From Phycisphaeraceae bacterium D3-23 (lineage in GTDB: Bacteria; Planctomycetota; Phycisphaerae; Phycisphaerales; Phycisphaeraceae): a stretch of 64,000 nucleotides of DNA. Position 1 is the first letter of the stretch. Every line of letters starts with the position of its first letter. The DNA lies in assembly GCA_039555135.1 (NCBI GenBank), contig CP114179.1, positions 2,852,001-2,916,000 on the forward strand. Direction: 5' to 3'. Positions 1 through 64,000 of the stretch are shown here, piece by piece. The notes under the pieces are model-generated. The model worked only from the letters and a program-made list of their open reading frames with translations, was not told where the DNA came from and did not search any database. Position numbers and translations under genes: made by a program.

Positions 1-30
1 GTGAAGCAAATCGTTGTGCGCTTGGATACG

Positions 31-60
31 CGGACTAGGCCCTAGGCCCTAGCGCCTAAA
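31..60. repeat. Telomere-like AGGCCCT repeat (family T, copy 1)
   Basis: Tandem AGGCCCT units (CTAGGCCCTAGGCCCTAG) immediately before the first gene. The same string recurs at 42756-42780, where it forms one arm of a dyad, so this is probably the right arm of an element whose left arm lies outside or near the window edge. Role unknown. Confidence 0.6.
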
Positions 61-67
61 AACTATA

Positions 68-73
68 TACACT
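68..73 (+). promoter_or_regulatory. -10-like box, leaderless candidate
   Basis: TACACT ends six bases before the ATG at 80, and there is no purine-rich Shine-Dalgarno sequence. If this is the -10 box, transcription would begin at the start codon. No good -35 is visible. Confidence 0.4.
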
Positions 74-79
74 GCCGCC

Positions 80-583
80 ATGTCACAGAGCCCGGTCGAT
101 GTCGAGTATGGGTCGCGGTTTGAGCCGCCGATGAACACGCAGTTCAACGTGTTCCTCGACAACCGGGTGGGTCGGCTGCTGCATCTGCTGGAGATTTTCG
201 AGAACCAGGCGCTGACGCTGGCGGGGTTTTCGATTCTTGAGGCGACGGGCCATGCGGTGGTGCGGGTGCTGACCTCGCGGGCGGACCTCGCGCGTCGGTT
301 GCTCAGCCGGTTTGAGTACCCGTTCAGCGAGCAGGACGTGCTGTGCGTCGAACTCGATGCGGAGCATCATTTGTCGCAGGTGTTTGAGTACCTGATGGCG
401 GCGGAGCTGAGCATTAATTACGCGTACCCGCTGCTGGTCCGGCCGCGCGAACGGGCGGTGGTGGCGGTGAACTGCGAAGACTTCACGATGGCGGCGCAGA
501 TCCTGCGTCGCAAGCTGTTCACGCTGCTGGGGGAGAATGATCTGGGCGAGAACGCTTGCGGGAGCGCGCCGGATGATGAGTAG
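80..583 (+). CDS. ACT-like domain protein, role unknown
   Basis: A soluble 167-residue protein with no signal peptide or membrane segment. Residues about 20-95 read like an ACT beta-alpha-beta unit: a short F-N-V-F-L-D-N strand, the helix L-L-H-L-L-E-I-F, then A-G-F-S-I-L-E. A second half (about 105-150) has a similar strand-helix pattern. ACT folds usually bind amino acids and regulate metabolic enzymes, but no catalytic domain is attached and no biosynthetic gene is adjacent, so the ligand is unknown. The ATG is preceded by GCCGCC rather than a ribosome-binding site and by a -10-like box. The downstream neighbour is convergent, and a dyad of G-rich heptamers begins at the stop codon. The ACT assignment is by pattern only. 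Confidence 0.6.
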   Translation: MSQSPVDVEYGSRFEPPMNTQFNVFLDNRVGRLLHLLEIFENQALTLAGFSILEATGHAVVRVLTSRADLARRLLSRFEYPFSEQDVLCVELDAEHHLSQVFEYLMAAELSINYAYPLLVRPRERAVVAVNCEDFTMAAQILRRKLFTLLGENDLGENACGSAPDDE

Positions 584-653
584 GGTGTCGGGTCTGGGGT
601 TTCGGGTCACGGATTGAGATCAAGACCCTAGACCCGGCACCCGAGACCCGCCC
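582..653. repeat. GGGTCTNG / CNAGACCC dyad (family T, copy 2)
   Basis: The left arm GGGTGTCGGGTCTGGGG (from about 584) is answered by GACCCTAGACCCGGCACCC (to about 647). It sits between two convergent genes. Both arms are made of degenerate G-rich or C-rich heptamers. There is no U-tract, so it is not a standard intrinsic terminator. Confidence 0.6.
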
Positions 654-656
654 GCG

Positions 657-1868
657 CTAGCGCGCCTCGCACACATAATCGTGCCCGCCCCACTTGAAGG
701 GGCGTTCGTGCTTGAGGTCGCTGGCGCCGCGGGTGAGGATCCAGCCGATGATGCCGGCGCCGAAGGGGAAAGCCAGGGCCGCGAGGCCCGAGGCGCCGCT
801 GGCGCGGTAGAACTTGGCGAGCACGATGAACTGCAGGAGCGCGCTAAGGATAACCAGCGCGATGAGCACGTTGCCCAAGATCCAGCTGCCTTGCGAGACG
901 ACAAGCAGCGCGACGGCGATGCCCGCCGCCTGGAAAAGCGGGAGCCCAAAACCCAGGGCGATAAGGCGAAGGCCGTGGATGCGGAGGCGTTTGACGCGCT
1001 GGTTGGCGGCGCCGATGAAGATACGTTTCCACCCGCCGCGGAACTCGGCGAAGTCTTCGTACATCGTGCAGCGGAACATCCCCGAGCCCATCGCGATGCC
1101 GACCCGTGCGCCGGATTTGCTGACGGCGCGGGCGAGGTTGATGTCTTCCATGAACTGGTCCTTGACCGCGTTCATGCCGCCGATGCCGTCGTAGACGCTT
1201 CGTCGCAGTAGGGTGAACGCGCCTAGCGAGAACGGTCGGCTGTTGCCGTTGGGCCGGTTGACTTTGTGCGGCGGATACATGTGCATCATGTGCAGCGACG
1301 CGACGGGCTGGGCGATGTGTTCGAAGAGTTTTTCGCAGCGCAGGTCGGGCAGGACGCTGAGCATGTCGAAGCCCTGTGCATTGGCAGTGGCGACGGCGCC
1401 CTTGACCATGCCGGGGTCGAGCTCGGTGTCGGAGTCTACGAAGAGGAGCCAGTCGCCCTGCGCGAGTTCGGAGCCGACCTGCATCGGCAGGCACTTGCCG
1501 CGCCAGCCGTCGCGGAAGGCGTCGTTGGGTGTGACGACGATGCGTTCGTCTTCGTCGGCGTGTCGCTTAGCGATTTCGGGGCTGGCGTCGGTGCAGCGGT
1601 CGAGCGCGACGATGATGCGCAGGTCGGGGTAGTCCTGCTTACGCACGGAGCTGAGGCAGGCGTCGAGCACGCCTTCTTCGTTGTGCGTCGGCAGGATCAC
1701 CGAGACCTTGGGCCAGCCGCCCTCGGGCTCGGGGGCGTTGACCTGGTCGGCGATGTGCGGGAGTTGTTTCTGTGAGGAGATGATGCGAACGATCATGACC
1801 GCCCAGACCACCGCGAAGGTGCCCATGGCGAAGATCAGGATCCAGGCGGCGATTTCAGCTCCGAGCAT
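657..1868 (-). CDS. Membrane glycosyltransferase, family 2 (HpnB-like)
   Basis: A 403-residue inverting GT2 glycosyltransferase. An N-terminal membrane segment (about 5-30) is followed by the GT-A fold: VSVILPTHNE at 55-64, the metal-binding D-S-D at 145-147, an acceptor-side E-D near 240, and three hydrophobic segments at about 300-385. This order (one TM, GT-A, several C-terminal TMs) matches the hopanoid-associated HpnB group and related cytoplasmic-membrane glycosyltransferases. The acceptor cannot be told from sequence, and no hopanoid or polysaccharide cluster is adjacent. The stop codon lies just beyond a G-rich dyad, and the upstream neighbour gpmI is on the same strand 84 bases away. 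Confidence 0.8.
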   Translation of the reverse strand: MLGAEIAAWILIFAMGTFAVVWAVMIVRIISSQKQLPHIADQVNAPEPEGGWPKVSVILPTHNEEGVLDACLSSVRKQDYPDLRIIVALDRCTDASPEIAKRHADEDERIVVTPNDAFRDGWRGKCLPMQVGSELAQGDWLLFVDSDTELDPGMVKGAVATANAQGFDMLSVLPDLRCEKLFEHIAQPVASLHMMHMYPPHKVNRPNGNSRPFSLGAFTLLRRSVYDGIGGMNAVKDQFMEDINLARAVSKSGARVGIAMGSGMFRCTMYEDFAEFRGGWKRIFIGAANQRVKRLRIHGLRLIALGFGLPLFQAAGIAVALLVVSQGSWILGNVLIALVILSALLQFIVLAKFYRASGASGLAALAFPFGAGIIGWILTRGASDLKHERPFKWGGHDYVCEAR

Positions 1869-1952
1869 CGGCGGGTCGCGGTCGGTGGGTCGGGCCGTGG
1901 CCCGCGCGGTGGCGCGCGGTCGGCGGTGTCGTCAGGTTCACAGGGGGTCGGT

Positions 1953-3611
1953 TCAAGTCGCGGCGGCGCACGCGAGCAGCGATCGGCCGGTCATCACGTC
2001 GGGGGTGTCGAGGCCCATGAGCGAAAGCGCGGTCGGGAACAGGTCGGCCAGCTTCGCGTCGTCGCGCAGCTCGGTCGCCGCGTCGAGCGCGGGGTCGACG
2101 ACGATGCAGGGCACGTCGTAGGTCGTGTGCGCGGTGTGCGGTGCGTTGGTCTTGGGGTCGAACATCTGCTCGGCGTTGCCGTGGTCGGCGGTGATGAGGA
2201 GCTTGCCGCCGCGCGCGAGGGTGGCATCCACCACCGCGCCGACGCAGGCGTCCACAGTCTCGACGGCCTTGATCGCGGCGTCGAGCTTGCCGGTGTGGCC
2301 CACCATGTCGCCGTTGGCGAAGTTGACGAGGATGAAGTCCGGGCAACCGTCACCAGCGTTGATATGTTCGAGCACGAGGTCGCGGATGCCGGGGGCGCTC
2401 ATCTCGGGTTGTAGGTCGTAGGTGGCGACCTTGGGGGACTGCGCCATCGCGCGGGTCTCGCCGGGGAAGGGGGCTTCGCGGTAGTCGTTGGCGAAGAAGG
2501 TGACGTGCGGGAATTTTTCGGTTTCGGCGCAGCGGAACTGGGTCTTGCCCAGGCGAGACAGGTAGCCGCCGCCGATGTCTTCCATCTTGGGCGGTTTGGT
2601 GTAGGCGACGCTGAGCCCGGGGAAGTCGGTGAACGATTCGTCGTAGGCGGTCATGCAGACGTAGCGGAGGTTGAGTTGTTTGCCGCGGTCAAAGCCCTTC
2701 TCGCCCGAGTCGGGCGAGGGCGGGACGTTGCCGAAGAAGTCGGGCTGCATGAACGCGCGGGTGATCTCGCGGGGCCGGTCGCCGCGGTAGTTGTAGAAGA
2801 GGACGGTGTCGCCGTCGCCGATGCGCGAGTCTTGCGGGCTCTCGCCGACCAGGCGCGGGGTGACAAACTCGTCGCCGTTTTGGGAGTCGTTTGTTGGGTT
2901 GTCGTAGTAGTCTTGGATGGCATCTGCCGCCCCACTGAAGTGGGTCGGCCTAGTGTCGCCGCGTCCGGTGAGGAGGTTGTAGGCGCGCTCGACGCGCTCC
3001 CACCGGTTGTCGCGGTCCATCGCGTAGTATCGGCCGCACAGCGACGCGATGCGCCCGACGCCGATCTCGGCGAGCTTGGACTCGATGGCTTCGAGGTAGC
3101 CCTTGCCCGTGAAAGGCCCGGTGTCGCGGCCGTCGGTAAAGAGGTGCAGCAGGACGTTATCTTTGGGCACGCCGCGTCGTTTGCAGAGTTCGACGCAGGC
3201 GTAGAGGTGGTCCATCATGCCGTGGACGCCGGCGTCGGAGGCGATGCCCAGCAGGTGGACCTTGTGGCCGTGGCCGTTGGCGTTTTCGACGGCGTCGCAC
3301 AGGGCATGGTTGTCGTAGAAGTCGCCGCTGCGGATCTGCTGGGTGATGCGGACGGATTCCTGGTTGACGATGCGTCCGGCGCCGATGTTCTGGTGGCCGA
3401 CCTCGGAGTTGCCCATCGTGCCTTCGGGGAGCCCGACCTCTTCGCCCGAGGTGTGCAGGAGGGTGCTGGGGTAGCGCTTCATCAGCGTGTCGGCGACCGG
3501 GGTGTTGGCGAGCTTGATCGCGTTGAAGGCGTCGTGCTCGGGGTTCGGGTTCTCGCCCCAGCCGTCACGGACGATGAGGACAACGGGCTTGGCGGGGGTC
3601 GGCGTGGTCAT
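1953..3611 (-). CDS. gpmI: 2,3-bisphosphoglycerate-independent phosphoglycerate mutase
   Basis: Interconverts 3- and 2-phosphoglycerate in cytosolic glycolysis and gluconeogenesis, using two metal ions and a phosphoserine intermediate. Hallmarks are the N-terminal VVLIVRDGWGENP with the metal ligand Asp16, and G-N-S-E-V-G-H with catalytic Ser69. Late metal ligands appear in FANGDMVGHTG and ITADHGNAEQM. At 552 residues it is slightly longer than the usual ~510, because of an insert around residues 220-260. The start codon ATG is followed at once by the conserved N-terminus. Upstream on the minus strand is a possible -10 (TACAAT, plus-strand 3652-3657) giving a leader of about 40 bases. No cofactor-dependent mutase is seen in the window. 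Confidence 0.95.
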   Translation of the reverse strand: MTTPTPAKPVVLIVRDGWGENPNPEHDAFNAIKLANTPVADTLMKRYPSTLLHTSGEEVGLPEGTMGNSEVGHQNIGAGRIVNQESVRITQQIRSGDFYDNHALCDAVENANGHGHKVHLLGIASDAGVHGMMDHLYACVELCKRRGVPKDNVLLHLFTDGRDTGPFTGKGYLEAIESKLAEIGVGRIASLCGRYYAMDRDNRWERVERAYNLLTGRGDTRPTHFSGAADAIQDYYDNPTNDSQNGDEFVTPRLVGESPQDSRIGDGDTVLFYNYRGDRPREITRAFMQPDFFGNVPPSPDSGEKGFDRGKQLNLRYVCMTAYDESFTDFPGLSVAYTKPPKMEDIGGGYLSRLGKTQFRCAETEKFPHVTFFANDYREAPFPGETRAMAQSPKVATYDLQPEMSAPGIRDLVLEHINAGDGCPDFILVNFANGDMVGHTGKLDAAIKAVETVDACVGAVVDATLARGGKLLITADHGNAEQMFDPKTNAPHTAHTTYDVPCIVVDPALDAATELRDDAKLADLFPTALSLMGLDTPDVMTGRSLLACAAAT

Positions 3612-3736
3612 GGGGGTTTGGGGTCGGCAAGGAAAAGTGGGGAATCCTAAGATTGTAGATGATTCGCCCCGCCCGCACCGACAATGGGCACGGGCGTCGG
3701 GGTACAGGGCATGATGCCGTCACCGGGAATTCGATC

Positions 3737-4078
3737 ATGATGCAGACACGCAAATGCGGCGCTTGCGGCTACGACCTGATGGGGATCGCGGCGACGGGCC
3801 GGTGCCCCGAGTGTGGCCGAACTTACGACGTCGCCACGGGTCACGGCACGGACGCGCGGCGGAAGCCGTGGCTGGAGCGGTACTTCCGGACGATGGCCTG
3901 CCTCGCGTTCGCGGTGTTTGTGCTGGGCTGTGCAGGGGTGTTTTCGCTTGCGTCGTCCCGGCCGATGGGGGTGATTGTCGGGGGGCTGGCCGTCGTGGGG
4001 GTCGCGCTGCTGGCCGCGCTATACAACTTCCAGTCGGAGCGCCAGGACGCGAAGGCGGAGGACGAGGCGAACCGGTAG
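3737..4078 (+). CDS. Zinc-ribbon protein with two membrane segments
   Basis: A 113-residue protein. Cys7-x2-Cys10 and Cys23-x2-Cys26 form an N-terminal zinc ribbon (the motif C-G-A-C-G-Y-D-L is typical of planctomycete zinc-ribbon membrane proteins). Two hydrophobic helices follow, at about 47-68 and 73-93, then an acidic, probably cytoplasmic tail. I chose the ATG at 3737 because the reading frame upstream is low-complexity and has no conserved features; a second ATG follows immediately. The function is unknown; zinc ribbons of this kind usually bind protein or nucleic acid at the membrane. It is convergent with plsY, and the gap holds a palindrome. Confidence 0.75.
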   Translation: MMQTRKCGACGYDLMGIAATGRCPECGRTYDVATGHGTDARRKPWLERYFRTMACLAFAVFVLGCAGVFSLASSRPMGVIVGGLAVVGVALLAALYNFQSERQDAKAEDEANR

Positions 4079-4105
4079 GGGGTGACAAGAACATCTAGGT
4101 GTTTT

Positions 4106-4179
4106 GTTTAGCCGTCGCCCAACGGGCGGCGCGCTGTCACCTATGGTCCGACGCGCCGCCCGATGGGCGACGGCTAAAC
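4106..4179. repeat. Palindrome family C, copy 1
   Basis: GTTTAGCCGTCGCCC... pairs with ...GGGCGACGGCTAAAC, and inner arms GGCGGCGCG / CGCGCCGCC add to the stem. It lies between two convergent genes. A second copy is at 49736-49810 and a right-arm fragment is near 60731-60753. Confidence 0.8.
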
Positions 4180-4211
4180 CGATCGCATCGGCCACGCACA
4201 CCTTTTTTTGT

Positions 4212-4889
4212 TTACTCCGCCTGCTTTTTGGCCTTGTTCGCCCAGTCGACTTTCTCTTCGGTACCGTCGCGCAGGCGGGCGAGGTTGCTGCGGTGGCGGA
4301 CGATCACGAGCCCGGCCAGGACCGCACAGACCCCCGCATAGACCGCAGTTTCGCCCGGGTCGCGTCGCATGATGAGCCCGAAGCCGACGGCGAGGAGCGG
4401 CATGGCGATGGCCGCGACGACGCTGGCGAGCCCGACGTAGGCGGTGGCTTTGGTGACGATGAACCAGACCAGGGCCGAGAGCAGCGCGGGGATCGTGAGC
4501 GCGGGGTAGAAGCCCAGCAGCGCGCCCAGCGACGTCGCGACCCCCTTGCCGCCCTTGAACTTGAGCCAGACCGGGAAGACGTGGCCCACCACCGCCGCGA
4601 CCCCGACCGCCAGCCAGAGCAGGGCCGCGAGCCAGGCACGACCGTCCACGAGGTCGGGCGTCCCGCCGTAGGCCCGATAAGCCAGCACCGGCGCGAGCCC
4701 CTTGCCCAGATCGAGCACGAAACACGCGATGCCAAACGGCTTACCCATCACCCGGCCGACATTGGTCGCCCCGAGGTTGCCGCTGCCCATGGCCCGCAGA
4801 TCGACCCCCTTGGCCCGTGCGATCAGCAGCCCGAAGGGGACCGCGCCCAGCAGGTATGCCCCGATCAGCCATAGCGCCCAAATCAGCAT
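4212..4889 (-). CDS. plsY: Acyl-phosphate:glycerol-3-phosphate acyltransferase
   Basis: Transfers an acyl group from acyl-phosphate to glycerol-3-phosphate, the first step of bacterial phospholipid synthesis, at the cytoplasmic membrane. The 225-residue protein has about six hydrophobic helices and the three PlsY motifs: S-G-N-L-G-A-T-N near 36-43, F-K-G-G-K-G-V-A-T in the middle (substrate-binding glycine loop), and a later H-R-S-N-L motif. The length is normal for the family. No plsX is adjacent. The start has no Shine-Dalgarno sequence; TACCAT ends six bases upstream, so the message may be leaderless. It is convergent with the zinc-ribbon gene. Confidence 0.95.
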   Translation of the reverse strand: MLIWALWLIGAYLLGAVPFGLLIARAKGVDLRAMGSGNLGATNVGRVMGKPFGIACFVLDLGKGLAPVLAYRAYGGTPDLVDGRAWLAALLWLAVGVAAVVGHVFPVWLKFKGGKGVATSLGALLGFYPALTIPALLSALVWFIVTKATAYVGLASVVAAIAMPLLAVGFGLIMRRDPGETAVYAGVCAVLAGLVIVRHRSNLARLRDGTEEKVDWANKAKKQAE

Positions 4890-4895
4890 GGCGGC

Positions 4896-4901
4896 ATGGT
4901 A
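4896..4901 (-). promoter_or_regulatory. -10-like box of plsY, leaderless candidate
   Basis: On the minus strand TACCAT is followed by GCCGCC and then the ATG of plsY, the same arrangement as at the first gene of the window (TACACT-GCCGCC-ATG). Confidence 0.4.
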
Positions 4902-4936
4902 ACGCAGGATCGGCGTAGGCCCAGCCGGGGAAGCTA

Positions 4937-4965
4937 TTTACACAGCCCCGCGCCTGGCCTATCAT
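4937..4965 (+). promoter_or_regulatory. Sigma-70-like promoter placing +1 at a start codon
   Basis: TTTACA (4937-4942), a 17-base spacer, TATCAT (4960-4965), then CAGGGG and the ATG at 4972. This is the best -35/-10 pair among the leaderless candidates. The expected transcription start falls on or beside the A of the start codon. Confidence 0.6.
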
Positions 4966-4971
4966 CAGGGG

Positions 4972-5178
4972 ATGCGTAGCCAACTCTTTGCCGTAACTGC
5001 CCGGGTCGTGCTGTCGTCTTTGCTGATGGTGGGGCTCGCGGTGCCCGCCCTCGGGCTGGACCGCGCCCCCCAGGCCAAGGAGTCGGGCAACTGGCTCTCG
5101 GTCGTCGCCGTGATCGTGCTCGCCCTCGGGCTCGCGGTCGGTAGCTTCCTGAGCCCGCGTCGAAGCCACCTGGACTAA
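4972..5178 (+). CDS. Small membrane protein, 68 residues
   Basis: MRSQLFAVTARVVLSSLLM opens a signal or anchor helix with a possible cleavage after A-L-G near residue 27. A second hydrophobic helix (about 43-62) is followed by a basic end (S-P-R-R-S-H). It may be a two-helix hairpin or an exported peptide anchored at its C-terminus. No family recognised. It is the first of three very small exported or anchored proteins in a row on the plus strand (4972, 5252, 5614), with gaps of about 70 bases, so co-expression is likely. A strong promoter lies directly in front of it. Confidence 0.65.
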   Translation: MRSQLFAVTARVVLSSLLMVGLAVPALGLDRAPQAKESGNWLSVVAVIVLALGLAVGSFLSPRRSHLD

Positions 5179-5236
5179 AACCCCGATCGGGTTCGTGCGA
5201 CCCGCATCGCCTGACCGATACTCACGAGACCTACTC

Positions 5237-5245
5237 AAAGGAGGT
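5237..5245 (+). promoter_or_regulatory. Strong ribosome-binding site
   Basis: AAAGGAGGT lies six bases before the ATG at 5252 and decides that start over upstream in-frame codons. Its strength suggests high translation. Confidence 0.8.
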
Positions 5246-5251
5246 CGCCCC

Positions 5252-5545
5252 ATGACCCAGCGTTCCCTAGCCGTACTCGTCATCCTCAACGCGGTGTTGA
5301 TCGCTGCGATCGCGATGACCTTTGGCCCCGGCACCAGCGAAGTACAGGCGCAAGGCCTCGGCGGCGGCCAATACCTGATGATCGCCGGCGACAGCCAGCA
5401 GCGACAGCAGCAGGCCGTCATCTACGTCATGCAGATCAACACCGGCCGCGTCGCCGCGTTCCTCATCAACTCCGGTAACGGCGACGTCACCCTCGTTGGT
5501 GCTCGCGAAATCGCCAGCGACCTCGAAGACGACGGCGGCCGCTGA
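5252..5545 (+). CDS. Small exported protein, paralogue A of a tandem pair
   Basis: A 97-residue protein. An N-terminal hydrophobic segment (about 5-23) ends at the signal-peptidase-like V-Q-A-Q near 34. The mature part has Q-Y-L-M-I-A-G, a Q/R-rich stretch, then the beta-rich A-V-I-Y-V-M-Q-I-N-T-G-R-V-A-A-F and an acidic end. The next gene has the same order: Q-F-S-L-M-T-A, a charged stretch, S-L-F-V-L-N-S-T-N-G-K-L-V-V-Y, then V-V-R-A-F-D-L. The two look like diverged duplicates of a small periplasmic beta domain. No known family. It has the best ribosome-binding site of the region. Confidence 0.7.
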   Translation: MTQRSLAVLVILNAVLIAAIAMTFGPGTSEVQAQGLGGGQYLMIAGDSQQRQQQAVIYVMQINTGRVAAFLINSGNGDVTLVGAREIASDLEDDGGR

Positions 5546-5613
5546 GCCCCGTTGTCTCGACCCGATGCCCTTGCCTTCTGTTTCCAACCCAAACACCGAC
5601 GTGGAGCCCCACG

Positions 5614-5946
5614 ATGAACCGAATCCAGACCGCCTGCACCTGCTTGCTCGCCAGCGCCTTCGTGCTGACCGGCATCCTTGTCCTCCGACTTGACCAAGTC
5701 GTTCCGGCCAACACCGCCGACGCCGACCAGGTCATCGCCCAGCCCCAGTTCTCCCTTATGACCGCCCGCACCCGCGGCGAGGACGAATCCCTCTTCGTCC
5801 TCAACTCGACCAACGGCAAGCTCGTGGTCTACCACCCCAACGTCGGCCGAGAACAGCTCGAAGTCGTCCGCGCCTTTGACCTGGGCCAGCTCTTCAACGG
5901 CCGGCAGGGCAACAACGGCGGCGGCGGACGCGACCGCGGCCGCTAA
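5614..5946 (+). CDS. Small exported protein, paralogue B of a tandem pair
   Basis: A 110-residue protein with an N-terminal signal or anchor (hydrophobic about 7-25). A central segment resembles the preceding gene (see 5252-5545), and a Gly/Asn/Arg-rich disordered tail (N-N-G-G-G-G-R-D-R-G-R) is absent from paralogue A. The coding strand is visibly C-rich with good codon bias, which supports a real gene. Function unknown. The ATG at 5614 is preceded by GTGGAGCCCCACG, a plausible ribosome-binding site. The transcript probably ends at the hairpin before bioB. Confidence 0.7.
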   Translation: MNRIQTACTCLLASAFVLTGILVLRLDQVVPANTADADQVIAQPQFSLMTARTRGEDESLFVLNSTNGKLVVYHPNVGREQLEVVRAFDLGQLFNGRQGNNGGGGRDRGR

Positions 5947-5979
5947 ACCCCGCAACCACTAAGCAATCCACCAACCCTG

Positions 5980-6012
5980 CGGTGGTCGGCTACCCGCCGG
6001 CCACCGTTTTTT
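5980..6012 (+). terminator. Intrinsic terminator after the small-protein run
   Basis: CGGTGG (5980-5985) pairs with CCACCG (6001-6006), with an inner imperfect stem, and six T follow (6007-6012). Confidence 0.75.
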
Positions 6013-6053
6013 CGTATAAACATGGGGCCTCAACCCCACCCAGGAAGACCCGC

Positions 6054-7241
6054 ATGATCACGCCCAACGATATCGCCGCACAACCCATGCACAACGACGC
6101 GGGGCTTACGGGGGGCGGCTTCCTCGACGACACCGCCATGCGACTGGGCGTCCAGGTCCTCACCGGCACGCCGCTCACCCGCGAACAAGCGCTCGAGCTC
6201 ACCGCCCTCGAAGGCCAGCAGATCTACGACCTCATGTTCTGGGCCAACAAGATCCGCGTCCGGTTCGTCGGGCCCAACGTCAAATTCTGCTCCATCGTCA
6301 CCGGAAAGGTCGGCGGCTGCTCCGAAGACTGCTCCTACTGCTCGCAGTCCAAGCACTACGACACGCACGTCCAGCCCACGCGGATGAAGGTCGACGAGAT
6401 GGAATCCGCCGCGGAAGAGGCCCTTGCCAACGGTGCGTCGTCGTTCGGCATCGTCAACTCCGGCCGCGGGCCGACGGACAAGGAACTCGACTGGATGGAG
6501 CCCTTCTTCAAGAAGGCGGCGGCGGGCGGCGAGATCCGGCCGTGCGCAACGCTGGGCGAGCTGACGAGCGACCAGGCCGAGCGGCTCGCGGGCATGGGCG
6601 TCAAACGCATCAACCACAACCTCGAAACCAGCCAGCGCCACTTCGGCAACGTCGTCTCCACCCACAGCTATGAGGACCGCGTCAACACGCTGAAAAACGC
6701 CAAGGCGGCCGGGCTCTCGATCTGCTCGGGCGGCATCTTCGGGCTCGGCGAGGACTGGGGCGATCGGCTGGACATGGCCTTCGCCCTGCGCGACATCGGC
6801 GCGGATGTCGTCCCCATCAACTTCCTCAACGCGATCCAGGGCACCCCGCTCTACGGTAAACGTGAAGCGCTCGAGCCGATGCAGGCCCTCAAAATCATCG
6901 CGATCTACCGCTTCATCCTGCCCGACCGCGAGCTCAAGGTCGCCGGCGGACGCGAGACGATCCTGCGGGATTTGCAGAGCTGGATGTTCTTTGCCGGCGG
7001 GTCGAGCTTCCTCATCGGCAACTACCTCACGACGTTTGGCCGAACCCCCAAGCAGGACCACCAGATGCTCGCGGACCTGGGAATGAAGATCCACCTTTTT
7101 GAGGAGCGCGAGATCGAGATCGACCCCAGCCCCGAAAGCGCCGGCGAGGCGGGCCCGGGCGCGCTGGGTGTCGGTGCCGAAGAGAACAGCCTGATGGTAC
7201 GTCAGCGCGGCAGCGTGATGGCGCTGCCCATCGTCGACTAG
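6054..7241 (+). CDS. bioB: Biotin synthase
   Basis: Radical-SAM enzyme that inserts sulfur into dethiobiotin, the last step of biotin synthesis. The SAM cluster motif is Cys89-x3-Cys93-x2-Cys96 (C-S-E-D-C-S-Y-C). Later motifs include C-S-G-G-I-F-G-L-G-E and the substrate-side N-F-L-N-A-I-Q-G-T-P-L. At 395 residues it is longer than E. coli BioB (~345), with extra residues at both ends; the C-terminal ~60 are low-conservation. I chose the ATG at 6054 because an upstream in-frame GTG (5982) would place a terminator hairpin inside the gene. A -10-like TATAAA is at 6015-6020. No other bio gene is in the window. Confidence 0.93.
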   Translation: MITPNDIAAQPMHNDAGLTGGGFLDDTAMRLGVQVLTGTPLTREQALELTALEGQQIYDLMFWANKIRVRFVGPNVKFCSIVTGKVGGCSEDCSYCSQSKHYDTHVQPTRMKVDEMESAAEEALANGASSFGIVNSGRGPTDKELDWMEPFFKKAAAGGEIRPCATLGELTSDQAERLAGMGVKRINHNLETSQRHFGNVVSTHSYEDRVNTLKNAKAAGLSICSGGIFGLGEDWGDRLDMAFALRDIGADVVPINFLNAIQGTPLYGKREALEPMQALKIIAIYRFILPDRELKVAGGRETILRDLQSWMFFAGGSSFLIGNYLTTFGRTPKQDHQMLADLGMKIHLFEEREIEIDPSPESAGEAGPGALGVGAEENSLMVRQRGSVMALPIVD

Positions 7242-7251
7242 CCCAATACCT

Positions 7252-7347
7252 GGTGCCACGGTTGATCCGCGCAGCGGTCGCCCGTGCTCTGACAACCCAA
7301 ACACGTTTCAACTCACGGGCGGCCGCTGCGCGGATCGGCCGTGGCAC
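7252..7347. repeat. Palindrome family L
   Basis: GTGCCACGGTTGATCCGCGCAG pairs with CTGCGCGGATCGGCCGTGGCAC; inner arms CCCGTG / CACGGG. It starts eleven bases after the bioB stop. The outer GTGCCAC / GTGGCAC ends resemble family B, but the rest differs. Confidence 0.75.
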
Positions 7348-7529
7348 GTTGCCGTGTGATCCCGCCGGGTTGTGTGCTCGCCGCGTAATCCCCGCCGCCC
7401 GGCGCTGTCCTGTCCCGTGGGGTTTCACACGCTGTCCCCCGCCGGCGCATCGCGCCGATCACACCGAACGGGGCCGGCCCGCCGGGGGTATGATGGGGGG
7501 TTGTTGATGCGCCTGACGAGAGGATGCCT

Positions 7530-8474
7530 GTGAGCGATCTGGATACACAAACGCGCGGCCGACGATCCGGTCGGCCGACCTTCCGGCTGGTGGCGATGGT
7601 GACGATGTTCTTCATCATCGCTGCCGCGACCCTGGCCACGACCGGCCCGGCGAGCGGGCAGGACGACACGACGCCCGCCAACCCCGCCCAGCCGCAGACG
7701 CAAAGTGCTCCGGGTGCGACGGATAGCCTGTCTGGCGGCGACGCCGACGCGAACCTCAGCAAGAAGCCGCTCTACCGCATCAGCCAGCTCTACGGCTTCT
7801 CGCCGATCATCAACGGCATCATCATTGCGCTGAGTGTTTTGGCCGTGATGTTTTTCGTCTGGTTCATGCTGACGATCAACAACCGGACGATGGCCCCGCC
7901 CGGGCTGGTCGACGAGGTCGTGAAGCTGATCCTGCGCGGTGACTACGAGCGGGCCGGCGATGTCTGCCGAAGAAGCCGGGGCGTGTTCGTCGCGGACATC
8001 GTGCTGCGCTGCGTCGAGAACGCGGGCCAGCAGCACGGCATCATGCTCGACATGATCGACGTCGAAGGCCGACGATTGGCCGACGTCTTGTGGAACCGTA
8101 TCAGCTACCTCGCCGACATCAGCAACGTCGCGCCGATGCTCGGCCTGCTGGGCACGGTGCTTGGCATGATCAAAGTCTTCAGCGAGCTCGAAATCACCTC
8201 CGGCAGCATCAGCGCCCAGCTCCTCGCTGGCGGCGTTGGCGAAGCCATGTCGACGACGATGTTCGGTCTCTCGGTGGGCATTTTTGTGACGGTGCTTTAC
8301 GCGGTTGTGAAGTCCCGCGCGACCCGCACCCTCGCCGACGCCGAGCAGGCGGTGCACATGATCGCCGACCACATCAAGCGCGACGAGGTCGAGCCCCCGA
8401 CCCCGAGGAAGCCGAAGGCCAAGCAGCCGCGGCGCCGCGCGAGTGACAAGATCGACCAGGCCCTTGAAGATTAG
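7530..8474 (+). CDS. ExbB/TolQ/MotA-type proton channel subunit
   Basis: Inner-membrane subunit of a proton-driven motor that energises a partner across the periplasm. A hydrophobic N-terminal segment (signal or first TM, about 20-42) and a Pro/Gln-rich linker precede the core: TM1 at about 80-103, a cytoplasmic helical domain, then a TM pair with A-P-M-L-G-L-L-G-T-V-L-G-M and the late A-M-S-T-T-M-F-G-L-S-V-G-I-F signature. The C-terminal tail is Lys/Arg/Pro-rich. I prefer the GTG at 7530 over the ATG at 7524, because the ribosome-binding site GAGAGG abuts the ATG but is six bases from the GTG. First gene of a four-gene operon with exbD, a TPR protein and a VWA protein. Confidence 0.88.
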   Translation: MSDLDTQTRGRRSGRPTFRLVAMVTMFFIIAAATLATTGPASGQDDTTPANPAQPQTQSAPGATDSLSGGDADANLSKKPLYRISQLYGFSPIINGIIIALSVLAVMFFVWFMLTINNRTMAPPGLVDEVVKLILRGDYERAGDVCRRSRGVFVADIVLRCVENAGQQHGIMLDMIDVEGRRLADVLWNRISYLADISNVAPMLGLLGTVLGMIKVFSELEITSGSISAQLLAGGVGEAMSTTMFGLSVGIFVTVLYAVVKSRATRTLADAEQAVHMIADHIKRDEVEPPTPRKPKAKQPRRRASDKIDQALED

Positions 8475-8505
8475 TTAGCTCACGCCGGCGTGTGGAGAAC
8501 ACGAG

Positions 8506-8922
8506 ATGGGTTTCGCAGCCGAATCACGAGAACGCGCCCGCCCCGTCCTGCCCCTGGCCGGGCTGGTGGATGTGTTGTTCCTGCTGCTGATCTTCGTGAT
8601 GTCGACCTACTCGATGCGTGAGCAGGAGCTGGTGATCGAGGTCGGCCTGCCCGCGATGGAGTCGGGCGAGTCGGGGACCACCGAGGGCGTCAAGATCACC
8701 ATCAGCTTCGACGCAGAGGGCCGAGTTTTTCTGGGCCCCCACGAAGTCGAGATCGCCGCGCTGCGCAGCGAGCTGGTGAAGCTCGTCGAGTTCGCGCCCG
8801 ACCAGCCCGTCATTATCCGTGGCGACGGCGAAGGCAAGCACGCCCTGTTCGTCGCGATCATGGACGCGGCGCGGGATGCGGGGCTCACCGATATCCAAGT
8901 CGCGGGGGCGGGAGCAGAGTGA
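8506..8922 (+). CDS. ExbD/TolR-type biopolymer transport protein
   Basis: A 138-residue partner of the ExbB-like channel. It has a short cytoplasmic N-terminus and one TM, L-V-D-V-L-F-L-L-L-I-F-V, which carries the conserved proton-binding Asp (residue 23). A periplasmic domain ends with the family's A-I-M-D-A-A-R-D-A-G pattern. It lies 31 bases after exbB, and its stop codon overlaps the next start by one base (TGATG), so translation is probably coupled. The partner that receives the energy is likely one of the two following genes, since no TonB or TolA is present. Confidence 0.9.
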   Translation: MGFAAESRERARPVLPLAGLVDVLFLLLIFVMSTYSMREQELVIEVGLPAMESGESGTTEGVKITISFDAEGRVFLGPHEVEIAALRSELVKLVEFAPDQPVIIRGDGEGKHALFVAIMDAARDAGLTDIQVAGAGAE

Positions 8923-11447
8923 TGTTTGATCTGCGGTCGAGGTGTTCCGTTTTTCGTCGAATGCAGTCTGTGGGCTGCAAGCTCTTGATCGTTGCGCTCG
9001 CGCTGCTTGCCTCGCATGTCATGCTCCCGGCCAGGGCCCAGGCGCAGACCGATGCCGAGCATCAGCAGTTCTTGTTTGCGTACAAGCTGCTGCAGCGCGG
9101 CGATTTCAACGAGGCCGCAGACGAGTTCGATGAGTACCTGGGCTCGTTCCCGGACGGCGAAAAGCTGGGCGATGCGCAGTACTACCGCGCGCTGCTTTAC
9201 CGCAAGCAGGGGCAGAACGAGCGGGCTTCGGCCCTGCTCGCCGGCGCGGCCGAAGCGACGCTCGTGCCGACGTATGCCGTCGACCTGCTGCACGGCCAGG
9301 TGCTCAGCGACCTGGGCCGATACGAGCAGGCGCTCGCGTCCCTCGAAGGGATCGACACGGATGCGCTCGAGCCGCGTGTCGCGGTGTCAGCGTTCTACCT
9401 GCGCGGGCTTGCGTACCGGGGCGCGGACAACCTTGAAGCCGCGGCGACGGCGCTCTCGGATGCGGCCGAGCTCGATACACCGATGCGGGCGCGGGCGCTC
9501 CTGGACCTCGCGAAGGTGCAGGCGCTGATGGAAGAGCCCGGCGATGCGGTCCAGACGCTGGAGCGGTGCCTCGCCGTCGAAAACGCAGACACCACGCCCG
9601 AGGCCGCACGCTTCGCCGGCGACATCACCTACAACCAGGGCCAATTCGACGACGCGATCGCGTACTACGGCCAGGTCGTCGCGCGGTTCCAGAGCTCGAC
9701 CCACTTCGCCCCGGCCGTGGTCGGCACGCTCTGGGCACAGTTCGGCGCGAAGAAGTACGACGACCTGCTGACGACGTTCGAGCGATTCCGCGAAGCGCTG
9801 CCCGTGCAGGACCGGCTGGCGGCGTGGTACCTCGCGGGCTCGGCCGAGCAGGAGCTTGGCAACCACGAGCAGGCGGTCGGGCTGCTGCTGCCGGTGTCGC
9901 GCGGCGACGGGTCGATCCCGCTGCAGGAAAAGGTGCTCTACAAACTCGCGGTGAGCCAGTACCACCTGGGCGAACACGCGGCGATGGCGCAGACGATCGG
10001 GCTGCTCGTCCGGCACTACCCCGACTCGGCGCTCAAGGTCGACCTCGCGTTTATGCAGGCCTCCGCCGACGCCGAGCAGGGCCAGGTCCAGCGCGGCGCG
10101 TCCCGGCTCACGCAGTTCGTCGAAGAGGGACCCGACAGCCCGTACTACCAGCAGGCCCTGCTCCGCCGGGCGCACCTGTACGAGACCCACGACCAGGCCG
10201 GCCCCGCGGCGCGCGACTACCGGGCGTACCTCGCGACGGTCGAGGTGCCCAACCCGACGTCGATCCAGGCGACGTTCCGGCTGATCGAGCTTGCGACGGC
10301 ACTGGGCGAACACGACGAGGCGAAAACCCTTGCCCAGCAGGTGCTCGCGGTGCGCGAGGCCGCGCTGCGGACGCCGGAGGTCGAGCAGGAGGCGCTGTAC
10401 CGGCTGGCGGTCTCGGAGCGATACCTGGGCCAGCTCGACGAGGCGCTCGCCGCGCACGACCGGCTGGCCGACCGCCACCCGCTTAACCCGTACAGCGCCG
10501 AATCGTCGCTGGAGCGCGGGCTGATCCGCATGAAGCTGGGTGACCCGGACCGCGGCGTGCCGCTGCTGCTGGACGCCTCGCGCTCGGATGCGTTGCCGGT
10601 GCCCGCGCGGATCGAGGCGATGCGCATCGTCGCGCAGCACTACGAAGACCGGGGCGACGGCGATCTCGCTTTGACTCTGCGGCGAGAGATGGAGGAGTCG
10701 GTCGGGCTCGATGGGCTGTCGCAGGCCGAACGGTACTGGCTGGCGACTGTCGCGCTTGACGACGGCGACACCGAGGCGGCGCTGCGCTACCTCGAAGGGT
10801 TTGAAGACGGCCCACGGGCCGAGGACGCGCAGCTGCTCCGCGGCATCGCGCTGCGTATCGCGGGCGATTACGATGGCTCAGCCCAGGTGCTCGAAGAGCT
10901 CCGCGCAGTTAGCGAACGGCTGACGCTCGACGCTTGGCTCGAGCTGGCGCGGACTTACCGGGCGAAGGGCGATCTGGACGCGGCGCTGCGGGAGCTGGCC
11001 GGGCTTATCAATTCCGACCGCAGTCAGCGGATCGCGTCACAGGCGCTGTATGAATCGGGCGGTGTGCGTCGGCAACTCGCGACCCAGCTGCGTCAGCGCG
11101 AGGACACGGCCGGGGAACGCGAGCAGCTCACCGAGGCCCGCCGGGTCTTGAAGATGGTGGTGCTTTTGCATGCGGACCGCGCGGGCGACGACCTCGCGCA
11201 GCGTTCGTACATCGAGCTGGTCGAGGTCGCCCGGGCGATGGGCGAGCCCGAGCAGTCCAACGAGCTGTTGACCGAGCTGATCGAGAAGTATCCCGAGTCG
11301 CTTTACTCGGAATACGCCCGGGCGCTGTTGCACGTGGGCCGAAACGAGACGGAGGCGGCGGCGACGCTGCTGCGGCATGTCGCGGATAACACGCAAAATG
11401 CAGCATTACGTGACCGGGCGGCGACGCTGTTGCGTACAATCCGGTAG
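8922..11447 (+). CDS. Exported tetratricopeptide-repeat protein
   Basis: An 841-residue protein with a signal peptide (hydrophobic about 20-38, ending A-R-A-Q-A-Q). The rest is TPR-like helical hairpins: L-L-Q-R-G-D-F-N-E-A-A-D-E-F begins the first, and at least ten more follow with the W/L-G-Y-A-P-like spacing of about 34-36 residues. It probably forms an extended periplasmic solenoid that bridges proteins, like the TPR partners in other ExbB/ExbD operons. The ATG at 8922 overlaps the exbD stop, with GGAG seven bases upstream. The gap to the next gene holds a heptamer repeat but no terminator. Confidence 0.85.
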   Translation: MFDLRSRCSVFRRMQSVGCKLLIVALALLASHVMLPARAQAQTDAEHQQFLFAYKLLQRGDFNEAADEFDEYLGSFPDGEKLGDAQYYRALLYRKQGQNERASALLAGAAEATLVPTYAVDLLHGQVLSDLGRYEQALASLEGIDTDALEPRVAVSAFYLRGLAYRGADNLEAAATALSDAAELDTPMRARALLDLAKVQALMEEPGDAVQTLERCLAVENADTTPEAARFAGDITYNQGQFDDAIAYYGQVVARFQSSTHFAPAVVGTLWAQFGAKKYDDLLTTFERFREALPVQDRLAAWYLAGSAEQELGNHEQAVGLLLPVSRGDGSIPLQEKVLYKLAVSQYHLGEHAAMAQTIGLLVRHYPDSALKVDLAFMQASADAEQGQVQRGASRLTQFVEEGPDSPYYQQALLRRAHLYETHDQAGPAARDYRAYLATVEVPNPTSIQATFRLIELATALGEHDEAKTLAQQVLAVREAALRTPEVEQEALYRLAVSERYLGQLDEALAAHDRLADRHPLNPYSAESSLERGLIRMKLGDPDRGVPLLLDASRSDALPVPARIEAMRIVAQHYEDRGDGDLALTLRREMEESVGLDGLSQAERYWLATVALDDGDTEAALRYLEGFEDGPRAEDAQLLRGIALRIAGDYDGSAQVLEELRAVSERLTLDAWLELARTYRAKGDLDAALRELAGLINSDRSQRIASQALYESGGVRRQLATQLRQREDTAGEREQLTEARRVLKMVVLLHADRAGDDLAQRSYIELVEVARAMGEPEQSNELLTELIEKYPESLYSEYARALLHVGRNETEAAATLLRHVADNTQNAALRDRAATLLRTIR

Positions 11448-11527
11448 GGATTTTGCCGATAAGACCTGCGCGGCGAGAGGTGATCCGCCGCAGTTCCACG
11501 TGAACTTTCTGCGATGCGTCGCGTCTA

Positions 11528-11584
11528 CATTCGAGACCCGAGACCCGAGACCCGAGACCCGAGACCCGAGACCCGAGACCCGAA
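11528..11584. repeat. CGAGACC heptamer array (family T, copy 3)
   Basis: About seven perfect head-to-tail copies of CGAGACC, directly before the VWA gene start (11590) and inside the operon. The string ends in CGAACTCTC, so the ATG has no clear ribosome-binding site. A slippage-prone 7-bp array here could change leader length. It is not a CRISPR array. Confidence 0.9.
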
Positions 11585-11589
11585 CTCTC

Positions 11590-13341
11590 ATGTCACTGAC
11601 CGAGACCCCTACTTTCACGCCGAGCAAAATCGTCACCGCGCCGGGCAAGGTGCTGCTGGCCGGGCTTGGGGTGAGTCTGCTGCTGCACGTGGCGCTGGGG
11701 GTGTGGGCGTGGGACCAACCGTTCGGCACGATGCCCGAGGTGACTGAACAAAGCGAGGCGGCGCGGGTTCGTTTGGCGGCGTCGGACTACGTCACGGTGT
11801 CGCTGGCCGAGTCGGGCGCGACGGAGGCGGCCAACGCGCCGACGGCGCTGGAGCTCTCCGAGCGCCTGCTCGACATGCGTGCCCCGACGCTGGGCGGCGA
11901 CCCGATGGAGCTCGAACTCGAGCTTCGCCCGATCGAGGAGCCGTTCCAAGGGCTCAACGAGGGGCTCGAGATCGACCTGCCCGCGTTTGAGCTGGGCGAC
12001 GATGTGCTCTCGCAGCTCGAAGGCGCACCCGACGAACTCGAGTACGGCGACGCGCTGGGCGAAGGCACGGGTACGGGCGACGCGGGCGACGGTGGCGGCA
12101 GCGCCGGGCTCGCGGGCAACGCACTCAACAACGCCGGCGCCGCGCCGCGCCGCACCACCGGCGGGGGCGGCTCGCTCGTCGACCGCCCGATCCTCGACGG
12201 CCCACGCCAGGGCTTCGAAGACCTGCCCGGCGTCGTGCCCGACCTCGAAGCTCTCCCCCTGGACTTTGTCGAGCTCGCGCTGGGCGACACCACCGACATC
12301 GTCGTCCCCGAAAACCTCGACAACGACTTCGCCTACCGCGTCACCCGCTACCAGCCGACCGACCGCCGGGGCAACCCGACCGAAGCCGGCTACTTCCGCG
12401 TCGACATCACCGCGCAGCGCTCGCTCCGTAAACTCGAGACCAGCGCCAAGGACGTGATCTTCATCATCGACACGTCGTCGAGTGTGCCCGCGTCGTGGGT
12501 CGCCCAGGTCACGCGCGGCGTGCGCGAGTCGCTCGTGACACTCAACGACGGCGACCGGTTCAACATTGTCTTGTTCAACGACCGCGTGAGTCTGCTCTCC
12601 GACGACGGCACGGTCGAGGCCAACGCCGCCAACCGCGCCGCCGCGATCGAGTTCCTCGCCGCCGCCGAGTCGATCGGCTACACGGACGTCAACGCCGCGA
12701 TGCGACAGCTCTTGGTGCGCGATGTCGCCGACGAACGTGTTTACGAACTCGTCCTCATCTCCGACGGCCAATCGACCCGCGGCGTCACCAGCACCCGCGA
12801 CCTCATCAACCTCATCACCCGCGACAACGACCTCATCGCCGGCATCTACTGCGTCGGCGTGGGCCCGACACAGAACCGCGAGCTCTTGAACTTCCTCGCC
12901 TACCGTAACCGTGGCTTCTCGGTCTATGCCGACAACCGCGACGATGCCGCGCAGGTCATCGGCGACCTGATGAGCCGGCTACGCTACCCGATCATCAGCA
13001 ACGTCACCCTCGACGTCGCCGGGCTCGACGCCAACACCGTGTTCCCCGGCGACCTGCCCAACATTCACCAGGGCGAGACCTTCAGCGTCTTTGGCCGATA
13101 CACCGACGCCGATGATTTCACGATGCAGATCTCCGGCATCAGCGGCGGCGCACCGGTCGCGTTCACCTTCACGCGCGACATCGCCCGTGCCGGCGAGGGC
13201 GACGAACAGATCGCGACCGACTGGGCTTTCTGGAAACTCCACGCGCTGTATAGCCGGATCATCCAGGAGGGCGAACGCCCCGAGCTGCTCCGCGAGGTGG
13301 ACCAACTCCGCCGCCGCTATAACCTGCGGACGCTGTACTAG
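11590..13341 (+). CDS. TonB-like anchored von Willebrand factor A protein
   Basis: A 583-residue protein. A single N-terminal membrane helix (about 20-41, G-V-S-L-L-L-H-V-A-L-G-V-W) looks like the TonB/TolA anchor. A long acidic, Gly-rich linker follows, then a VWA domain at about 285-480 with a complete MIDAS: D-T-S-S-S, the Thr in I-G-Y-T-D-V, and S-D-G-Q. The C-terminal ~100 residues are a beta-rich domain of the type that trails VWA domains in marine-group proteins. VWA domains bind protein ligands through a metal ion. Placement after exbB-exbD-TPR suggests it is the moving partner of the motor. I chose the ATG at 11590, just after the heptamer array. Confidence 0.85.
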   Translation: MSLTETPTFTPSKIVTAPGKVLLAGLGVSLLLHVALGVWAWDQPFGTMPEVTEQSEAARVRLAASDYVTVSLAESGATEAANAPTALELSERLLDMRAPTLGGDPMELELELRPIEEPFQGLNEGLEIDLPAFELGDDVLSQLEGAPDELEYGDALGEGTGTGDAGDGGGSAGLAGNALNNAGAAPRRTTGGGGSLVDRPILDGPRQGFEDLPGVVPDLEALPLDFVELALGDTTDIVVPENLDNDFAYRVTRYQPTDRRGNPTEAGYFRVDITAQRSLRKLETSAKDVIFIIDTSSSVPASWVAQVTRGVRESLVTLNDGDRFNIVLFNDRVSLLSDDGTVEANAANRAAAIEFLAAAESIGYTDVNAAMRQLLVRDVADERVYELVLISDGQSTRGVTSTRDLINLITRDNDLIAGIYCVGVGPTQNRELLNFLAYRNRGFSVYADNRDDAAQVIGDLMSRLRYPIISNVTLDVAGLDANTVFPGDLPNIHQGETFSVFGRYTDADDFTMQISGISGGAPVAFTFTRDIARAGEGDEQIATDWAFWKLHALYSRIIQEGERPELLREVDQLRRRYNLRTLY

Positions 13342-13472
13342 GGTCTGTCTGAGAACCAATCGGTGGGGCGGGCATCTTGCCCGCCATCACGGCGCAGCCG
13401 TGAAACAACATATTCAGGCCTACGGCCTGATGGCGGGCTGGAAGCCCGCCCCACTTTTCAGACAAACCCTAG
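13339..13472. repeat. Palindrome family A, copy 1
   Basis: The outer arms CTAGGGTCTGTCTGA / TCAGACAAACCCTAG enclose GTGGGGCGGGC / GCCCGCCCCAC and two small inner hairpins. The TAG stop of the VWA gene is the first part of the element. A second copy is at 22824-22952. Confidence 0.85.
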
Positions 13473-13679
13473 TCGCGCTTGTGTTTTAGTCGTGTATTCA
13501 GATCAATAGCCGCACTGCTACGAAGCGCCGGTGCCTTTCAGCGATACCAAGCCCCGGCACTGCGTAGCAGTGCGGCTATTCTTGATGCAGCCCATGGAAC
13601 CGACCCGGCGGAGATGCGTCCAAGCGTGTGCCCGCCGACCCGGGTCTACGCTACATTGAACACCACTTGGAGCCCTGAC
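13342..13679. other. 338-base gap filled by two palindromes
   Basis: The gap between the VWA and serpin genes holds family A copy 1 and the family F element. A possible -10 (TACATT, 13652-13657) and a TTGGAG ribosome-binding site precede the serpin gene. I see no further gene. Confidence 0.7.
13502..13586. repeat. Palindrome family F
   Basis: ATCAATAGCCGCACTGCTACG pairs with CGTAGCAGTGCGGCTATTCTTGAT, and inner GCCGGTGCC pairs imperfectly with GCCCCGGCAC. Single copy in this window. The near-perfect 20-base stem would make a very stable RNA hairpin. Confidence 0.85.
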
Positions 13680-14969
13680 ATGCGATTCCGATCCGCCCTG
13701 ATATCGACCGCCGCCCTGCTTGGAGCCCTGGTGATGAACGCGAGCTGTGATGCGTCCGCGATTGAGGAGCCCATACCCGACGACGAATGGGGGACGCAGG
13801 CCGTTACCGACGGCAACAACGCGCTGGCGATCAACATGTACCGCGAGCTGGTCGCCGCGGGTGGCCCGGCCGACAACGTTTTCTTCTCGCCGATGAGCAT
13901 CACCGCCGCCTTGTCGCTGACCTACGAAGGCGCGCGCGGCGAGACGATGGCCGAGTTCGAGCACGTGCTCGGCGTCCCGTCCGACGCGGCCGGCGACTGG
14001 GGTCGGCCCCAGTACCACCGCGCGATGGGCGGGCTGCTGGATTCGTTGAGCGGTGACGATAAGCCGTACGAACTCGCCGTCGCCAACGCGCTGTGGGGCG
14101 AGCAGACGTTGCCGTTTATTCCCGCGTTTACCCAGACGTTGGATGCGCACTACGACGCCGGGCTCGAGCTCGTGGACTTCAAGGGCGACCCCGAGACCCA
14201 GCGGTCGCGCATCAACGGCTGGGTCGCCGACCGCACCCACGACCGGATCCAGGACGTGCTGCCCGAGGGTTCGGTCGATGGGCTCACCCGGCTGGTGCTG
14301 GTCAACGCGATCTACTTCAAGGCCCAGTGGGCCAAGACGTTCTACGACGGTGCGACGGATGACGCCCCGTTCTACCTGCTGCCCGGCGACGCGGACGTTG
14401 CGAGCGTCGATGTCCCGCTGATGCGGCAGCACGAAGAGCGTTTCAAGGTCGGTTCGTTCGACGGCTACGCCGCGCTGCAGATGCACTACAGCGAGGGCGA
14501 CCTCTCGATGGTCATCCTGCTGCCCGACGATGCCGATGGGCTCGCAGCACTCGAAGCACAGCTCACCCCCGAGCTGATCGCGCAGACGATCGACGGGCTG
14601 ACGTACGAGACCACGAACATCTGGCTGCCCAAGTGGGAGATGACGCTGGACTACGACCTGATCCCCGCGCTCCAGGCGATGGGCATGGAGCGTGCGTTCG
14701 AAGCAGGGCGTGCCGACTTCACCGGCATCAGCGACTCCGCCGAGGGCGAGGGGCTCTACATCACCGGCGCGTTCCACAAGGCCTTCATCGCGGTCGACGA
14801 GAACGGCACCGAGGCCGCCGCCGCCACCGCCATGATCGTGGGCGAACTCTCGGCCGCGCTCCCCGACCAGGTGATCGACTTCCGCGCCGACCACCCGTTT
14901 GTGTATCTCATCCGCGACAACCGTACAGGCGCGATCCTTTTCATGGGGCGGGTGACCGACCCGTCGTAG
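13680..14969 (+). CDS. Secreted serpin (serine protease inhibitor)
   Basis: A 429-residue member of the serpin family, which trap proteases by a large conformational change. An N-terminal signal with a possible lipobox (N-A-S-C near 18-21) suggests export, perhaps as a lipoprotein. The fold is full length, ending in the serpin signature F-R-A-D-H-P-F-V-Y-L-I. The reactive-loop hinge E-N-G-T-E-A-A-A-A-T-A has the small residues needed for insertion, so it should be inhibitory. Counting 17 residues from the hinge Glu puts P1-P1' at Leu-Ser, suiting chymotrypsin- or elastase-like (or some papain-like) proteases; this is inference. TTGGAG precedes the ATG. It is convergent with a papain-like protease gene. 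Confidence 0.92.
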   Translation: MRFRSALISTAALLGALVMNASCDASAIEEPIPDDEWGTQAVTDGNNALAINMYRELVAAGGPADNVFFSPMSITAALSLTYEGARGETMAEFEHVLGVPSDAAGDWGRPQYHRAMGGLLDSLSGDDKPYELAVANALWGEQTLPFIPAFTQTLDAHYDAGLELVDFKGDPETQRSRINGWVADRTHDRIQDVLPEGSVDGLTRLVLVNAIYFKAQWAKTFYDGATDDAPFYLLPGDADVASVDVPLMRQHEERFKVGSFDGYAALQMHYSEGDLSMVILLPDDADGLAALEAQLTPELIAQTIDGLTYETTNIWLPKWEMTLDYDLIPALQAMGMERAFEAGRADFTGISDSAEGEGLYITGAFHKAFIAVDENGTEAAAATAMIVGELSAALPDQVIDFRADHPFVYLIRDNRTGAILFMGRVTDPS

Positions 14970-15013
14970 GGGGTCGTTTTCTGGGTGTGTGATCTCGGAT
15001 GCAACGAATCGAA

Positions 15014-15047
15014 GCCGGGCTGGCACATTGCGCCGGCCCGATTTTTG
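15014..15047 (+). terminator. Intrinsic terminator after the serpin gene
   Basis: CGGGCTGGC (15016-15024) pairs with GCCGGCCCG (15032-15040) with one G-U, followed by ATTTTTG. Confidence 0.7.
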
Positions 15048-15066
15048 TTTCGCGATCGCCCGACGG

Positions 15067-16902
15067 TCAATAATCAAGGTCTTCACACGTAAACAGCCGG
15101 CGGGGGCGTTTGCTGAGCACGGTGCGGAGGATGCTGTTCATCGTGTTGGGATCGTTGTCGAAGCCGCCGTGGGTTTCGCTCCGTGTTTTGGCCGTTTGGA
15201 ACGCGCGGCCGTCGCTGTAATGGATGGTAAGGCGCTTGTGGGGTTCAAGTTCTTCAGAGTATTTTTCCATCCCGAGCAGCGGGGCCTTACGTTTTTCTTC
15301 GAAAGCGCGGGAGACGAGGTAGAGCAGTGATTTGCGGTACACCATGGTGACGGTGTCGTCGCGTTCGAGGCGATCGGTGAGGTTGTAGATGCACAGCTGG
15401 TCGATACCGAACTGGGATTGTCGAGCGGTGAGCAGGGGCTGGTAGATGTCTTCGTAGAGATCGATTGTCGCGGCCGGTGCCATGAGGGAGACGCTGGCGA
15501 CGCGTTTGATTTTTCCGATTTGTTTGAGGCGTTCGAGCAGATGCGCTATAAAGATCGCGCCGGTGCTGTGGCCGACGAGGTGGATCTTGCAGCGTTTGGA
15601 GGCGGGCTGCTCCGAGATAGCGCGGGCCATGAGTTCCAGGGTTTTGGTGCCGGCATTGCGCTTGTGGAAGGGCGATTGTGCACCGCTCTTCATCTCGCGC
15701 CAAAGCGCCCGGCCCGGCAGACGCGCTGCTTTTTCCACCAGCCAGTCGGACATATCGCTCATGGCCCCGACGCGCTGTGTGGTTTCGTTCCGCTTGCCGA
15801 AGACGACATCCTTGAGCTCTTCGCGGAGCCCGGTGTCGTACATGAAGTGGTAGGGGTAGATCTTGTTTTCTTTGTAGACGTCTTTCATCTTCAAGATCCG
15901 GCAGGCCGAGGCCTCGGGCTTGTTGAGCCCGCCGTGGGCATAGAAGAGCAGGTGTCTGTAGCCCTTGACGTTTTCGCGGAGGTGTTCGGCGGTCTCCGCG
16001 ACGTCGGTATCGTCCGACCAGTACTTCCCGAAGGGGTCGAACTGGCCGTCGTCGATGTGGACGAAGTGGCCGGCGATGCGTGAGCGGTTGGGGGAGATCG
16101 AGTAGCCGTGGATCGTTGCGGTGCCCTGCTTGAGTTCGTCGGCGCGGTGCCAGACCTGCGGGGTGGAGAGGGCGAGGCGGAGGACCCAGGCGTCGGTGAT
16201 GTTTTCGTGCCAGTCTTCGTAGGTCCACAGCGCGAGGCCGCGCTGCCCCCAGTCGGGGCCCCAGGAGTTCTGGACCCAAAACCCGGCCTCGTTGTAGCCG
16301 ACGATAGCGAAGGCGTGCCCGCCCTCCAGTGTGGCGCGGTGCGGGATCACGCCGTCTTTGATGTTCTCGTTGTCCCAGCCCGCGTGGACGTTGGCGGAGG
16401 CGAAGAGGACGTGGGCTTCGTTGATCGCGGTGTGGAAGTCGGAGATGCGGTGACGCAGGCGGTAGTACGCGCCGATGGTGTTCTTACGTGCGGCTTTGGC
16501 GCGCTTGACCGTCAGCCGGCCCTTGCGGTTGACGGCGTAGGGCCACTCGGCCTCGGTGCACACGCCGGTGTGGTGCCAGCCCTTAATGCCGCCCCGGCAG
16601 CTCGACCCCGAGTAGCGTTCGCCCTCCCACTCGTCGTGGCGCTTGGCCATCTCGTAGAGCATGCGGGCCGAGACCTGGGTCGGGTTGCGCCGCTGCTGGT
16701 TGAGCACATTGATCACCCCGGCCAATGCAAAGCCAACGCAAGCGCCCTCTTGCCCTTGGTCAAGGATCGGCTGGTTAACCGGCGGGTCGATCTCCTGCTT
16801 GATCTCGATCAGGCTCGGCTGGTAGGGCCAGTCGCGGATGTCCGGGATGTCGGGGCCCACATTGAGTTCGTGACCGTTGATCCTGTTGGGAGAGTCGCTC
16901 AT
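15067..16902 (-). CDS. Papain-like cysteine protease fused to alpha/beta hydrolase
   Basis: A 611-residue two-enzyme protein. Residues about 40-245 are a C1A papain-like domain: D-Q-G-Q-E-G-A-C-V-G-F-A with nucleophile Cys55, G-G-H-A-F-A-I-V-G-Y with His196, and V-Q-N-S-W-G-P-D-W-G with Asn212. Residues about 310-600 are an alpha/beta hydrolase: H-G-G-L oxyanion strand near 323-326, the elbow G-H-S-T-G with Ser446, and a late T-H-G-G His. No signal peptide is seen, so it may be cytoplasmic or leave by another route. The protease lacks an obvious long propeptide. I chose the ATG at 16902, where the conserved sequence begins; the open frame further upstream is the antisense of the sulfatase. 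Substrates unknown. Confidence 0.85.
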   Translation of the reverse strand: MSDSPNRINGHELNVGPDIPDIRDWPYQPSLIEIKQEIDPPVNQPILDQGQEGACVGFALAGVINVLNQQRRNPTQVSARMLYEMAKRHDEWEGERYSGSSCRGGIKGWHHTGVCTEAEWPYAVNRKGRLTVKRAKAARKNTIGAYYRLRHRISDFHTAINEAHVLFASANVHAGWDNENIKDGVIPHRATLEGGHAFAIVGYNEAGFWVQNSWGPDWGQRGLALWTYEDWHENITDAWVLRLALSTPQVWHRADELKQGTATIHGYSISPNRSRIAGHFVHIDDGQFDPFGKYWSDDTDVAETAEHLRENVKGYRHLLFYAHGGLNKPEASACRILKMKDVYKENKIYPYHFMYDTGLREELKDVVFGKRNETTQRVGAMSDMSDWLVEKAARLPGRALWREMKSGAQSPFHKRNAGTKTLELMARAISEQPASKRCKIHLVGHSTGAIFIAHLLERLKQIGKIKRVASVSLMAPAATIDLYEDIYQPLLTARQSQFGIDQLCIYNLTDRLERDDTVTMVYRKSLLYLVSRAFEEKRKAPLLGMEKYSEELEPHKRLTIHYSDGRAFQTAKTRSETHGGFDNDPNTMNSILRTVLSKRPRRLFTCEDLDY

Positions 16903-17141
16903 GGGTTTCTTTCGCTTGAGAATCGGTATAAAGAAGACGGGATTTGGAGCGGGTGGCGGACGGCGTGAAATGTTTGACACGATGCGAGAGGTGAGTTGCG
17001 TGCTATCGCGGGACGGCCCACCGCCATCATGCGGCGGGCACAGGATGACGTCAAGCGTTTTTGAAAGGTTTTTTGATGTCGGGTTGGCGCGTAGGCCCGC
17101 TTGTGGCTTCGTCCAAACCGGGGGATCATGCGAGTCACTAT

Positions 17142-17145
17142 GGAG
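17142..17145 (+). promoter_or_regulatory. Ribosome-binding site deciding the sulfatase start
   Basis: GGAG lies six bases before the ATG at 17152, which favours this start over in-frame ATGs at 17128 and 17140. The signal peptide then begins at once. Confidence 0.6.
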
Positions 17146-17151
17146 ACCCTG

Positions 17152-18846
17152 ATGAACTGTATTCGTTTTCTGCTCGGGTTCATGCTCCTTGTCAGTATCG
17201 CGCCGCAGGCGATCGCTCAGGACGCCCCGCGTCCCAACATCGTCTGGCTCGTCGTCGAAGACATGAGCCCCTGGCTGGCGTGCTACGGCGACGACACTGT
17301 GCCCACACCGAACATCGATCGCCTCGCACGGGAGGGCTTGCTGTACGAAAACGCGTTTGCGACCTCGCCCGTCTGCGCCCCGGCCCGGTCGTCGCTCATC
17401 ACCGGCATGTACGCGACGCGGATCGGCTCGATGCAGATGCGCAATAACAGCCCGAGCCGGACCGCGCTCGAGGCGAACCCCGAGGCCTACGCCGAGATCC
17501 CGGGCTACCAGGCCGTGCCCCCCACGTTTGTCCGCTGCTTCCCCGAGCACCTCCGCGCGGCGGGTTACTACTGCACCAACAACAGCAAGCAGGACTACCA
17601 GTTCCGTTGCCCCGTCGGCGTGTGGGACGCGTCGAGCGGACAGGCGCACTGGCGCAACCGCGACGACGGGCAGCCGTTCTTTGCCGTCTTCAACCACAGC
17701 GGGACACACGAGAGCCAGGCCTTCCCGGAGTCTCGGCGTCGGCCCGAGGTCGTCGCGCCCGAGGAGGTGCCGATCCCGCCGTTCTACCCCGACACGCCCG
17801 CCGTGCGCGATGCGCTGGCCCGCACTTACAACAACATCGCCGCGATGGATGTCTGGGTCGGGAACAAACTCAAAGAGCTGGAAGACGCCGGGCTGCTTGA
17901 CGACACCATCGTGATGTTCTATTCCGACCACGGCGTCGGGCTGCCGCGGGGCAAGCGATCCTGCTACGACACCGGCACCCGTGTCCCGCTGATCATACGG
18001 TTCCCCGACGGCGCAGATGCGGGGACGACCGACGCCACCGTTGTCAGCTTCGTTGACTTCGGCCCGACCGTGCTGTCCCTCGCGGGTGTTGAGCCGGACG
18101 ATCGGCTCGACGGCACGCCGTTCCTCGGCGCGTTTGCCTACGAGCGCGACGACTTCCGCAAGGGCTACGCCTACAGCCACGCCGACCGGTTCGACGCCGT
18201 GTACGACCGGGTGCGGAGCGTGAGCGATGGGCGGTACCGCTATGTGCGCAACTACATCACGGACGAGCCCTACCTCATCGCCAACGCCTACCGCGAGCGG
18301 ATCCCGATGACGACCGACCTGTACGCGCTGCGCGAGCCCGGCGCGCTGGTGACACCCGAGCAGTGGCAGATGGCAGTGACCCAGCGGCCCGAAGAAGAGT
18401 TCTACGACACGCAGAACGACCCGTGGGAGGTCCACAACCTCGCGGCCGACCCGTCCCATACCCAGCGGATGCACGCGATGCGCGAGGCGCTCGGGGCGTG
18501 GATCGAGGACACCGGCGACCTCGGGTTTGTGCTGCCCGAGACGGTGCTGGTACGTGAACACCTCTGGCCCCCCGACGGTGAGCAGCCGACGACCGCCCGG
18601 CCCGAGGTCGACTACGAGATCATCCCCAACGCCGGCGGGATGTTCTACCGTTTCTCGATCTCCTGCGAGACCGAAGGCGCGTCGATCGCCTACCGGCTGG
18701 GCACGAGCCGGCGTGAGATGGGCCCGTGGCGGGTGTACACCGGCGGGACGATCGACACGCCGGGCAGCGTCCGCTTCCTCGAGGTCAACACCCACCGCAT
18801 CGGCTACAAGCCCAGCGAGCAGGGCACGCTACTGGGGGGCGAGTAG
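17152..18846 (+). CDS. Secreted formylglycine-dependent sulfatase
   Basis: Hydrolyses sulfate esters, probably on polysaccharides, outside the cytoplasm. A signal peptide (1-22, ending A-I-A-Q) precedes [12 protein letters not shown] with the metal-binding Asp. The maturation motif is Cys75-A-P-A-R79 (C-x-P-x-R), whose Cys must be converted to formylglycine. [12 protein letters not shown] supplies later metal and sulfate ligands. At 564 residues it fits family S1. The C-terminal ~70 residues form an extra beta domain. No sulfatase-maturing enzyme lies in the window. dtd starts two bases after the stop, so they share a transcript. Confidence 0.92.
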
Positions 18847-18847
18847 C

Positions 18848-19294
18848 GTGCGGGTGCTCCTGCAGCGGGTAACGCACGCGTCGGTGGTGGTCGAAGGCGA
18901 AACCGTCGGCGCGATCGGGCGTGGCTACCTCCTGCTGGTCGGCGTCGGCCACGACGATACCTCCGGAACCGTGGACCGGCTGGCAAGAAAAATCGTCAAC
19001 CTCCGGCTGTTCCCCAACGACGACGGCAAGTTCGACCGCTCGCTGCTCGATGTCCGCGGCGCGGCGCTCGTCGTGTCGCAGTTCACGCTGATGGGCAATA
19101 CGAAGAAGGGGAATCGGCCCAGCTTCATCGACGCCGCCAAGCCCGAGGTCGCGTCGCCGCTGTGCGACTACTTCGTGGAGGCGCTACGCAAGCTCGGCGT
19201 ATCGCGCGTCGAGACAGGGCGGTTCGGGGCGCAGATGGAGGTGTCGCTTTGCAATGACGGGCCGGTGACGTTGTGGCTGGATAGCGAGGCGTAA
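18848..19294 (+). CDS. dtd: D-aminoacyl-tRNA deacylase
   Basis: Removes D-amino acids (and glycine from tRNA-Ala) from mischarged tRNAs, a cytosolic proofreading step. The 148-residue protein has the family signatures [17 protein letters not shown] and [11 protein letters not shown]. The start is GTG at 18848, immediately followed by the conserved R-V-L-L-Q-R-V; GGGGGGCGAG upstream may serve as ribosome-binding site. Translational coupling to the sulfatase is likely, although the functions are unrelated. Confidence 0.95.
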
Positions 19295-19299
19295 ATTCC

Positions 19300-19402
19300 G
19301 GGTGCCACACAACTGCCTTGTTCGGAGGGCTGCTGTGTGCGGATGAAACAAGTGTGGTTCCAACACAGCACACAGCAGCCCTTCGGGCAGTTGTGTGGCA
19401 CC
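19300..19402. repeat. Palindrome family B, copy 1
   Basis: GGGTGCCACACAACTGCC pairs with GGGCAGTTGTGTGGCACC; inner arms GGGCTGCTGTGTGC / CACACAGCAGCCC complete an almost full-length hairpin. It separates convergent dtd and lepB. Other copies: 47557-47665, 56606-56709 and a half copy at 60655-60696. Confidence 0.9.
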
Positions 19403-19450
19403 GAGCGTGTTGGCGGGTATCGTCGCGGACTTCTCCCCCCACCCTACGCA

Positions 19451-21052
19451 TCAATCCAGGCCGTGGAACCATCGGGACCAGTTGGGCTTGAGGTCGCGGA
19501 TGCGGCCGTGGAACGAAGCGGGGATGGCGATCGCTTCGCCGGTGATCTCGCTGCGCATCACGGGTCCGAAGTAGCGCGAGTCGTGTGAGTTGTTGCGGTT
19601 GTCGCCGACCATGTAGTACTCGTTTTCGCCGAGCGTGACGGGCCCGAAGCTGGACATGATGAGGTCGCGGAGGATTGTGAAACGCTGGATCAGGTTGCGT
19701 TGCGCCTGGGTTTGCACCTGCGCGGACCCGGCGATGAAGCCCGCCTCCGCCAGGGCGACCTGCATCTGCTCGGCGTTGGCGGGCTCGCCGTCGATGAGCC
19801 AGGAATGGCCCTCGACGCCGATCGACGTGCCGTTGAAGTCGAACGGGCCTTTCTCGGCGATCGGACGGAGGTAGGCCTCGGCGAATTCGTTATGGCTGAC
19901 CGACTCGCCGTCGATGAAGGGCTCGCCGCCGATGATCGCGAGGTGGACGAAGCCCTCGCCGATGCCGGCCCGCAGGCGCTCGATCGGGATGCCCTCGCCC
20001 TGGATGCGGTAGAAGATGCCGTCGTCCTCGTCGAACCGCCGGACGCCAAGCTCGCGGTTGTCTTCGATGCTCAGGTTCACGACGCCGTCGATGGCGAAGA
20101 TCTCCTGACCACCGGGCATGCGGACCATGCCCCAGCTTTCGATCCAACGTCGGCGGATGTGCTGGATCGACCGGGTCTCGCCGAGGATCGTTTCTGCGCG
20201 GTCTTCGGTCTGCCGTTCGATATCGACGCCGTTTTGGTCCTTGCCAACGATCGTGCGGTTGGCGGGGAAGGTGCTCGTATCGACATACGTCGCGGTGGTG
20301 GGCGAGCCGTCGGCGGGGGTCAGGGTCATGACGCCGCCGCGGATCTCGATCGTGTCGCCGGGCTCGGCGACGATACGTTTGACCATGCGGATGCCGGTGG
20401 ACGGGTTCCAGAACGTGACGATCTCGCCGCGTGACGGCCTGCCCCACTGCCAGCTCGGGATCCCGTCGAGCGGGTTGTCCCACTGGAGGGGCGTAAAGGG
20501 TACGCCGATCTTCGGCCCGGACATCGGGGCCTGCAGCGCGTAGGCCATTTTGTTGACGAGGATACGGTCGCCGACCAGGATCGTGGGCTCCATCGAGCCC
20601 GAGGGCACATCATTCCAGTCCAGGAGTGTGGAGCGGAGAATGACGACGATGAGGATGACCGAGCCGACGGGCTTGACCCACTTGTGCCAGAAGTAGGCCC
20701 GGAACGAGCCGTGCTCGCGGATCGATTCGCGGAGCTGGTTGACCGTCGTGTGCCAGTAGTACGAGAAGTAGTTGTCGTACTTGGCGCGTTCTTTTTCTTG
20801 TTCGAGCTTGTGCTTTTCCTTGCGCTCTTTGCGGGTGAGCTTGGGTGCGTCTTGATCCGCCGGCTCGTCGTTGCCTTTGGCTACGACCTTGTCGTCGTCG
20901 GCAGATTCCGCAAGCGACGGGGCTTCACCCATATCGCCTGCTTCGCTATCGCTATCGCCCTCGCCGACGACGGCGTCGATGAGTTTGCTCACGCGGTCGT
21001 CTTCGCCTTCGGGTCGGTCGGGCGGCGTGGATGGGTCGGGCGTCTGGGTCAT
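19451..21052 (-). CDS. lepB: Signal peptidase I with large insertion
   Basis: Membrane serine protease that removes signal peptides. The catalytic dyad is Ser153 (P-S-G-S-M) and Lys225 (V-K-R-I-V-A-E-P-G-D), and the late box is G-D-N-R-N-N-S-H-D-S-R. One membrane helix (about 128-143) precedes the Ser. At 533 residues it is about twice the usual size. The first ~125 residues are a charged cytoplasmic extension with a Lys/Glu coiled stretch, and about 190 residues are inserted between the Lys box and the late box. Large LepB insertions occur in planctomycetes. The start ATG has a possible -10 (TACAAT) about 40 bases upstream. Confidence 0.92.
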   Translation of the reverse strand: MTQTPDPSTPPDRPEGEDDRVSKLIDAVVGEGDSDSEAGDMGEAPSLAESADDDKVVAKGNDEPADQDAPKLTRKERKEKHKLEQEKERAKYDNYFSYYWHTTVNQLRESIREHGSFRAYFWHKWVKPVGSVILIVVILRSTLLDWNDVPSGSMEPTILVGDRILVNKMAYALQAPMSGPKIGVPFTPLQWDNPLDGIPSWQWGRPSRGEIVTFWNPSTGIRMVKRIVAEPGDTIEIRGGVMTLTPADGSPTTATYVDTSTFPANRTIVGKDQNGVDIERQTEDRAETILGETRSIQHIRRRWIESWGMVRMPGGQEIFAIDGVVNLSIEDNRELGVRRFDEDDGIFYRIQGEGIPIERLRAGIGEGFVHLAIIGGEPFIDGESVSHNEFAEAYLRPIAEKGPFDFNGTSIGVEGHSWLIDGEPANAEQMQVALAEAGFIAGSAQVQTQAQRNLIQRFTILRDLIMSSFGPVTLGENEYYMVGDNRNNSHDSRYFGPVMRSEITGEAIAIPASFHGRIRDLKPNWSRWFHGLD

Positions 21053-21077
21053 GCATCAAGCTCGGATGTTCGGACGA

Positions 21078-21791
21078 TCACGGGGCCAGAGATTGTATCG
21101 GCTCATCCGCGTGGGCTGATGGGTCGGGCGCGTCGGTTTCCGGCCGGAGCAGGTCGGCGCGGGGCACGACGCGCGTGCCGCCGTCCGGGGTGGTTTCCTC
21201 GGCTTCGAGGTGGTAGGCGGTGACATGCTGGCCCGCGTATCGGCCGTCGAGGATGACGGTGTCGAGGTGGATGGCGGTCTGGGTGTTGCCCAGATCGACG
21301 CTTACATCCGGGAACTGCACGCGGGTCCCGGCCGGGATCACCGCGGCGATGTCGGGGTAGGCCGCGGGGTCGGCGTGGTACTGGGCGAGGGTCGGCGTGT
21401 AGCGGCGGTTGGGCGTGCCCGGCGGGAGGTCGTCCCGGCTCGGGTAGAGCACGATCGCCATCGCGGTGGTTCGGCCGACGAAGAGGTCACGCTGGAGGAT
21501 GTAGACCGTGTCGGGGTCGAAGCCGTGGTCGAGCTGCGACGTCTGCGCATCCTGCAGCGTGCCGGCGAGCTGGACGTTGAACAGTTTGGTGAGTCCCCAG
21601 CCCAGCAGCACGGCGACGACGAGGAAGATGCCGACGCCGACGAGCGGCCCGCCGAGCATGTCGCGGGACGGGCGATTTGGCGATTTGGTGATCTGGCGAT
21701 CTGGCGAATTGCTGTGCGGCTCACCTGATTGCACATTGGACGCCGCTTGAGCCGACTTACCACCTTCATCACTCGGGCGCGTCTCGTTCAC
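21078..21791 (-). CDS. Single-pass membrane protein, unknown
   Basis: A 237-residue protein. A polar N-terminus of about 45 residues leads to one membrane helix (about 51-70, G-V-G-I-F-L-V-V-A-V-L-L-G-W). A soluble, probably periplasmic, beta-rich domain of ~165 residues follows, with no motif I recognise. The start is GTG at 21791, supported by TAGGAACCG upstream. Residues about 30-42 (N-S-P-D-R-Q-I-T-K-S-P-N-R) are encoded by an 8-bp tandem repeat that forms one arm of the family K palindrome, so part of the N-terminus is repeat-derived. It lies between lepB and ftsY on the same strand, which hints at a secretion-linked role. Confidence 0.65.
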   Translation of the reverse strand: MNETRPSDEGGKSAQAASNVQSGEPHSNSPDRQITKSPNRPSRDMLGGPLVGVGIFLVVAVLLGWGLTKLFNVQLAGTLQDAQTSQLDHGFDPDTVYILQRDLFVGRTTAMAIVLYPSRDDLPPGTPNRRYTPTLAQYHADPAAYPDIAAVIPAGTRVQFPDVSVDLGNTQTAIHLDTVILDGRYAGQHVTAYHLEAEETTPDGGTRVVPRADLLRPETDAPDPSAHADEPIQSLAP

Positions 21792-21841
21792 CGGTTCCTA
21801 CTTCGCCAAATCACCCAATCACGAAATCGCCAAATCTCTAC
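21668..21841. repeat. Dyad of 8-bp tandem repeats (family K)
   Basis: GATTTGGC / GATCTGGC units (about 21675-21711) face inverted CGCCAAATC / CCAATCACG units (about 21804-21838) across a ~95-base loop. One arm is inside the coding start of the membrane protein, and the other ends at the ftsY stop codon. Confidence 0.7.
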
Positions 21842-22767
21842 ACCTCGAACATCGCTTCGACGAATCGCGCGGGGTCGAAGGGCTCTACGTCGTCGGGGGT
21901 TTCGCCCACGCCGATGAACTTGACGGGGAGGTTGAGCAGCTCGCGGATAGCGATGACGATGCCGCCGCGTGCGCTGCCGTCGAGCTTGGAGAGGAAGATG
22001 CCGGTGACGTCGGTGGACTGCGCGAACTCGCGGGCCTGGTTGACGCCGTTCTGGCCGGTGGTCGCATCGATAACGAGCAGGACTTCGTGGGGTGCGCCCG
22101 GGAGTTGTTTCTCGACGACGCGGCGGATCTTGGCGAGCTGGTCCATCAGGTGCGACTGCGTGTGCAGCCGGCCTGCGGTGTCGAGGATGAGGACATCGGC
22201 CTTGCGCGCGATCGCGGCCTGGGTCGCGTCGAACGCCACCGCTGCGGGGTCGCCGCCCTGCTGGCCCTTGACGACCTCGACGCCCAGCCGGCCCGACCAG
22301 ACCTCGAGCTGCTCGACCGCCGCGGCGCGGAAGGTGTCGCACGCGCCCAGCAGGACGCTGTGCCCCTCGTCGCGCAGGGACTTGCAGATCTTCGCGATCG
22401 AGGTCGTCTTGCCCGCGCCGTTGATCCCACAGACGAGGATCACCGTGGGCCCCTGGTCCGGGGGGGCCATGCGGAGCGTGCGGTCTTCTTCGGGGAAGTA
22501 GGCGGTGAGCTGGCTCTTGAGGTCGCGCAGCGCGTCGTCGCCGGTGTTGATCTCGCCGCGCTCCCACGCGGCCTCGATGTCTTTGCGCAGCTCGATCGCG
22601 GTCTTGATGCCGATGTCTGCCTGGATCATGGCCTTCTCCAGGTCGCGCAGCAGTTGTTTGGACAGCGGCTTGCCCGAGAGGATCGTGGTGATGGCAACGC
22701 CCGTGCCCTCGCGCGTCTTGCGCAGGCCTTTGGCGAGCTTATCGATGGTGGAGCGGAAGAGTCCCAT
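21838..22767 (-). CDS. ftsY: Signal recognition particle receptor
   Basis: GTPase that docks SRP-bound ribosomes at the membrane. The 309-residue NG domain has the P-loop G-I-N-G-A-G-K-T-T at 114-122, D-T-F-R-A-A-A, D-T-A-G-R-L and the guanine motif S-K-L-D (usually T-K-L-D). The acidic A domain of E. coli FtsY is absent, as in many bacteria; the N-terminus is short and mildly amphipathic. I chose the ATG at 22767, where the conserved F-R-S-T-I-D-K-L begins. The sequence upstream runs into a palindrome. Proximity to lepB suggests a protein-export neighbourhood. Confidence 0.95.
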   Translation of the reverse strand: MGLFRSTIDKLAKGLRKTREGTGVAITTILSGKPLSKQLLRDLEKAMIQADIGIKTAIELRKDIEAAWERGEINTGDDALRDLKSQLTAYFPEEDRTLRMAPPDQGPTVILVCGINGAGKTTSIAKICKSLRDEGHSVLLGACDTFRAAAVEQLEVWSGRLGVEVVKGQQGGDPAAVAFDATQAAIARKADVLILDTAGRLHTQSHLMDQLAKIRRVVEKQLPGAPHEVLLVIDATTGQNGVNQAREFAQSTDVTGIFLSKLDGSARGGIVIAIRELLNLPVKFIGVGETPDDVEPFDPARFVEAMFEV

Positions 22768-22823
22768 GAGCCCCGTAGGGTAGGGCGGATCGCGCGACGA
22801 GGCCAGCGGGCTGTCCGGGGGTC

Positions 22824-22952
22824 GTGGTTCACTCTGAGAGGTGGGGCGGGCATCTTGCCCGCCATCACGGGGCAGCCGTGAATCACGTGTGTTCTCAGGC
22901 CTACGGCCTGACGGCGGGCTGGAAGCCCGCCCCACCTTTCAGACTGACCCAC
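22824..22952. repeat. Palindrome family A, copy 2
   Basis: GTGGTTCACTCTGAGAGGTGG faces CCACCTTTCAGACTGACCCAC; the inner GGCGGGC...GCCCGCC hairpins match copy 1 (13339-13472) closely. The loops differ. It lies between ftsY and the second sulfatase gene. Confidence 0.85.
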
Positions 22953-22955
22953 TAT

Positions 22956-24689
22956 CTATGGCTTGGCGTCGGGCGCAAGTGTGCGTTCGCGATCGTCTGT
23001 ACCGATGCGGACAACCTCGTGGTATGCCCCGTCCAAGCTCTCGACCGCGAAGGCGTGGCCGACGAAGGTGTTGAGTTGGCGTGCCGCGCCCGGGGCGAGG
23101 TCGAACGCGGACTGCCGATGGCCCATCGGGTTGATCCAGGTCACACGGACGCTGCCGGGGTAGGCATTGGTCCAGCGGACGCTGCGGCGTTCCCCACCCG
23201 GGTCGGAGCGGATCGGCGCGCGCAGGTCGATCGGGCCGGTCTCCAGCGTGTTTGCGATCAACTGCGCGAGGCGTGCTACGGCTTCGGGGTGGTCATCGAC
23301 GATGTTCTGGTTTTCCTGCGGGTCGTTGTCGTGGTCGTATAGCTCTTGCGCGGCGAGGGAGCCGTTGTCGAGACGACGCCACTCGACGTAACGCCAACGC
23401 TCGGTGCGGATGGCGTTGCCCATCAGCCCCTGACGGGTGTACTGGCTGAAGGCGGCGTCGCGGTGGGGCGTGTCGGGGTCGTCGAGCAGCACCGCCGCGC
23501 TCCGCCCGTCGATCTCGGCGGGGGATGGCACACCCGCCAGTTCGCAGAGGGTCGGGTAGAGGTCGATCGACTCGACGAGTTGGCCGGAGCGTTGGCCGTT
23601 GGCCTGTGCGCGTGGGTCGCGGATGACCATGGGGATGCGGGTGTCCAGTTCGTAGTTCGTCATCTTGCCCCAGGCGTTGTGCTCGCCAAGCTTCCAGCCG
23701 TGGTCACTCCAGAGGACAACGATCGTGTCGTCGGCCAGCCCCAGCCGGTCCAGCTCGTCTATCAGCAGGCCGACCTGTGCATCAATGAAGGAGACCGAGG
23801 CGTAGTAGGCGTGGCGGAGCCGGCGGGCCTCGCCCTCGGGGAGCGTGCCGGCGTAAGGCGTGGGCATCTCGACGTTGTCCGCGTAGTGCGCGAGTTCGTA
23901 GCTGGTGCCCAGCGCGACACGGGGTGCGCCGTGGGGGGGGTAGGGGTTGTCGGCCAGGGGCAATGCGCTACGGTCGTAGCGGTCCCACCACGCGCGCGGC
24001 GGGCACCACGGCAGGTGCGGGAGGGTGTAGCCGACGGCGAGGAAGAACGGCCGGCCTTCTTGGGCGAGTTGTTGGAGGCGCCCCTGCGCCAAGACGGTCA
24101 ACGCCCCGTCGAAGTGGTCGGCGTCCGGGATGTCCGGGTCGTGGGCGATCGGCCCTCGGAGATTGCCCTTCTGCCAGGCGTTGTCGGGAAGCGTCTCTTC
24201 GACCCGCCGGGTGAAGGCCCGCTGTTCGGGGGTGTAGTGGTTGTGACTCGCGTCGGGCCATTGGTGTGGAGCGTCCCATGAGCGCGGGTCTTGCCAGGGG
24301 TTGTGGAAGATCTTGCCCAGGCCGTGGCTGGTGTAGCCATGGGCGCTGAGGTGCTGGGGGAGGGTCACGGCGTCGGGGGCGGTCTCGCGGAAGTGCTGGC
24401 GGAGCGTGTAGACGTGCAGGCGGTCGGGCCGAAGCCCCGTGAGGGTGCTGGCGCGGGAGGGGTTGCAGACGGCGACCTGGACGTAGCAGCGGTCGAAGGC
24501 GACGCCGGATTGCGTGAGCGCGTCGATGTGGGGGGTGTGCATGTGGCCGGCCCCGTAGCAGCCGAGTTCGGGGCGGAGGTCGTCGATGCTGATGAAGAGG
24601 ATATTGGGCCGGGCCGGCGTCGGGGCATGGGAGCAGGCCACCAGCGGGAGGGTGCATAACAGCAGGAACAGCGCGGGGAGGGTTCGCAT
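22956..24689 (-). CDS. Lipoprotein sulfatase
   Basis: Sulfate-ester hydrolase, probably membrane-anchored on the outer side. The signal ends in a lipobox L-V-A-C with lipid-bearing Cys19. The core has P-N-I-L-F-I-S-I-D-D-L-R and the formylglycine motif Cys75-N-P-S-R79, the classical C-x-P-S-R, then W-S-D-H-G-W-K-L-G-E with further ligands. At 577 residues it resembles the iduronate-2-sulfatase branch (N-terminal D-D-L-R-P-E-L-G-C-Y-G), so a uronate-containing glycan is a plausible substrate. I chose the ATG at 24689, where the signal peptide begins; a well-formed promoter lies 40 bases upstream. Confidence 0.92.
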   Translation of the reverse strand: MRTLPALFLLLCTLPLVACSHAPTPARPNILFISIDDLRPELGCYGAGHMHTPHIDALTQSGVAFDRCYVQVAVCNPSRASTLTGLRPDRLHVYTLRQHFRETAPDAVTLPQHLSAHGYTSHGLGKIFHNPWQDPRSWDAPHQWPDASHNHYTPEQRAFTRRVEETLPDNAWQKGNLRGPIAHDPDIPDADHFDGALTVLAQGRLQQLAQEGRPFFLAVGYTLPHLPWCPPRAWWDRYDRSALPLADNPYPPHGAPRVALGTSYELAHYADNVEMPTPYAGTLPEGEARRLRHAYYASVSFIDAQVGLLIDELDRLGLADDTIVVLWSDHGWKLGEHNAWGKMTNYELDTRIPMVIRDPRAQANGQRSGQLVESIDLYPTLCELAGVPSPAEIDGRSAAVLLDDPDTPHRDAAFSQYTRQGLMGNAIRTERWRYVEWRRLDNGSLAAQELYDHDNDPQENQNIVDDHPEAVARLAQLIANTLETGPIDLRAPIRSDPGGERRSVRWTNAYPGSVRVTWINPMGHRQSAFDLAPGAARQLNTFVGHAFAVESLDGAYHEVVRIGTDDRERTLAPDAKP

Positions 24690-24720
24690 CGGCGGGTTTC
24701 TATGGGGGGCAGTGAAATTA

Positions 24721-24758
24721 ATATAGAGCACTATATCAACATTAGCGGTACGCGACAA
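24721..24758 (-). promoter_or_regulatory. Promoter with operator-like dyad before the sulfatase
   Basis: On the minus strand: TTGTCG (24753-24758), a 17-base spacer, TATAGT (24730-24735). The dyad ATATAGAGCACTATAT (24721-24736) overlaps the -10 box and the expected start point, as a repressor site would. Confidence 0.55.
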
Positions 24759-24849
24759 GGCCCAGACCCGGTGTCGCGGGTCAGGGTGTGGTGGGGATGG
24801 CTTGGGGGGCGAAGCGTAGGTGTAGCTGGGCCACGCCGGTCGCATCCTG

Positions 24850-25368
24850 CTATCCGTTGACCGCGTCGTCGAGCCAGTCGTCGGCGTTGGGGGGGCGTTG
24901 GGGCGGCGGGGGGCCGCCCGCTGAAGCGGGCTCCACCGAGGCGGGTTCGCCTGCGGGGTCGGCGTGTTGTTTGGCGAGCTTGTCGAGGACGCCGTTGATG
25001 AAGGCGGGGGTCTGCTCGGCGCAGTAGGTCTTGGCGAGCTCGACGGCCTCGTTGATGGCGACCTTGGGCGGGGCGTGGCCCGAGACGATTTCGTAGTAGG
25101 CCAGCCGGAGGATCGCGCGGTCGACGGGCGGCTGGCGGTGGGTGGGCCAGTCGGGCGCGAGCACGGCGACCTTGGCGTCGGCGTCCCTGTGTATCGCCCA
25201 GGCGGCCAACGCGACCTCGGCGGCGAGGGTGCGGGTCGCGTCGCTGTCGTGCTCATCATCGAGCGACTGGGCCAGGGTCTCCGCGGTGGGCGGGTTGTGC
25301 ACGGCTGAGAGGTCCAACTGGTAGAGGACCTGCATGGCGAGTCGGCGGATGTCACGGCGTTTGGGCAT
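24850..25368 (-). CDS. nusB: Transcription antitermination factor NusB
   Basis: RNA-binding all-helical protein that joins NusE at boxA to keep RNA polymerase running on rRNA operons. The 172-residue protein begins with the family pattern R-R-D-I-R-R-L-A-M-Q-V-L-Y-Q-L-D and has the central P-V-D-R-A-I-L-R-L-A-Y-Y-E-I and the K-V-A-I-N-E-A-V-E-L-A-K-T-Y. The C-terminal ~30 residues are a Pro/Ala-rich extension. The gene usually sits next to ribH, but here about 1.2 kb and a PEP-CTERM gene separate them. No Shine-Dalgarno sequence; a -10-like box ends six bases upstream. Confidence 0.92.
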   Translation of the reverse strand: MPKRRDIRRLAMQVLYQLDLSAVHNPPTAETLAQSLDDEHDSDATRTLAAEVALAAWAIHRDADAKVAVLAPDWPTHRQPPVDRAILRLAYYEIVSGHAPPKVAINEAVELAKTYCAEQTPAFINGVLDKLAKQHADPAGEPASVEPASAGGPPPPQRPPNADDWLDDAVNG

Positions 25369-25374
25369 CGCGGT

Positions 25375-25380
25375 AGTGTA
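25375..25380 (-). promoter_or_regulatory. -10-like box of nusB, leaderless candidate
   Basis: On the minus strand TACACT is followed by ACCGCG and the ATG. No purine-rich ribosome-binding site is present. Confidence 0.4.
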
Positions 25381-25520
25381 GCCCCCGGAAGCGGGTGGTG
25401 GTGGCGGGTGCATGGATTCGAGTTTGAATGGTGCCGCGCACTGCAACGTGCCACGGTGTGTGGGTTAAACAGACAAGGTGACACGCCACCGGGGAGTCGA
25501 GGACCGGGACGTGCCACCGA

Positions 25521-25551
25521 GTCAAAACAAACGCCCGGCAGGTAGCCGGGC
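25521..25551 (-). terminator. Intrinsic terminator of the PEP-CTERM-like gene
   Basis: Minus strand: CGCCCGGC-TACCT-GCCGGGCG followed by TTTGTTTTG. Confidence 0.8.
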
Positions 25552-25580
25552 GCTTGAAGTTGCTTACGGGTGGGAGCGGG

Positions 25581-26261
25581 TCAGTCGGACTTGCGACGGC
25601 GACGCATACCCAGACCGCCGAGGAAGACCAGGCCCATCGCGGCGGCACCGGGGGTCGGGACGGCGGTGCAGTCGTGGAAGATGTCGGCCTGGGAGGTCCA
25701 GCCCGAGGTCTTGAAGAACGAGGTGGTGTAGCTCGTGCCGTCCTCGAAGGTGACGGTGAAGCCGACGCGCTTGCGGCCGGGGTCGTCGCCCGCGTCGTCA
25801 CCGAGGCGGTCGGTGTCGGCGCCGAAACGGATGCTGTCGCCCACGGCGAAAGTGCCGGCATCGAAGGTGAGGGTGAGGGTCGAGCTGTCGCCGCTGTCGG
25901 GCGAGAAGCTGACGTCGGAAGCGCTGAGCCCGTCGAGCTGGCCGATGGCGGGGCCGTAGGCACCGTCGGAGCCGAACGCGCCGCCCGAAAGGTCGAAGTA
26001 GGCGTTGGCGTCGGTACCTGCGCGGAGGTCGATGGTAACGGACTGGATGAACGTGCCGGCTTCACCGGCGGCGAAGTCGATGCCCCAGAAGCGGTCGTTG
26101 CCGTAGCTGTTGCCGTAGTGGTCGTTGGCGTCGCCGATGACGTGGCAGCCGTGCGTCGGGGGGTCGGGGTGGGGCGGGTAGTTGTAGGTGGCCTGCGATT
26201 GGCCAGCAATCGTGGCCGCCGCGAGGAACGCGGTGCCGGTAAGCATCAGTCGGGTTGCCAT
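25581..26261 (-). CDS. Secreted protein with PEP-CTERM-like sorting tail
   Basis: A 226-residue protein. A signal peptide (about 1-23, ending S-Q-A-T) is followed by a beta-rich domain containing P-P-T-H-G-C-H-V-I-G-D and two Asp/Gly-rich stretches. The C-terminus is V-P-T-P-G-A-A-A-M-G-L-V-F-L-G-G-L-G-M-R-R-R-R: a P-x-P variant of the PEP-CTERM signal, a membrane helix and an Arg cluster. Such tails are processed by exosortases at the cell surface; no exosortase is in the window. GGAGAG precedes the ATG at 26261. The function of the main domain is unknown. Confidence 0.8.
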   Translation of the reverse strand: MATRLMLTGTAFLAAATIAGQSQATYNYPPHPDPPTHGCHVIGDANDHYGNSYGNDRFWGIDFAAGEAGTFIQSVTIDLRAGTDANAYFDLSGGAFGSDGAYGPAIGQLDGLSASDVSFSPDSGDSSTLTLTFDAGTFAVGDSIRFGADTDRLGDDAGDDPGRKRVGFTVTFEDGTSYTTSFFKTSGWTSQADIFHDCTAVPTPGAAAMGLVFLGGLGMRRRRKSD

Positions 26262-26567
26262 GGTTTTCTCTCCGTAGCTAGGGGCACGTTCCACGGTGCC
26301 ACAAGTGGGGTCGCCCGCCGAACACAGGTCGGTGGGCATCAAGTCGCTGGATTTAGGGACGGTATAGCCAGAACAGATGTGCCGCAGCGTATGCGGACTC
26401 CGGCGGAATCGTCCCCCACAGTCCGATAGTGTACCACGTTCAGGACCGGTTGTAACGATAAATCCGGTTAGGAGGTCGCCAGCAGGTAAACCTTTACGAT
26501 CGTAACGGTTACGGCGAATGGCGGGGTTGGGATATCTGGGTGAAATACCCGAGGCGATACGGGCGAT
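26262..26567. other. 306-base gap with a 22-bp palindrome
   Basis: Upstream region of the PEP-CTERM-like gene and downstream of ribH. It is less GC-rich than its surroundings. It holds repeated G-T-A-A-C-G words and the near-perfect palindrome AACCTTTACGATCGTAACGG-TT (26489-26510). I see no gene or known riboswitch. Confidence 0.6.
26489..26510. promoter_or_regulatory. 22-bp operator-like palindrome
   Basis: Ten of eleven base pairs match around the centre TTACGATCGTAA. It lies about 230 bases before the PEP-CTERM-like start and 58 bases after the ribH stop. It has no T-tract. It could be a regulator site or a protein-bound element. Confidence 0.45.
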
Positions 26568-27038
26568 TCAGCCCTTGTCGAGGTTTTGCATCAGGTTCGC
26601 CATTTCCACGGCCGTCATCATCGCGGATCGGCCCTGGTTGCCGAGCTTGGCCCCGGCCCGGTGGATCGCCTGTTCAAGGGTGTCGCAGGTCAGCACGCCA
26701 AAGATGCACGGCACGCCGGTTTGTACGCCCACGTCCTTGACCCCCTTGGCGGTCTGCTCGACGACGGCGTCGTAATGGTCGGTCTCGCCCTTGATGACGC
26801 AGCCCAGCGCGATCACGGCCGCGTAGTCGCCGGTTTCTGCGAGTTTTTTGGCGGTCACGGGCAGCTCGAACGCGCCGGGGACCTGGCAGACGGTGAGGTG
26901 GTCGTCGGCGCCGCCGAGCATCCGCCACGTGTCACGGGCGGCTTCGAGCAGGTGGCCGACGATGAACTCGTTGAATCGGCCGCAGGCGATGGCGATGCGG
27001 TGGTCGCCGGGGATGAGCTTGGCTTGGATTTGATTCAC
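26568..27038 (-). CDS. ribH: 6,7-dimethyl-8-ribityllumazine synthase
   Basis: Condenses the ribityl-pyrimidine with dihydroxybutanone phosphate, the penultimate step of riboflavin synthesis; usually a cytosolic icosahedral shell. The 156-residue protein has the substrate-binding A-C-G-R-F-N motif, V-P-G-A-F-E-L-P, A-L-G-C-V-I-K-G-E-T-D-H-Y-D with the catalytic His, and F-G-V-L-T. The start is GTG at 27038, followed at once by the conserved region. No FMN riboswitch is visible upstream, and no other rib gene is near. Confidence 0.95.
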   Translation of the reverse strand: MNQIQAKLIPGDHRIAIACGRFNEFIVGHLLEAARDTWRMLGGADDHLTVCQVPGAFELPVTAKKLAETGDYAAVIALGCVIKGETDHYDAVVEQTAKGVKDVGVQTGVPCIFGVLTCDTLEQAIHRAGAKLGNQGRSAMMTAVEMANLMQNLDKG

Positions 27039-27217
27039 GGGTGGCTCGGGCTTGTTTGATGGGTACTGCGGGCAGGTGCGGACGGGGCGTCTTGGCCGGG
27101 CGGCAGTGTAGCAGGGGGCACTGGGTCTATTCCTTTGTCGTTGAGAACGACTTGCAGTATCGAATTGTTCGCGATACCTTGCCGTTATTATTGAGTCCCA
27201 TTCTCAAGGAATAGCCC

Positions 27218-28084
27218 ATGGCATCCAGCCCCAAGACCCGCAAGCCCGGCACACCGGGCACCCACGGCTTTACCCTCATCGAACTCCTCGTCGTCATCAG
27301 CATCATCGCGCTGCTGATTGGCATCCTCCTGCCTGTCCTCGGTGCTGCCCGCGCGTCGGCCCGCGACAGCCAGTCGCTCTCCAACGTCCGGCAGATCGGC
27401 AGCATTGCCATGGCCAACTTCGTCTACGAGAACAAGGGGCACTACCCCTGGATGTCGTCGGGCATCCCCGGGGCCAATCGTCCGCACGGCAACAAGCCGC
27501 GCTGGGCCGACTTTGTCTACCCCTACATCGAGGACACCGGCGTCTTCCAGAACCCGCACATCGAGCCGACCAACGAAGTCCTGAACCGTAAGTTCTGGCA
27601 CGAGACGAGCACCGCCGACGCGATGCAGGCGGCCGAGCACCCCGGTCTCGACTACACCGGCACGGCCCGCGTCGAGCCGGCCGACGGCTTCACGCTCTAC
27701 GGCGGGTACGGCTACAACTACCAGTACCTCGGCAACGCGCGGTCCAGCGTCCAGTTCCGCCGATCCGATACCAGTATCACCGACGCCTCGAGCACGGTCG
27801 TCCTCGGCGATACGCTGGGCCAGGGCTCGGACCCGACCGAGGGTGTCTACGTCATCGACCCGCCTGTCGGCTCGGCCCGCACATCCGGTGACGGCAGCTT
27901 TTACCACGGCTCGGCCGCGGCCGACCGCTCGGCTCCCGTCGCCCGCGGCAACGGCTCGGGCGAGTTCGCGTTTGCCGACGGCCACGGCGAATCGCTCGCG
28001 CCCGAACTGCTCGACGACATCGACGAAGACGGCAACGCAGACAACGGCTACTGGAACGGCTGGGGCAACCCGGCGCAGTATTGA
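27218..28084 (+). CDS. Prepilin-like protein with N-terminal methylation motif
   Basis: A 288-residue type II pseudopilin-like protein. The cleavage site is Gly17/Phe18 in H-G-F-T-L-I-E-L-L-V-V-I-S-I-I, with the conserved Glu at +5, and the helix continues to ~42. The C-terminal domain is the globular kind found in many copies in planctomycetes, including a late F-A-D-G-H-G-E motif (the H-x9-D-G type end). Such proteins may be surface-exposed or pseudopilus parts; individual roles are unknown. AAGGA precedes the ATG. Two small dyads (GTATCG...CGATAC at 27157-27177 and TTGAG...CTCAA at 27191-27207) lie in the leader. A terminator follows. Confidence 0.88.
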   Translation: MASSPKTRKPGTPGTHGFTLIELLVVISIIALLIGILLPVLGAARASARDSQSLSNVRQIGSIAMANFVYENKGHYPWMSSGIPGANRPHGNKPRWADFVYPYIEDTGVFQNPHIEPTNEVLNRKFWHETSTADAMQAAEHPGLDYTGTARVEPADGFTLYGGYGYNYQYLGNARSSVQFRRSDTSITDASSTVVLGDTLGQGSDPTEGVYVIDPPVGSARTSGDGSFYHGSAAADRSAPVARGNGSGEFAFADGHGESLAPELLDDIDEDGNADNGYWNGWGNPAQY

Positions 28085-28113
28085 AAGCCAACCACCGACA
28101 TGGAAGCGAACGA

Positions 28114-28139
28114 AAGCCCCGCGTCATGCGGGGTTTTTC
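28114..28139 (+). terminator. Intrinsic terminator of the prepilin-like gene
   Basis: AAGCCCCGC-GTCAT-GCGGGG followed by TTTTTC. Confidence 0.85.
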
Positions 28140-28256
28140 TTGCGCTCTGGCCCGGTCTGGGGTGGGTCTGTTAGCATAAAACCCTGTAACCCGATGGGTT
28201 GTGTGGCGGTCTGCTGCATGAGCCCGAACACACGAAGCACGCAAGGAAGTTGCACG

Positions 28257-31151
28257 ATGCCGATGAAGCGATGGATGTTGAAGAAGTGGATCGTGGCCAC
28301 GCTATTTATGTTGACGGCCGGCGTGTCGGTCGCGCAGCAGGGCGACCGCGACGGCCACGATATGCAGGACCCGCCGGCGGACCTCGAGATCCCGCCGGCC
28401 CCGGTGGTACCGCCGGAGGAGGCGGTCGCGACTTTCGAGATCGCCGAGGGCTTTGAGCTCCAGCTCATCGCCGCCGAGCCGCTGGTCCACGACCCGGTCT
28501 GCATGGCGTGGGACGGCGACGGCCGTCTGTGGGTCTGCGAGATGCGCGGCTACATGCCCGACGTCGACGGCAACGGCGAAGATGAGCCCAGCGGCTTCAT
28601 CGTCATCCTCGACGATACCGACGGCGACGGCGTCATGGACCAGCGCACCGTCTTCCTCGACGACATCGTCCTGCCCCGCACGATCGCGTTTGCGCCCGGC
28701 GGCATCCTCTACGCCGACCAGCAGCAGCTCTACTTCGTCCGCATCAACCCGGACGGCACGGCCGGGGCGCAGACCGTCATCGATCCCAACTACGCCAGCG
28801 GCGGCAACGTCGAGCACAAAGCCAACGGCATGCTCTATGGGCTCGACAACTGGTACTACAACGCCAAGAGCAGCACCCGCTACCAGCAGCGCGGCGGCCG
28901 CTGGCTGCGTCAGCGCACCGAGGGACGCGGCCAGTGGGGCATCACGCAGGACGACGTCGGCCGCATCCTCGCCAACGGCAACTCGAGCTTTGTCGACGGC
29001 GAGCTGCTCCCGCCCCACGCGACGATGCGCAACCCCAACTTCGACTTCGGCAACCGGCCCATCTACCACACCGGCCGAGCCACCCACCCCATCCGCGTCA
29101 CGCCCGGCGTCAACCGCGGCTACCAGACCGGCACCGTCAGCCACGAGACCTGGAAGCTCATCAGCGTCACCGGCGCCTGCGGCCCGGTCATCTACCGCGG
29201 CGACCAATACCCCGACGAATACTACGGCAACGTCTTTATCCCCGAGCCCTGCGGCAACCTGCTCAAGCGCGTCGTGCTCACGGAAGACGACGGCCGCATC
29301 ACCGCGACCCACGCCTACCCCGACACCGAGTTCCTCGCCTCGCGCGACGAGCGCAACCGGTTTGTCAACAGCTACACCGGGCCCGACGGCTGCCTATACG
29401 TCGTCGATATGTACCGCGGGATCATCCAGCACCGCACCTACGTCACGAGTTACCTGCGACGCCAGATCCTGAGCCGGGGTTTGGACACGCCGGTCGGCGG
29501 CGGCCGGATCTACCGGGTCGTCTACACCGGCAACGACGTGCCTGACGAACGCCCGGCGATGAGCGAGGAGTCGAGCATCGACCTGGTCGCGCACCTCACG
29601 CGCAAGAATGCGTGGTGGCGCGAGACGGCGCAGCGCCTGCTGGTCGAGCGGCGCGACCCCGACGCGGTCCCTGCGCTGCGCACGCTCGCCAGCGATATCA
29701 CCCAGCCCCTGGCGCAGACGCACGCGCTGTGGACGCTGCAGGGCATGAACGCGCTCGACATCGCGGTGCTCGAAGCCGCGGCGCGGAGCCAAGACCCGGG
29801 CGTACAGGTGCAGGTGATCCGCCTGGCCGAGGAGTTCGCGGATATCGATGAGGGCCACTACGCCGGGCGTGCGCTGGCGATCCTGTCGCGCTACGCCGGG
29901 GAAGAGAGCTGGCAGCTCGATATGCAGATCGCGCTCTCGGCGGGCATCCTGGCCGGGCTCGACACGCCCGAGGGCTACGACCTGTTGATGGCGATGCTTG
30001 ACCGGCACGGCGACGACGGGCTGTTTCGCCGGGCGATTGTCAGCGGGCTGCGCGGCAAAGAGGCGGTCATGCTCGTGCGCGTCACCGAGGCCGGCGGCGG
30101 GCCCATCACGGGCGAGCTCACCGCCGCGCTGGTCAAGGCCACCGAGAACGGCGATCTGTCGATCGGCTCGCTGCTGGCGCTCGTCGATTCCGACATGTTC
30201 GACGGCAAGCCCGAGCAGCGGCTGGGGATGCTCGAGATGCTCGGCGCGAAAGTGGTGCAGGGCCGACGCGAAGACGTCGCGCTGATGCTCATCGACCGCA
30301 TGGCGGACCCCGATGCGCCGCTCGAACAGACCCGGGCGATCCTGCGTGGCATGCAGCAGGCACGCGACGCCCGGCAGACCCCGATCCCGCTCGATGGCGA
30401 GCCCGAACTCTTTGTGCAGTGGCGCGACGCGACGCCCGGCGGTCTCGAGCAATTCATGCCGATGCTCGCCGACGGCGAGGTGTTTGCGTTCGAAAAAATC
30501 GTGGTCTCCGACGAACTGGCCGTGATCCTCGAGCACGGCCGCGAGCAATACAACGTGCTCTGCTCCGTGTGCCACCGCGCCGACGGCCAGGGCGAAGAAA
30601 ACGTCGCGCCGCCGCTGGCCGGCTCCTGGTGGGTGACCGACAACGCCCGCCGGCTCAGTGCGCTGGTCCTCCACGGCGTCACCGGCCCCATCGAGGTCGG
30701 CACCACGGTCTACAGCAACACGCCCGGCCCCGGCGAGGTGCAGGTCGATGTCGAGATGGCGGATTTCAAAAACCACCCCGAGGCCACGGACTACGACATC
30801 GCCGCCGTCCTCACCTACATCCGCCACCCCAACGAGTGGTGGGGGAACAACTCCCCGCCCGTCACCGAGGAGATGGTCCGCCGGGTGCGTAAGGAGACCG
30901 AAGGCCGCGACCGCGCCTACACCGCCGCAGAGCTCAAGCTGATCACCGCGTTCGAGGACGAGGTCGTCGTCGAATCCCCACGCGGCCCGGTGCGCGGCAT
31001 CGCCTCGCCACCCTGGCTGGAAAAACGCACGCTCGGCCTGGTCCTCATGCTCGGCGCGGTGACGCTGCTGATGCTCGTGCTCGTGGTGCCCACGTTCCTG
31101 CTCAACCGAAACGCCGGCCCATCGCCGACCATCCTCCCGCGCGACGATTGA
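28257..31151 (+). CDS. PVC-type membrane-bound dehydrogenase with cytochrome c domain
   Basis: A 964-residue exported protein of a family expanded in planctomycetes. A signal peptide (about 8-27, ending V-S-V-A-Q-Q) is followed by a beta-propeller 'membrane-bound dehydrogenase' domain (about 65-440, with G-D-G-R-L-W-V-C-E-M-R-G-Y and N-G-M-L-Y-G-L-D-N-W). A helical HEAT-like stretch (~450-720) follows, then a heme c site Cys769-S-V-C-H773, and finally a C-terminal membrane helix (~925-950) that anchors it. It probably oxidises a sugar or alcohol outside the cytoplasm and passes electrons on; the substrate is unknown. AAGGA lies nine bases before the ATG at 28257. Confidence 0.9.
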   Translation: MPMKRWMLKKWIVATLFMLTAGVSVAQQGDRDGHDMQDPPADLEIPPAPVVPPEEAVATFEIAEGFELQLIAAEPLVHDPVCMAWDGDGRLWVCEMRGYMPDVDGNGEDEPSGFIVILDDTDGDGVMDQRTVFLDDIVLPRTIAFAPGGILYADQQQLYFVRINPDGTAGAQTVIDPNYASGGNVEHKANGMLYGLDNWYYNAKSSTRYQQRGGRWLRQRTEGRGQWGITQDDVGRILANGNSSFVDGELLPPHATMRNPNFDFGNRPIYHTGRATHPIRVTPGVNRGYQTGTVSHETWKLISVTGACGPVIYRGDQYPDEYYGNVFIPEPCGNLLKRVVLTEDDGRITATHAYPDTEFLASRDERNRFVNSYTGPDGCLYVVDMYRGIIQHRTYVTSYLRRQILSRGLDTPVGGGRIYRVVYTGNDVPDERPAMSEESSIDLVAHLTRKNAWWRETAQRLLVERRDPDAVPALRTLASDITQPLAQTHALWTLQGMNALDIAVLEAAARSQDPGVQVQVIRLAEEFADIDEGHYAGRALAILSRYAGEESWQLDMQIALSAGILAGLDTPEGYDLLMAMLDRHGDDGLFRRAIVSGLRGKEAVMLVRVTEAGGGPITGELTAALVKATENGDLSIGSLLALVDSDMFDGKPEQRLGMLEMLGAKVVQGRREDVALMLIDRMADPDAPLEQTRAILRGMQQARDARQTPIPLDGEPELFVQWRDATPGGLEQFMPMLADGEVFAFEKIVVSDELAVILEHGREQYNVLCSVCHRADGQGEENVAPPLAGSWWVTDNARRLSALVLHGVTGPIEVGTTVYSNTPGPGEVQVDVEMADFKNHPEATDYDIAAVLTYIRHPNEWWGNNSPPVTEEMVRRVRKETEGRDRAYTAAELKLITAFEDEVVVESPRGPVRGIASPPWLEKRTLGLVLMLGAVTLLMLVLVVPTFLLNRNAGPSPTILPRDD

Positions 31152-31190
31152 TCCCACGTCGGTGCCACGGCATGTTGCCAGATGCAATCA

Positions 31191-31224
31191 ACAAAACGGC
31201 GGGCACCCCACGGTGCCCGCCGTT
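31191..31224 (-). terminator. Intrinsic terminator between convergent genes
   Basis: A perfect stem AACGGCGGGCACC / GGTGCCCGCCGTT. On the minus strand it runs into TTTTGTTG, so it ends the Lys-rich gene and probably blocks the dehydrogenase transcript too. Confidence 0.85.
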
Positions 31225-31228
31225 CGCG

Positions 31229-31645
31229 CTACTTGCCCTTCTTCTTGCCTTTGCGGTTCTTCCGGCATGACTTCTTGCCCTTGCCGGGCTTCTTGTCCGC
31301 GGTTTTGTCGCGCTGTGCGTGGAAGGCCAGCTTGCCAAACGCCTTGTCCAGCCGACGCAGGTGATGGCTGCGCAGGTCGAGCGTCCGGTAGCCGCCGCTG
31401 GCGACACGTGTGAAAACGAATGGCAGGCACACCGCGCGGACGCGGAAGGTCTCGCCGCTTTCGTAAGGAAACAGCTTGGCCGAGACGACCTTGAGTTCGC
31501 CGCCCCAACTCTTGTCGTTGCGGACGACAAACTGCTCGGTCGTGTGCATCACCGCGACGTAGTCGCCGCGACGCAGGTCGTCGGGCGACACCGCGCGGGT
31601 CGCGCTCGGCGTCGCCGTCTTCTTTTTGAGGGTCTTGGTGTCCAT
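31229..31645 (-). CDS. Lysine-rich-tailed protein, unknown
   Basis: A 138-residue protein. Residues about 20-95 look like a small beta-barrel (R-R-G-D-Y-V-A-V-M-H opens like an SH3- or KOW-type strand), with H-H-L-R-R-L-D following. The last ~35 residues are almost all Lys, Gly and Arg with two Cys or polar breaks, as in nucleic-acid-binding tails. A T-K-T-L-K-K-K N-terminus adds charge. A DNA- or RNA-binding role is a reasonable inference, but no family is recognised. I chose the ATG at 31645; the frame upstream is composed of repeat-like sequence. Confidence 0.65.
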   Translation of the reverse strand: MDTKTLKKKTATPSATRAVSPDDLRRGDYVAVMHTTEQFVVRNDKSWGGELKVVSAKLFPYESGETFRVRAVCLPFVFTRVASGGYRTLDLRSHHLRRLDKAFGKLAFHAQRDKTADKKPGKGKKSCRKNRKGKKKGK

Positions 31646-31702
31646 GAGCCGTCTCGATGTAGTGGTTGTGTAAAAGGTTTCAGATAGAAGCAAGCGCTCA
31701 GC

Positions 31703-31728
31703 ACGAAGCCCACGGATTCCATCCGCGA
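31703..31728. repeat. Family E repeat, half copy
   Basis: CGAAGCCCACGGATTCCATCCG matches the left part of the family E element at 46556. The final G-G-G of the hairpin is changed. Confidence 0.6.
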
Positions 31729-31735
31729 GTGATTC

Positions 31736-31760
31736 GGCAGCGCGACCGGACCGCGCTGCC
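31736..31760. repeat. Nine-bp-arm dyad
   Basis: GGCAGCGCG and CGCGCTGCC flank ACCGGAC. It lies next to the family E half copy in the gap before mdh. Confidence 0.6.
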
Positions 31761-32067
31761 GCAGTACGTTGTGTTCTTCGTCCCTCGATTTTCGGGTGCC
31801 CGCTGTTCCGGTGCTCAGCCGCGTACACCGCGCATCGCGCGGAGCGGATTGGCGTAAGCAAGGCCGATCGGCAGGACGCCGGGCCAAGGGGTGATTCGAG
31901 ATGGGGAGGTGCGTTCAAGCATGGCGGTCCCCTCGCTGTCGACGCATGTCACGCCGACCTGAGGAACGTCGAGCATACACGCCGATGGGCCTGCGCCAAG
32001 GGTCTGCCGCTCGATCAACGTAGGGTTTGGAGTTTTATCCTGCACGCCCGGGTCAGAATCGCGCCGA

Positions 32068-32095
32068 TTGCGGCCCGCGCCGCCGGGGCTATCAT
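32068..32095 (+). promoter_or_regulatory. Candidate promoter of mdh
   Basis: TTGCGG, 16-base spacer, TATCAT. It would give a leader of about 80 bases. Confidence 0.4.
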
Positions 32096-32180
32096 GGCCG
32101 ACCCCCGGAAGCCCGGGATCATGTGCCGCATTCCCCAGCGGCTCCCTCCCATAGACCCAACCCACCCAAGGACTTGAATC

Positions 32181-33155
32181 ATGCCCAAGCGTGCAAAGAT
32201 CTCCATCATCGGGGCCGGCGGCAACGTCGGCGCGTCCGTCGCCCTCTGGTCGGCCGTGAAAGAGCTCGGCGACATCGTCGCCATCGACCTCAAACGCAAG
32301 CTCGACGACGGCAGCGAAATGCTCCCCGTCGAAGGCCGCATGCTCGACCTCGCCCAGTGCGGCCCGATGGAGCTGTTTGATTCCAACATCACCGCGACCG
32401 ACGACTACAGCGCGATCGAAGGCAGCGACGTCGTCGTCGTCACCGCCGGCATCCCCCGCAAGCCCGGCATGTCGCGCGACGACCTCATCGGCACCAACGT
32501 GAAGATCGTCAAGTCCGTCAGCGAGAACGTCAAGCAGCACGCCCCCGACGCCATCGTCATCCTCGTGAGTAACCCGCTTGACGCGATGGTCTACACCGCG
32601 TGGAAGGCGACGGGCTTCCCGACGAATCGCATCATCGGCCAGGCGGGGTGCCTCGACGTGGCGCGCTTCAAGACCTTCATCGCGATGGAGACCGGCTACA
32701 GCGTCGAAGATATCAACGCGCTCCTGCTCGGTGGCCACGGCGACGACATGGTCCCGCTCCCGCGCTACACCAACATCGCCGGCATCCCCGTCACCCAGTT
32801 CATCAGCGAAGAAAAGCTCAACGAGCTCGTCGAACGCGCGAAAAAGGGCGGCGGCGAGATCGTCAAGAAGATGGGCACCTCCGGCTACTACGCCCCCGCA
32901 TCAGGCACCGTCCAGATGGTCGAGGCCATCATCAAAGACAAAAAGCGCATCCTCCCCTGCGCCTCCTACTGCGACGGCGAGTACGGCATCAAGGGCCTCT
33001 TCGTCGGCGTCCCCACGGTGCTCGGCGCGAGCGGCGTCGAGAAGATCGTCGAGTGCGACTTGAACGAAGCCGAGCAAAAGCTCATGGACGAGAGCGCGGC
33101 GCACGTCCAGGACCTCGTCGACGTCGTGAAGAACCTCGACCCGTCGCTGGAGTAG
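32181..33155 (+). CDS. mdh: NAD-dependent malate dehydrogenase
   Basis: Oxidises malate to oxaloacetate in the TCA cycle. The 324-residue protein belongs to the lactate/malate dehydrogenase family: dinucleotide-binding G-A-G-G-N-V-G, the malate-specific loop I-P-R-K-P-G-M-S-R-D-D-L with the substrate-binding Args, V-S-N-P-L-D, and the catalytic H in L-L-G-G-H-G-D-D-M-V. The Arg pattern argues for malate rather than lactate. AGGA lies about ten bases before the ATG. The nearby hairpin at 33186 probably ends the message. Confidence 0.95.
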   Translation: MPKRAKISIIGAGGNVGASVALWSAVKELGDIVAIDLKRKLDDGSEMLPVEGRMLDLAQCGPMELFDSNITATDDYSAIEGSDVVVVTAGIPRKPGMSRDDLIGTNVKIVKSVSENVKQHAPDAIVILVSNPLDAMVYTAWKATGFPTNRIIGQAGCLDVARFKTFIAMETGYSVEDINALLLGGHGDDMVPLPRYTNIAGIPVTQFISEEKLNELVERAKKGGGEIVKKMGTSGYYAPASGTVQMVEAIIKDKKRILPCASYCDGEYGIKGLFVGVPTVLGASGVEKIVECDLNEAEQKLMDESAAHVQDLVDVVKNLDPSLE

Positions 33156-33185
33156 GCGGGGATTCCGCAAATACTCAACCACTTG

Positions 33186-33211
33186 GGCCGAGGGACTTAT
33201 GTCCCTCGGCC
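33186..33211 (+). terminator. Stable hairpin after mdh
   Basis: GGCCGAGGGAC / GTCCCTCGGCC with a TTAT loop, but only TATTG follows, so it may be rho-assisted or serve to protect the mRNA end. Confidence 0.5.
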
Positions 33212-33218
33212 TATTGCG

Positions 33219-33224
33219 TATGAT
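33219..33224 (+). promoter_or_regulatory. -10-like box, leaderless candidate
   Basis: TATGAT, then TGAGGT, then the ATG at 33231. The GAGG could alternatively act as a very close ribosome-binding site. Confidence 0.4.
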
Positions 33225-33230
33225 TGAGGT

Positions 33231-33737
33231 ATGGGAGCTGACATCCACGCGATCATCGAGGTCCAAGAGAACGGGCCGAATGGGCAGCACTGGTGGCGTG
33301 GATTTGCCTACGTGAATTGGGCTCGTTGCCGTTCAGTGTTCCATGCGCTAGGTGTCCATGGGAACAACGAGCATGTGCCGCAACGTGGTTTCCCTGTCGA
33401 TGCCTCCCAGTTTGCGATTGAAGAATACAGCATGACTATCTCAAAAGATGGTTCGCTCGACGCAAGAGTCCACGACTATCCCGAGGTCGAAGAATCTGCG
33501 GCTTTGGAGCTTGTTGAGTCGGGGGAGTCAGTATTTCTTGAAATCAACCCGCCCGCGATCTCAAAGCCAGGGTGGGAAAGTCCGAACTGGGTGACGCTGG
33601 CCGAGTTGCGAGACTGCGAAAGCAAATTTCCTGAGGAGTTTGCACGGCTAGAGGAGTACCAAGCTACTCGATGTGTTCTGGATTTCTACATGTCCCGAGA
33701 CTACACAGTGAGATTGGTCTATTGGTTTGATGTCTAG
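33231..33737 (+). CDS. Orphan protein starting MGADIHA, lower GC
   Basis: A 168-residue soluble protein. The N-terminus M-G-A-D-I-H-A-I-I-E matches a group of short hypothetical proteins found sporadically in bacteria and phages; W-W-R-G-F, N-W-A-R-C-R and a Trp/Pro-rich middle are notable. Function unknown. Base composition is visibly less GC-rich than the genes on either side, with more A/T-ending codons, which suggests recent acquisition. It overlaps the frame just before rtcB, and the two may be co-transcribed. No signal peptide or membrane segment. Confidence 0.7.
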   Translation: MGADIHAIIEVQENGPNGQHWWRGFAYVNWARCRSVFHALGVHGNNEHVPQRGFPVDASQFAIEEYSMTISKDGSLDARVHDYPEVEESAALELVESGESVFLEINPPAISKPGWESPNWVTLAELRDCESKFPEEFARLEEYQATRCVLDFYMSRDYTVRLVYWFDV

Positions 33738-33777
33738 TGGTCGGAGAACTGCTGCAAAAGGTCGAAGTGAGATAGAT

Positions 33778-35238
33778 ATGAAAGCCAAGCAACTCGAAAA
33801 ACTCGGCATCCCGGCGGCGCTGTCCAAGCCCGCGAAGTGGGCGGCATCCGCGGCGCGGCAGGACGGGCAGTCACTCGAAGAAGTGAAGGCCAAGCTCAAG
33901 ATGCTTGTCGACGACCCCGAGGCGCTCCTCGACGACACCTACTTCCGCGACCTCGCGGCGGAGATGGCGAAGTATCGGCGGATCGACGCGGCGCGCAAGC
34001 AGTTCGCCGACCAGCCGCCGCGCGTCGAGCCCGCGCCGTACCGGCAGTGGGGCGACGACCTGGACGACAACGCCGTGAAGCAGATGGAGAACGCCTGCCG
34101 GCTGCCTGTCGCTGCGCAGGCGGCGCTGATGCCCGATGCGCACCTGGGTTACGGCATCCCGATCGGCGGGGTGCTCGCCGCGCGCAACGCGGTCATCCCG
34201 TACGCCGTGGGCGTCGATATCGCTTGCCGGGTCAAGCTCAGCGTCTTCGACCTGCCGCCGGAACAACTGGATGGCCACCGTGACCGGCTGACCAACGCGC
34301 TCGAACACGAGACCCGCTTCGGCATCGGCGCGAGCTTCATCGACCGCGGCGGGCACGGCACCGCGCGCGAGCACGGCGTGATGGACGCCGACTGGTCCGT
34401 CTCCCCTGTCACCCAGCGCTTCAAGGACAAGGCCCACGCCCAACTCGGCACATCCGGCTCGGGCAACCACTTCGTCGAGTTCGGCACGCTCACCGTCGAC
34501 GACGCCGAGGCGAAGACCATGGGTCTCGAAACGGGCGGCACGTATCTCGCGCTCCTGTCGCACTCGGGCAGCCGGGGTGTCGGCGCGCAGGTCTGCGAGC
34601 ACTACTCGCGGATGGCGATGCTGATGCACCCGGAGTTGGACAAGCAGATGCAGCACCTCGCGTGGCTTGAGATGGACAGCCACGAGGGCCAGGAGTACTG
34701 GGCGGCGATGAACCTGATGGGCGACTACGCCAGCGCGAACCATGCGTGCATCCATGATGCGGTCGTGCGCAACTTGGGGGCGGAGGTGTTGGCGGGCGTA
34801 GAGAACCACCACAACTTCGCGTGGAAGGAGACGCACGCCGATCCTGACACGGGCGAGGCGGTCGAGATGATCGTGCATCGCAAGGGCGCGACCCCTGCGG
34901 GCGAGGGCGTGTTGGGCATCATCCCCGGGTCGATGGCGACCCCGGGCTATGTCGTCGTTGGCAAAGGCGGCGCGGGTTCGCTCGACTCGGCGGCGCATGG
35001 CGCAGGGCGGGTGATGTCGCGGAAGAAGGCCAAGGAGAGCTTCCGCTGGAACCACGTCAAGCCGACGCTGGAGAAGGCGGGGGTGACGCTCCTCTCGGCG
35101 GGCCTCGACGAGGTACCCGGCGTGTACAAGGACATCGAGCAGGTGATGAGCGACCAGAGCGACCTGGTGGCGAAGGTCGCGCGGTTTGATCCGAAGCTCG
35201 TGAAGATGGCTCCGGCGGGTGAGCGGCCCGAGGACTGA
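33778..35238 (+). CDS. rtcB: RtcB-family RNA ligase
   Basis: Joins RNA 2',3'-cyclic phosphate (or 3'-phosphate) ends to 5'-OH ends using GTP and Mn2+, in tRNA or rRNA repair. The 486-residue protein has the metal-binding V-D-I-A-C-R with its Cys, G-S-G-N-H-F-V-E, H-S-G-S-R-G-V-G and the catalytic region H-N-F-A-W-K-E; G-A-G-S-L-D-S-A-A-H-G-A-G-R near the end holds the guanylylated His. The first ~90 residues extend beyond the E. coli enzyme. No archease (the usual cofactor) is in the window. I prefer the ATG at 33778; an in-frame start at 33727 would overlap the preceding gene. Confidence 0.93.
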   Translation: MKAKQLEKLGIPAALSKPAKWAASAARQDGQSLEEVKAKLKMLVDDPEALLDDTYFRDLAAEMAKYRRIDAARKQFADQPPRVEPAPYRQWGDDLDDNAVKQMENACRLPVAAQAALMPDAHLGYGIPIGGVLAARNAVIPYAVGVDIACRVKLSVFDLPPEQLDGHRDRLTNALEHETRFGIGASFIDRGGHGTAREHGVMDADWSVSPVTQRFKDKAHAQLGTSGSGNHFVEFGTLTVDDAEAKTMGLETGGTYLALLSHSGSRGVGAQVCEHYSRMAMLMHPELDKQMQHLAWLEMDSHEGQEYWAAMNLMGDYASANHACIHDAVVRNLGAEVLAGVENHHNFAWKETHADPDTGEAVEMIVHRKGATPAGEGVLGIIPGSMATPGYVVVGKGGAGSLDSAAHGAGRVMSRKKAKESFRWNHVKPTLEKAGVTLLSAGLDEVPGVYKDIEQVMSDQSDLVAKVARFDPKLVKMAPAGERPED

Positions 35239-35310
35239 TCGAGGACCATTACCAGACGCTTCACGGGCTCAGCGTCGGCGTGGTGGGTTTTCCTGCGCGG
35301 GAGACAAGGT

Positions 35311-35344
35311 CAAAAAACAACAAGCCCCGGCGGGTGGCCGGGGC
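35311..35344 (-). terminator. Intrinsic terminator of the 30-codon gene
   Basis: Minus strand: GCCCCGGC-CACCC-GCCGGGGC, then TTGTTGTTTTTTG. On the plus strand no T-tract follows, so it serves the small minus-strand gene. Confidence 0.85.
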
Positions 35345-35379
35345 TCGGGGATAACGCGTTGATCGGGTATGCTGGGGGA

Positions 35380-35472
35380 CTAGCAGAGGGCCACGAAGGT
35401 CAGCAGCGTGAGCACGATGATTTTTTTGCGTCGGAGTGCCTGGTCGCCGTTGAGGTTGAAAAATCGGAACAT
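35380..35472 (-). CDS. 30-residue membrane peptide gene
   Basis: The peptide begins MFRFFNLNGDQALRRKK and continues with a hydrophobic helix (about 18-29, I-I-V-L-T-L-L-T-F-V-A-L) and ends in Cys. The basic RRKK before the helix predicts a cytoplasmic N-terminus. Every signal of a gene is present: a promoter (35504-35531), the ribosome-binding site AAGGA eight bases before the ATG, and a strong terminator 36 bases after the stop. It is convergent with rtcB and divergent from the large secreted orphan. No family is recognised. Small single-helix peptides of this kind often bind and tune membrane complexes. Confidence 0.72.
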   Translation of the reverse strand: MFRFFNLNGDQALRRKKIIVLTLLTFVALC

Positions 35473-35503
35473 GGTTCAAATCCTTGTGGTGGGCTTACAC
35501 TTT

Positions 35504-35531
35504 AGTATATTCAATGGCCGTGCCACGCCAA
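35504..35531 (-). promoter_or_regulatory. Promoter of the 30-codon gene
   Basis: Minus strand: TTGGCG (35526-35531), 16-base spacer, TATACT (35504-35509). The expected start point gives a leader of about 25 bases. Confidence 0.55.
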
Positions 35532-35570
35532 GTCCGATTTTGCGTAAAAAGTTGTAAATCGAGTTTTGAC

Positions 35571-37685
35571 ATGAAATTACGTGAATATCTCAGCATTATT
35601 CTAAGCCCCCGTTGCTGCCGGATGATGCCTGCGGGCAACACAGCCGGGCGCGGTGTGTCCTCGATACGCCACACGGTATTGCCGGTTCGGGCTGGTTTTA
35701 TAGGCCTGATCGTGCTGGTTTGTGGCTTTCTGTTGAGCCCGCCCGTGGTGGCCCAGGGGCTGCTGGATGGGGATGACGGCGTCGGGCCTGCGCCGACGAT
35801 CGAGCCCAGCGACGGCGAGGTCGCGTTTCATCTCGTGCAGGGCTGGGTCCGGGCCGGGCGTGTGCCGGGGGATGATGCGTTGCCGTCCGCGCCGCTGACG
35901 GGTGTGTTTGGTGTGTATGTCTCGCTGCGAGATGAGGGCAGGCTGCTGGGGCGCGGGGTTGCGCTTCGGCCGGACCTGGGCGCCACGGTTGATGCAGAGG
36001 GTCCTTCGGTCGATGTGGCGCTGCTGCTGGCCCAGGCGACGCGGACCGCGCTGCGTGAGGTCGAGCGGGCGCAGCGCCGCCGCGCGATCGAGCTGGGGAT
36101 TACCGATGAAGACCTTTTCGAGGAGTCGCTGCGCAACCTGCACGGCGATCTGTTGGTCGATGTGCAACTCGGGCACCACCTCGTGACGATCTCGCTCCCG
36201 GCCCAGGGCGACGCCGACGCGGTGTTTGGCCAGTTCGTCCCGGGCTTCCACGGCCTACGCATGACGGGCTCATTGATGCCCAACGGCGACCTGATCTGGC
36301 CCGGGAACGCGCTGATGCGCAACACCTCCCCACGCAGTCAACTTATCCAGCTCCTGGATCGGCAGGGCTTCGAGGAAGAAGACCTCGTCGCGGTCGCCCG
36401 GCCCGCGGGGGCGCAGCTCGAACGCTTCGAGGTCGTCCACTTTCTGCAGGCCGGCCCCAACCAGCCGCCGCGGCAGCTGATCCGCGGCAACGTCGTCGTC
36501 CCGCGACGAGCGCTCGATACCCCCGGGCTCAACGGTATTGTCGAACGCATCGCCCGGCACATGGACGGCAAGATCGGAATACTCAACGACGGTACGCTTA
36601 TCCTCCGCGGGCCCTACCGCCCGTCGTACGACCGGATCGACCCGGACCTCGCCCCGCTGCGCCAGGCGTCGCTCGCGTGCTTCGCGATGCTGGTGCAGAG
36701 TAAGAGTGCGCAGCAACGCTCACCGAGCGATCGGACCAGCCGCAACCGTGGGGACCGCGCGCTGCGTGTCGCGGAGTCGCTCGTGCCGTTGGCGATCCCG
36801 CGTGGCGGCGATATCCAGTCGGTGAGCGCGGCGTTGCTGCTGCTGGCGCTGTGTGAGTCGCCCGTGCCGGTCGATGAAGACCTGCGTGAAGCACTGGGGG
36901 AGGCGTTGATGTCGCTGCACCTGCAGGGCGGCGGCTTCCGCGCGATGCCGGACGGCTCCCGGGCCGAGCCCGGCGACATCGAGCGTGCGAGCCGGGCGAC
37001 CGAGGCGGTGATCACCGCGGCGCTGGCGTCTTGGTACACAACGATGAACGAGGCGGACCCGGCCGTGCGTCGGGCGGTGTGGCAGTCGATGAACGCGCTG
37101 GTCGTGGCCAACCGCGACGATGCGGGTGGGGCGCGTTTGGCGGACCTGACCTGGCTGAGCGTGGCGTATAGCCGGGCGGGCCGGCAGATCGCCGGGGCGA
37201 TGCAGGATGCCGATGCACAGGATCACCTTACGCGGATGCAGGGGTTCTTGGCCGAGCAGATGCAGCTCTTGATCGACCAGCAGGTGCAGGGCGTCCCGCT
37301 GAAGGGGCCGGACGACGTCGCGGGTGGCTACGTCACGCACAACGGCATACATGGCGCCGCGCCCGACCCGACATGGGAGTCGGCCATGCCGCTGGCCGTG
37401 ATCGCCGCCGTCCTGCGTGACGAAGCGATCGTCGAGCCCAACGACATCTTCGGCCCGCTGCTCTCGGCGCAGCTGGGCGCTCGCTTCATCGCCCAACTCC
37501 TCATCACCGACGCCAACGCCTACTACGTCCGCGACGTCCAGGCCGCCTCGGGCGGCGTCCGCCGATCGCTCTGGGACAACACGCTCGACCTCGACTGCTC
37601 GGCGATGGCATTGATTGCGCTGAGCGAGCTGCAGACCTCGCTGCACACGCTCGAGCAGCGCGACGCGGGAGTCGGCGGCGAGTAA
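35571..37685 (+). CDS. Large secreted protein, unknown
   Basis: About 704 residues. A hydrophobic signal (about 42-62 from this start, G-F-I-G-L-I-V-L-V-C-G-F-L-L) ends at V-V-A-Q. Residues ~95-260 are a mixed alpha/beta domain. The C-terminal half (~370-690) is helical, with repeated A-L-A-L/W-W-like turns and motifs such as G-G-G-F-R-A-M and G-G-Y-V-T-H-N-G, reminiscent of alpha/alpha-toroid folds. No catalytic motif is certain. The start is uncertain: ATG at 35571, 35622 and 35625 are all in frame, and none has a good ribosome-binding site; the later ones give a more normal signal peptide. Confidence 0.7.
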   Translation: MKLREYLSIILSPRCCRMMPAGNTAGRGVSSIRHTVLPVRAGFIGLIVLVCGFLLSPPVVAQGLLDGDDGVGPAPTIEPSDGEVAFHLVQGWVRAGRVPGDDALPSAPLTGVFGVYVSLRDEGRLLGRGVALRPDLGATVDAEGPSVDVALLLAQATRTALREVERAQRRRAIELGITDEDLFEESLRNLHGDLLVDVQLGHHLVTISLPAQGDADAVFGQFVPGFHGLRMTGSLMPNGDLIWPGNALMRNTSPRSQLIQLLDRQGFEEEDLVAVARPAGAQLERFEVVHFLQAGPNQPPRQLIRGNVVVPRRALDTPGLNGIVERIARHMDGKIGILNDGTLILRGPYRPSYDRIDPDLAPLRQASLACFAMLVQSKSAQQRSPSDRTSRNRGDRALRVAESLVPLAIPRGGDIQSVSAALLLLALCESPVPVDEDLREALGEALMSLHLQGGGFRAMPDGSRAEPGDIERASRATEAVITAALASWYTTMNEADPAVRRAVWQSMNALVVANRDDAGGARLADLTWLSVAYSRAGRQIAGAMQDADAQDHLTRMQGFLAEQMQLLIDQQVQGVPLKGPDDVAGGYVTHNGIHGAAPDPTWESAMPLAVIAAVLRDEAIVEPNDIFGPLLSAQLGARFIAQLLITDANAYYVRDVQAASGGVRRSLWDNTLDLDCSAMALIALSELQTSLHTLEQRDAGVGGE

Positions 37686-37697
37686 TCCGCTGCGCGG

Positions 37698-37778
37698 AAG
37701 TGAACAATCCACAGTGAAGAGTGGACAGACAAAGGCGCGATGCCCCTACTGTTTACTGTGGACTACTCACTATTCACT
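37698..37778. repeat. Palindrome family J, overlapping the rpiB stop
   Basis: AGTGAACAATCCACAGTGAAGAGTGG faces CTGTTTACTGTGGACTACTCACTATTCACT. It lies between convergent genes, and the rpiB TGA (37774-37776) is inside the right arm. Confidence 0.75.
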
Positions 37779-38229
37779 GCTGTCCTGCAGCCTCGATCGC
37801 CAGGACCTTCTCCAGCCGGCGCTGGTGGCGTGCTTCGCCCGAGTAGTTTGCGCCGAGGAAGGCCTTGACCAGCTGCTCGGCCTGGGTCGGGCCGATGATG
37901 CGGCCGCCCAGGCACAGCACGTTCATGTCGTCGTGCTCGACACCCTGCGCGGCCGAGTAGGTCTCGTGGCAGATCGCCGCGCGTACGCCCGCCATCTTGT
38001 TCGCCGCGACCGACGCCCCGACGCCCGAGCCGCAGACGATGATGCCGCGGTCGGCCTGGCCGTGCTGGATCGCCTGGCCGACGTACCGCGCAAAGTCGGG
38101 GTAGTCGTCGTCCTTGTCGAACTCGTGGGCACCCAAGTCCGCGACCTCGTGGCCCAGCGACTGGATCAGCTCGACTATCGGCGCTTTGAGCGGCAGCCCG
38201 GCGTGGTCGGCGGCGATCGCGATCTTCAT
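37774..38229 (-). CDS. rpiB: Ribose-5-phosphate isomerase B
   Basis: Interconverts ribose-5-phosphate and ribulose-5-phosphate in the pentose phosphate pathway. The 151-residue protein begins K-I-A-I-A-A-D-H-A-G and has Y-P-D-F-A, the catalytic Cys in I-V-C-G-S-G-V-G-A-S, and M-N-V-L-C-L-G-G-R. The length is normal. AAGGAGC precedes the ATG. The last codons and the stop come from a palindromic repeat, so the C-terminus (A-A-G-Q-Q) is probably not conserved. Confidence 0.95.
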   Translation of the reverse strand: MKIAIAADHAGLPLKAPIVELIQSLGHEVADLGAHEFDKDDDYPDFARYVGQAIQHGQADRGIIVCGSGVGASVAANKMAGVRAAICHETYSAAQGVEHDDMNVLCLGGRIIGPTQAEQLVKAFLGANYSGEARHQRRLEKVLAIEAAGQQ

Positions 38230-38289
38230 GGCAAGCTCCTTCGGGGTGGCTGGGCATTATGACGGCCGATCACCCGGACGCAACACGCA

Positions 38290-39342
38290 CTAATCCCACC
38301 GCACACCGACCTGCTGTCGCATGTCGTCCAGCACCCGCATCCGCGCGACCGTCTCCTGCTCGGTCACGAAAGGCGGCTCGCCCTCCAGCACGACCCGCGC
38401 AAACGCATCGGCCTCCAGTGCATAAAGCCGCTGACCCGCATCGACCGAATGCTCGTGCGCATACGGCCCACCCGCGTCCTCGCCGCCCACGTGTAGTTGT
38501 ACGGCGTCCTGCTTGGGCGGTGTCATCCCTTGGTGTGTCCACCGGGCGCCTACTTCCGGGGGCTTCCAGGGCACGGGGATGTCGAGATACCCCTCGGTCC
38601 CGCAGACCTGCGCGAGGTTGCTCGCCTGCAAATCCATCGCGCACGAGAACGTCGACATCACGCCGCCTCGAAACATCAAGAGCCCGTCGCAGGCGACATC
38701 GACCCCGGACTTATGTCGCCGACCGGTTGCGGTGGCGCTTGCCGGTGCGCCGCCCGCGAGCAGCATGGCCAGGTCGATGCAGTAGCACCCGACATCCATC
38801 AGCGCCCCGCCGCCCAGCGCCGTGTCGAAGCGTGTGTTGCCGGCCGTGTCGCGGACGTTGAAGCAGAAGCTCGACCGGATGAGTTTCAATTCGCCGATCG
38901 CGCCGCTGCGGACGGTTTCGACCATCGCGATCGTCTGCGGGTGGCAGCGGTACATAAACGCCTCGACGAGCTTGCAGCCGGTCCGGCGCGACACGTCGAA
39001 CATCTGCTCCGCCTCGTCGGCATCCATCGCGATCGGCTTCTCGCACAGGACGTGCTTGCCCTGCTCCATCGCCTTGGTCGCCCACTCGAGGTGCAGGTTG
39101 TTGGGCAGCGCGATGTAAACCGAGTCGACCCCCGGATGAGCGATCAGCGATTGATAGTCACCGCAGGCGTGTTCGATGCCGTACTGCTTGCAGAACTGTT
39201 GCGACTTCTCGCCCGAGCGCGACGCGGCGGCGGTGATCGTGCAGCGCGTCGATCCGCCGCCACTACCGGGGGCCGTGACGTCGCCGGCGAACTGGTGTGC
39301 GATATTGCCCAGGCCCAGGATACCGATGCGGAGTTTGCTCAT
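38290..39342 (-). CDS. Gfo/Idh/MocA-family oxidoreductase
   Basis: NAD(P)-dependent oxidoreductase, probably acting on a sugar or cyclitol. The 350-residue protein has the Rossmann start R-I-G-I-L-G-L-G-N-I-A and the nucleotide-sugar signature C-E-K-P-I-A-M-D near 92-99. The second domain has G-G-G-A-L-M-D-V-G-C-Y-C-I-D with the conserved Asp and Tyr/His pattern. No Tat or signal peptide, so it is cytosolic, unlike the second family member at 51978. The ATG at 39342 is preceded by C-rich sequence, and TACATT ends six bases upstream. It is divergent from the SMP-30 gene, an apt partner in sugar-acid metabolism. Confidence 0.88.
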   Translation of the reverse strand: MSKLRIGILGLGNIAHQFAGDVTAPGSGGGSTRCTITAAASRSGEKSQQFCKQYGIEHACGDYQSLIAHPGVDSVYIALPNNLHLEWATKAMEQGKHVLCEKPIAMDADEAEQMFDVSRRTGCKLVEAFMYRCHPQTIAMVETVRSGAIGELKLIRSSFCFNVRDTAGNTRFDTALGGGALMDVGCYCIDLAMLLAGGAPASATATGRRHKSGVDVACDGLLMFRGGVMSTFSCAMDLQASNLAQVCGTEGYLDIPVPWKPPEVGARWTHQGMTPPKQDAVQLHVGGEDAGGPYAHEHSVDAGQRLYALEADAFARVVLEGEPPFVTEQETVARMRVLDDMRQQVGVRWD

Positions 39343-39348
39343 GGGGGG

Positions 39349-39354
39349 AATGTA
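39349..39354 (-). promoter_or_regulatory. -10-like box, leaderless candidate
   Basis: Minus strand TACATT, six C, then ATG of the oxidoreductase gene. A poly-C spacer cannot act as a ribosome-binding site. Confidence 0.45.
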
Positions 39355-39363
39355 GCACGGGGA

Positions 39364-39461
39364 AGGGGAAGCGTGGACACAGATCAACACAAATCGGCAC
39401 AGATAGGATTCGTGACATATTCAGATCTGTGTCGATCTGTGTGCATCTGTGGCTACTTCCC
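39364..39461. repeat. Palindrome family I in a divergent gap
   Basis: The left arm has ACACAGATCAACACAAATCGG and the right arm AGATCTGTGTCGATCTGTG; the ends are GGGGAAG / CTTCCC. AT-richer than its surroundings. It is the only palindrome in the window placed between two divergent starts. Confidence 0.75.
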
Positions 39462-39528
39462 TTCTTTGCCTTTCGAGTCGGGCCGCGCGTTGAGTATGAT
39501 GGCGTGATCCACAAACAGGAGAATCGCC

Positions 39529-40464
39529 ATGCGCCCACTCGCCGCCTTGCTCGCCGTGTCCCTGCTGGCTTCGTTTGCCGCCCCCGCCGCCGCCCAACTC
39601 ATCCCCGAAGACGCCGCCCCCGAGAAGGTCGCCAACGGCTACCAGTTCACCGAAGGCCCCGCCGCCGGCCCCGATGGCTGCATCTACTTCACCGACATCC
39701 CCGCCGAGCTGATCCTTAAGTACGACCCGGCGACGGGGGAGACAGAGACGGTGGTTGAAGAAAGCGGGGCGGCGAACGGGTTAATGTGGGACACGCGGAT
39801 CGATGATGTATTAATCGCCTGCCGACATCGCGGCCGCGATGTTGCCGCGTACTACAACGATCTTTCGCAGCTTTCACCCGGGGTCGAACAGCACGAGGAC
39901 GATCGGCTAAACAGCCCGAACGATCTGGACCTCGACCAGGAAGGCAACGTCTACTTCACTGATCCGCGCTACGGCAACCGCGATTCGATGGAGATGGATA
40001 TCGAGGGTGTCTACTTCGTTTCCAGAGACCCCGACACGGACCAGGTCGACCGGATGGTCCGCATCATTGACGACCTCACCCGCCCCAACGGCATCGTGCT
40101 CTCGCCCGACGAGTCGATCCTCTACGTCGCGGACAACGGCACGAATGAAATCTTTGCGTACGACATCACCGCCCCCGGCGAGATTGAGAACAAACGGCTG
40201 TTCGCCCGGCTCAACGAAGGCCGGGGTGGCGGGCCCGACGGGATGTGTGTCGATGCGCAGGGCCGGCTCTACGCCGCCGGGCAGGGTCGCGTCTGGGTCT
40301 ACAACCCCGACGGCAGCGCCGCGGGGTCGATCAACGTCGGCTCTGCGTGCACCAACTGCACCTTCGCCGCGGACGGCAAGACGCTCTACATCACCGCCAA
40401 CCGCGGGCTGTACCGGATCGAGTTGGAGACGGAGACAGCGCTGCCGGTTGAAGAAGATGAATAA
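39529..40464 (+). CDS. Exported SMP-30/gluconolactonase-like protein
   Basis: A 311-residue six-bladed beta-propeller that typically hydrolyses sugar lactones with one metal ion. A signal peptide (1-23, ending A-A-A-Q) shows export. Propeller motifs include T-E-G-P-A-A-G-P-D-G (first metal-ligand Glu), N-S-P-N-D-L-D-L-D (Asn/Asp ligands) and L-S-P-D-E-S-I-L-Y-V-A-D-N. AGGAGA lies seven bases before the ATG, and TATGAT is at 39495-39500. It faces a sugar oxidoreductase across a divergent gap. The substrate is not determined. Confidence 0.9.
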   Translation: MRPLAALLAVSLLASFAAPAAAQLIPEDAAPEKVANGYQFTEGPAAGPDGCIYFTDIPAELILKYDPATGETETVVEESGAANGLMWDTRIDDVLIACRHRGRDVAAYYNDLSQLSPGVEQHEDDRLNSPNDLDLDQEGNVYFTDPRYGNRDSMEMDIEGVYFVSRDPDTDQVDRMVRIIDDLTRPNGIVLSPDESILYVADNGTNEIFAYDITAPGEIENKRLFARLNEGRGGGPDGMCVDAQGRLYAAGQGRVWVYNPDGSAAGSINVGSACTNCTFAADGKTLYITANRGLYRIELETETALPVEEDE

Positions 40465-40479
40465 CCCGGTGCCGGCCTT

Positions 40480-40564
40480 GACGAGCCGCGACCGTCAGGG
40501 AGTGGACCCTGGGATTGAATGAGATCAAGTGGGTTGGTCCGCTCCCTTACGGTCGCGGCTCGTC
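40480..40564. repeat. Palindrome family D, copy 1
   Basis: GACGAGCCGCGACCGTCAGG faces CCTTACGGTCGCGGCTCGTC, with inner GAGTGGACC / GGTCCGCTC. It lies between convergent genes. Copy 2 is at 51771-51851. Confidence 0.85.
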
Positions 40565-40573
40565 GATTGCCGG

Positions 40574-40603
40574 GTCACTCGCTCACGCTTCGTGCTCCGA
40601 CGG
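40574..40603. repeat. Solitary right arm of family H, forming the end of a gene
   Basis: TCACTCGCTCACGCTTCGTG differs at only a few bases from the right arm of the element at 62344-62411. The glycosyltransferase stop codon (TGA, 40575-40577) and its last ~9 codons are inside it. Confidence 0.65.
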
Positions 40604-41333
40604 CATCCACTTCGCCCGTCTCCTTGCCCTTGTACCAATACCCACAAAACCGCCGCCAGCGCACGGCGAAGGGGAACACCAGAAACAGCAGCATCATCCC
40701 CGCGACGCGGAAGGTCTGGTCGGTCTTGCGGGCCGAGGTCTTGACCGTCGGCTCGCGCAGGATCGTCATCGGTTTGCCGCGTTGCCGGCCCAGTTTGCGG
40801 AGCTTGCGCCCCAGCCAGATCTCTTCGCTGGCGTAGACCGACTCGGGGAAGCCGCCCGCTTCCTCGAACGCGTCGCGCTGGCAGAAGAAGAAGCACCCGG
40901 CCGAGAGTCGGCACAGGCGCGACACGGTGTTCCAGAACCCCAGCACCAGCCGGACGGTGCAAGGCACCTCGGTGTCCATCTCGACGATCCCGCCCCCGCC
41001 GATTGCTCGGTCGTCGAGCATCAGCGTCACGGCTTGTTTCAATAGTTCGCCGGCGGGGGTCGTGTCGGCGTCGACAAAGATGAACGCATCGGAAATCGCG
41101 GCCTTCGCCCCGGCGTTGCGGGCCTTGGCGATCTGGTTGACCGGCTCGAAGACGACGGCTGCGCCGTGCTCGCGGGCGACTTGTGCGGTGGCGTCGGTCG
41201 AGTTGTTGTCGACGACGATGAGCTCGCCGGGCTGTCCGACCCGCGCCATGGCGTCGCGGATCAGCGGCAGCGTCCGCGCGAGCTGGTCCTGCTCGTTGTA
41301 GGCAGGGATGATGAGGGAGTAGTGTGGGGACAC
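40575..41333 (-). CDS. Family 2 glycosyltransferase
   Basis: A 252-residue GT-A enzyme: S-L-I-I-P-A-Y-N-E at the N-terminus, V-D-N-N-S-T-D, the metal motif V-D-A-D (near 90) and the E-E of Y-A-S-E-E-I-W-L-G. A C-terminal hydrophobic stretch (~215-235, A-G-M-M-L-L-F-L-V-F-P-F) may touch the membrane. Donor and acceptor unknown. I chose the GTG at 41333: TACAAT ends six bases before it, and an ATG further upstream (41396) lies inside palindrome G. Its last codons come from a repeat arm. Confidence 0.82.
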   Translation of the reverse strand: MSPHYSLIIPAYNEQDQLARTLPLIRDAMARVGQPGELIVVDNNSTDATAQVAREHGAAVVFEPVNQIAKARNAGAKAAISDAFIFVDADTTPAGELLKQAVTLMLDDRAIGGGGIVEMDTEVPCTVRLVLGFWNTVSRLCRLSAGCFFFCQRDAFEEAGGFPESVYASEEIWLGRKLRKLGRQRGKPMTILREPTVKTSARKTDQTFRVAGMMLLFLVFPFAVRWRRFCGYWYKGKETGEVDAVGARSVSE

Positions 41334-41339
41334 GCGGGG

Positions 41340-41345
41340 ATTGTA
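41340..41345 (-). promoter_or_regulatory. -10-like box, leaderless candidate with GTG start
   Basis: Minus strand TACAAT, CCCCGC, then GTG of the glycosyltransferase. It supports the GTG start. Confidence 0.45.
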
Positions 41346-41359
41346 GGCGGGGGTCTTTT

Positions 41360-41463
41360 GTAGGGTGGGTGGAGCGAGGCCGCGAGCGCAACCCACCGGG
41401 GGACTCGAGAGGGTTGGCAGCGCGCGGTGGGTTGCGCTCGCGGACTCGCTCCACCCACCCTAC
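41360..41463. repeat. Palindrome family G
   Basis: GTAGGGTGGGTGGAGCGAG faces CTCGCTCCACCCACCCTAC, and inner GCGAGCGCAACCCACC pairs with GGTGGGTTGCGCTCGC. Nearly perfect over ~40 bases per arm. Confidence 0.9.
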
Positions 41464-41469
41464 GTCAGG

Positions 41470-42501
41470 TCACACCTGCCCGACGAGGCGGTAGCGTTTG
41501 CCGAGGTTGAGGATGCGGGTGAGGAGTTTGTCGTAGGGGAGACCGGCGGTCTCGGCGGACTCGGCGAAGTCTTCGCCGTAGGCGAGCTGTGGGTTGGGAT
41601 TGGCCTCGAGGAGGTAGGCCTTGCCATCGGGTGCCAGGCGGAAGTCCATGCGGGCGTAGCCGGAGAGCTGGAGCGCGCGGTAGGCGCGCTTGGCGAGCTT
41701 GGGCAGTTGGTCCGCCAGGCCGTTGGGCAGGTCTTTGGCCTGGCCGGTGTCGAGCTTGATCTTCTTCTGGTAGTCGGCGTCCCACTTGACTTTAGTCGTC
41801 GCGATGCGCGGTGCGCCTTCGCGGAGGGTGCCGAAGTCCATCTCCCAGACGGGGAGTGTGTCGAGGCGCTGGTTGCCGATGACGCCGACGTAGAGCTCTC
41901 GGCCGTCGACGTACTGCTCGGCGATGGCGTCGGTGCCGATGGTGCGGTGGATGTAGGCGACGCGTTCGGTGAGCTGCTCGTCGCTGGTGACGACGCTGGC
42001 CTCGCTGATGCCGACGCTGCCTTCTTCGGTGAGCGACTTGACGAAGAGCGGGTACGGCAGATTCTTGGGCCGGCGGACCTTGCGCGGGCCCAGCGGGTAG
42101 ACGTGGAAGCGCGGCACGGGGATGCGGTGGTACCGGCAGATCATCTTCGAGACGGCTTTGTTGTGCGCGAGCATGAGCCCGCGCGGGTTGCAGCCGGTGT
42201 AGGGCTGGCGGATCGCTTCGAGGTAGGCGGCGACGTGCGCATCGAATACGCCGACGCCCGCGAACTCTTCGAGGAGGTTGAAGACGACGTGGGGTTTGTG
42301 TTCGTCGATGGCTTCACGGATGCGGGTGAGGTCGCTGGAGACGCCGAGCACGCGGGTGTCGTGGCCCATATCGCGGAGGGTGGCGGTGACATCGAACTCG
42401 GTCTTGAAGGGTGCCATCTGCGCATCGGTGAGCCCATCGATCGTGTCGGGCGGGACACAGTCGGGGTGGGACAGGAGCAGGATGCGTTGCTTGGCGGGCA
42501 T
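41470..42501 (-). CDS. ATP-grasp ligase, D-Ala-D-Ala ligase-like
   Basis: A 343-residue ATP-grasp enzyme that should activate a carboxylate as acyl-phosphate and join it to an amine. The ATP-grasp core runs ~120-335: P-L-F-V-K-S-L-T-E-E-G-S-V-G-I with the Lys and Gly-rich loop, E-Q-Y-V-D-G-R-E-L, and the metal-binding end R-M-D-F-R-L-A...L-L-E-A-N-P-N-P. The N-terminal ~110 residues resemble the D-Ala-D-Ala ligase subdomain (H-V-V-F-N-L-L-E-E). It differs enough from true Ddl (for example Y-T-G-C-N-P-R-G in place of Y-T-G-S) that another amino-acid or peptide substrate is likely. Its neighbours are a metallopeptidase and a transglutaminase-like protein. Confidence 0.85.
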   Translation of the reverse strand: MPAKQRILLLSHPDCVPPDTIDGLTDAQMAPFKTEFDVTATLRDMGHDTRVLGVSSDLTRIREAIDEHKPHVVFNLLEEFAGVGVFDAHVAAYLEAIRQPYTGCNPRGLMLAHNKAVSKMICRYHRIPVPRFHVYPLGPRKVRRPKNLPYPLFVKSLTEEGSVGISEASVVTSDEQLTERVAYIHRTIGTDAIAEQYVDGRELYVGVIGNQRLDTLPVWEMDFGTLREGAPRIATTKVKWDADYQKKIKLDTGQAKDLPNGLADQLPKLAKRAYRALQLSGYARMDFRLAPDGKAYLLEANPNPQLAYGEDFAESAETAGLPYDKLLTRILNLGKRYRLVGQV

Positions 42502-42649
42502 AGTGTGGCTGCGGGTGTTTCGGGCGTCACCTTAGGATCGACCCATCCTATGCCCGGGTTGCGGGGCAATAAGGGCGGCGCAGCAAGCCGATAACCCGGG
42601 GCCAGCGGGGCGTGAGCGCGACGCGGTTTTATCGGGGTGGGTCCGAGAA

Positions 42650-42786
42650 GAGTTGTTAGGGGTTAGGGCCTAGGGCCTGGGTTGGAGCGCGCAACCCGGA
42701 CGTTTTTCGGTCTGGATGGGCAGACGGTCTCCTGTTGGTGATGCGATCTCCCAACCTAGGCCCTAGGCCCTAGCGCCTAACTACTC
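42650..42786. repeat. TAGGGCC / GGCCCTA dyad (family T, copy 4)
   Basis: GTTAGGGCCTAGGGCCTGGG faces CCTAGGCCCTAGGCCCTAGC. The outer ends are GAGTTGTTAG / CTAACTACTC, and the loop is ~65 bases. It fills most of the gap between the ligase and peptidase genes. Confidence 0.85.
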
Positions 42787-42787
42787 C

Positions 42788-43834
42788 TCACAGCGCGACC
42801 GGGTGGTGGCCGGCGTGGAGGTAGTTCATGGTCTGGACGGTGAGCATCATGCGCGCGTCGCGTTTGGCCTGGGCTTCGGGGACGGCGAGGCGGAGCTTGA
42901 GCTCTTTGCTGCGGTCGATCATGTCTCGGAGGACCTGGTCGATCGAGTAGGCGTGCGCGCCGGTCCATCGGGCGACGTCGTTGCGCAGTTCGGGCCGGAC
43001 CTTGCGGAGGAAGCTGGCGGCGGTGGGGCGTAGCCGAAAGTCGGGTTCGGCGCTGAAGATCTTGAGCAGGTCGCGGTCATAGAAGTCGGGGAAGCTGTCG
43101 GCGTAGAACCAGCGGCGGGCCTGGTAGTGCGCTTCGAGCGTGGCCTTGAGCTGGCTGAGCGGCTCGACCTTGCGGCGCGAGCGGACGGGCGGCGGCTTGT
43201 TGCCGATCTCGTCGATGACCTCGTCGAGGTACTCGAGCTTGCGCAGCGCGGGCCAGCCGGCGTAGGTCTTGCGCCAGCGCGCGGGCTGGCCCAGCCAGAC
43301 GGCGAAGGTCTCGGCGAAGTCCTCGGCCGGGTGGGCCTGGGCGTACCACGCGTCGAGGTGGGTGACGAAGTCGCGCGAGGCGGGGTCGGGCTTGTAGGCC
43401 TCGGGGTAGGGCTCGGCGACGGAGCCGAAGACCTCGCGGAATTTTTGACGGCGGTGCAGGCGGTAAGCGGAGCAGAGGGTGTGGCCCGCCTCGTGGCGGA
43501 GGATGCGCATGCAGGTGCGGCGGGTGCCGCCCTCGACGGTGAGCATCTGCGATTTTTCGAGTTTCGCGAGGCGGGGGTGGGCGAGGTAGAAGGGGACCGC
43601 GATCCCGGGGACGCCGTCCGGGCTGAACCACTCGGACGAGAGCCAGGCGTGCGGGGCAAATCGTTTGACCCCGCGTCGGGCGAGCTCGTCGTTGAGCTGA
43701 TTGAGGTGGGCGACGAGGTCCGGGCAGTCGGCGAGCTCGACGCCGAGGTCGCACAGGCGAAGCTGCATCAGGCGTTGGTCGGGCCAGCTCGCCCAGCGCG
43801 GGGCGGCGGATTTGGTTTTCGGGGCTCGCGGCAC
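42788..43834 (-). CDS. Putative zinc metallopeptidase
   Basis: A 348-residue soluble protein. H114-E-A-G-H118 in R-I-L-R-H-E-A-G-H-T-L gives a gluzincin-like zinc site, and E-D-F-A-E-T-F-A-V-W (~171-180) likely supplies the third ligand, the pattern of the 'putative zinc-binding metallopeptidase' family (Peptidase_Mx-like). The C-terminal ~120 residues are helical and basic. No signal peptide. The start is GTG at 43834; TAGAAT ends seven bases before it. It follows the transglutaminase-like gene and precedes the ATP-grasp gene on the same strand. Substrate unknown. Confidence 0.78.
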   Translation of the reverse strand: MPRAPKTKSAAPRWASWPDQRLMQLRLCDLGVELADCPDLVAHLNQLNDELARRGVKRFAPHAWLSSEWFSPDGVPGIAVPFYLAHPRLAKLEKSQMLTVEGGTRRTCMRILRHEAGHTLCSAYRLHRRQKFREVFGSVAEPYPEAYKPDPASRDFVTHLDAWYAQAHPAEDFAETFAVWLGQPARWRKTYAGWPALRKLEYLDEVIDEIGNKPPPVRSRRKVEPLSQLKATLEAHYQARRWFYADSFPDFYDRDLLKIFSAEPDFRLRPTAASFLRKVRPELRNDVARWTGAHAYSIDQVLRDMIDRSKELKLRLAVPEAQAKRDARMMLTVQTMNYLHAGHHPVAL

Positions 43835-43841
43835 GGGGTCG

Positions 43842-43847
43842 ATTCTA
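43842..43847 (-). promoter_or_regulatory. -10-like box, leaderless candidate with GTG start
   Basis: Minus strand TAGAAT, CGACCCC, then GTG of the peptidase gene. No ribosome-binding site. Confidence 0.45.
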
Positions 43848-43860
43848 ACGCGCGGGAGGC

Positions 43861-43897
43861 GGCACCCACGGATGGAATCCGTGGGCTTCGGGGTGCA
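43861..43897. repeat. Family E hairpin, copy 2
   Basis: GGCACCCACGGATGGAATCC then GTGGGCTTCGGGGTGC; the core CCCACGGAT / ATCCGTGGG matches copy 1 at 46556. Confidence 0.8.
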
Positions 43898-43978
43898 ACA
43901 TTTTTTTGGCGTCGCGGAATAGAAGCGGGGATGCGTGTGTTGTGCGTGTGTCTCTTGGAAAAAACGCCCACCCCCTCA

Positions 43979-44018
43979 GGCCCGCGGAGTCTTACCCCAG
44001 TTCCGCGGGCCGCTTTTT
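43979..44018. terminator. Strong hairpin followed by T-tract, no plus-strand gene
   Basis: GGCCCGCGGA (43979-43988) and TCCGCGGGCC (44002-44011), then GCTTTTT. In plus orientation it looks like an intrinsic terminator, yet no plus-strand coding gene precedes it. A short RNA from about 43900 is one explanation. In minus orientation a T6 run follows only after ~20 bases. Confidence 0.5.
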
Positions 44019-44131
44019 GTGGGCTAGGGTCTAGATTTGGGCATTGAGACAACGCGCGACATAACTGCTAGAGCGGAGACATCTGGCTTAGCTGTGCATT
44101 GGATCGCGCTAGACCTTAGACCCTAACCCCG
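44019..44131. repeat. AGGGTCT / AGACCCT dyad (family T, copy 5)
   Basis: GTGGGCTAGGGTCTAGATTT faces GCTAGACCTTAGACCCTAAC across a ~60-base loop. It ends beside the stop codon of the SirB1-type gene. Confidence 0.7.
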
Positions 44132-44133
44132 AC

Positions 44134-44850
44134 TCACACGTTTTCCTCGATCATCCGGGTCATCTCGAGCATGGCGGCGGTGTCGCGGTGCTGGTCGCGG
44201 CGTTCGAAGCCGGCGATGAGGTTTCGGATGAGGCGGAGCAGCCACTGCTTGTGGCTGGCGATGGGGAGCGGCTCGCCGTCTTCGAGGAAGGCGTGGGGCG
44301 AGGTCTGACGGACGCGATGCATCGCTTCGGCCCGCGTGAGCAGTCGGCCGCCGGCGAAGGGGTCGATGAAGGTGATGGGGTCGTCGCCGACGACCTGGCT
44401 GGTGGCGTCGGCGGGCAGGGCGGCGAGGAAGTGGCCCGGGGCATTGATGCCGTAGCACGGGACGCCGACGCCGTCGAGCACGGCCTTGTAGACCAGCGCC
44501 AGCGTGATGGGCAGCCCCAGCCGGGTGCGGAGCACGCTGCCCAGGTAGCTGTTGCGTGGGTTGTCGTAGTCGCCGAGGTTGCCACGGAAGCGGGCTTCCT
44601 CGAACAGGACTTCGTGTGTATGTGCGACCAGGGCTCGGGTGTTGTTGGGGTTGTGGATGCGGTCGAGGATTTGTCGGGCGTAGTCGTCGAGCTCGATCTC
44701 GACGTTGATGATGTCGGCGTGGTCGAGCTCGTGCATCGAGACCGCCACGGCCGAGCGCACCAGCCCGCGCGTCGTCTCCAGCTCGGGGAGCTGGTCACGC
44801 AGCGCGGTGAACGCATCAAGTCGGCAGTGGAGCGGTTCGTGCAGGGGCAA
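44134..44850 (-). CDS. SirB1-type transglutaminase-like protein
   Basis: A 238-residue soluble protein with a transglutaminase-like SirB1 fold. The typical core is seen: N-P-N-N-T-R-A-L, then N-S-Y-L-G-S-V-L-R-T-R-L-G-L-P-I-T-L-A-L-V-Y (the usual Cys-bearing helix is here without Cys), V-P-C-Y-G-I-N-A-P-G-H-F-L and a late F-I-D-P-F-A-G-G. The loss of the classical nucleophile is common in SirB1 proteins, so it may bind rather than cleave. The start appears to be TTG at 44850, with no clear ribosome-binding site, so it is uncertain. It lies 61 bases after a small membrane-protein gene. Confidence 0.78.
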   Translation of the reverse strand: MPLHEPLHCRLDAFTALRDQLPELETTRGLVRSAVAVSMHELDHADIINVEIELDDYARQILDRIHNPNNTRALVAHTHEVLFEEARFRGNLGDYDNPRNSYLGSVLRTRLGLPITLALVYKAVLDGVGVPCYGINAPGHFLAALPADATSQVVGDDPITFIDPFAGGRLLTRAEAMHRVRQTSPHAFLEDGEPLPIASHKQWLLRLIRNLIAGFERRDQHRDTAAMLEMTRMIEENV

Positions 44851-44911
44851 GGCGGTGTCCGGGTTCGTTGTGGCGGGCGATCGGGTCAGCGGCTGTGCAT
44901 ATTATGCGCTG

Positions 44912-45310
44912 TCAATCGGTTTCGGTCTTGCCGGTGACTTTTTCGACTTTGCGTTTTCGGCGGGCTGCGACGAATGTCTGGATTGCGGCGAATAGGTAAA
45001 GCCCGGAGACGGTGACGGTGACGAAGATGCGGATGAGCTTGAGGCCCTGGTCGCCCTGGAGCTCGGTCGCCAGGAAGCTGATGAGCAGCCAGAGCGGGAC
45101 CAGGACGCCGGCCAGGGCGAGCAGGACCGCGGCGTGCATGAGGTGCATGCGGAGGTTTTTCTTGATGAGCGCGGCGACACCGCAGCCCAGGGCCAGCAGG
45201 CCGAGCACCGCCGGGAGCAGGCCGATCAGTTCGGGCTCGTCGGCGCTGGCGTAGGTGCCGATGCTGGCGACCATCAGGATGAGTCCGAACACGATCGTGG
45301 CCAGGGGCAT
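44912..45310 (-). CDS. Four-helix membrane protein, unknown
   Basis: A 132-residue protein with hydrophobic helices at about 3-20, 30-48, 57-82 and 92-112, then a basic cytoplasmic tail (A-R-R-K-R-K-V-E-K). GGAG lies six bases before the ATG, and TACAAT about 25 bases upstream may be its -10. No family recognised. It is divergent from the FKBP gene and may be co-transcribed with the SirB1-type gene. Confidence 0.7.
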   Translation of the reverse strand: MPLATIVFGLILMVASIGTYASADEPELIGLLPAVLGLLALGCGVAALIKKNLRMHLMHAAVLLALAGVLVPLWLLISFLATELQGDQGLKLIRIFVTVTVSGLYLFAAIQTFVAARRKRKVEKVTGKTETD

Positions 45311-45455
45311 AGTCGGCTCCGTTGTGGTTGGCGGCATTGTAGGCCAAGGTCGGGCGGGCGACGTGGCGTATAATGCCGGGCCCAATCGACGTCCTACCCA
45401 CAGGCCCGGCTCGCGAGCAGCCGCCGCCGATCACCCCAACTCCTGGAGCAGTTGT

Positions 45456-46544
45456 ATGTACCGCAGAACCGCCAGCGGCCTCGTCGCCGCCGTCGCCCTC
45501 CTCACCGCCGGCACCTGGGCCGCCGTCGTCGCCCAAGACGACGCCGCCGAACCCCACGACCACAGCCCGTCCGCCATCCACCGCGAAGACGGCACGCACT
45601 ACGAACTCGACGACCCCGAGGCCTACCCCGACCCCGCCGGGTTTGAGTCGATGGACGCGCGGGTGAGCAACGTCATCGGCCGGATCGACGGCGGGCAGAT
45701 CACCCGCAACGTCGAAGACCTCGACCTTGAGGCCTACGAAGCGGGCATCCGCACCGGCGCCGCGGAAGACAACGACGACCGCGCCGCGGGCTACGAGCTT
45801 GGGCGCAACATCGTCCGCGCCCAGCCGGAGGCCGACATCGATGCGTTGGTCGAAGGTATCCGCATGGCCGCGGCCGAGGACAACGAGAGCCGGGCGATGG
45901 GCTACCTCATCGGCAACGGCTACCGCAACCGCGACGTCGAGCTCGCGGCCGACCAGTACATGGCGGGCGTCCGCGAGGCCCTCGCCGTCCTCGCCGCCGA
46001 AGAGGCCGGCGAAGAGCGGCCCGAGACGGTGCTGACCGACGAAGAGATCCAGGAAACCGTCCAGGCCTTCAGCTACCTGATCCAGCAACGCCAGCTCGAG
46101 AAGCTGCTCGAAGAAGGCGCCGAGTACCGCGCGGAGTTGATGGCCGAGGAAGAGGGCTGGGTCGAGACCGAGTCGGGCCTGATGTACCGCGTGGTCGAAG
46201 AAGGTGAAGGCGAAAGCCCCGACGCCAACGACGTTGTCACCTGCCACTACGAAGGCACACTCGCAGACGGTACGGTTTTCGACAGCTCGTACCAGCGCGG
46301 CGAGCCGGCCGAGTTCTCGCTCAACCGCGTCATCGGCGGGTGGACCGAGGGCGTCCAGCTCATGAACGTCGGCTCGAAGTACGAGTTCGTCATCCCCCCC
46401 GGCCTGGCCTACGGCGAACGCGGCTACCCCGACCCCCGCGGCGGCGGCATCCCCCAGAACGCCACGCTCCGCTTCACCATCGAGTTGCTCGGCTTCGCGG
46501 CGACCCCCAACGTCGAAGACGACCGCGAACCCCTGGGCGACTGA
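45456..46544 (+). CDS. Exported FKBP-type peptidyl-prolyl isomerase
   Basis: Catalyses proline isomerisation during folding of exported proteins. The 362-residue protein has a signal peptide (1-26, ending V-V-A-Q). A dimerisation-type N-terminal region (~85-195) contains two consecutive copies of the helical motif E-D-N-x-x-R-A-x-G-Y-x-x-G. A long helix is followed by the FKBP domain (~240-350: V-T-C-H-Y-E-G-T-L-A-D-G-T-V-F-D-S-S, F-S-L-N-R-V-I-G-G-W, E-F-V-I-P-P-G-L-A-Y-G-E-R-G). Catalytic aromatic positions look intact. GGAG precedes the ATG at 45456; TATAAT is at 45369-45374. Confidence 0.93.
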   Translation: MYRRTASGLVAAVALLTAGTWAAVVAQDDAAEPHDHSPSAIHREDGTHYELDDPEAYPDPAGFESMDARVSNVIGRIDGGQITRNVEDLDLEAYEAGIRTGAAEDNDDRAAGYELGRNIVRAQPEADIDALVEGIRMAAAEDNESRAMGYLIGNGYRNRDVELAADQYMAGVREALAVLAAEEAGEERPETVLTDEEIQETVQAFSYLIQQRQLEKLLEEGAEYRAELMAEEEGWVETESGLMYRVVEEGEGESPDANDVVTCHYEGTLADGTVFDSSYQRGEPAEFSLNRVIGGWTEGVQLMNVGSKYEFVIPPGLAYGERGYPDPRGGGIPQNATLRFTIELLGFAATPNVEDDREPLGD

Positions 46545-46555
46545 TCATGCAAGGC

Positions 46556-46606
46556 GAAGCCCACGGATTGCATCCGTGGGACCCACAGATGAAATCTGTG
46601 GGCTTC
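46556..46606. repeat. Family E hairpins, copy 1
   Basis: Two adjacent hairpins, CCCACGGAT / ATCCGTGGG and CCCACAGAT / ATCTGTGGG, bounded by GAAG / CTTC so that the unit is itself a palindrome. Confidence 0.85.
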
Positions 46607-46642
46607 AGATAGACCGCCGGATTGCACGCAAGCCCTCCACCA

Positions 46643-46671
46643 AGCCCCCGCGCTCCGGCGCGGGGCTTTTT
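46643..46671 (+). terminator. Intrinsic terminator after the FKBP gene
   Basis: AGCCCCCGCGC-TCCG-GCGCGGGGCT followed by TTTTT. Confidence 0.85.
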
Positions 46672-46717
46672 CATACGCGCAAGAACCCGCCGACAGGCAG
46701 GATGACTGTCCCACCGA

Positions 46718-46723
46718 TAAACT
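46718..46723 (+). promoter_or_regulatory. -10-like box, leaderless candidate
   Basis: TAAACT, GACTCT, then the ATG at 46730. No ribosome-binding site. Confidence 0.4.
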
Positions 46724-46729
46724 GACTCT

Positions 46730-47530
46730 ATGCAAGAACTCACCCTCCCCGGCCGGATGATCCTGCTGCCCGGCTACGGCTGCGACGGCCGCGTCTTCGG
46801 CCCCCAGCGCCGCGCGTTCGGCGACCGGCTCGAAACGCCCGACTGGCTCAAACCCGAGGCCGGCGAATCGATCGGGCACTATGCCGAGCGCTGGGCCCAG
46901 TTATTGAGCAAGCCCGGCGATGACCGGCCCCTCGCGCTGGGCGGGCTCTCGCTGGGCGGTGTCGTCGCGCAGGAGATGGCCCGTGTCATCGAGCCCACGC
47001 CGAGCGTCGTCTTGCTGATCGCCAGCACGCAGAAGCCCGACCGCTGGCGGCTGCCGGTCCAGCTCGGCGAGTTGTTTGGCCGCTTCGTGCCGGCCGCGTC
47101 GGCGAACAAGGTCGCATCGCTGATGTCGCTCGGATACGCCATGCGTGACGGGCTCGACGACGACGGCAAGAAGCTTGCACGCGCGATGGCCAAGGACATG
47201 GACCCCGCGTTTATCAAGTGGGCCGGCCGGGCCGCGCTCGACTGGCCCGGGGTCAAGCCCACCGACCGCGCGATGCCACCGACCTACCACATCCACGGCC
47301 AGCACGACTGGGTCATCGACGCCGCCGACCAGGCGGACGAAGTCATCGAGCTGGGCCGACACACGATCAACCTCACGCACCCGTCCTCCGTGAACCGGTT
47401 CCTGTTCGAGCACTTCATGAAGCACGTGCCCGGCGTGCAGGACGAGTACCCCGACATCGAGAATCCGCGACTGACCGCCCAGCGCCGCCTGGTCCTCGAA
47501 GGCGCCCCGGCCGGGACGCCGATGGTGTAG
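46730..47530 (+). CDS. Alpha/beta hydrolase
   Basis: A 266-residue cytosolic hydrolase. The nucleophile elbow is G-G-L-S-L-G-G with Ser74; Y-H-I-H-G-Q-H-D-W-V-I holds the acid Asp, and I-N-L-T-H-P the likely His. M-I-L-L-P-G-Y-G-C-D-G gives the oxyanion strand. It could be an esterase, thioesterase or BioH-like enzyme; nothing nearby tells. Length and motif order are typical. A -10-like box is placed six bases before the ATG. Confidence 0.85.
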   Translation: MQELTLPGRMILLPGYGCDGRVFGPQRRAFGDRLETPDWLKPEAGESIGHYAERWAQLLSKPGDDRPLALGGLSLGGVVAQEMARVIEPTPSVVLLIASTQKPDRWRLPVQLGELFGRFVPAASANKVASLMSLGYAMRDGLDDDGKKLARAMAKDMDPAFIKWAGRAALDWPGVKPTDRAMPPTYHIHGQHDWVIDAADQADEVIELGRHTINLTHPSSVNRFLFEHFMKHVPGVQDEYPDIENPRLTAQRRLVLEGAPAGTPMV

Positions 47531-47556
47531 GGCGCATCCCAGAAAGAATTTTATCC

Positions 47557-47665
47557 GTGGGTGCCACACAACTGCCCGTAGGGCTGCTGTGTGCAACGAA
47601 ACAAATACGGTTGGCATCGCGGCACACAAGCAGGCCTGCGGACAGGCCAGTTGTGTGGCACCCAC
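47557..47665. repeat. Palindrome family B, copy 2
   Basis: GTGGGTGCCACACAACTG faces CAGTTGTGTGGCACCCAC; the inner arms differ from copy 1 in loop sequence but keep CTGCTGTGTGC / GCACACAAGCAG. Between convergent genes, next to a true terminator. Confidence 0.9.
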
Positions 47666-47673
47666 GTCTTATG

Positions 47674-47702
47674 AAAAAACACCCCCGGCCATCCGGGGGT
47701 GT
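47674..47702 (-). terminator. Intrinsic terminator of the HspQ-like gene
   Basis: Minus strand: AACACCCCCGG-ATGG-CCGGGGGTGTT followed by TTTT. Confidence 0.85.
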
Positions 47703-47729
47703 TGTGCTGACTCATGTTGTCGTCTGCCC

Positions 47730-48095
47730 TTACCCGTTCCAGCCGGGCCAGTGTTCGTCGTTGCGTTCGTACTGGCCGTGGTCGACGGTCTCGAAGAACA
47801 CGCTCATGAGCGGGTGCTCGATGGGCTCGTCCAGTGCGTCGAGGACGAGGCTTTCCTGCGCGGCGTAGGTATTGCCGTTGCTGCCGTGGACCAGGACGTG
47901 GTACCAGGGCTGGTCGCGGTCGGGCTTGGTCTTGTTCTTGCCGTACCAGTTGTCGTCGGCGAGGCAGGCCATATCGAAATCGACCACGACGCCGCGGTAG
48001 CCGTAGCGCTTGTGCCGGACGATCTGGCCGACGCGGAAGGCGGGCAGTTCGCCGGGGAAGTAGTCGGGGATGTTGATGGGTTGGTGCTGGCTCAT
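47730..48095 (-). CDS. HspQ/YccV-like protein
   Basis: A 121-residue protein with the small beta-barrel domain of HspQ (hemimethylated-DNA-binding YccV family): F-R-V-G-Q-I-V-R-H-K-R-Y-G-Y-R-G-V-V-V-D-F-D, then P-W-Y-H-V-L-V-H and T-Y-A-A-Q-E-S-L. In E. coli HspQ is a specificity factor for Lon and influences DnaA stability; here the role is inferred from family only. GGGAG precedes the ATG at 48095, and a strong terminator follows. No heat-shock promoter is evident. Confidence 0.88.
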   Translation of the reverse strand: MSQHQPINIPDYFPGELPAFRVGQIVRHKRYGYRGVVVDFDMACLADDNWYGKNKTKPDRDQPWYHVLVHGSNGNTYAAQESLVLDALDEPIEHPLMSVFFETVDHGQYERNDEHWPGWNG

Positions 48096-48312
48096 GGTGT
48101 TCTCCCTTGGGTTGGAGGTCGTCGTGCCAGGCGGCCTCGGTCGCACAATCGTATGCCGCTCTATCCTTAAAGACGCGCCAGAGGGCGTAAGTATTTCGGG
48201 TTTTGGAAGTTTACGCCTACGGAAGTCTGTAAAAGCGGTTTTGGCTGCAATCCCTGCACGTTTGTGTTCGTGACTGGGCTGCTATCGGATGTCCGGTGCG
48301 GTCGGTTTGAAG

Positions 48313-48345
48313 AAAAACCCCGTGCGAAAACGGGGTGTGTTTTTC
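48313..48345 (-). terminator. Intrinsic terminator of the first WG-repeat gene
   Basis: Minus strand: ACCCCGT-TTTCGC-ACGGGGT followed by TTTTC. Confidence 0.85.
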
Positions 48346-48364
48346 GTAGTTTTGCGAATCGTGC

Positions 48365-49711
48365 TCAGTCCTCGGGGCGGGGCAGGACCTCGTCGTAGTG
48401 GTGCTCGGGCGGGTAGGGGAAGTCGGCCTGCTCGCGGGGTGGGGGGGCGGTTTCGAGGCTATTCTGTCGGGGGCTGGTATCGCGCTGTGCGTCCTGGCGG
48501 GCGCGGTCCCGGCCCGTGCGGTTGATGAGTCCCTCGCTCGCGGATTCGGGGTCGAAGATCACCTGCCCGGTCTCGCCGATGTACGCGAAGCTCTCGCCCC
48601 GCGACACCTTGGCGAGCCCGAGGTAGAACGGCTCGGCGGTTTCAAACTGCGGCACCAGCCCGCCGTTGGCGGCGCGGTTGACATAGCCCCATCGGCCGTC
48701 CTGCTTCACCATCGCGTAGAGCCCGGCCGTCTGCAGTTCCCGGCCGGTGCGCCGGCCAGCCCGGTCGCGGCCTGAAGGCTCCTCGAAATCGTTCGACCCC
48801 ACCGCATCATCAAAATCATCGACCTCCTCGAACTGCGGCTCGATCGCCCAGCGGCCGTTGGCGTAGACGAAGCCCCACCGCCCGTCGACCTGCACGGCGG
48901 CGATCCCGTTGTGGAAGTCGCGTGCGTCTTCGTACGCCGGCTCGATCCGCCAGCGGAAGGCCTTGGTCAGGTAGCCCCAGACCTCGGTGTCGTTGTTCAT
49001 GCGCGCCCTGACCCGGGCGTACTGCTCGTGGAAATCGCCCAGCACAGTGATCCGCCCGGTCTCGTCGAGCCAGACCAGCTCGCCGCGCTTATCGATGTAG
49101 CCCCAGCGGTCGTCGGGCAGCTGCACCGCCGCGAACCCGTTGTGGAACGATCGGACCGACTTGTACTCGAGCGGGACCGCGAGTCGGCCGCGCCGGTCGA
49201 TAAAGCCGCAGCGCTCGCCGCGCTGCACCGCCGCGAAGCTGTCCTGGAACCGCAGTACACCCGTGTACTCCAGCGGGATGACCAGCTCGTTGCTGCGGTC
49301 GATCATGCCCCATCGGCCCTCGATCATCACCACGGCGAGCCCATCGACAAAGCGGTCGGCGTAGTCGTACTGCGCGGTGATCACCTCGCTGCCGTTGCCC
49401 GAGATGTAGCCGGTCTTCCCGCCGACCATGTAGCGCGCCAGCCCGCCGTAGCCGTAGTCGGTCCAGTCGAACTCGGGGAAGTGGATGATGTCGCCCTCCT
49501 GATTCATGAGCCCCCAGTTGTTGTTGATGTTGATGGGGAAGAGGGCGTCCTGAGGTGCGGGGTCGACGATGTCGATCCGGCCGTGGAACGCGCCTTCCTG
49601 GAAGACCCAGTTGGGTGCGGGCGAGGCCTCACGTTCGCCGCGCTGTGCGAGCGCGGGCGCGGCGCAGACCACGAGTGCGGAGGCGAGGGCGAAGGCGGAT
49701 CGGAACTGCAT
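48365..49711 (-). CDS. Exported WG-repeat protein 1
   Basis: A 448-residue protein with a signal peptide (1-22, ending A-L-A-Q) and nine WG-type repeats of ~40-45 residues (W-G-L-M-N-Q-E-G, R-W-G-M-I-D-R-S, C-G-F-I-D-R-R-G, W-G-Y-I-D-K-R-G, W-G-Y-L-T, W-G-F-V-Y-A-N-G, W-G-Y-V-N and others). The tail is disordered and ends P-Y-P-P-E-H-H-Y-D-E-V-L-P. WG repeats form beta solenoids with mostly unknown roles. AAAGG lies before the ATG. A palindrome separates it from its paralogue on the same strand. Confidence 0.88.
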   Translation of the reverse strand: MQFRSAFALASALVVCAAPALAQRGEREASPAPNWVFQEGAFHGRIDIVDPAPQDALFPININNNWGLMNQEGDIIHFPEFDWTDYGYGGLARYMVGGKTGYISGNGSEVITAQYDYADRFVDGLAVVMIEGRWGMIDRSNELVIPLEYTGVLRFQDSFAAVQRGERCGFIDRRGRLAVPLEYKSVRSFHNGFAAVQLPDDRWGYIDKRGELVWLDETGRITVLGDFHEQYARVRARMNNDTEVWGYLTKAFRWRIEPAYEDARDFHNGIAAVQVDGRWGFVYANGRWAIEPQFEEVDDFDDAVGSNDFEEPSGRDRAGRRTGRELQTAGLYAMVKQDGRWGYVNRAANGGLVPQFETAEPFYLGLAKVSRGESFAYIGETGQVIFDPESASEGLINRTGRDRARQDAQRDTSPRQNSLETAPPPREQADFPYPPEHHYDEVLPRPED

Positions 49712-49735
49712 CGGGTGCCTTTCGGGTAGCGATTC

Positions 49736-49810
49736 GTTTTGCCGCCGCCCAGCGGGCGGCGTGTCGGGGTGCCGTGGGATGCCGCGCCGCCCGCTGGGCG
49801 GCGGCTAAAC
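49736..49810. repeat. Palindrome family C, copy 2
   Basis: GTTTTGCCGCCGCCCAGCGG faces CCGCTGGGCGGCGGCTAAAC. Same plan as copy 1 (4106-4179) with several compensated base changes in the stem. It lies between the two WG-repeat genes. Confidence 0.85.
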
Positions 49811-49829
49811 AAACAGGCACCGCAGCATC

Positions 49830-51116
49830 CTAGTCGTTGGCCGTCGTGCCGGGGCCCGGCGTGTCGGGGGCTTCCTGGGCCGGGAGCCCTTCGTCGTACA
49901 GGTGCTCTGGCTGGTAGGGGCCGATCGGCGAGGCGTCCGCGACGGCGAGGCCTTGCTCGGACGTCGAGAGCCAGGGCTTACACGACAGCTCGGTGTCGTC
50001 GTGACGCACGCCCGCAGCGCCGGGGTCCCAGATTGCCCGGCCCGACGTGCCGATGTAGCCGAAGTTCGGTGCCATCGTCACCCGCGCATACCCACGGAAG
50101 AACGGCTCGGCGTAGGTGTATTGCGGCCGGATCGTGACCTCGCCGCGCTTGTCGATGTAGCCCCAGAGCCCGCCCTGCTTCACCATCGCGTAGCCCTCTT
50201 CGAAGTCGTCGGCGTCTTCGAACGTTGGCTGTACGACCCATCGGCCGCGCCGGTCAATGTAGCCCCACAGCTCGCCGATCTGCACCGCGGCCAGCCCATC
50301 GGCGAAGTCGCGCGCGCCGTCGAACTGCGGCCGGATCTCGCCACGGAATCGGCGCGACAGGTAGCCCCACTTGTCGTCGATGCACACCGCCGCGAGGTCG
50401 TCGTTGAAGTCGCGAAGCTCGGTGACCCGTCCTGTGCTGTCGCTCCACGCGACGTTGCCGCGCTTGTCGAGGTAGCCGTGCGTCGCGGGCTGGCCTTCGT
50501 CGGCGTGGCTTGTGAATGCCGCATAGCCCTGGTGGAACGATCGGACCCGGGCGTACTCGACGGGCACGACCACCTCGCCGCGCACATCGATGAAGCCGAC
50601 GTCCTCGCCGATCTGCACGGCCGCATAGCCCTCGCGGAAGCGGAGCGCGCCGTCGAGGCGGATTGGGACGATGAGCTCCCCGCGTTTGTCGATGATGCCG
50701 AAGTGCTCGCCATCGCCGACGACGGCGTAACCGTTCTCGAAGCGGTCGGCGTAGGCGAAGATGGGGTTGATGCTCCACCCGCCGCCGGCGTTTGCGTAGC
50801 CGGTGCGTCCACGCTCGACGGCGCGGATGAGGTTGTCGTAGGCGTAGTCGACCCAGTCCCACGAGCGGTCGACGGCGAGGTAGCCGCCGTGGTTGATGAG
50901 CCCCATCGCCTCGTTGCCTTGCACGGGGAGCAGGCCTTCGGAGCTGTTGCCTTGTTGGGGCCGTACGCGTTCGCCACCGTTGCCCGTCCCGCCACCGGTG
51001 TTGGGCGGGGCGGAGGGGATGCCGGTGCACTGCGCATCGGTGGGCACGCCGACCAACATCAGAAGCGCTGCGACCAGTCCGAGCCAGAGCTGCTTCGGGG
51101 GCCGGGCGTAGGTCAT
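49830..51116 (-). CDS. Exported WG-repeat protein 2
   Basis: A 428-residue paralogue of the downstream gene: signal peptide (~10-28, ending T-D-A-Q), Gly/Asn-rich linker, then nine colinear WG repeats (M-G-L-I-N-H-G-G, F-G-I-I-D-K-R-G, V-G-F-I-D-V-R-G, W-G-Y-L-S-R-R-F, W-G-Y-I-D-R-R-G, W-G-Y-I-D-K-R-G and others). The tail ends P-Y-Q-P-E-H-L-Y-D-E-G-L-P, the same short motif as WG protein 1. AAGGAGCG precedes the ATG. A tandem duplication explains the pair. Function unknown. Confidence 0.88.
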   Translation of the reverse strand: MTYARPPKQLWLGLVAALLMLVGVPTDAQCTGIPSAPPNTGGGTGNGGERVRPQQGNSSEGLLPVQGNEAMGLINHGGYLAVDRSWDWVDYAYDNLIRAVERGRTGYANAGGGWSINPIFAYADRFENGYAVVGDGEHFGIIDKRGELIVPIRLDGALRFREGYAAVQIGEDVGFIDVRGEVVVPVEYARVRSFHQGYAAFTSHADEGQPATHGYLDKRGNVAWSDSTGRVTELRDFNDDLAAVCIDDKWGYLSRRFRGEIRPQFDGARDFADGLAAVQIGELWGYIDRRGRWVVQPTFEDADDFEEGYAMVKQGGLWGYIDKRGEVTIRPQYTYAEPFFRGYARVTMAPNFGYIGTSGRAIWDPGAAGVRHDDTELSCKPWLSTSEQGLAVADASPIGPYQPEHLYDEGLPAQEAPDTPGPGTTAND

Positions 51117-51276
51117 AGGTCGCTCCTTGGATGGGATGTCGCGTTGCTTTTGTCGGCAGGTAGGTCCGCATCTTGCGGCGTGCCGGTGCCCCGATTCTAC
51201 GGTGATGCTCGGCTAAATCGAAGCACTTTCTGGAGGGTTTGGGGGGTGGGATTCACCCGTAGCATTGCTGCGGTGC

Positions 51277-51282
51277 TACATT
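51277..51282 (+). promoter_or_regulatory. -10-like box close to a start codon
   Basis: TACATT ends nine bases before the ATG at 51292; no ribosome-binding site (GTTTGCGTG). Leader of at most ~2 bases expected. Confidence 0.35.
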
Positions 51283-51291
51283 GTTTGCGTG

Positions 51292-51741
51292 ATGGACGAT
51301 CCGATCGCCAACTCGAACGAAGTCCCGCTCGCGCCTGGCGTCTCGCTGCCGGGCTCGGCGCTGCGGTTCACGTTTTCGCGTGCCGGCGGGCCGGGTGGGC
51401 AGAATGTCAACAAGGTTAACACCAAGGCGACGCTGACTATTCCCTTGGAATTGCTGGACGCCGCGATGCCGCCTTATGCGTCGGCCCGGCTACGTCGGGT
51501 CGCGGGCCGGATGCTGACCGACGATGCGATCCAGATCAGCGACGGCTCGAGCCGGAGCCAGCTCGCCAACCGGCGGGGGTGTATGGAGAAGCTGCGCGAG
51601 GTATTGGTCGAGGCGATGCACCGCCCGCGCGTGCGGCGCAAGACCAAGCCCTCGGCCCGCGCCCGCCAGCGTCGGCTGGACAACAAGAAGCACCGCGGCC
51701 AGCTCAAGGCCAACCGCCGCGGCGGGCGACCGCCGGAGTAA
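51292..51741 (+). CDS. arfB: ArfB-like peptidyl-tRNA hydrolase (RF-1 domain)
   Basis: Frees stalled ribosomes that lack a stop codon by hydrolysing peptidyl-tRNA. The 149-residue protein has the catalytic G-G-Q at 35-37 in R-A-G-G-P-G-G-Q-N-V-N-K-V-N-T-K, lacks codon-recognition domains, and ends in a basic, positively charged tail (A-R-A-R-Q-R-R-L-D-N-K-K-H-R) that in ArfB threads the mRNA channel. Length and order fit ArfB/YaeJ. No smpB is seen in the window. Confidence 0.9.
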   Translation: MDDPIANSNEVPLAPGVSLPGSALRFTFSRAGGPGGQNVNKVNTKATLTIPLELLDAAMPPYASARLRRVAGRMLTDDAIQISDGSSRSQLANRRGCMEKLREVLVEAMHRPRVRRKTKPSARARQRRLDNKKHRGQLKANRRGGRPPE

Positions 51742-51770
51742 GGGCGTGTACAAGAAGGTGCGCTATGCTT

Positions 51771-51851
51771 GACGGGCCGCGACCGTCAGGGAGCGGGGCC
51801 AATGACAAGTGAATTGGCGCAAGCCCCGCTCCCTGACCGTCGCGGCGCGTC
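51771..51851. repeat. Palindrome family D, copy 2
   Basis: GACGGGCCGCGACCGTCAGG faces CCTGACCGTCGCGGCGCGTC; inner GAGCGGGGC / GCCCCGCTC is perfect. Between two plus-strand genes. Confidence 0.9.
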
Positions 51852-51977
51852 ATGGTTTGCTTGGATGGGGCCGTTCAATGCATGCTCCGCGTGTTTCAGC
51901 TTCATTTTGCCGACCGGGGTATATTGCTTGAGCGTGGACCGTCCCAACTCAATGCCCCTCACCGACAGGACCACCCG

Positions 51978-53273
51978 ATGACGGACCACCCCCACGACCT
52001 GACACGCCGCAAGTTTGTCGCCGGCAGCGCCGCCGCCGTCGCCGCGCCGATGATGCTCACCGGCAAGCCCTGGGCCTTGGCCCAGCAGGGCAACACGGCC
52101 GCGAACGACAAGATCAGCATCGGTATGATCGGCACAGGCATCCGCGGGCGCAACATGCTCCGCAACTACTTCCTGCGCAGCGATCGGTTCCACGTCCGCG
52201 CGATCTGCGATGTCGATACCACCCGCCGCGAGCACTACCAGCAGTTTATCCACGAGCACTACGGCAACACCGACTGCGACGCCTACCTCGACTTCCACGA
52301 GCTGCTGGCGCGCGACGACATCGACGCCGTGGTCATCGCGACGCCCGACCACTGGCACGCGAACATGATCATCCACGCGTGCAACGCCGGCAAAGACATC
52401 TATTGCGAGAAGCCGCTGACGCTGTCGCTCCACGAGGGCAAGACCGTTATCGATGCGGTCCGCAAGCACAACATCGTGTTCCAGACGGGCAGCCAGCAGC
52501 GCACAGAGTTTGGCCACAAGTTTGTCCGCGCCTGCGAGTACGTGCGCAGCGGGAAGCTGGGCCGGGTCATCAGCGTGAACGTCGGCGTTGCCGACGCGCC
52601 GACATGGTGTGACCTGCCGGAGGAAGCCATGGAGCCCGGGCTGGACTGGGACCGCTGGCAAGGCCCGGTCGCGGCACGCGGGTATCACAGCGAGCTGAGC
52701 CCGCGCGGCGTGCACAACCACTACCCGCGCTGGCGCGCCTACCGCGACTACTGCGGCGGGTACCTCGCCGACATGGGCGCGCACCACTTCGACATCGCGC
52801 AGTGGGGGCTGGGCAAAGACGGCAGCGGCCCGGTGAAGATCGTCCCCCCCGCCGACCGCGACGCCAAGCGCGGGGCCGAGCTGGTCTACGCCGACGGCGT
52901 TCGGCTGATCCACGGCGGGCCCAGCGGCACGACCTTCGTCGGCACGTCCGGTGTCCTCGCGGTCGACCGCGGCCGGATCCACTCGGTCCCCGAAACCATC
53001 CTCGACACCCCCCTTGAGGAGGGCGACGTCACCCTGCCCCGGCACGCCGGCCACGCCATCAACTGGGCAGATTGCATCCAATCTCGGGAAAAACCGATCT
53101 GCGATGTCGAAGTCGGAGCCGGCAGCGCCGCGATCTGCCAGCTGATGAACATCGCCTACTTCCTGGGCAAAGAAGCGGCCTGGGACCCTGAAAACTGGGT
53201 TTTCGACGACGACGAGGCCAACGCCCTGCTGGATTACGACCGGCGGGCGGGGTACGAGCTGCCGGACTTTTAG
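51978..53273 (+). CDS. Tat-exported Gfo/Idh/MocA oxidoreductase
   Basis: A 431-residue oxidoreductase with a twin-arginine signal (R-R-K-F-V-A-G at 10-16, hydrophobic A-rich stretch, cleavage near A-L-A), so it folds with its nucleotide cofactor before export. The Rossmann motif is G-M-I-G-T-G-I-R-G, and the family signature is Y-C-E-K-P-L-T-L. Later motifs include D-M-G-A-H-H-F-D-I-A. This exported type is greatly expanded in planctomycetes; substrates are probably sugar derivatives. AGGA lies eight bases before the ATG, and TATATT is about 60 bases upstream. A low-GC gap follows. Confidence 0.92.
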   Translation: MTDHPHDLTRRKFVAGSAAAVAAPMMLTGKPWALAQQGNTAANDKISIGMIGTGIRGRNMLRNYFLRSDRFHVRAICDVDTTRREHYQQFIHEHYGNTDCDAYLDFHELLARDDIDAVVIATPDHWHANMIIHACNAGKDIYCEKPLTLSLHEGKTVIDAVRKHNIVFQTGSQQRTEFGHKFVRACEYVRSGKLGRVISVNVGVADAPTWCDLPEEAMEPGLDWDRWQGPVAARGYHSELSPRGVHNHYPRWRAYRDYCGGYLADMGAHHFDIAQWGLGKDGSGPVKIVPPADRDAKRGAELVYADGVRLIHGGPSGTTFVGTSGVLAVDRGRIHSVPETILDTPLEEGDVTLPRHAGHAINWADCIQSREKPICDVEVGAGSAAICQLMNIAYFLGKEAAWDPENWVFDDDEANALLDYDRRAGYELPDF

Positions 53274-53302
53274 CGTTTTTGGGACTTCACTATCTTTACA
53301 AG

Positions 53303-53333
53303 TTGCTCACATGTAGGTTCCATGTGTTATAAT
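53303..53333 (+). promoter_or_regulatory. Promoter of the acidic mini-lipoprotein
   Basis: Perfect TATAAT (53328-53333) with a weak TTGCTC 19 bases upstream, in an AT-rich stretch. Leader of ~57 bases. Confidence 0.55.
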
Positions 53334-53396
53334 GAAGCATGATCCCCCCGGGTGGATGTACCCACCTGAACTAACCTCCCTTTGAAGGAGAACATC

Positions 53397-53588
53397 ATGA
53401 CTCGTTGGATTCTCGCTCTTATGTTCGCTATTGGCATGATCGGCTTCACCGGCTGTGAAGAAAAAACCGCTGAAGAAACCATCGAAGAGGGCGCCGAAGC
53501 TGTCGAAGAAGGTGCCGAAGAACTCGAAGAAGGCGCTGAAGAAGCCCTCGAAGGTGCCGAAGAAGCCATTGAAGAAGCGACCGAGTAA
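53397..53588 (+). CDS. Acidic 63-residue lipoprotein with heptad repeats
   Basis: A signal peptide with lipobox F-T-G-C (lipid on Cys20) is followed by ~43 residues made almost only of Glu, Ala, Gly and Leu/Ile/Val. The unit is about seven residues, E-E-G-A-E-x-(V/L), repeated five times, which would form a very acidic amphipathic helix or coiled coil. It resembles in plan small Lpp-like or entericidin-like lipoproteins but is unrelated in sequence. AAGGAG lies before the ATG, a TATAAT promoter and a strong terminator bracket it, so it is a free-standing, probably highly expressed gene. Confidence 0.8.
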   Translation: MTRWILALMFAIGMIGFTGCEEKTAEETIEEGAEAVEEGAEELEEGAEEALEGAEEAIEEATE

Positions 53589-53623
53589 TTCGATCGGCGA
53601 CCTGTTCGCCGTGACAAGCATTC

Positions 53624-53658
53624 AAAAACCACGTCCCTCACCGGGGCGTGGTTTTTTT
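53624..53658 (+). terminator. Intrinsic terminator of the mini-lipoprotein gene
   Basis: AACCACG-TCCCTCACCGGGG-CGTGGTT followed by TTTTT. Confidence 0.85.
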
Positions 53659-53769
53659 CTGCACCCGATGAACGGTGGCCGGGCCTTTGGGCTGCTGGCG
53701 TCGTAACATGGGCCCGCCGACCGCGTCACAATGACGATCCATATCAACCCCGCAATAGGAGGTAGTCCC

Positions 53770-54558
53770 ATGCCCGTCCACCAGTTCGCCGCCTGTCTCG
53801 CCGCCGCCTCGCTGCTCGTGCTTTCCGCCTTTGTCGTCGGCGATGTCCGCGAGACGTACATGCAGTGGGAGGTCCACGACCAGAGCCGCCCCAAGCCGCC
53901 GGTCGTCACGCCCGGCGCGATGTCGTCGCAGGAGACGGCTGGCACCGCGCCGTCCGACGCCGTCGTCCTCTTCGACGGCACAAGCACCGACGCCTTCCAG
54001 CACGGCAACGGCAACGAATGCACCTGGAACATCCTCGACGACGGCACGCTCGAAGTCGCCCCGCGCGAAGGCGGCGACCTCTTCACCAAGCAGGCCTTCG
54101 GCGATGTCCAGCTCCACCTCGAGTGGATGGTCTCCGAAGAGATGCCCGACCGCGAGGGCCAGTCCCGCGGCAACTCCGGCGTGTTCCTCATGAACCGCTA
54201 CGAGGTGCAGATCCTCGACTGCTACGAGAACGAGTCCTACGCCGACGGCATGGCCGGGTCGATCTACGGCCAGGCCCCCGCGCTCGCCAACGCCTGCAAC
54301 CCCCGCGGGCAGTGGCAGGTCTACGACATCATCTTCCGTCGGCCGCACTTCGATGGCGACGGCAACTGCACCCAGCCCGCGACCGTCACCGTGCTGCACA
54401 ACGGCGTGCTCGTCCAGGACCACACCGAGATCCTCGGCCCCACGCGCCACCACGCCCGGACCGAGTACTCGGCGCACGAAGATGCCGTCCCGTTCCGCCT
54501 CCAAGACCACGGCGACAAGATGCGCTTCCGCAACATCTGGGTCCGGGAACTGGAGTAG
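53770..54558 (+). CDS. Exported DUF1080 (3-keto-disaccharide hydrolase-like) protein
   Basis: A 262-residue protein. Signal peptide or anchor (1-24), then a concanavalin-like beta-sandwich of the DUF1080 family, starting V-V-L-F-D-G-T-S and containing W-N-I-L-D-D-G-T-L-E-V, F-G-D-V-Q-L-H-L-E-W, N-S-G-V-F-L-M-N-R-Y-E-V-Q-I-L-D and R-F-R-N-I-W-V-R-E-L. Family members act on 3-keto sugars or bind glycans. AGGAGG lies eight bases before the ATG at 53770, an excellent site. In planctomycetes DUF1080 proteins often accompany Gfo/Idh oxidoreductases, as here. Confidence 0.92.
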   Translation: MPVHQFAACLAAASLLVLSAFVVGDVRETYMQWEVHDQSRPKPPVVTPGAMSSQETAGTAPSDAVVLFDGTSTDAFQHGNGNECTWNILDDGTLEVAPREGGDLFTKQAFGDVQLHLEWMVSEEMPDREGQSRGNSGVFLMNRYEVQILDCYENESYADGMAGSIYGQAPALANACNPRGQWQVYDIIFRRPHFDGDGNCTQPATVTVLHNGVLVQDHTEILGPTRHHARTEYSAHEDAVPFRLQDHGDKMRFRNIWVRELE

Positions 54559-54723
54559 CGTTTGCTGCACCTTCGCGACGCACGCCGACGCGGAGCACGC
54601 GCCGTCACTGAGTCCGCGAAGGTCTGGAACACCCCGGCGGCCGCTAGAGTCGACACATCGCGTCGGTCTCCTGCCGCAATGCGCATTTTCCCTAACCGTC
54701 GCGTAACACTTTCAGCCCCGAGA

Positions 54724-54729
54724 TATCAT
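54724..54729 (+). promoter_or_regulatory. -10-like box, leaderless candidate
   Basis: TATCAT, TGAGGGT, then the ATG at 54737. The GAGGG is too close to serve as a normal ribosome-binding site. Confidence 0.45.
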
Positions 54730-54736
54730 TGAGGGT

Positions 54737-56569
54737 ATGAGTGACCTCCCGACCGTTATCGTGCGCCTGGCGCGGCTCCTGCTGCTCCTGGCGATGCTCC
54801 TCCCCGCCCTCGTCGCCCAGGCCGTGACCGACCGCTACCGCCTGTCGTGGCGCGACGACCCGGCGACGACGATGGTCATCGGCTGGGACCAGGTCGACGG
54901 CTGGAACTCCACCCTCCACTGGGGGACCGAGGACCACGGCGATTCCGTCACCCGGTACGCCAACGCATCGACGCCCGACATTGTCCAGAACTACCGCGGG
55001 ATGAACAACCATTTCGTCCGCCTCACCGGGCTCCAGCCCGACACGGCGTACTACTTCGTGGTCAAGGACAGCAACTCGACGAGCCGACGCTACTGGTTCC
55101 GCACCGCGCCGAGCGAGCCCGCGCCCTTCGCCTTTGTCGCGGGCGGCGACTCGCGCTCCAACACGCCGCCGCGCCAGGAGGGCAACCGCCTGATCGCCAA
55201 GCTCCGCCCGCTCTTTGTCAGCCACGGCGGGGACTACATGGGCGAAGGTACCGCCGAGCAGTGGGTCCAGTGGTTCGACGACTGGCAGCTCACGATCTCC
55301 GAGGACGGCCGGATGTATCCGATCGTCCCGACGCACGGCAACCACGAAAACCGCGACATGCAGATGGTCTACCGGCTGTTCGATATGCAGCGACCGGAGA
55401 TGTACCACGCGCTCAACGTCGGCGGCTCGCTCCTACGCCTCTACACACTCAATACCGAGATCGTCGGCAACCGCACCGCCTGGGCGGCGCAGCGCGCCTG
55501 GCTCGAACAAGACCTCATCATCCACCGCGAGAGCACCTGGCGCATCGCACAGTACCATCGACCGATGCGCGCCCACACCTCGGCCAAGGCCGAGGGCACC
55601 CCCCAGATCGCCGCGTGGGCCCAGCTCTTCTACGACCACGGCATGGACATGGTGATCGAGTGCGACACCCATATGGTCAAGCGCACCTACCCGCTACGCC
55701 CAAGCGAAGAGCCCGGCAGCTTCGAGAGCTTTATCCGCGACGACGAGCGCGGCACCGTCTTCATCGGCGAGGGCTCGTGGGGCGCGCCCACCCGACCGGC
55801 CGACGACGACAAGCCCTGGACCATGGCGAGCGATTCGTTCTACCAGTTCAAGTGGATCCAGGTCAGCCCCGAGCACATCGACGTGCGCTCCGTGAAATTC
55901 GAGAACGTCGCGGGCGTCGCGTCGGTCGACGACGCCGACCCGTTCGCCGTGCCCGACGGGCTCGTGCTCTGGGAGCCGCCGACGGGGACTGTGCTCCGGC
56001 TGCCGTTCAGCACGGACGACCCGACCTACACCGACGGGGGGTACTGGGCCGAGGTCCTGAGCCCGCGCTCGCAGTGGCGGTACTCGGACCTGGGCGAACT
56101 GCCCGGCGAGAACTGGGACGACCCGGCGTTTGACGATGCGCAGTGGCAAAGCGGCCCGGGCCGGCTGGGCTACGGCGGCGACGGCGAAGCCACTATCCTC
56201 AGCTTCGGCGACGACCCGCAGGACAAGCACCCCACGGCCTACTTCCGCACAACATTCAACGCAGACGAACTAGAGGGCGTCGCGCAGCTCAGCATCGACG
56301 TCCTCGCCGATGACGGATTCATCTTGTACCTCAACGGCGAGGAGGTCGGCCGACGACGCATGCCCGACGGCGAAGTCATCCACAGCACCTACGCCTCGGC
56401 CCATGCGCCGAGCGAGACGCACTACGACGCGATCGACATCGACCCGGCCCTGCTGATGGATGGCGAAAACACCCTGGCCGTCGAGGTCCATCAGGTCGCC
56501 GCCAACAGCAGCGACCTCGCGCTCGACGCGCGTGTGCGCTTGCTGCGTAAGCCCGAGTCGGAGGAGTAG
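54737..56569 (+). CDS. Exported purple-acid-phosphatase-like phosphoesterase
   Basis: A 610-residue protein. A signal peptide (~8-28) is followed by a fibronectin-III-like domain (~30-122, ending Y-Y-F-V-V-K-D). The metallophosphoesterase domain (~128-400) has G-G-D-S-R, G-G-D-Y-M-G, P-T-H-G-N-H-E-N, A-Q-Y-H-R-P-M and E-C-D-T-H-M, which give five to six of the usual metal ligands; the first G-D-x-H is replaced by G-D-S-R. A C-terminal beta-sandwich (~430-605) contains D-D-G-F-I-L-Y-L-N-G-E-E-V-G, a glycan-binding-type module. It probably releases phosphate from organic esters outside the cell. Confidence 0.88.
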   Translation: MSDLPTVIVRLARLLLLLAMLLPALVAQAVTDRYRLSWRDDPATTMVIGWDQVDGWNSTLHWGTEDHGDSVTRYANASTPDIVQNYRGMNNHFVRLTGLQPDTAYYFVVKDSNSTSRRYWFRTAPSEPAPFAFVAGGDSRSNTPPRQEGNRLIAKLRPLFVSHGGDYMGEGTAEQWVQWFDDWQLTISEDGRMYPIVPTHGNHENRDMQMVYRLFDMQRPEMYHALNVGGSLLRLYTLNTEIVGNRTAWAAQRAWLEQDLIIHRESTWRIAQYHRPMRAHTSAKAEGTPQIAAWAQLFYDHGMDMVIECDTHMVKRTYPLRPSEEPGSFESFIRDDERGTVFIGEGSWGAPTRPADDDKPWTMASDSFYQFKWIQVSPEHIDVRSVKFENVAGVASVDDADPFAVPDGLVLWEPPTGTVLRLPFSTDDPTYTDGGYWAEVLSPRSQWRYSDLGELPGENWDDPAFDDAQWQSGPGRLGYGGDGEATILSFGDDPQDKHPTAYFRTTFNADELEGVAQLSIDVLADDGFILYLNGEEVGRRRMPDGEVIHSTYASAHAPSETHYDAIDIDPALLMDGENTLAVEVHQVAANSSDLALDARVRLLRKPESEE

Positions 56570-56605
56570 GGGGCTCGTACCTCGAAAAGAAGACGGCCCT
56601 TTGCT

Positions 56606-56709
56606 GGGTGCCACACAACTGCCCTGTCCGCAGGGCTGCTGTGTGCGGCATTGCGGAGGTGGATTGCGCTACGGCACACAGCAGGCCTACGGCCAGTTGT
56701 GTGGCACCC
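56606..56709. repeat. Palindrome family B, copy 3
   Basis: GGGTGCCACACAACTGCCC faces GGCCAGTTGTGTGGCACCC; inner GCAGGGCTGCTGTGTGC / GCACACAGCAGGCC. Between convergent genes. Confidence 0.9.
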
Positions 56710-56731
56710 GCACCGTCGGTCATCCGCGCGG

Positions 56732-58021
56732 CTACATCCCCATAAAGAACAGCGAGAAGAACCCGCCGGGGCCGTACGGGAGCTGGGCCTCGGCGTTGAG
56801 TGTCTCGCCTTCCGGGGTGAGTTCGATGCTGCGGAGGACGCCGAGCATCGGCTCGTAGAGGGACTTCATCTCGGGCTCGAACTGCATGCTCTCGGTGAGC
56901 TCCATGATGCCCTCGTCGATGTAGCCCTGGATCACGTTGGCGGTCTGGGCGACGGCGTCGGCGTCCGTGCCCTGCGCGGTGGCCGAGAGGTGGAAGACGC
57001 CTTGATCGTCCATCTCGCCGACGATGCGCATCGCGTCGAACGCGCCGAAGACCTCGCCCGGCTCGTTGACCTTCATCATCGCGGGGACTTCCATCACCAT
57101 CCAGATCGGGGTCGCGTCGAGGTCGATGGCGTCGAGCTGGTCCAGCAGCATCCCGCCCAGTGATGGCTCAGTTTCTCCCTCGCCGATGAGCATCGCAACG
57201 TCGTCGATCGGGGGCTGGCGGTCGTCACTCCACGTGAGCATGAAGACCAGCCGGTCGTCCCCCGGCATCATGACCGCGATCTCTTCGCCCCAGTCGTTGG
57301 CCGAGCGCAAGACCTCGATGTCGTCGATCGTGAACGGGTCCCAGGGCGTATCGTCGAGCCCGGTGATCATCTCGATCGCGTGGCCGCGGTTGAACTGGCC
57401 GCGTGCGACGAGCATGACCATCGTCGGGTCGTCGTCGTCTTCCTCGAACGCCATCGCGAAGGTCAGCGCATCGAGCCGTGCGTTCCCGACCTGCTCGATC
57501 AGGTCGAGCACCGCCATGCCGATCTCACGCGACATCTCGGCGGGGCTGGGCCCGCCGGCGGCCGCCATGTCGGGCATCATCGCGCCCATGTCGATCGGCC
57601 CCGTCACCGGGGCAATGCCCGAACTTTGCGCCACGATCATCATCTCGGCCGGCAGCAGCGCGAGGTCCGCATCAAGCTGCTCGCGGGTGACGGTGGCGGG
57701 CGGCTCGGGGTCTTCGCCCGCGATCCAGGCGATCGACCGACGCGCGTAGCTGCCGACGAACGGCTCGTTGGAATCGACCAAGGGCCCGAGGATCGCGAGC
57801 GCGCGGTCCTCGCCGAGCTCGCCCAGCGTACGGATCGCCATGAGCCGGTCGAGATCGTCGGCACTGTCGTCTTCGAGCACGTTCTGCATCGCCTCGGCCG
57901 AGACGGCCCGGACGCTGTTCTGTTCCCAGTAAAGATCGGTGGGCACGTAGTCGAGCAGGTCCGACCCGCCCCCGCCGTTCATCATGATGAGGATCAGGAT
58001 TTCGAGGAAGCCCATGCCCAT
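56732..58021 (-). CDS. Unknown protein with HEAT-like N-terminus
   Basis: A 429-residue protein. A short hydrophobic start (M-G-M-G-F-L-E-I-L-I-L-I-M-M) may be an anchor. Residues ~40-105 look like one or two HEAT-type helical pairs (R-L-M-A-I-R-T-L-G-E-L-G-E-D-R-A-L). The rest is a Met-rich alpha/beta region with M-V-M-L-V-A-R-G and repeated acidic patches (E-E-D-D-D-D-P). The end, P-Y-G-P-G-G-F-F-S-L-F-F-M-G-M, is hydrophobic. No catalytic motif recognised. GGAGA precedes the ATG. It lies upstream of palindrome B3 and beside the YqeY-like gene on the same strand. Confidence 0.7.
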   Translation of the reverse strand: MGMGFLEILILIMMNGGGGSDLLDYVPTDLYWEQNSVRAVSAEAMQNVLEDDSADDLDRLMAIRTLGELGEDRALAILGPLVDSNEPFVGSYARRSIAWIAGEDPEPPATVTREQLDADLALLPAEMMIVAQSSGIAPVTGPIDMGAMMPDMAAAGGPSPAEMSREIGMAVLDLIEQVGNARLDALTFAMAFEEDDDDPTMVMLVARGQFNRGHAIEMITGLDDTPWDPFTIDDIEVLRSANDWGEEIAVMMPGDDRLVFMLTWSDDRQPPIDDVAMLIGEGETEPSLGGMLLDQLDAIDLDATPIWMVMEVPAMMKVNEPGEVFGAFDAMRIVGEMDDQGVFHLSATAQGTDADAVAQTANVIQGYIDEGIMELTESMQFEPEMKSLYEPMLGVLRSIELTPEGETLNAEAQLPYGPGGFFSLFFMGM

Positions 58022-58058
58022 GGCGGTCTCCGGTGTTGAGTTGAGGATGCGTGGGTGG

Positions 58059-58496
58059 TTACGAGCGCAGCTGCTTCACGGCCTGGGCGACATCCTTGCC
58101 TTCGACTTCGAGCCCTTGGCCCTTGAGGTGTTTCATCGCGACGCCGGTCGCCTGGCCGTCGTTGCCCGCGGCCTTGACGCCGTCGGCGACGGGCTCGAGC
58201 GCGACGAGAACCTCGGCCACACTCAGTGTCTGCGGGAGCAGGCTTTCAAGGATGGCAAGCTCGGCCTTGAGTTTCTCAACCGCGGCGGGGTCCTGCGTCA
58301 GCGCGACCGTCTCCTGGTTCGACTTCACCATCCGCCGGACGACCTGCTGCTCTTCCTTGTCGGTCATCGGCTCGGCCTTGCGCGTCTCGGCGAGTTGGAG
58401 GTCGCCCAAGACGACGCGCAGCAGCTCTTTCTCTAGCTCGTTCTTATCTTTCATGGCCTGAAAGACGCGCTTTTTGATCTCGGGCATCAGCGACAT
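58059..58496 (-). CDS. GatB/YqeY-domain protein
   Basis: A 145-residue all-helical protein of the YqeY family: K-x-R-V-x-Q-A-M-K-D-K-N-E-L-E-K-E-L-L-R start, middle V-V-R-R-M-V-K-S-N-Q-E and C-terminal G-x-A-M-K-H-L-K-G-Q. The domain also forms the tRNA-binding tail of GatB, so a tRNA-amidotransferase-like role is often proposed, but free-standing members are uncharacterised. GGAG lies before the ATG. The length is normal. Confidence 0.9.
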   Translation of the reverse strand: MSLMPEIKKRVFQAMKDKNELEKELLRVVLGDLQLAETRKAEPMTDKEEQQVVRRMVKSNQETVALTQDPAAVEKLKAELAILESLLPQTLSVAEVLVALEPVADGVKAAGNDGQATGVAMKHLKGQGLEVEGKDVAQAVKQLRS

Positions 58497-58652
58497 GGTT
58501 CACTCCGGGTCGGTTTTGAAGGAACGGCATCATACGCCATCGGCCTGCGGGCGGCGGGCTGCTGGGGTATGATGTTTGGTCCAAAGCCCACAGAACCTCC
58601 GGAAAACCCGGGCGTTCGTTCACCGACACCCTCGACCCCACGGAAAAGAGCG

Positions 58653-58898
58653 ATGCAACTCCAACAAGCCGTCGAAATCATCAAGCAGAAGTTTATTGCC
58701 GAGACCCAGGACAAGCTCGAAGGCCCGGAGTTTGACGCCTATTCGGATGCGTTCGAGAAGTTCCCCGTAATGATGGAGGTCGCGACCTACTGCTGGGCCG
58801 ACCAGATCGTTCAGCAGAACTACGAGGCCCGCAAGCAGCAGGCGATCAAGGCTGCGCAGGAACAGGGCGACGGCGTGACGCCGCAGGGCACCGCCTGA
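58653..58898 (+). CDS. Small helical protein, 81 residues
   Basis: A soluble, mostly helical protein (M-Q-L-Q-Q-A-V-E-I-I-K-Q-K-F-I-A-E-T-Q-D, then Q-Q-N-Y-E-A-R-K-Q-Q-A-I-K-A-A). W and two Met/Cys in M-M-E-V-A-T-Y-C-W-A-D are notable. No family recognised. An in-frame ATG at 58569 overlaps a -10-like TATGAT (58568-58573) and so is unlikely to be translated; the ATG at 58653 follows GGAAAAGAGCG. A hairpin follows. Confidence 0.65.
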   Translation: MQLQQAVEIIKQKFIAETQDKLEGPEFDAYSDAFEKFPVMMEVATYCWADQIVQQNYEARKQQAIKAAQEQGDGVTPQGTA

Positions 58899-58932
58899 TC
58901 TTTTAGGATCAAGGCAACTCATCAACTAGAAG

Positions 58933-58960
58933 CGCCCCGCGTTTGCACGCGGGGCGTTGT
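58933..58960 (+). terminator. Hairpin after the small helical gene
   Basis: CGCCCCGCG-TTTGCA-CGCGGGGCG followed by TTGT. The T-tract is weak. Confidence 0.5.
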
Positions 58961-58970
58961 CGTTCCGGCA

Positions 58971-58999
58971 TTGGGCGGCCGTGCCTGCGCCGGTATCAT
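58971..58999 (+). promoter_or_regulatory. Promoter of the 539-residue membrane protein
   Basis: TTGGGC (58971-58976), 17 bases, TATCAT (58994-58999). The expected leader is ~18 bases and contains GAGGA. Confidence 0.5.
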
Positions 59000-59023
59000 G
59001 GCGGCACACCGAGGACCCCCATC

Positions 59024-60643
59024 ATGAAACACTCTGCCGCGTTGCTCGTTTGTTTGTTGCTTCTCGTCGCCGGGCCCGTGAGTGGGCAGTGGCAGGGCGA
59101 TGGCCGACCGCTCACGATGGCCGAACCGGCGGAGTGGACCTCGATGAGCGATGCGCTGCTCGCGGATACCAACCGCCAGGTCCGGCACGTCACGGGCGGC
59201 AACTTCATCGCCGGGTGGGCCGCGTACGATTCCGAGGTGTTGTTGTTCCCGTACCTGCTCGTTCAGCACGTCCCGTACACGACGCTCGACGAGACGGACC
59301 GCCCGACGCACCGGCTCGATGAGCGCGGGATGATGCAGCTCATCGGCCGACTCGTCAGGTCGCTCAACACGCCCGAGGCGTTGCCTGATGACATCAACCT
59401 GCTCACCTTCAGCGAGACCTACGGCAGCGATCAGGTCCGGTTGGTCCACCTCGAATCGGGCGGCGCGTTTGTATTGACGGGCACGATCCCGCTGGGTGAT
59501 GGTAGCGGCGAGATCGACTACCACACCTCGGGTGTGCTGGGCCGAGAGGGCGCGGCGTTTGCGACGGTGTTCTCGATTGAGGGGCTCGACCTGCTGCGGC
59601 CGGCGATCGACGGCGCGGCGGAAACGCTCGCATTTACCGAGGGCGCGGATTGGGACGCGCTGCCTGAGCGCGACCCGGGCGTTGTGGGCTTCCTGCCCCC
59701 GGCGGACGAGCCGCTTCCGCAGGATGCGGTATTGGTGGGGGATGGACGTTTCGGCTTCGTACCGGCGCAGGGATTCTTCCCGATGTCGGCGGACCGTTTT
59801 GATCCGCGTGCCGAGCTGATGCTCAACGCGCTGCCCGAGGCGCTGCGTGAGGTGTCGTTCGGGCAGGTGCTGACGCGGACGCCGGCGAGCCGGCGGGTGT
59901 CGCATCCGTGGGCGGCGAGCGCGTTTTTGCCGTGGTCGGCAGCGGGGATCGAGGGGCCCCTGGTGTTCCAACTCACCAAGGCGCAGTGGGCGTCGGTGCT
60001 CGGCAAGCTGACCGGGCTGGACGACGCGACTTTGCGCGGATGGCTTGGGGAGGCGGACCAGGACCCGGCTCGGGCCGAGATCGCGGGGGAGGTGCAGGGC
60101 GATGCGTCGCCGTGGGTGCTGGTCTCTGCGTTGACTGCGCGTGGGCGGCTGGAGATGAAGCAGTCGGCGATGTTGGATGGCGAGCAAATGACGCGTCGGC
60201 TGACGCTGGTCATGGGGGTCGACGGGCTCGCGGTGTTTGTGTCGCAGGCCTACGCGGATGCGGACGGCGACGAAGTCTCGGCGCTGCAACGCATGTCCGG
60301 CTCGATGCGCTTTGCCGGCGGCGGGCGTCTGGTCGATGTCCCCCCGGCCGGGCTCGCTCAAGACGGCAACACGCCAGGAGAACAAGGCGGCGGCGAGGGT
60401 AACGGGCCGGGCGAAGAGGGCGGGTCCAGCGACGCTGCTCCGACCCCTGATCCGAATGCAGCGCCTACGGCACCGACCGAATCTGCAACGGACAGCAATT
60501 CGGCCGCGCTGCCGTACGTGCTCGGCGGGCTGGGGCTGGTCTTTGTCGGGGTCGTCGTCATCGTGGTCATCACGACCCACCAGAAGGCGGCCCGCCAACG
60601 CGAAAAAGCACGCGCTCGCCGCGAACGCCGTGAGGCGCAGTAG
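59024..60643 (+). CDS. Exported single-pass membrane protein, unknown
   Basis: A 539-residue protein. Signal peptide (1-22, ending V-S-G-Q), then a periplasmic region of ~440 residues with two Trp/Pro-containing beta-rich parts, a low-complexity Gly/Pro/Thr linker (~460-495), one membrane helix (~500-522, L-G-G-L-G-L-V-F-V-G-V-V-V-I-V-V) and a very basic cytoplasmic tail (R-E-K-A-R-A-R-R-E-R-R). The order resembles DUF2167-like membrane-anchored proteins, but I cannot confirm that family. GAGGA precedes the ATG. Confidence 0.7.
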   Translation: MKHSAALLVCLLLLVAGPVSGQWQGDGRPLTMAEPAEWTSMSDALLADTNRQVRHVTGGNFIAGWAAYDSEVLLFPYLLVQHVPYTTLDETDRPTHRLDERGMMQLIGRLVRSLNTPEALPDDINLLTFSETYGSDQVRLVHLESGGAFVLTGTIPLGDGSGEIDYHTSGVLGREGAAFATVFSIEGLDLLRPAIDGAAETLAFTEGADWDALPERDPGVVGFLPPADEPLPQDAVLVGDGRFGFVPAQGFFPMSADRFDPRAELMLNALPEALREVSFGQVLTRTPASRRVSHPWAASAFLPWSAAGIEGPLVFQLTKAQWASVLGKLTGLDDATLRGWLGEADQDPARAEIAGEVQGDASPWVLVSALTARGRLEMKQSAMLDGEQMTRRLTLVMGVDGLAVFVSQAYADADGDEVSALQRMSGSMRFAGGGRLVDVPPAGLAQDGNTPGEQGGGEGNGPGEEGGSSDAAPTPDPNAAPTAPTESATDSNSAALPYVLGGLGLVFVGVVVIVVITTHQKAARQREKARARRERREAQ

Positions 60644-60654
60644 ATTCGGGATGC

Positions 60655-60753
60655 GGGTGCCACACCACTGCCCTGTCCGCAGGGCTGCTGTGTGCTGCAT
60701 AAGAGCGATCGTCGATTAGCCACACGGCCGTTGGGCGGTGGCAAAACGAAGCG
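60655..60753. repeat. Chimera: left half of family B, right arm of family C
   Basis: 60655-60696 (GGGTGCCACACCACTGCCC, then GCAGGGCTGCTGTGTGCT) is a clean left half of family B. After ~25 bases, GGCCGTTGGGCGGTGGCAAAAC (about 60731-60753) resembles the right arm of family C. Neither has its partner arm, so no long hairpin can form. Confidence 0.65.
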
Positions 60754-60781
60754 ATGCGTCACGCAACGGCTTGCGTACGTT

Positions 60782-61255
60782 TTACTTGCTTAGCAACTCA
60801 AGCCGACGCAGCGCTTCGCGTTTGCCGATGCCGCGGATGGCGGCGAGGTTTTCGCGCTGCTTGGCGCGGGGGGTGTTCTCGCCCTTTTCCCACTTGTAGA
60901 TGCTCAGCGGCGAGCAGCCCACGAGCAACGCGTAGTCCGCAGCCGAGAGGTCGAGCTTCTCGCGGTGCGAGGCGAGCCACTTGGGCGAGAAGCGGGCGGT
61001 GGTGCCGTCGTCCGCGGCCTTGCCCGATCGGCTGTCCGCGACGACCCGTACGGATGCGGGCTGTTCAAGCCGACGCTTTTCGCGCTTCTCAAGAAAGTCG
61101 ATGCGCTTCTGCATCGCGGACTGCTGTCGCTTGAGTTCCGCGATCTCTTTGCGCTGCGAAGTGACCTGTTTGATGGTCTTGCCGACCTGGTCGCGGATCT
61201 CCTTGCGTGCGAGTCGGCGGATTTCATCGTTGAGTACTGCGGCGAGCTTAGCCAT
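60782..61255 (-). CDS. Coiled-coil protein with C-terminal XRE-type HTH
   Basis: A 157-residue DNA-binding protein with a reversed order: an N-terminal helical coiled coil (~15-62, with I-A-E-L-K-R-Q-Q-S-A-M-Q-K-R-I-D-F-L-E heptads), a short linker, then a Cro/C1-type helix-turn-helix (~98-150: L-S-A-A-D-Y-A-L-L-V-G-C-S-P-L-S-I-Y-K-W-E-K-G-E-N). The K-W-E-x-G recognition end is classical. It is likely a dimeric transcription regulator; the divergent ion-channel gene could be a target. The ATG at 61255 was chosen where the helix begins. Confidence 0.82.
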   Translation of the reverse strand: MAKLAAVLNDEIRRLARKEIRDQVGKTIKQVTSQRKEIAELKRQQSAMQKRIDFLEKREKRRLEQPASVRVVADSRSGKAADDGTTARFSPKWLASHREKLDLSAADYALLVGCSPLSIYKWEKGENTPRAKQRENLAAIRGIGKREALRRLELLSK

Positions 61256-61453
61256 ACCGGGCCCTTTCGATAGATAGATTGAAAAACGGATAACCGTCCC
61301 GGCAAGCGAAGCAGGATAGCACAAATACGCGAGATTGTCGCACGATTGACGGTCAAGCGGTTGCTATCGTGGGTCTGGATAACCTGTGGGTCAACGAATT
61401 CGCCGGGTTCATGCCGGTTGCGGTATCGGGCATGCCGATAGGATAGACACACG

Positions 61454-62338
61454 ATGGACAGCAAGCCGACCCAGCAGCCCGCCCCCGCAAGCGATCCTCC
61501 CAAGGAGGTCCCGCTGGCTGCTGCGCCGCCGAAGGACTGGCGCGAGCGGACCCACGAGATCATCTTCGAGGCCGACACGTGGTGGGGCAAGGCCTTCGAT
61601 ATCGTGCTGATCCTCGCGATCCTGGCGAGTGTCGTTGTGATCATGCTCGAGACGGTGGAGCCGATCCGCCTCCGCCACGGCACGCTGCTGATCGTGTTCG
61701 AGTGGGGCTTTACGATCCTGTTCACGATCGAATACGTGCTCCGGCTGATCAGCGTGAAGCGGCCGCTGCGCTACGCGTTCAGCTTCTTCGGCATCATCGA
61801 CCTTTTGTCGATCCTGCCGACCTACGTCGGTTTGTTTATCCCCGGTGCACACGAGCTGATGGTCATCCGCATGTTCCGCCTGCTGCGGGTCTTCCGGGTG
61901 TTCAAGCTCGTGCGATTCCTGGGTGAGGCCGATGCACTCAAGGAAGCGGTCTACGCGGCGCGGCATAAGATCGCGGTGTTCCTGACAACCGTGCTCATCA
62001 TCGTGACGATCATGGGCGCGCTGATGCACGTCATCGAGAGCCGGTACGGCAACCCACAGTTCACCTCGCTCCCCCAGTCGATGTACTGGGCGGTGGTCAC
62101 GATGACGACCGTGGGCTACGGCGACATCACGCCGATCACGACGCTGGGCAAGTTCCTCTCGGCGGCGATGATGATCATCGGCTACAGCTTGATCATCATC
62201 CCGACGGGCATCATTTCGGCGGAGATGGCGACGACGAAACGCGCCTCCATGATCAGCACCCAGCACTGCCCGCAGTGCTCGCGCCACGGCCACGACCGCG
62301 ACGCGACGCACTGCAAGTTCTGTGGCGGGGTGTTGTAG
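61454..62338 (+). CDS. Voltage-gated K+ channel with C-terminal zinc ribbon
   Basis: A 294-residue six-helix channel. S1-S3 run ~45-130; S4 carries regularly spaced Arg (H-E-L-M-V-I-R-M-F-R-L-L-R-V-F-R-V-F-K-L), and the pore has the selectivity filter T-V-G-Y-G-D followed by S6. A short cytoplasmic tail ends in a zinc ribbon: Cys272-x2-Cys275 and Cys287-x2-Cys290. The combination is unusual, since gating tails in bacterial channels are more often RCK, cyclic-nucleotide or coiled-coil domains. TAGGAT ends nine bases before the ATG, with no ribosome-binding site. Confidence 0.9.
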   Translation: MDSKPTQQPAPASDPPKEVPLAAAPPKDWRERTHEIIFEADTWWGKAFDIVLILAILASVVVIMLETVEPIRLRHGTLLIVFEWGFTILFTIEYVLRLISVKRPLRYAFSFFGIIDLLSILPTYVGLFIPGAHELMVIRMFRLLRVFRVFKLVRFLGEADALKEAVYAARHKIAVFLTTVLIIVTIMGALMHVIESRYGNPQFTSLPQSMYWAVVTMTTVGYGDITPITTLGKFLSAAMMIIGYSLIIIPTGIISAEMATTKRASMISTQHCPQCSRHGHDRDATHCKFCGGVL

Positions 62339-62343
62339 GGACC

Positions 62344-62411
62344 AGCGCACGAAGCCTAAGCGAGTGGCGACGCCCCCAGCGGGCAACCACTCGCTTACGC
62401 GTCGTGCTCCG
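62344..62411. repeat. Palindrome family H
   Basis: AGCGCACGAAGCCTAAGCG-AGTGG faces CCACTCGCTTACGCGTCGTG, with inner CGCC / GGGC. Between convergent genes. A solitary right arm is at 40574-40603. Confidence 0.8.
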
Positions 62412-62425
62412 AGGAGTTGTGCCGT

Positions 62426-62947
62426 TCACATCGCGGAGCCCAGGCCCTCGCATCGGCGCCAGGTGCTGACCTGGCCCAGGTGGAACATGGTGTGGTCGTT
62501 GAGCAGGAAGTTGGCGATCCCGCCGACGGTGGGGGACAGGGAGCGGAAGCCCTCTTCGGGCGTCTGGGCATCGAGTTCTTCGTCGGTGCAGGACTCGACG
62601 GCCTTGATCGCGGCCTGGGTGCCCCGCTTGAAGTGGGTCACGACTTCGGCGAGCGAGGGGTAGACCTCGCCTTGTGGGTCGTCCACACACTCGACGCCGT
62701 GCTTGAAGAGGCCTTCGTAGGTGTCGGGGACTTTCGCGTCGGACGCGTCCTTGCCGAGCATGGTGATGAGCATCGCGTTGTAGAGCGAGAGGTGGCCGTA
62801 GACGAAGACGGGGTGGTTGGCGTTGATAGGTCCGCCGCTGCCGTTGGCGAAGCGGGCGGCGCGTTGGGCGTCGATGCCGTTGAGCAGGGCGTCGCCGAGG
62901 CCCGAGACGCGGGCGGCGCAGTCGCTGATCACAGATGCTTGGCTCAT
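62426..62947 (-). CDS. DinB-like four-helix protein
   Basis: A 173-residue DinB/YfiT-type helical bundle. Likely metal ligands are H44-like in N-H-P-V-F-V-Y-G-H-L, and the late pair in L-L-N-D-H-T-M-F-H-L-G-Q. Family members include thiol-dependent transferases and DNA-damage-induced proteins; the activity here is unknown. GGAG lies before the ATG at 62947. It follows a PaaI-type thioesterase by 20 bases, so the two form an operon. Confidence 0.8.
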   Translation of the reverse strand: MSQASVISDCAARVSGLGDALLNGIDAQRAARFANGSGGPINANHPVFVYGHLSLYNAMLITMLGKDASDAKVPDTYEGLFKHGVECVDDPQGEVYPSLAEVVTHFKRGTQAAIKAVESCTDEELDAQTPEEGFRSLSPTVGGIANFLLNDHTMFHLGQVSTWRRCEGLGSAM

Positions 62948-62967
62948 GGGAAAAACTCCGAGGTGGG

Positions 62968-63414
62968 TTAGGGGTGGTCGAGGGTCATCAAAGAGCCCTG
63001 CGCGATGGCGAAGAGCTTGCGGGAGCCGTCGTCGGCGACGGCGTGGAGGTCGCACCGGCAGGCCGAGAGCCGTTTGCCGGGGCGGACGATGGTGGCCCGT
63101 GATTCGTACGCGATACCGACGCCGGGGCGGAGGTAGCTGAGATGGAGGTCGGTGGTGACGACGCTCTGCTGCGCGCCGACGAGCGAGAGCCCGGCCAAGC
63201 CGCAGGCCTCGTCGGCGAGCAGGGCGGTGATCCCGCCATGGAGGTAGCCGTGGTGCTGGCGCAGGTCGTCGCGGTGTTTGACACGGAGGGTGATGTCGCC
63301 GGGTCTGGCTTCCACGAGTTCGAGCTGCATCGCGTGCATCAGCGGCTGGCGCTCGATGATGTCCTCCACCCGCTGCACGTAGTCCGGGTTGGCGGGTTGG
63401 AGGTCGGTGTGCAT
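62968..63414 (-). CDS. PaaI-type hotdog thioesterase
   Basis: A 148-residue acyl-CoA thioesterase of the hotdog fold: H-H-G-Y-L-H-G-G-I-T-A-L-L-A-D-E-A with the catalytic Asp/Glu in the long helix, then V-V-T-T-D-L-H-L-S-Y-L-R-P. It hydrolyses small or aromatic acyl-CoAs in relatives. First gene of a pair with the DinB-like gene. TACAAT ends eight bases before the ATG, and no ribosome-binding site is seen. Confidence 0.88.
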   Translation of the reverse strand: MHTDLQPANPDYVQRVEDIIERQPLMHAMQLELVEARPGDITLRVKHRDDLRQHHGYLHGGITALLADEACGLAGLSLVGAQQSVVTTDLHLSYLRPGVGIAYESRATIVRPGKRLSACRCDLHAVADDGSRKLFAIAQGSLMTLDHP

Positions 63415-63422
63415 GGTCCAGA

Positions 63423-63428
63423 ATTGTA
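63423..63428 (-). promoter_or_regulatory. -10-like box, near-leaderless candidate
   Basis: Minus strand TACAAT, TCTGGACC, then ATG of the thioesterase gene. Confidence 0.4.
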
Positions 63429-63632
63429 GACGGGCTCGCGACGCGGCACAGCCCGCGCGGTTTCACTCTCTTGACATCGCCCGAATATCCCCGCCGTCAC
63501 AACCGTGTTTCACCAACGTTTATTCCTGTGTTTCAAGGCCAAGATCGTGGCCAATCGTGTGGTGTGGTGAAGACTGTGGGCGTTGGCGGGACTCGATCCC
63601 CCGCCCGTACCCACCCCCGATCAGGAGGAACT

Positions 63633-63881
63633 ATGCTCAACAACACCCACCTCAAGCACGGCTTGGCCCACTGCCCGAAATGCGAAACCGCGCTGGTCGC
63701 ACCGTTCGACGCGGCCGGGAAAACCGCGAAGTGCCAGAGCTGCCAGAACCGCTTCGCGTTGCCCTCGGCGACGGAGCTCTTTGAGGAGGCGGTCGTCTAC
63801 CTCATCGAACGCGAAGAGGACGGCCGGGAGTACGACCCGTACAGCGTGGACTACCAGCCGGTGTCGGTCGGCGGGCGTTGA
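63633..63881 (+). CDS. Small zinc-ribbon protein
   Basis: An 82-residue protein with Cys14-x2-Cys17 and Cys34-x2-Cys37 (H-C-P-K-C-E-T and A-K-C-Q-S-C-Q-N-R-F), a classical planctomycete zinc ribbon, then an acidic helix (E-L-F-E-E-A-V-V-Y-L-I-E-R-E-E-D) and a Tyr-rich end. AGGAGGAACT precedes the ATG, a very strong ribosome-binding site, and a strong terminator follows, so it is a well-expressed free-standing gene. Role unknown; it may bind RNA or a protein partner. Confidence 0.8.
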   Translation: MLNNTHLKHGLAHCPKCETALVAPFDAAGKTAKCQSCQNRFALPSATELFEEAVVYLIEREEDGREYDPYSVDYQPVSVGGR

Positions 63882-63910
63882 TTCTGCGTTCTAGCAGTCG
63901 TAAACAACAC

Positions 63911-63943
63911 AAAACGCCGTCGCGAGAGACGGCGTTGTTTTGT
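63911..63943 (+). terminator. Intrinsic terminator of the zinc-ribbon gene
   Basis: AACGCCGTC-GCGAGA-GACGGCGTT followed by GTTTTGT; A-rich before the stem, so it may work in both directions. Confidence 0.8.
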
Positions 63944-64000
63944 ATCGGTTGTAGGGATCGCGTTGATACACATCCCAGTTAGAAAGCGCGCGTTCCCTCC

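Follow-up and report, generated by a model that had tools for sequence, protein, structure and literature searches.

A microprotein gene close to core in the order Phycisphaerales, with a conserved C-terminus and a sigma-54-type promoter module

The minus strand of the window (the whole stretch of 64,000 nucleotides of DNA from Phycisphaeraceae bacterium D3-23 analysed here) carries a 30-codon reading frame that, together with its control region, is well supported as a real gene by sequence comparison. The best explanation of its product, and in our judgement a probable one, is a microprotein that inserts into the membrane and serves a sigma-54 envelope regulon in an accessory or feedback role, a mode of action that we infer. 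The reading frame, the selection acting on it, its fixed C-terminus, and its cis-regulatory module are established from the sequences compared, and the gene appears close to core in the order Phycisphaerales. The features of the region are as follows.

35380..35472 (-), stop included: the 30-codon microprotein gene, MFRFFNLNGDQALRRKKIIVLTLLTFVALC, identified by ORF scan, homologues, and purifying selection.
35481..35485 (-): Shine-Dalgarno-like AAGGA, 8 nt 5' of the ATG.
35510..35525 (-): sigma-54 promoter-like -24/-12 element, TGGCACGGCCATTGAA, with 0 mismatches to TGGCAC-N5-TTG(C).
35623..35640 (-): palindromic enhancer-like site, TGTTGCCCGCAGGCATCA, matching TGTTGC-N6-GCAACA at 11/12 positions, 97 bp upstream of the -24.
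35504..35531 (-): sigma70-like TTGGCG-16-TATACT, score 9/12, overlapping the sigma-54 site.
35321..35347 (-): intrinsic-terminator-like hairpin of 11 pairs, then a T-run, found in the terminator scan.
35484..37685 (+): divergent predicted secreted protein gene with an AMMECR1-like N-terminal domain and a helical toroid-like part.

The original prediction had placed a 30-codon frame on the minus strand between rtcB and a secreted-protein gene, and the frame is indeed found there, flanked by the gene at 33727-35238 (+), which we take to be rtcB, and by the secreted-protein gene; the AAGGA ribosome-binding site that it proposed was also located. All the other elements named in it are present, with two details changed. 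The TTGGCG-16-TATACT promoter exists as a sequence element and overlaps a perfect sigma-54 core; the 2 kb region around the gene holds two promoter-like sites, compared to a shuffled mean of 0.2. The predicted terminator corresponds to the 11-pair hairpin with its T-run; the same region contains three terminator-like sites against a shuffled mean of 1.3. The peptide does have a hydrophobic helix ending in Cys, but its basic residues are mostly found in the middle of the chain (RRKK, residues 14-17) rather than at the N-terminus. An AlphaFold2 model (mean pLDDT 78; four sequences as input) places a helix over residues 3-29. The hydrophobic stretch of 13 residues, short for a full membrane span, ends exactly at the C-terminus.

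The conserved part of the microprotein is formed by the last ~17 codons, [RK]-[IV]xxLTLLT[FY]xA[LM]C-stop. In the 58 distinct cores, every residue at -14 is Lys or Arg and every residue at -10 Leu; position -5 holds Phe or Tyr, position -3 Ala (57) or Ser (1), and position -2 Leu (39) or Met (19); the last residue is Cys, a count that is partly built into this set by the profile, whereas the position of the stop is not. Loci read later widen the core: position -3 can also be Val or Thr, and position -2 can be Ile (before the Cys in G409 and G525). All 120 accepted loci (84 of the first set, 30 later ones, and 6 more) share the stop position; 111 end in Cys and 9 in Met, Leu, or Ser, the terminal-Cys counts being partly a matter of construction, since selection relied on a Cys-ending profile, on synteny, or, for 23 of the first 84, on a known ending. 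In the later check, 34 matches were read, of which 30 were newly accepted, and the expected stop was present in 33. The natural variants lacking the Cys have ALM directly before the stop in six genomes of genus g34, AMS in G516, AIL in G366, and VLL in G038; the loci with terminal Met in genus g34 are L161, L163, L165, L167, L171, and L296. Because the Cys is replaced at 9 of the 120 loci while the stop is kept, the end point is more constant than the thiol.

Over the last 17 codons, pN/pS is 0-0.26 in 15 close pairs, and the means for all pairs are 0.64 (pS) and 0.35 (pN). The entropy at codon positions 1, 2, and 3 is 1.12, 0.64, and 1.50 in the core and flat at ~1.93 each after the stop; conservation ceases at the stop, and the bases beyond it are not conserved. 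ORF length across the cassette varies from about 23 to 41 codons. At 64 of 84 loci, the start that was chosen has a Shine-Dalgarno sequence of at least 4 nt before it, compared to 9% in the control, a flattering contrast in which the best of several starts at the loci is set against one random start in the control. A terminator-like site lies 3' of the gene at 15 of 84 loci, compared to 0.4% of shuffles. With the C-terminal half of the peptide conserved across the whole order, and the DNA beyond the stop not, the feature exceeds what chance would give. The claim of a real gene in the original prediction is borne out by conservation, purifying selection, the start with its Shine-Dalgarno sequence, and the promoter module, with no match in Pfam or NCBIfam.

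The first translated search gave matches in 30 of 61 related genomes at E<=1, with Cys directly before the stop in 29 of the 30 loci read; the L058 locus was excluded, as its frame continues beyond the expected end. Of 269 Phycisphaerales genomes that are at least 90% complete, a profile of the 29 members matches 217 (E<=0.02), with a single match in 211 of these and two matches in 6. Both copies in G016 look real, each with its own neighbour gene adjoining. In a class-wide sample, 43 of 47 Phycisphaerales genomes and 70 of 151 genomes of other orders match at E<=0.1, some of the weaker matches sitting within long frames and being counted unread. A phylum sample of 343 genomes, searched with a 57-row core profile at a cut-off of E<=0.3, yielded matches in 54 of 57 Phycisphaerales and 17 of 20 other genomes of the class. 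Loci were read for 53 of the 54 and for all 17, and the expected stop was found in 53/53 and 16/17, respectively; a match in another order of the class (G580) was excluded on account of a frame extending past the end. The match in G356, which lies within a 759-codon frame and has its end unread, was also left out, and no micro-ORF was found beside the neighbour gene in G356 or G049. With the microproteins of G055 and G516, recovered by reading the DNA beside the neighbour gene, the final tally of genomes read to the stop is 55 of 57 in the order and 16 of 20 in the rest of the class. Outside the class, one of 266 genomes (G735) falls below E 0.01, and its frame runs two residues beyond the Cys. 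Named records with related sequence belong to Phycisphaeraceae and Phycisphaera sp. The micro-ORFs of family f9 (L303-L308, L311, L313, L315, and L122) share a longer N-terminal block, ..KIWHPFFAGKKRILILA.. and variants of it.

From sequence comparison, a sigma-54 promoter with a palindromic site appears to be the better reading of the microprotein promoter. The -24/-12 consensus TGGCAC-N5-TTG lies upstream of the ORF in many relatives; 39 of 61 loci have it with no more than one mismatch, whereas none of the 61 downstream controls does, and 1.3% of shuffles do. In many loci, a palindrome, TGTTGC-N6-GCAACA, is positioned ~95-100 bp above the -24, and a site matching it at 10 or more of 12 positions is present at 61 of 84 loci, compared to 1.0% of shuffles and 2 of 81 controls. 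The combined module reaches a score of at least 18 of 21 at 51 of 84 loci and in none of 1,680 shuffles or 81 downstream controls, the score in the window being 20. Among the further loci, 12 of 34 reach this value (10 of 21 in the order and 2 of 13 outside), which sums to 57 of 91 loci in the order and 6 of 27 from other orders. The latter six are found in G582, G571, G577, G656, G115, and G650 (families f99, f105, f7, and f96), the locus of G650 having been found by searching for the module itself. We had considered the module as a trait of the whole class, and rejected this since only those 6 of 27 loci reach 18; the claim was narrowed to the order, on which the probability given to the main explanation rests.

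The module is not universal. None of the 10 loci of family f9 carries it, and this family would have to drive the microprotein gene otherwise. No -24/-12 within two mismatches is present at 22 of the 84 loci, including those of G001-G004, the relatives from the same genus as the window, in none of which a canonical sigma-54 -24/-12 is found; three of them retain an enhancer-like site with 10 or 11 matches in 12 positions, against 9 in G002. Because G002 has a sigma70-like TTGGCT-16-TATCCT at the place of the corresponding element in the window, another promoter is possible in this genus. The sigma70-like element is probably not the main promoter in most of the family, and the window's genus may differ. 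RpoN is encoded in the window genome (E 1.6e-59); its DNA-binding domain occurs in 194 of 198 class genomes, so its presence allows the sigma-54 reading without discriminating.

The divergent neighbour, the true start of which is probably further in, near 35619, adjoins the microprotein gene at 46 of the 48 loci in the order. Clustering identified 44 of these, a profile added L086, and a search added L103; of the two exceptions, L100 is truncated where its contig ends, and at L089 there is no adjacent copy. The neighbour gene is present in 47 of 47 sampled Phycisphaerales genomes and in 46 of 151 other class genomes. A functional link between the two once looked likely because of this constancy in the order, and it was rejected because other orders separate them and four genomes of genus g34 keep them far apart. 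Thus, in other orders, G115 and G564 have the microprotein without the neighbour gene at E<=0.001, G582 and G632 are likewise not among the neighbour-gene matches, and 20 other-order neighbour genes have neither a micro-ORF nor a module upstream (gene-sense score 17 once, otherwise no more than 16). In genus g34, where the microprotein gene is far from its usual neighbour in four of six genomes (the neighbour gene was not located in G504 and G505), the module is kept, with five of six loci at 18 or more and the sixth at 17. We treat the pair as an instance of conserved gene order, which is no proof of joint function. A weak AMMECR1 match is found in 7 of 37 neighbour members (best E 8.4e-4), and the copy in the window has no Pfam match. 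In a low-confidence model of the neighbour (pLDDT 64), the best folds are alpha2-macroglobulin and the GH76 and GH88 toroids, the AMMECR1-type structure 1zq7 comes at rank 14, and no fold attains E 0.001. We also considered that the toroid-like neighbour might prenylate the terminal Cys or modify it in some other way; this was rejected in view of the replacement of the Cys at 9 of 120 loci and the dispensability of the neighbour.

Other genes lie behind the same elements. A search of 198 class genomes for the combined pattern gave 22 occurrences, spread over 18 of them, compared to 6 for the reversed control; the cases that look real precede a PEP-CTERM gene (L183, G566), the micro-ORF of G650, and a coiled-coil protein (G566 and G610), the other occurrences being before unclear frames or chance-like. 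Exact palindromes number 59 in 61 related genomes, compared to 14 for the control. All exact sites were read, amounting to 60 loci (one site twice) and 120 site-sides; a sigma-54 core with no more than one mismatch lies 60-150 bp away on 14 of the 120 site-sides, compared to none at 400-490 bp, and the remaining 106 have no such core nearby. Downstream of these 14, four related-looking secreted proteins (L214, L224, L237, and L261), two lipoproteins (L219 and L238), and one more secreted protein (L232) were recognized by eye. The rest, likewise judged by eye, comprise two VanZ-like proteins (L247 and L251, with VanZ confirmed by profile for L251), the coiled-coil protein (L206), the micro-ORF (L207, G011), and three unclear cases (L216, L217, and L259). 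The four related-looking secreted proteins are about 180-230 aa long and come from four different genomes. The small coiled-coil protein carries ..KYLVFDLEATRRENxYLRxxLE.. near its end at loci L206, L222, L204, and L188; it lies behind TGTTGC-N6-GCAACA in G566 and G610, from other orders, and in G019 and G024, from the window's family, and a sigma-54 core with at most one mismatch is present at L204, L188, and L206 and absent from L222.

In G040 (L264, 5784-7562), two enhancer-like palindromes lie between a topoisomerase-like gene (assigned by eye) and a gene for an NtrC-family response regulator, which we consider a candidate activator of the regulon; the nearest sigma-54-like site to the response-regulator gene has three mismatches. 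Apart from this regulator, no kinase or activator was found linked to the module. Among PEP-CTERM-like genes, judged by the first possible start, one of eight has the module (score 21), and a PEP-CTERM regulon was rejected as a general explanation, the link being restricted to G566. A second PEP-CTERM gene of G566 (L203) perhaps has the module, its PEP-ending frame differing from the frame nearest the promoter. In the window genome, the ORF at L175 1069-3012 (-), ending VPEPGTFAGLAVLLLCTSRRRRR, looks by eye like a PEP-CTERM protein, and the organism therefore probably has an exosortase system. A perfect sigma-54 core was also seen in the window genome before an Hsp20-like gene (by eye; L178 1501-2045, about 1156503). 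The hsp20 gene was rejected as a co-regulated gene, with no palindrome above 8/12 in the 300 bases before it.

Palindromic enhancer-like site, sigma-54 promoter, and ORF together make up a cassette in the Phycisphaerales and also in four families from other orders. On binding TGTTGC-N6-GCAACA, an activator of NtrC type would turn on the microprotein together with other envelope genes. The microprotein would begin with a cytoplasmic N-terminus that varies, followed by a basic collar and a hydrophobic C-terminal helix of 13 residues, usually ending on Cys. According to the positive-inside rule, basic residues keep the N-terminus inside; the collar would do so here, with the hydrophobic stretch inserting N-in and the C-terminal end meeting a membrane partner of the regulon, on which the microprotein would act as a small accessory or feedback subunit, in the manner of MgrB on PhoQ. 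We infer from sequence features that the gene is transcribed and translated, that its product inserts into the membrane, and that there are an activator, a partner protein, and a feedback role. An accessory or feedback role in the regulon itself is favored over a role in a single operon, given that no fixed neighbour is required and that the module is retained where the gene lies away from its usual neighbour. The role of a regulator of a membrane complex, put forward in the original prediction, is a plausible possibility.

We can speculate further, and only tentatively, that the Phycisphaerales and some sister families possess a sigma-54 envelope regulon of their own, run by an NtrC-type activator at TGTTGC-N6-GCAACA, in which the microprotein provides the feedback at the membrane. 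With its basic collar and its exact C-terminal end, as a rule a Cys, it might dock onto a sensor kinase or another membrane partner, length rather than the thiol being conserved. Further targets of the regulon might include secreted proteins, lipoproteins, and proteins of VanZ type, as well as a PEP-CTERM protein in a single lineage. The cell biology of the Phycisphaerales is little known, and a regulatory module readable from sequence in most of the order offers a way into such a regulon. The microprotein also offers a model for studying how a chain of only ~30 residues, its C-terminal end fixed, can function in a membrane, and its gene is near-core in an order, yet no curated family was found for it.

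Among the alternatives, the microprotein could be a one-helix structural component of some core complex in the membrane, whether for respiration, transport, or translocation, with sigma-54 control only matching that of the complex. Its presence throughout the order with one match in nearly all genomes, its strongly conserved helix, and its free-standing gene with its own promoter would all suit such a subunit. We nevertheless consider it unlikely, as searches of Pfam, NCBIfam, and PDB sequences gave no relative that convinces, none of the 25 largest neighbour clusters (from 61 loci) is a recurring same-strand partner immediately 3' of the gene, and enhancer-dependent promoters generally fit conditional genes. 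The lack of a recurring same-direction gene directly downstream, together with the terminator-like site after the ORF in the window, also speaks against a leader peptide with a regulatory function, or a small RNA driven by sigma-54, where the peptide itself would be inert. The short transcript unit with a terminator, the conserved codons just before the stop, as in ribosome-arrest peptides, and the fact that sigma-54 drives known small RNAs such as Qrr are in line with that idea, which is nonetheless improbable: third codon positions are the most variable in the core, conservation ends at the stop, and no Rfam match was obtained (best E 0.81, on the other strand).

Still less probable is the type I toxin-like peptide mentioned in the original prediction, namely a hydrophobic, membrane-damaging product restrained by antisense RNA. 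Its size, its basic and hydrophobic composition, and its own promoter and terminator do resemble such toxins, but type I toxin-antitoxin systems are distributed patchily and often in multiple copies, whereas this gene, matched in 217 of 269 order genomes with two matches in only 6 of 217, is nearly single and near-universal in the order; in addition, its sequence is under purifying selection and its divergent neighbour is conserved at 46 of 48 order loci. An equally slight chance is given to a precursor of lipoprotein or pheromone type, whose terminal Cys would carry a lipid or whose hydrophobic tail would be set free as a signal peptide, as in enterococcal pheromones. The succession of basic residues, hydrophobic stretch, and Cys is reminiscent of a lipoprotein signal peptide that stops at the Cys. 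A lipobox, however, has a small residue directly before the Cys, and here that residue is Leu (39) or Met (19) in the 58 cores and Ile in G409 and G525, never small; moreover, the Cys itself is present at 111 of 120 loci and is not invariant.

Comparison of the microprotein with described families reveals no convincing relative. In Pfam, NCBIfam, and PDB sequences (best E in the last 0.55), only marginal matches to OapA_N, DUF2857, RodA, and caspase were obtained; no relative was found in PHROGs (best E 0.11) or viral contigs, and no description was found in the literature searched. CydX, KdpF, and AcrZ, the one-helix small subunits, are similar in having 25-50 residues, one hydrophobic helix, and a conserved single gene, but the microprotein lacks a recurring operon partner or a convincing profile match. 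The small, hydrophobic type I toxins TisB, Ibs, and TimP resemble it in size and hydrophobicity and differ in that the microprotein is order-wide, mostly in one copy, and kept by the same neighbour. Predicted sigma-54 regulons have been reported in Planctomycetota, the sections consulted naming neither the microprotein gene nor the palindromic site (PMC12316311).

PEP-CTERM genes with PrsR/sigma-54 boxes are described as single-gene units with a site upstream of the sigma-54 motif; their motif 1 ends in TTTACA and averages 63 nt upstream, and the boxes were found only in Proteobacteria (PMC1569441). The microprotein gene is likewise a single-gene unit with a site before a sigma-54 motif, and L183 of G566 carries a module of the microprotein type, but the site is TGTTGC-N6-GCAACA rather than a motif ending in TTTACA. 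The micro-ORF lacks PEP, has the order of elements reversed, and gives no match to a PEP-CTERM profile. MgrB is a 47-aa inhibitor of PhoQ (PMC8404706, PMC10576120). Like the microprotein as predicted, it is a small single-helix membrane protein. MgrB is expressed by the system on which it feeds back, and the microprotein might be controlled in a similar way, its activator-type site being conserved and one candidate activator being present in G040. The Cys of MgrB is on the far side of the membrane, where the terminal Cys of the microprotein would also lie. The microprotein differs in being shorter, in having its Cys at the very C-terminus, and in its sigma-54 enhancer-type control, and none of its 29 members matches the MgrB families of Pfam or NCBIfam at E<=1. 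By analogy, MgrB may nevertheless serve as the nearest working model for the microprotein.
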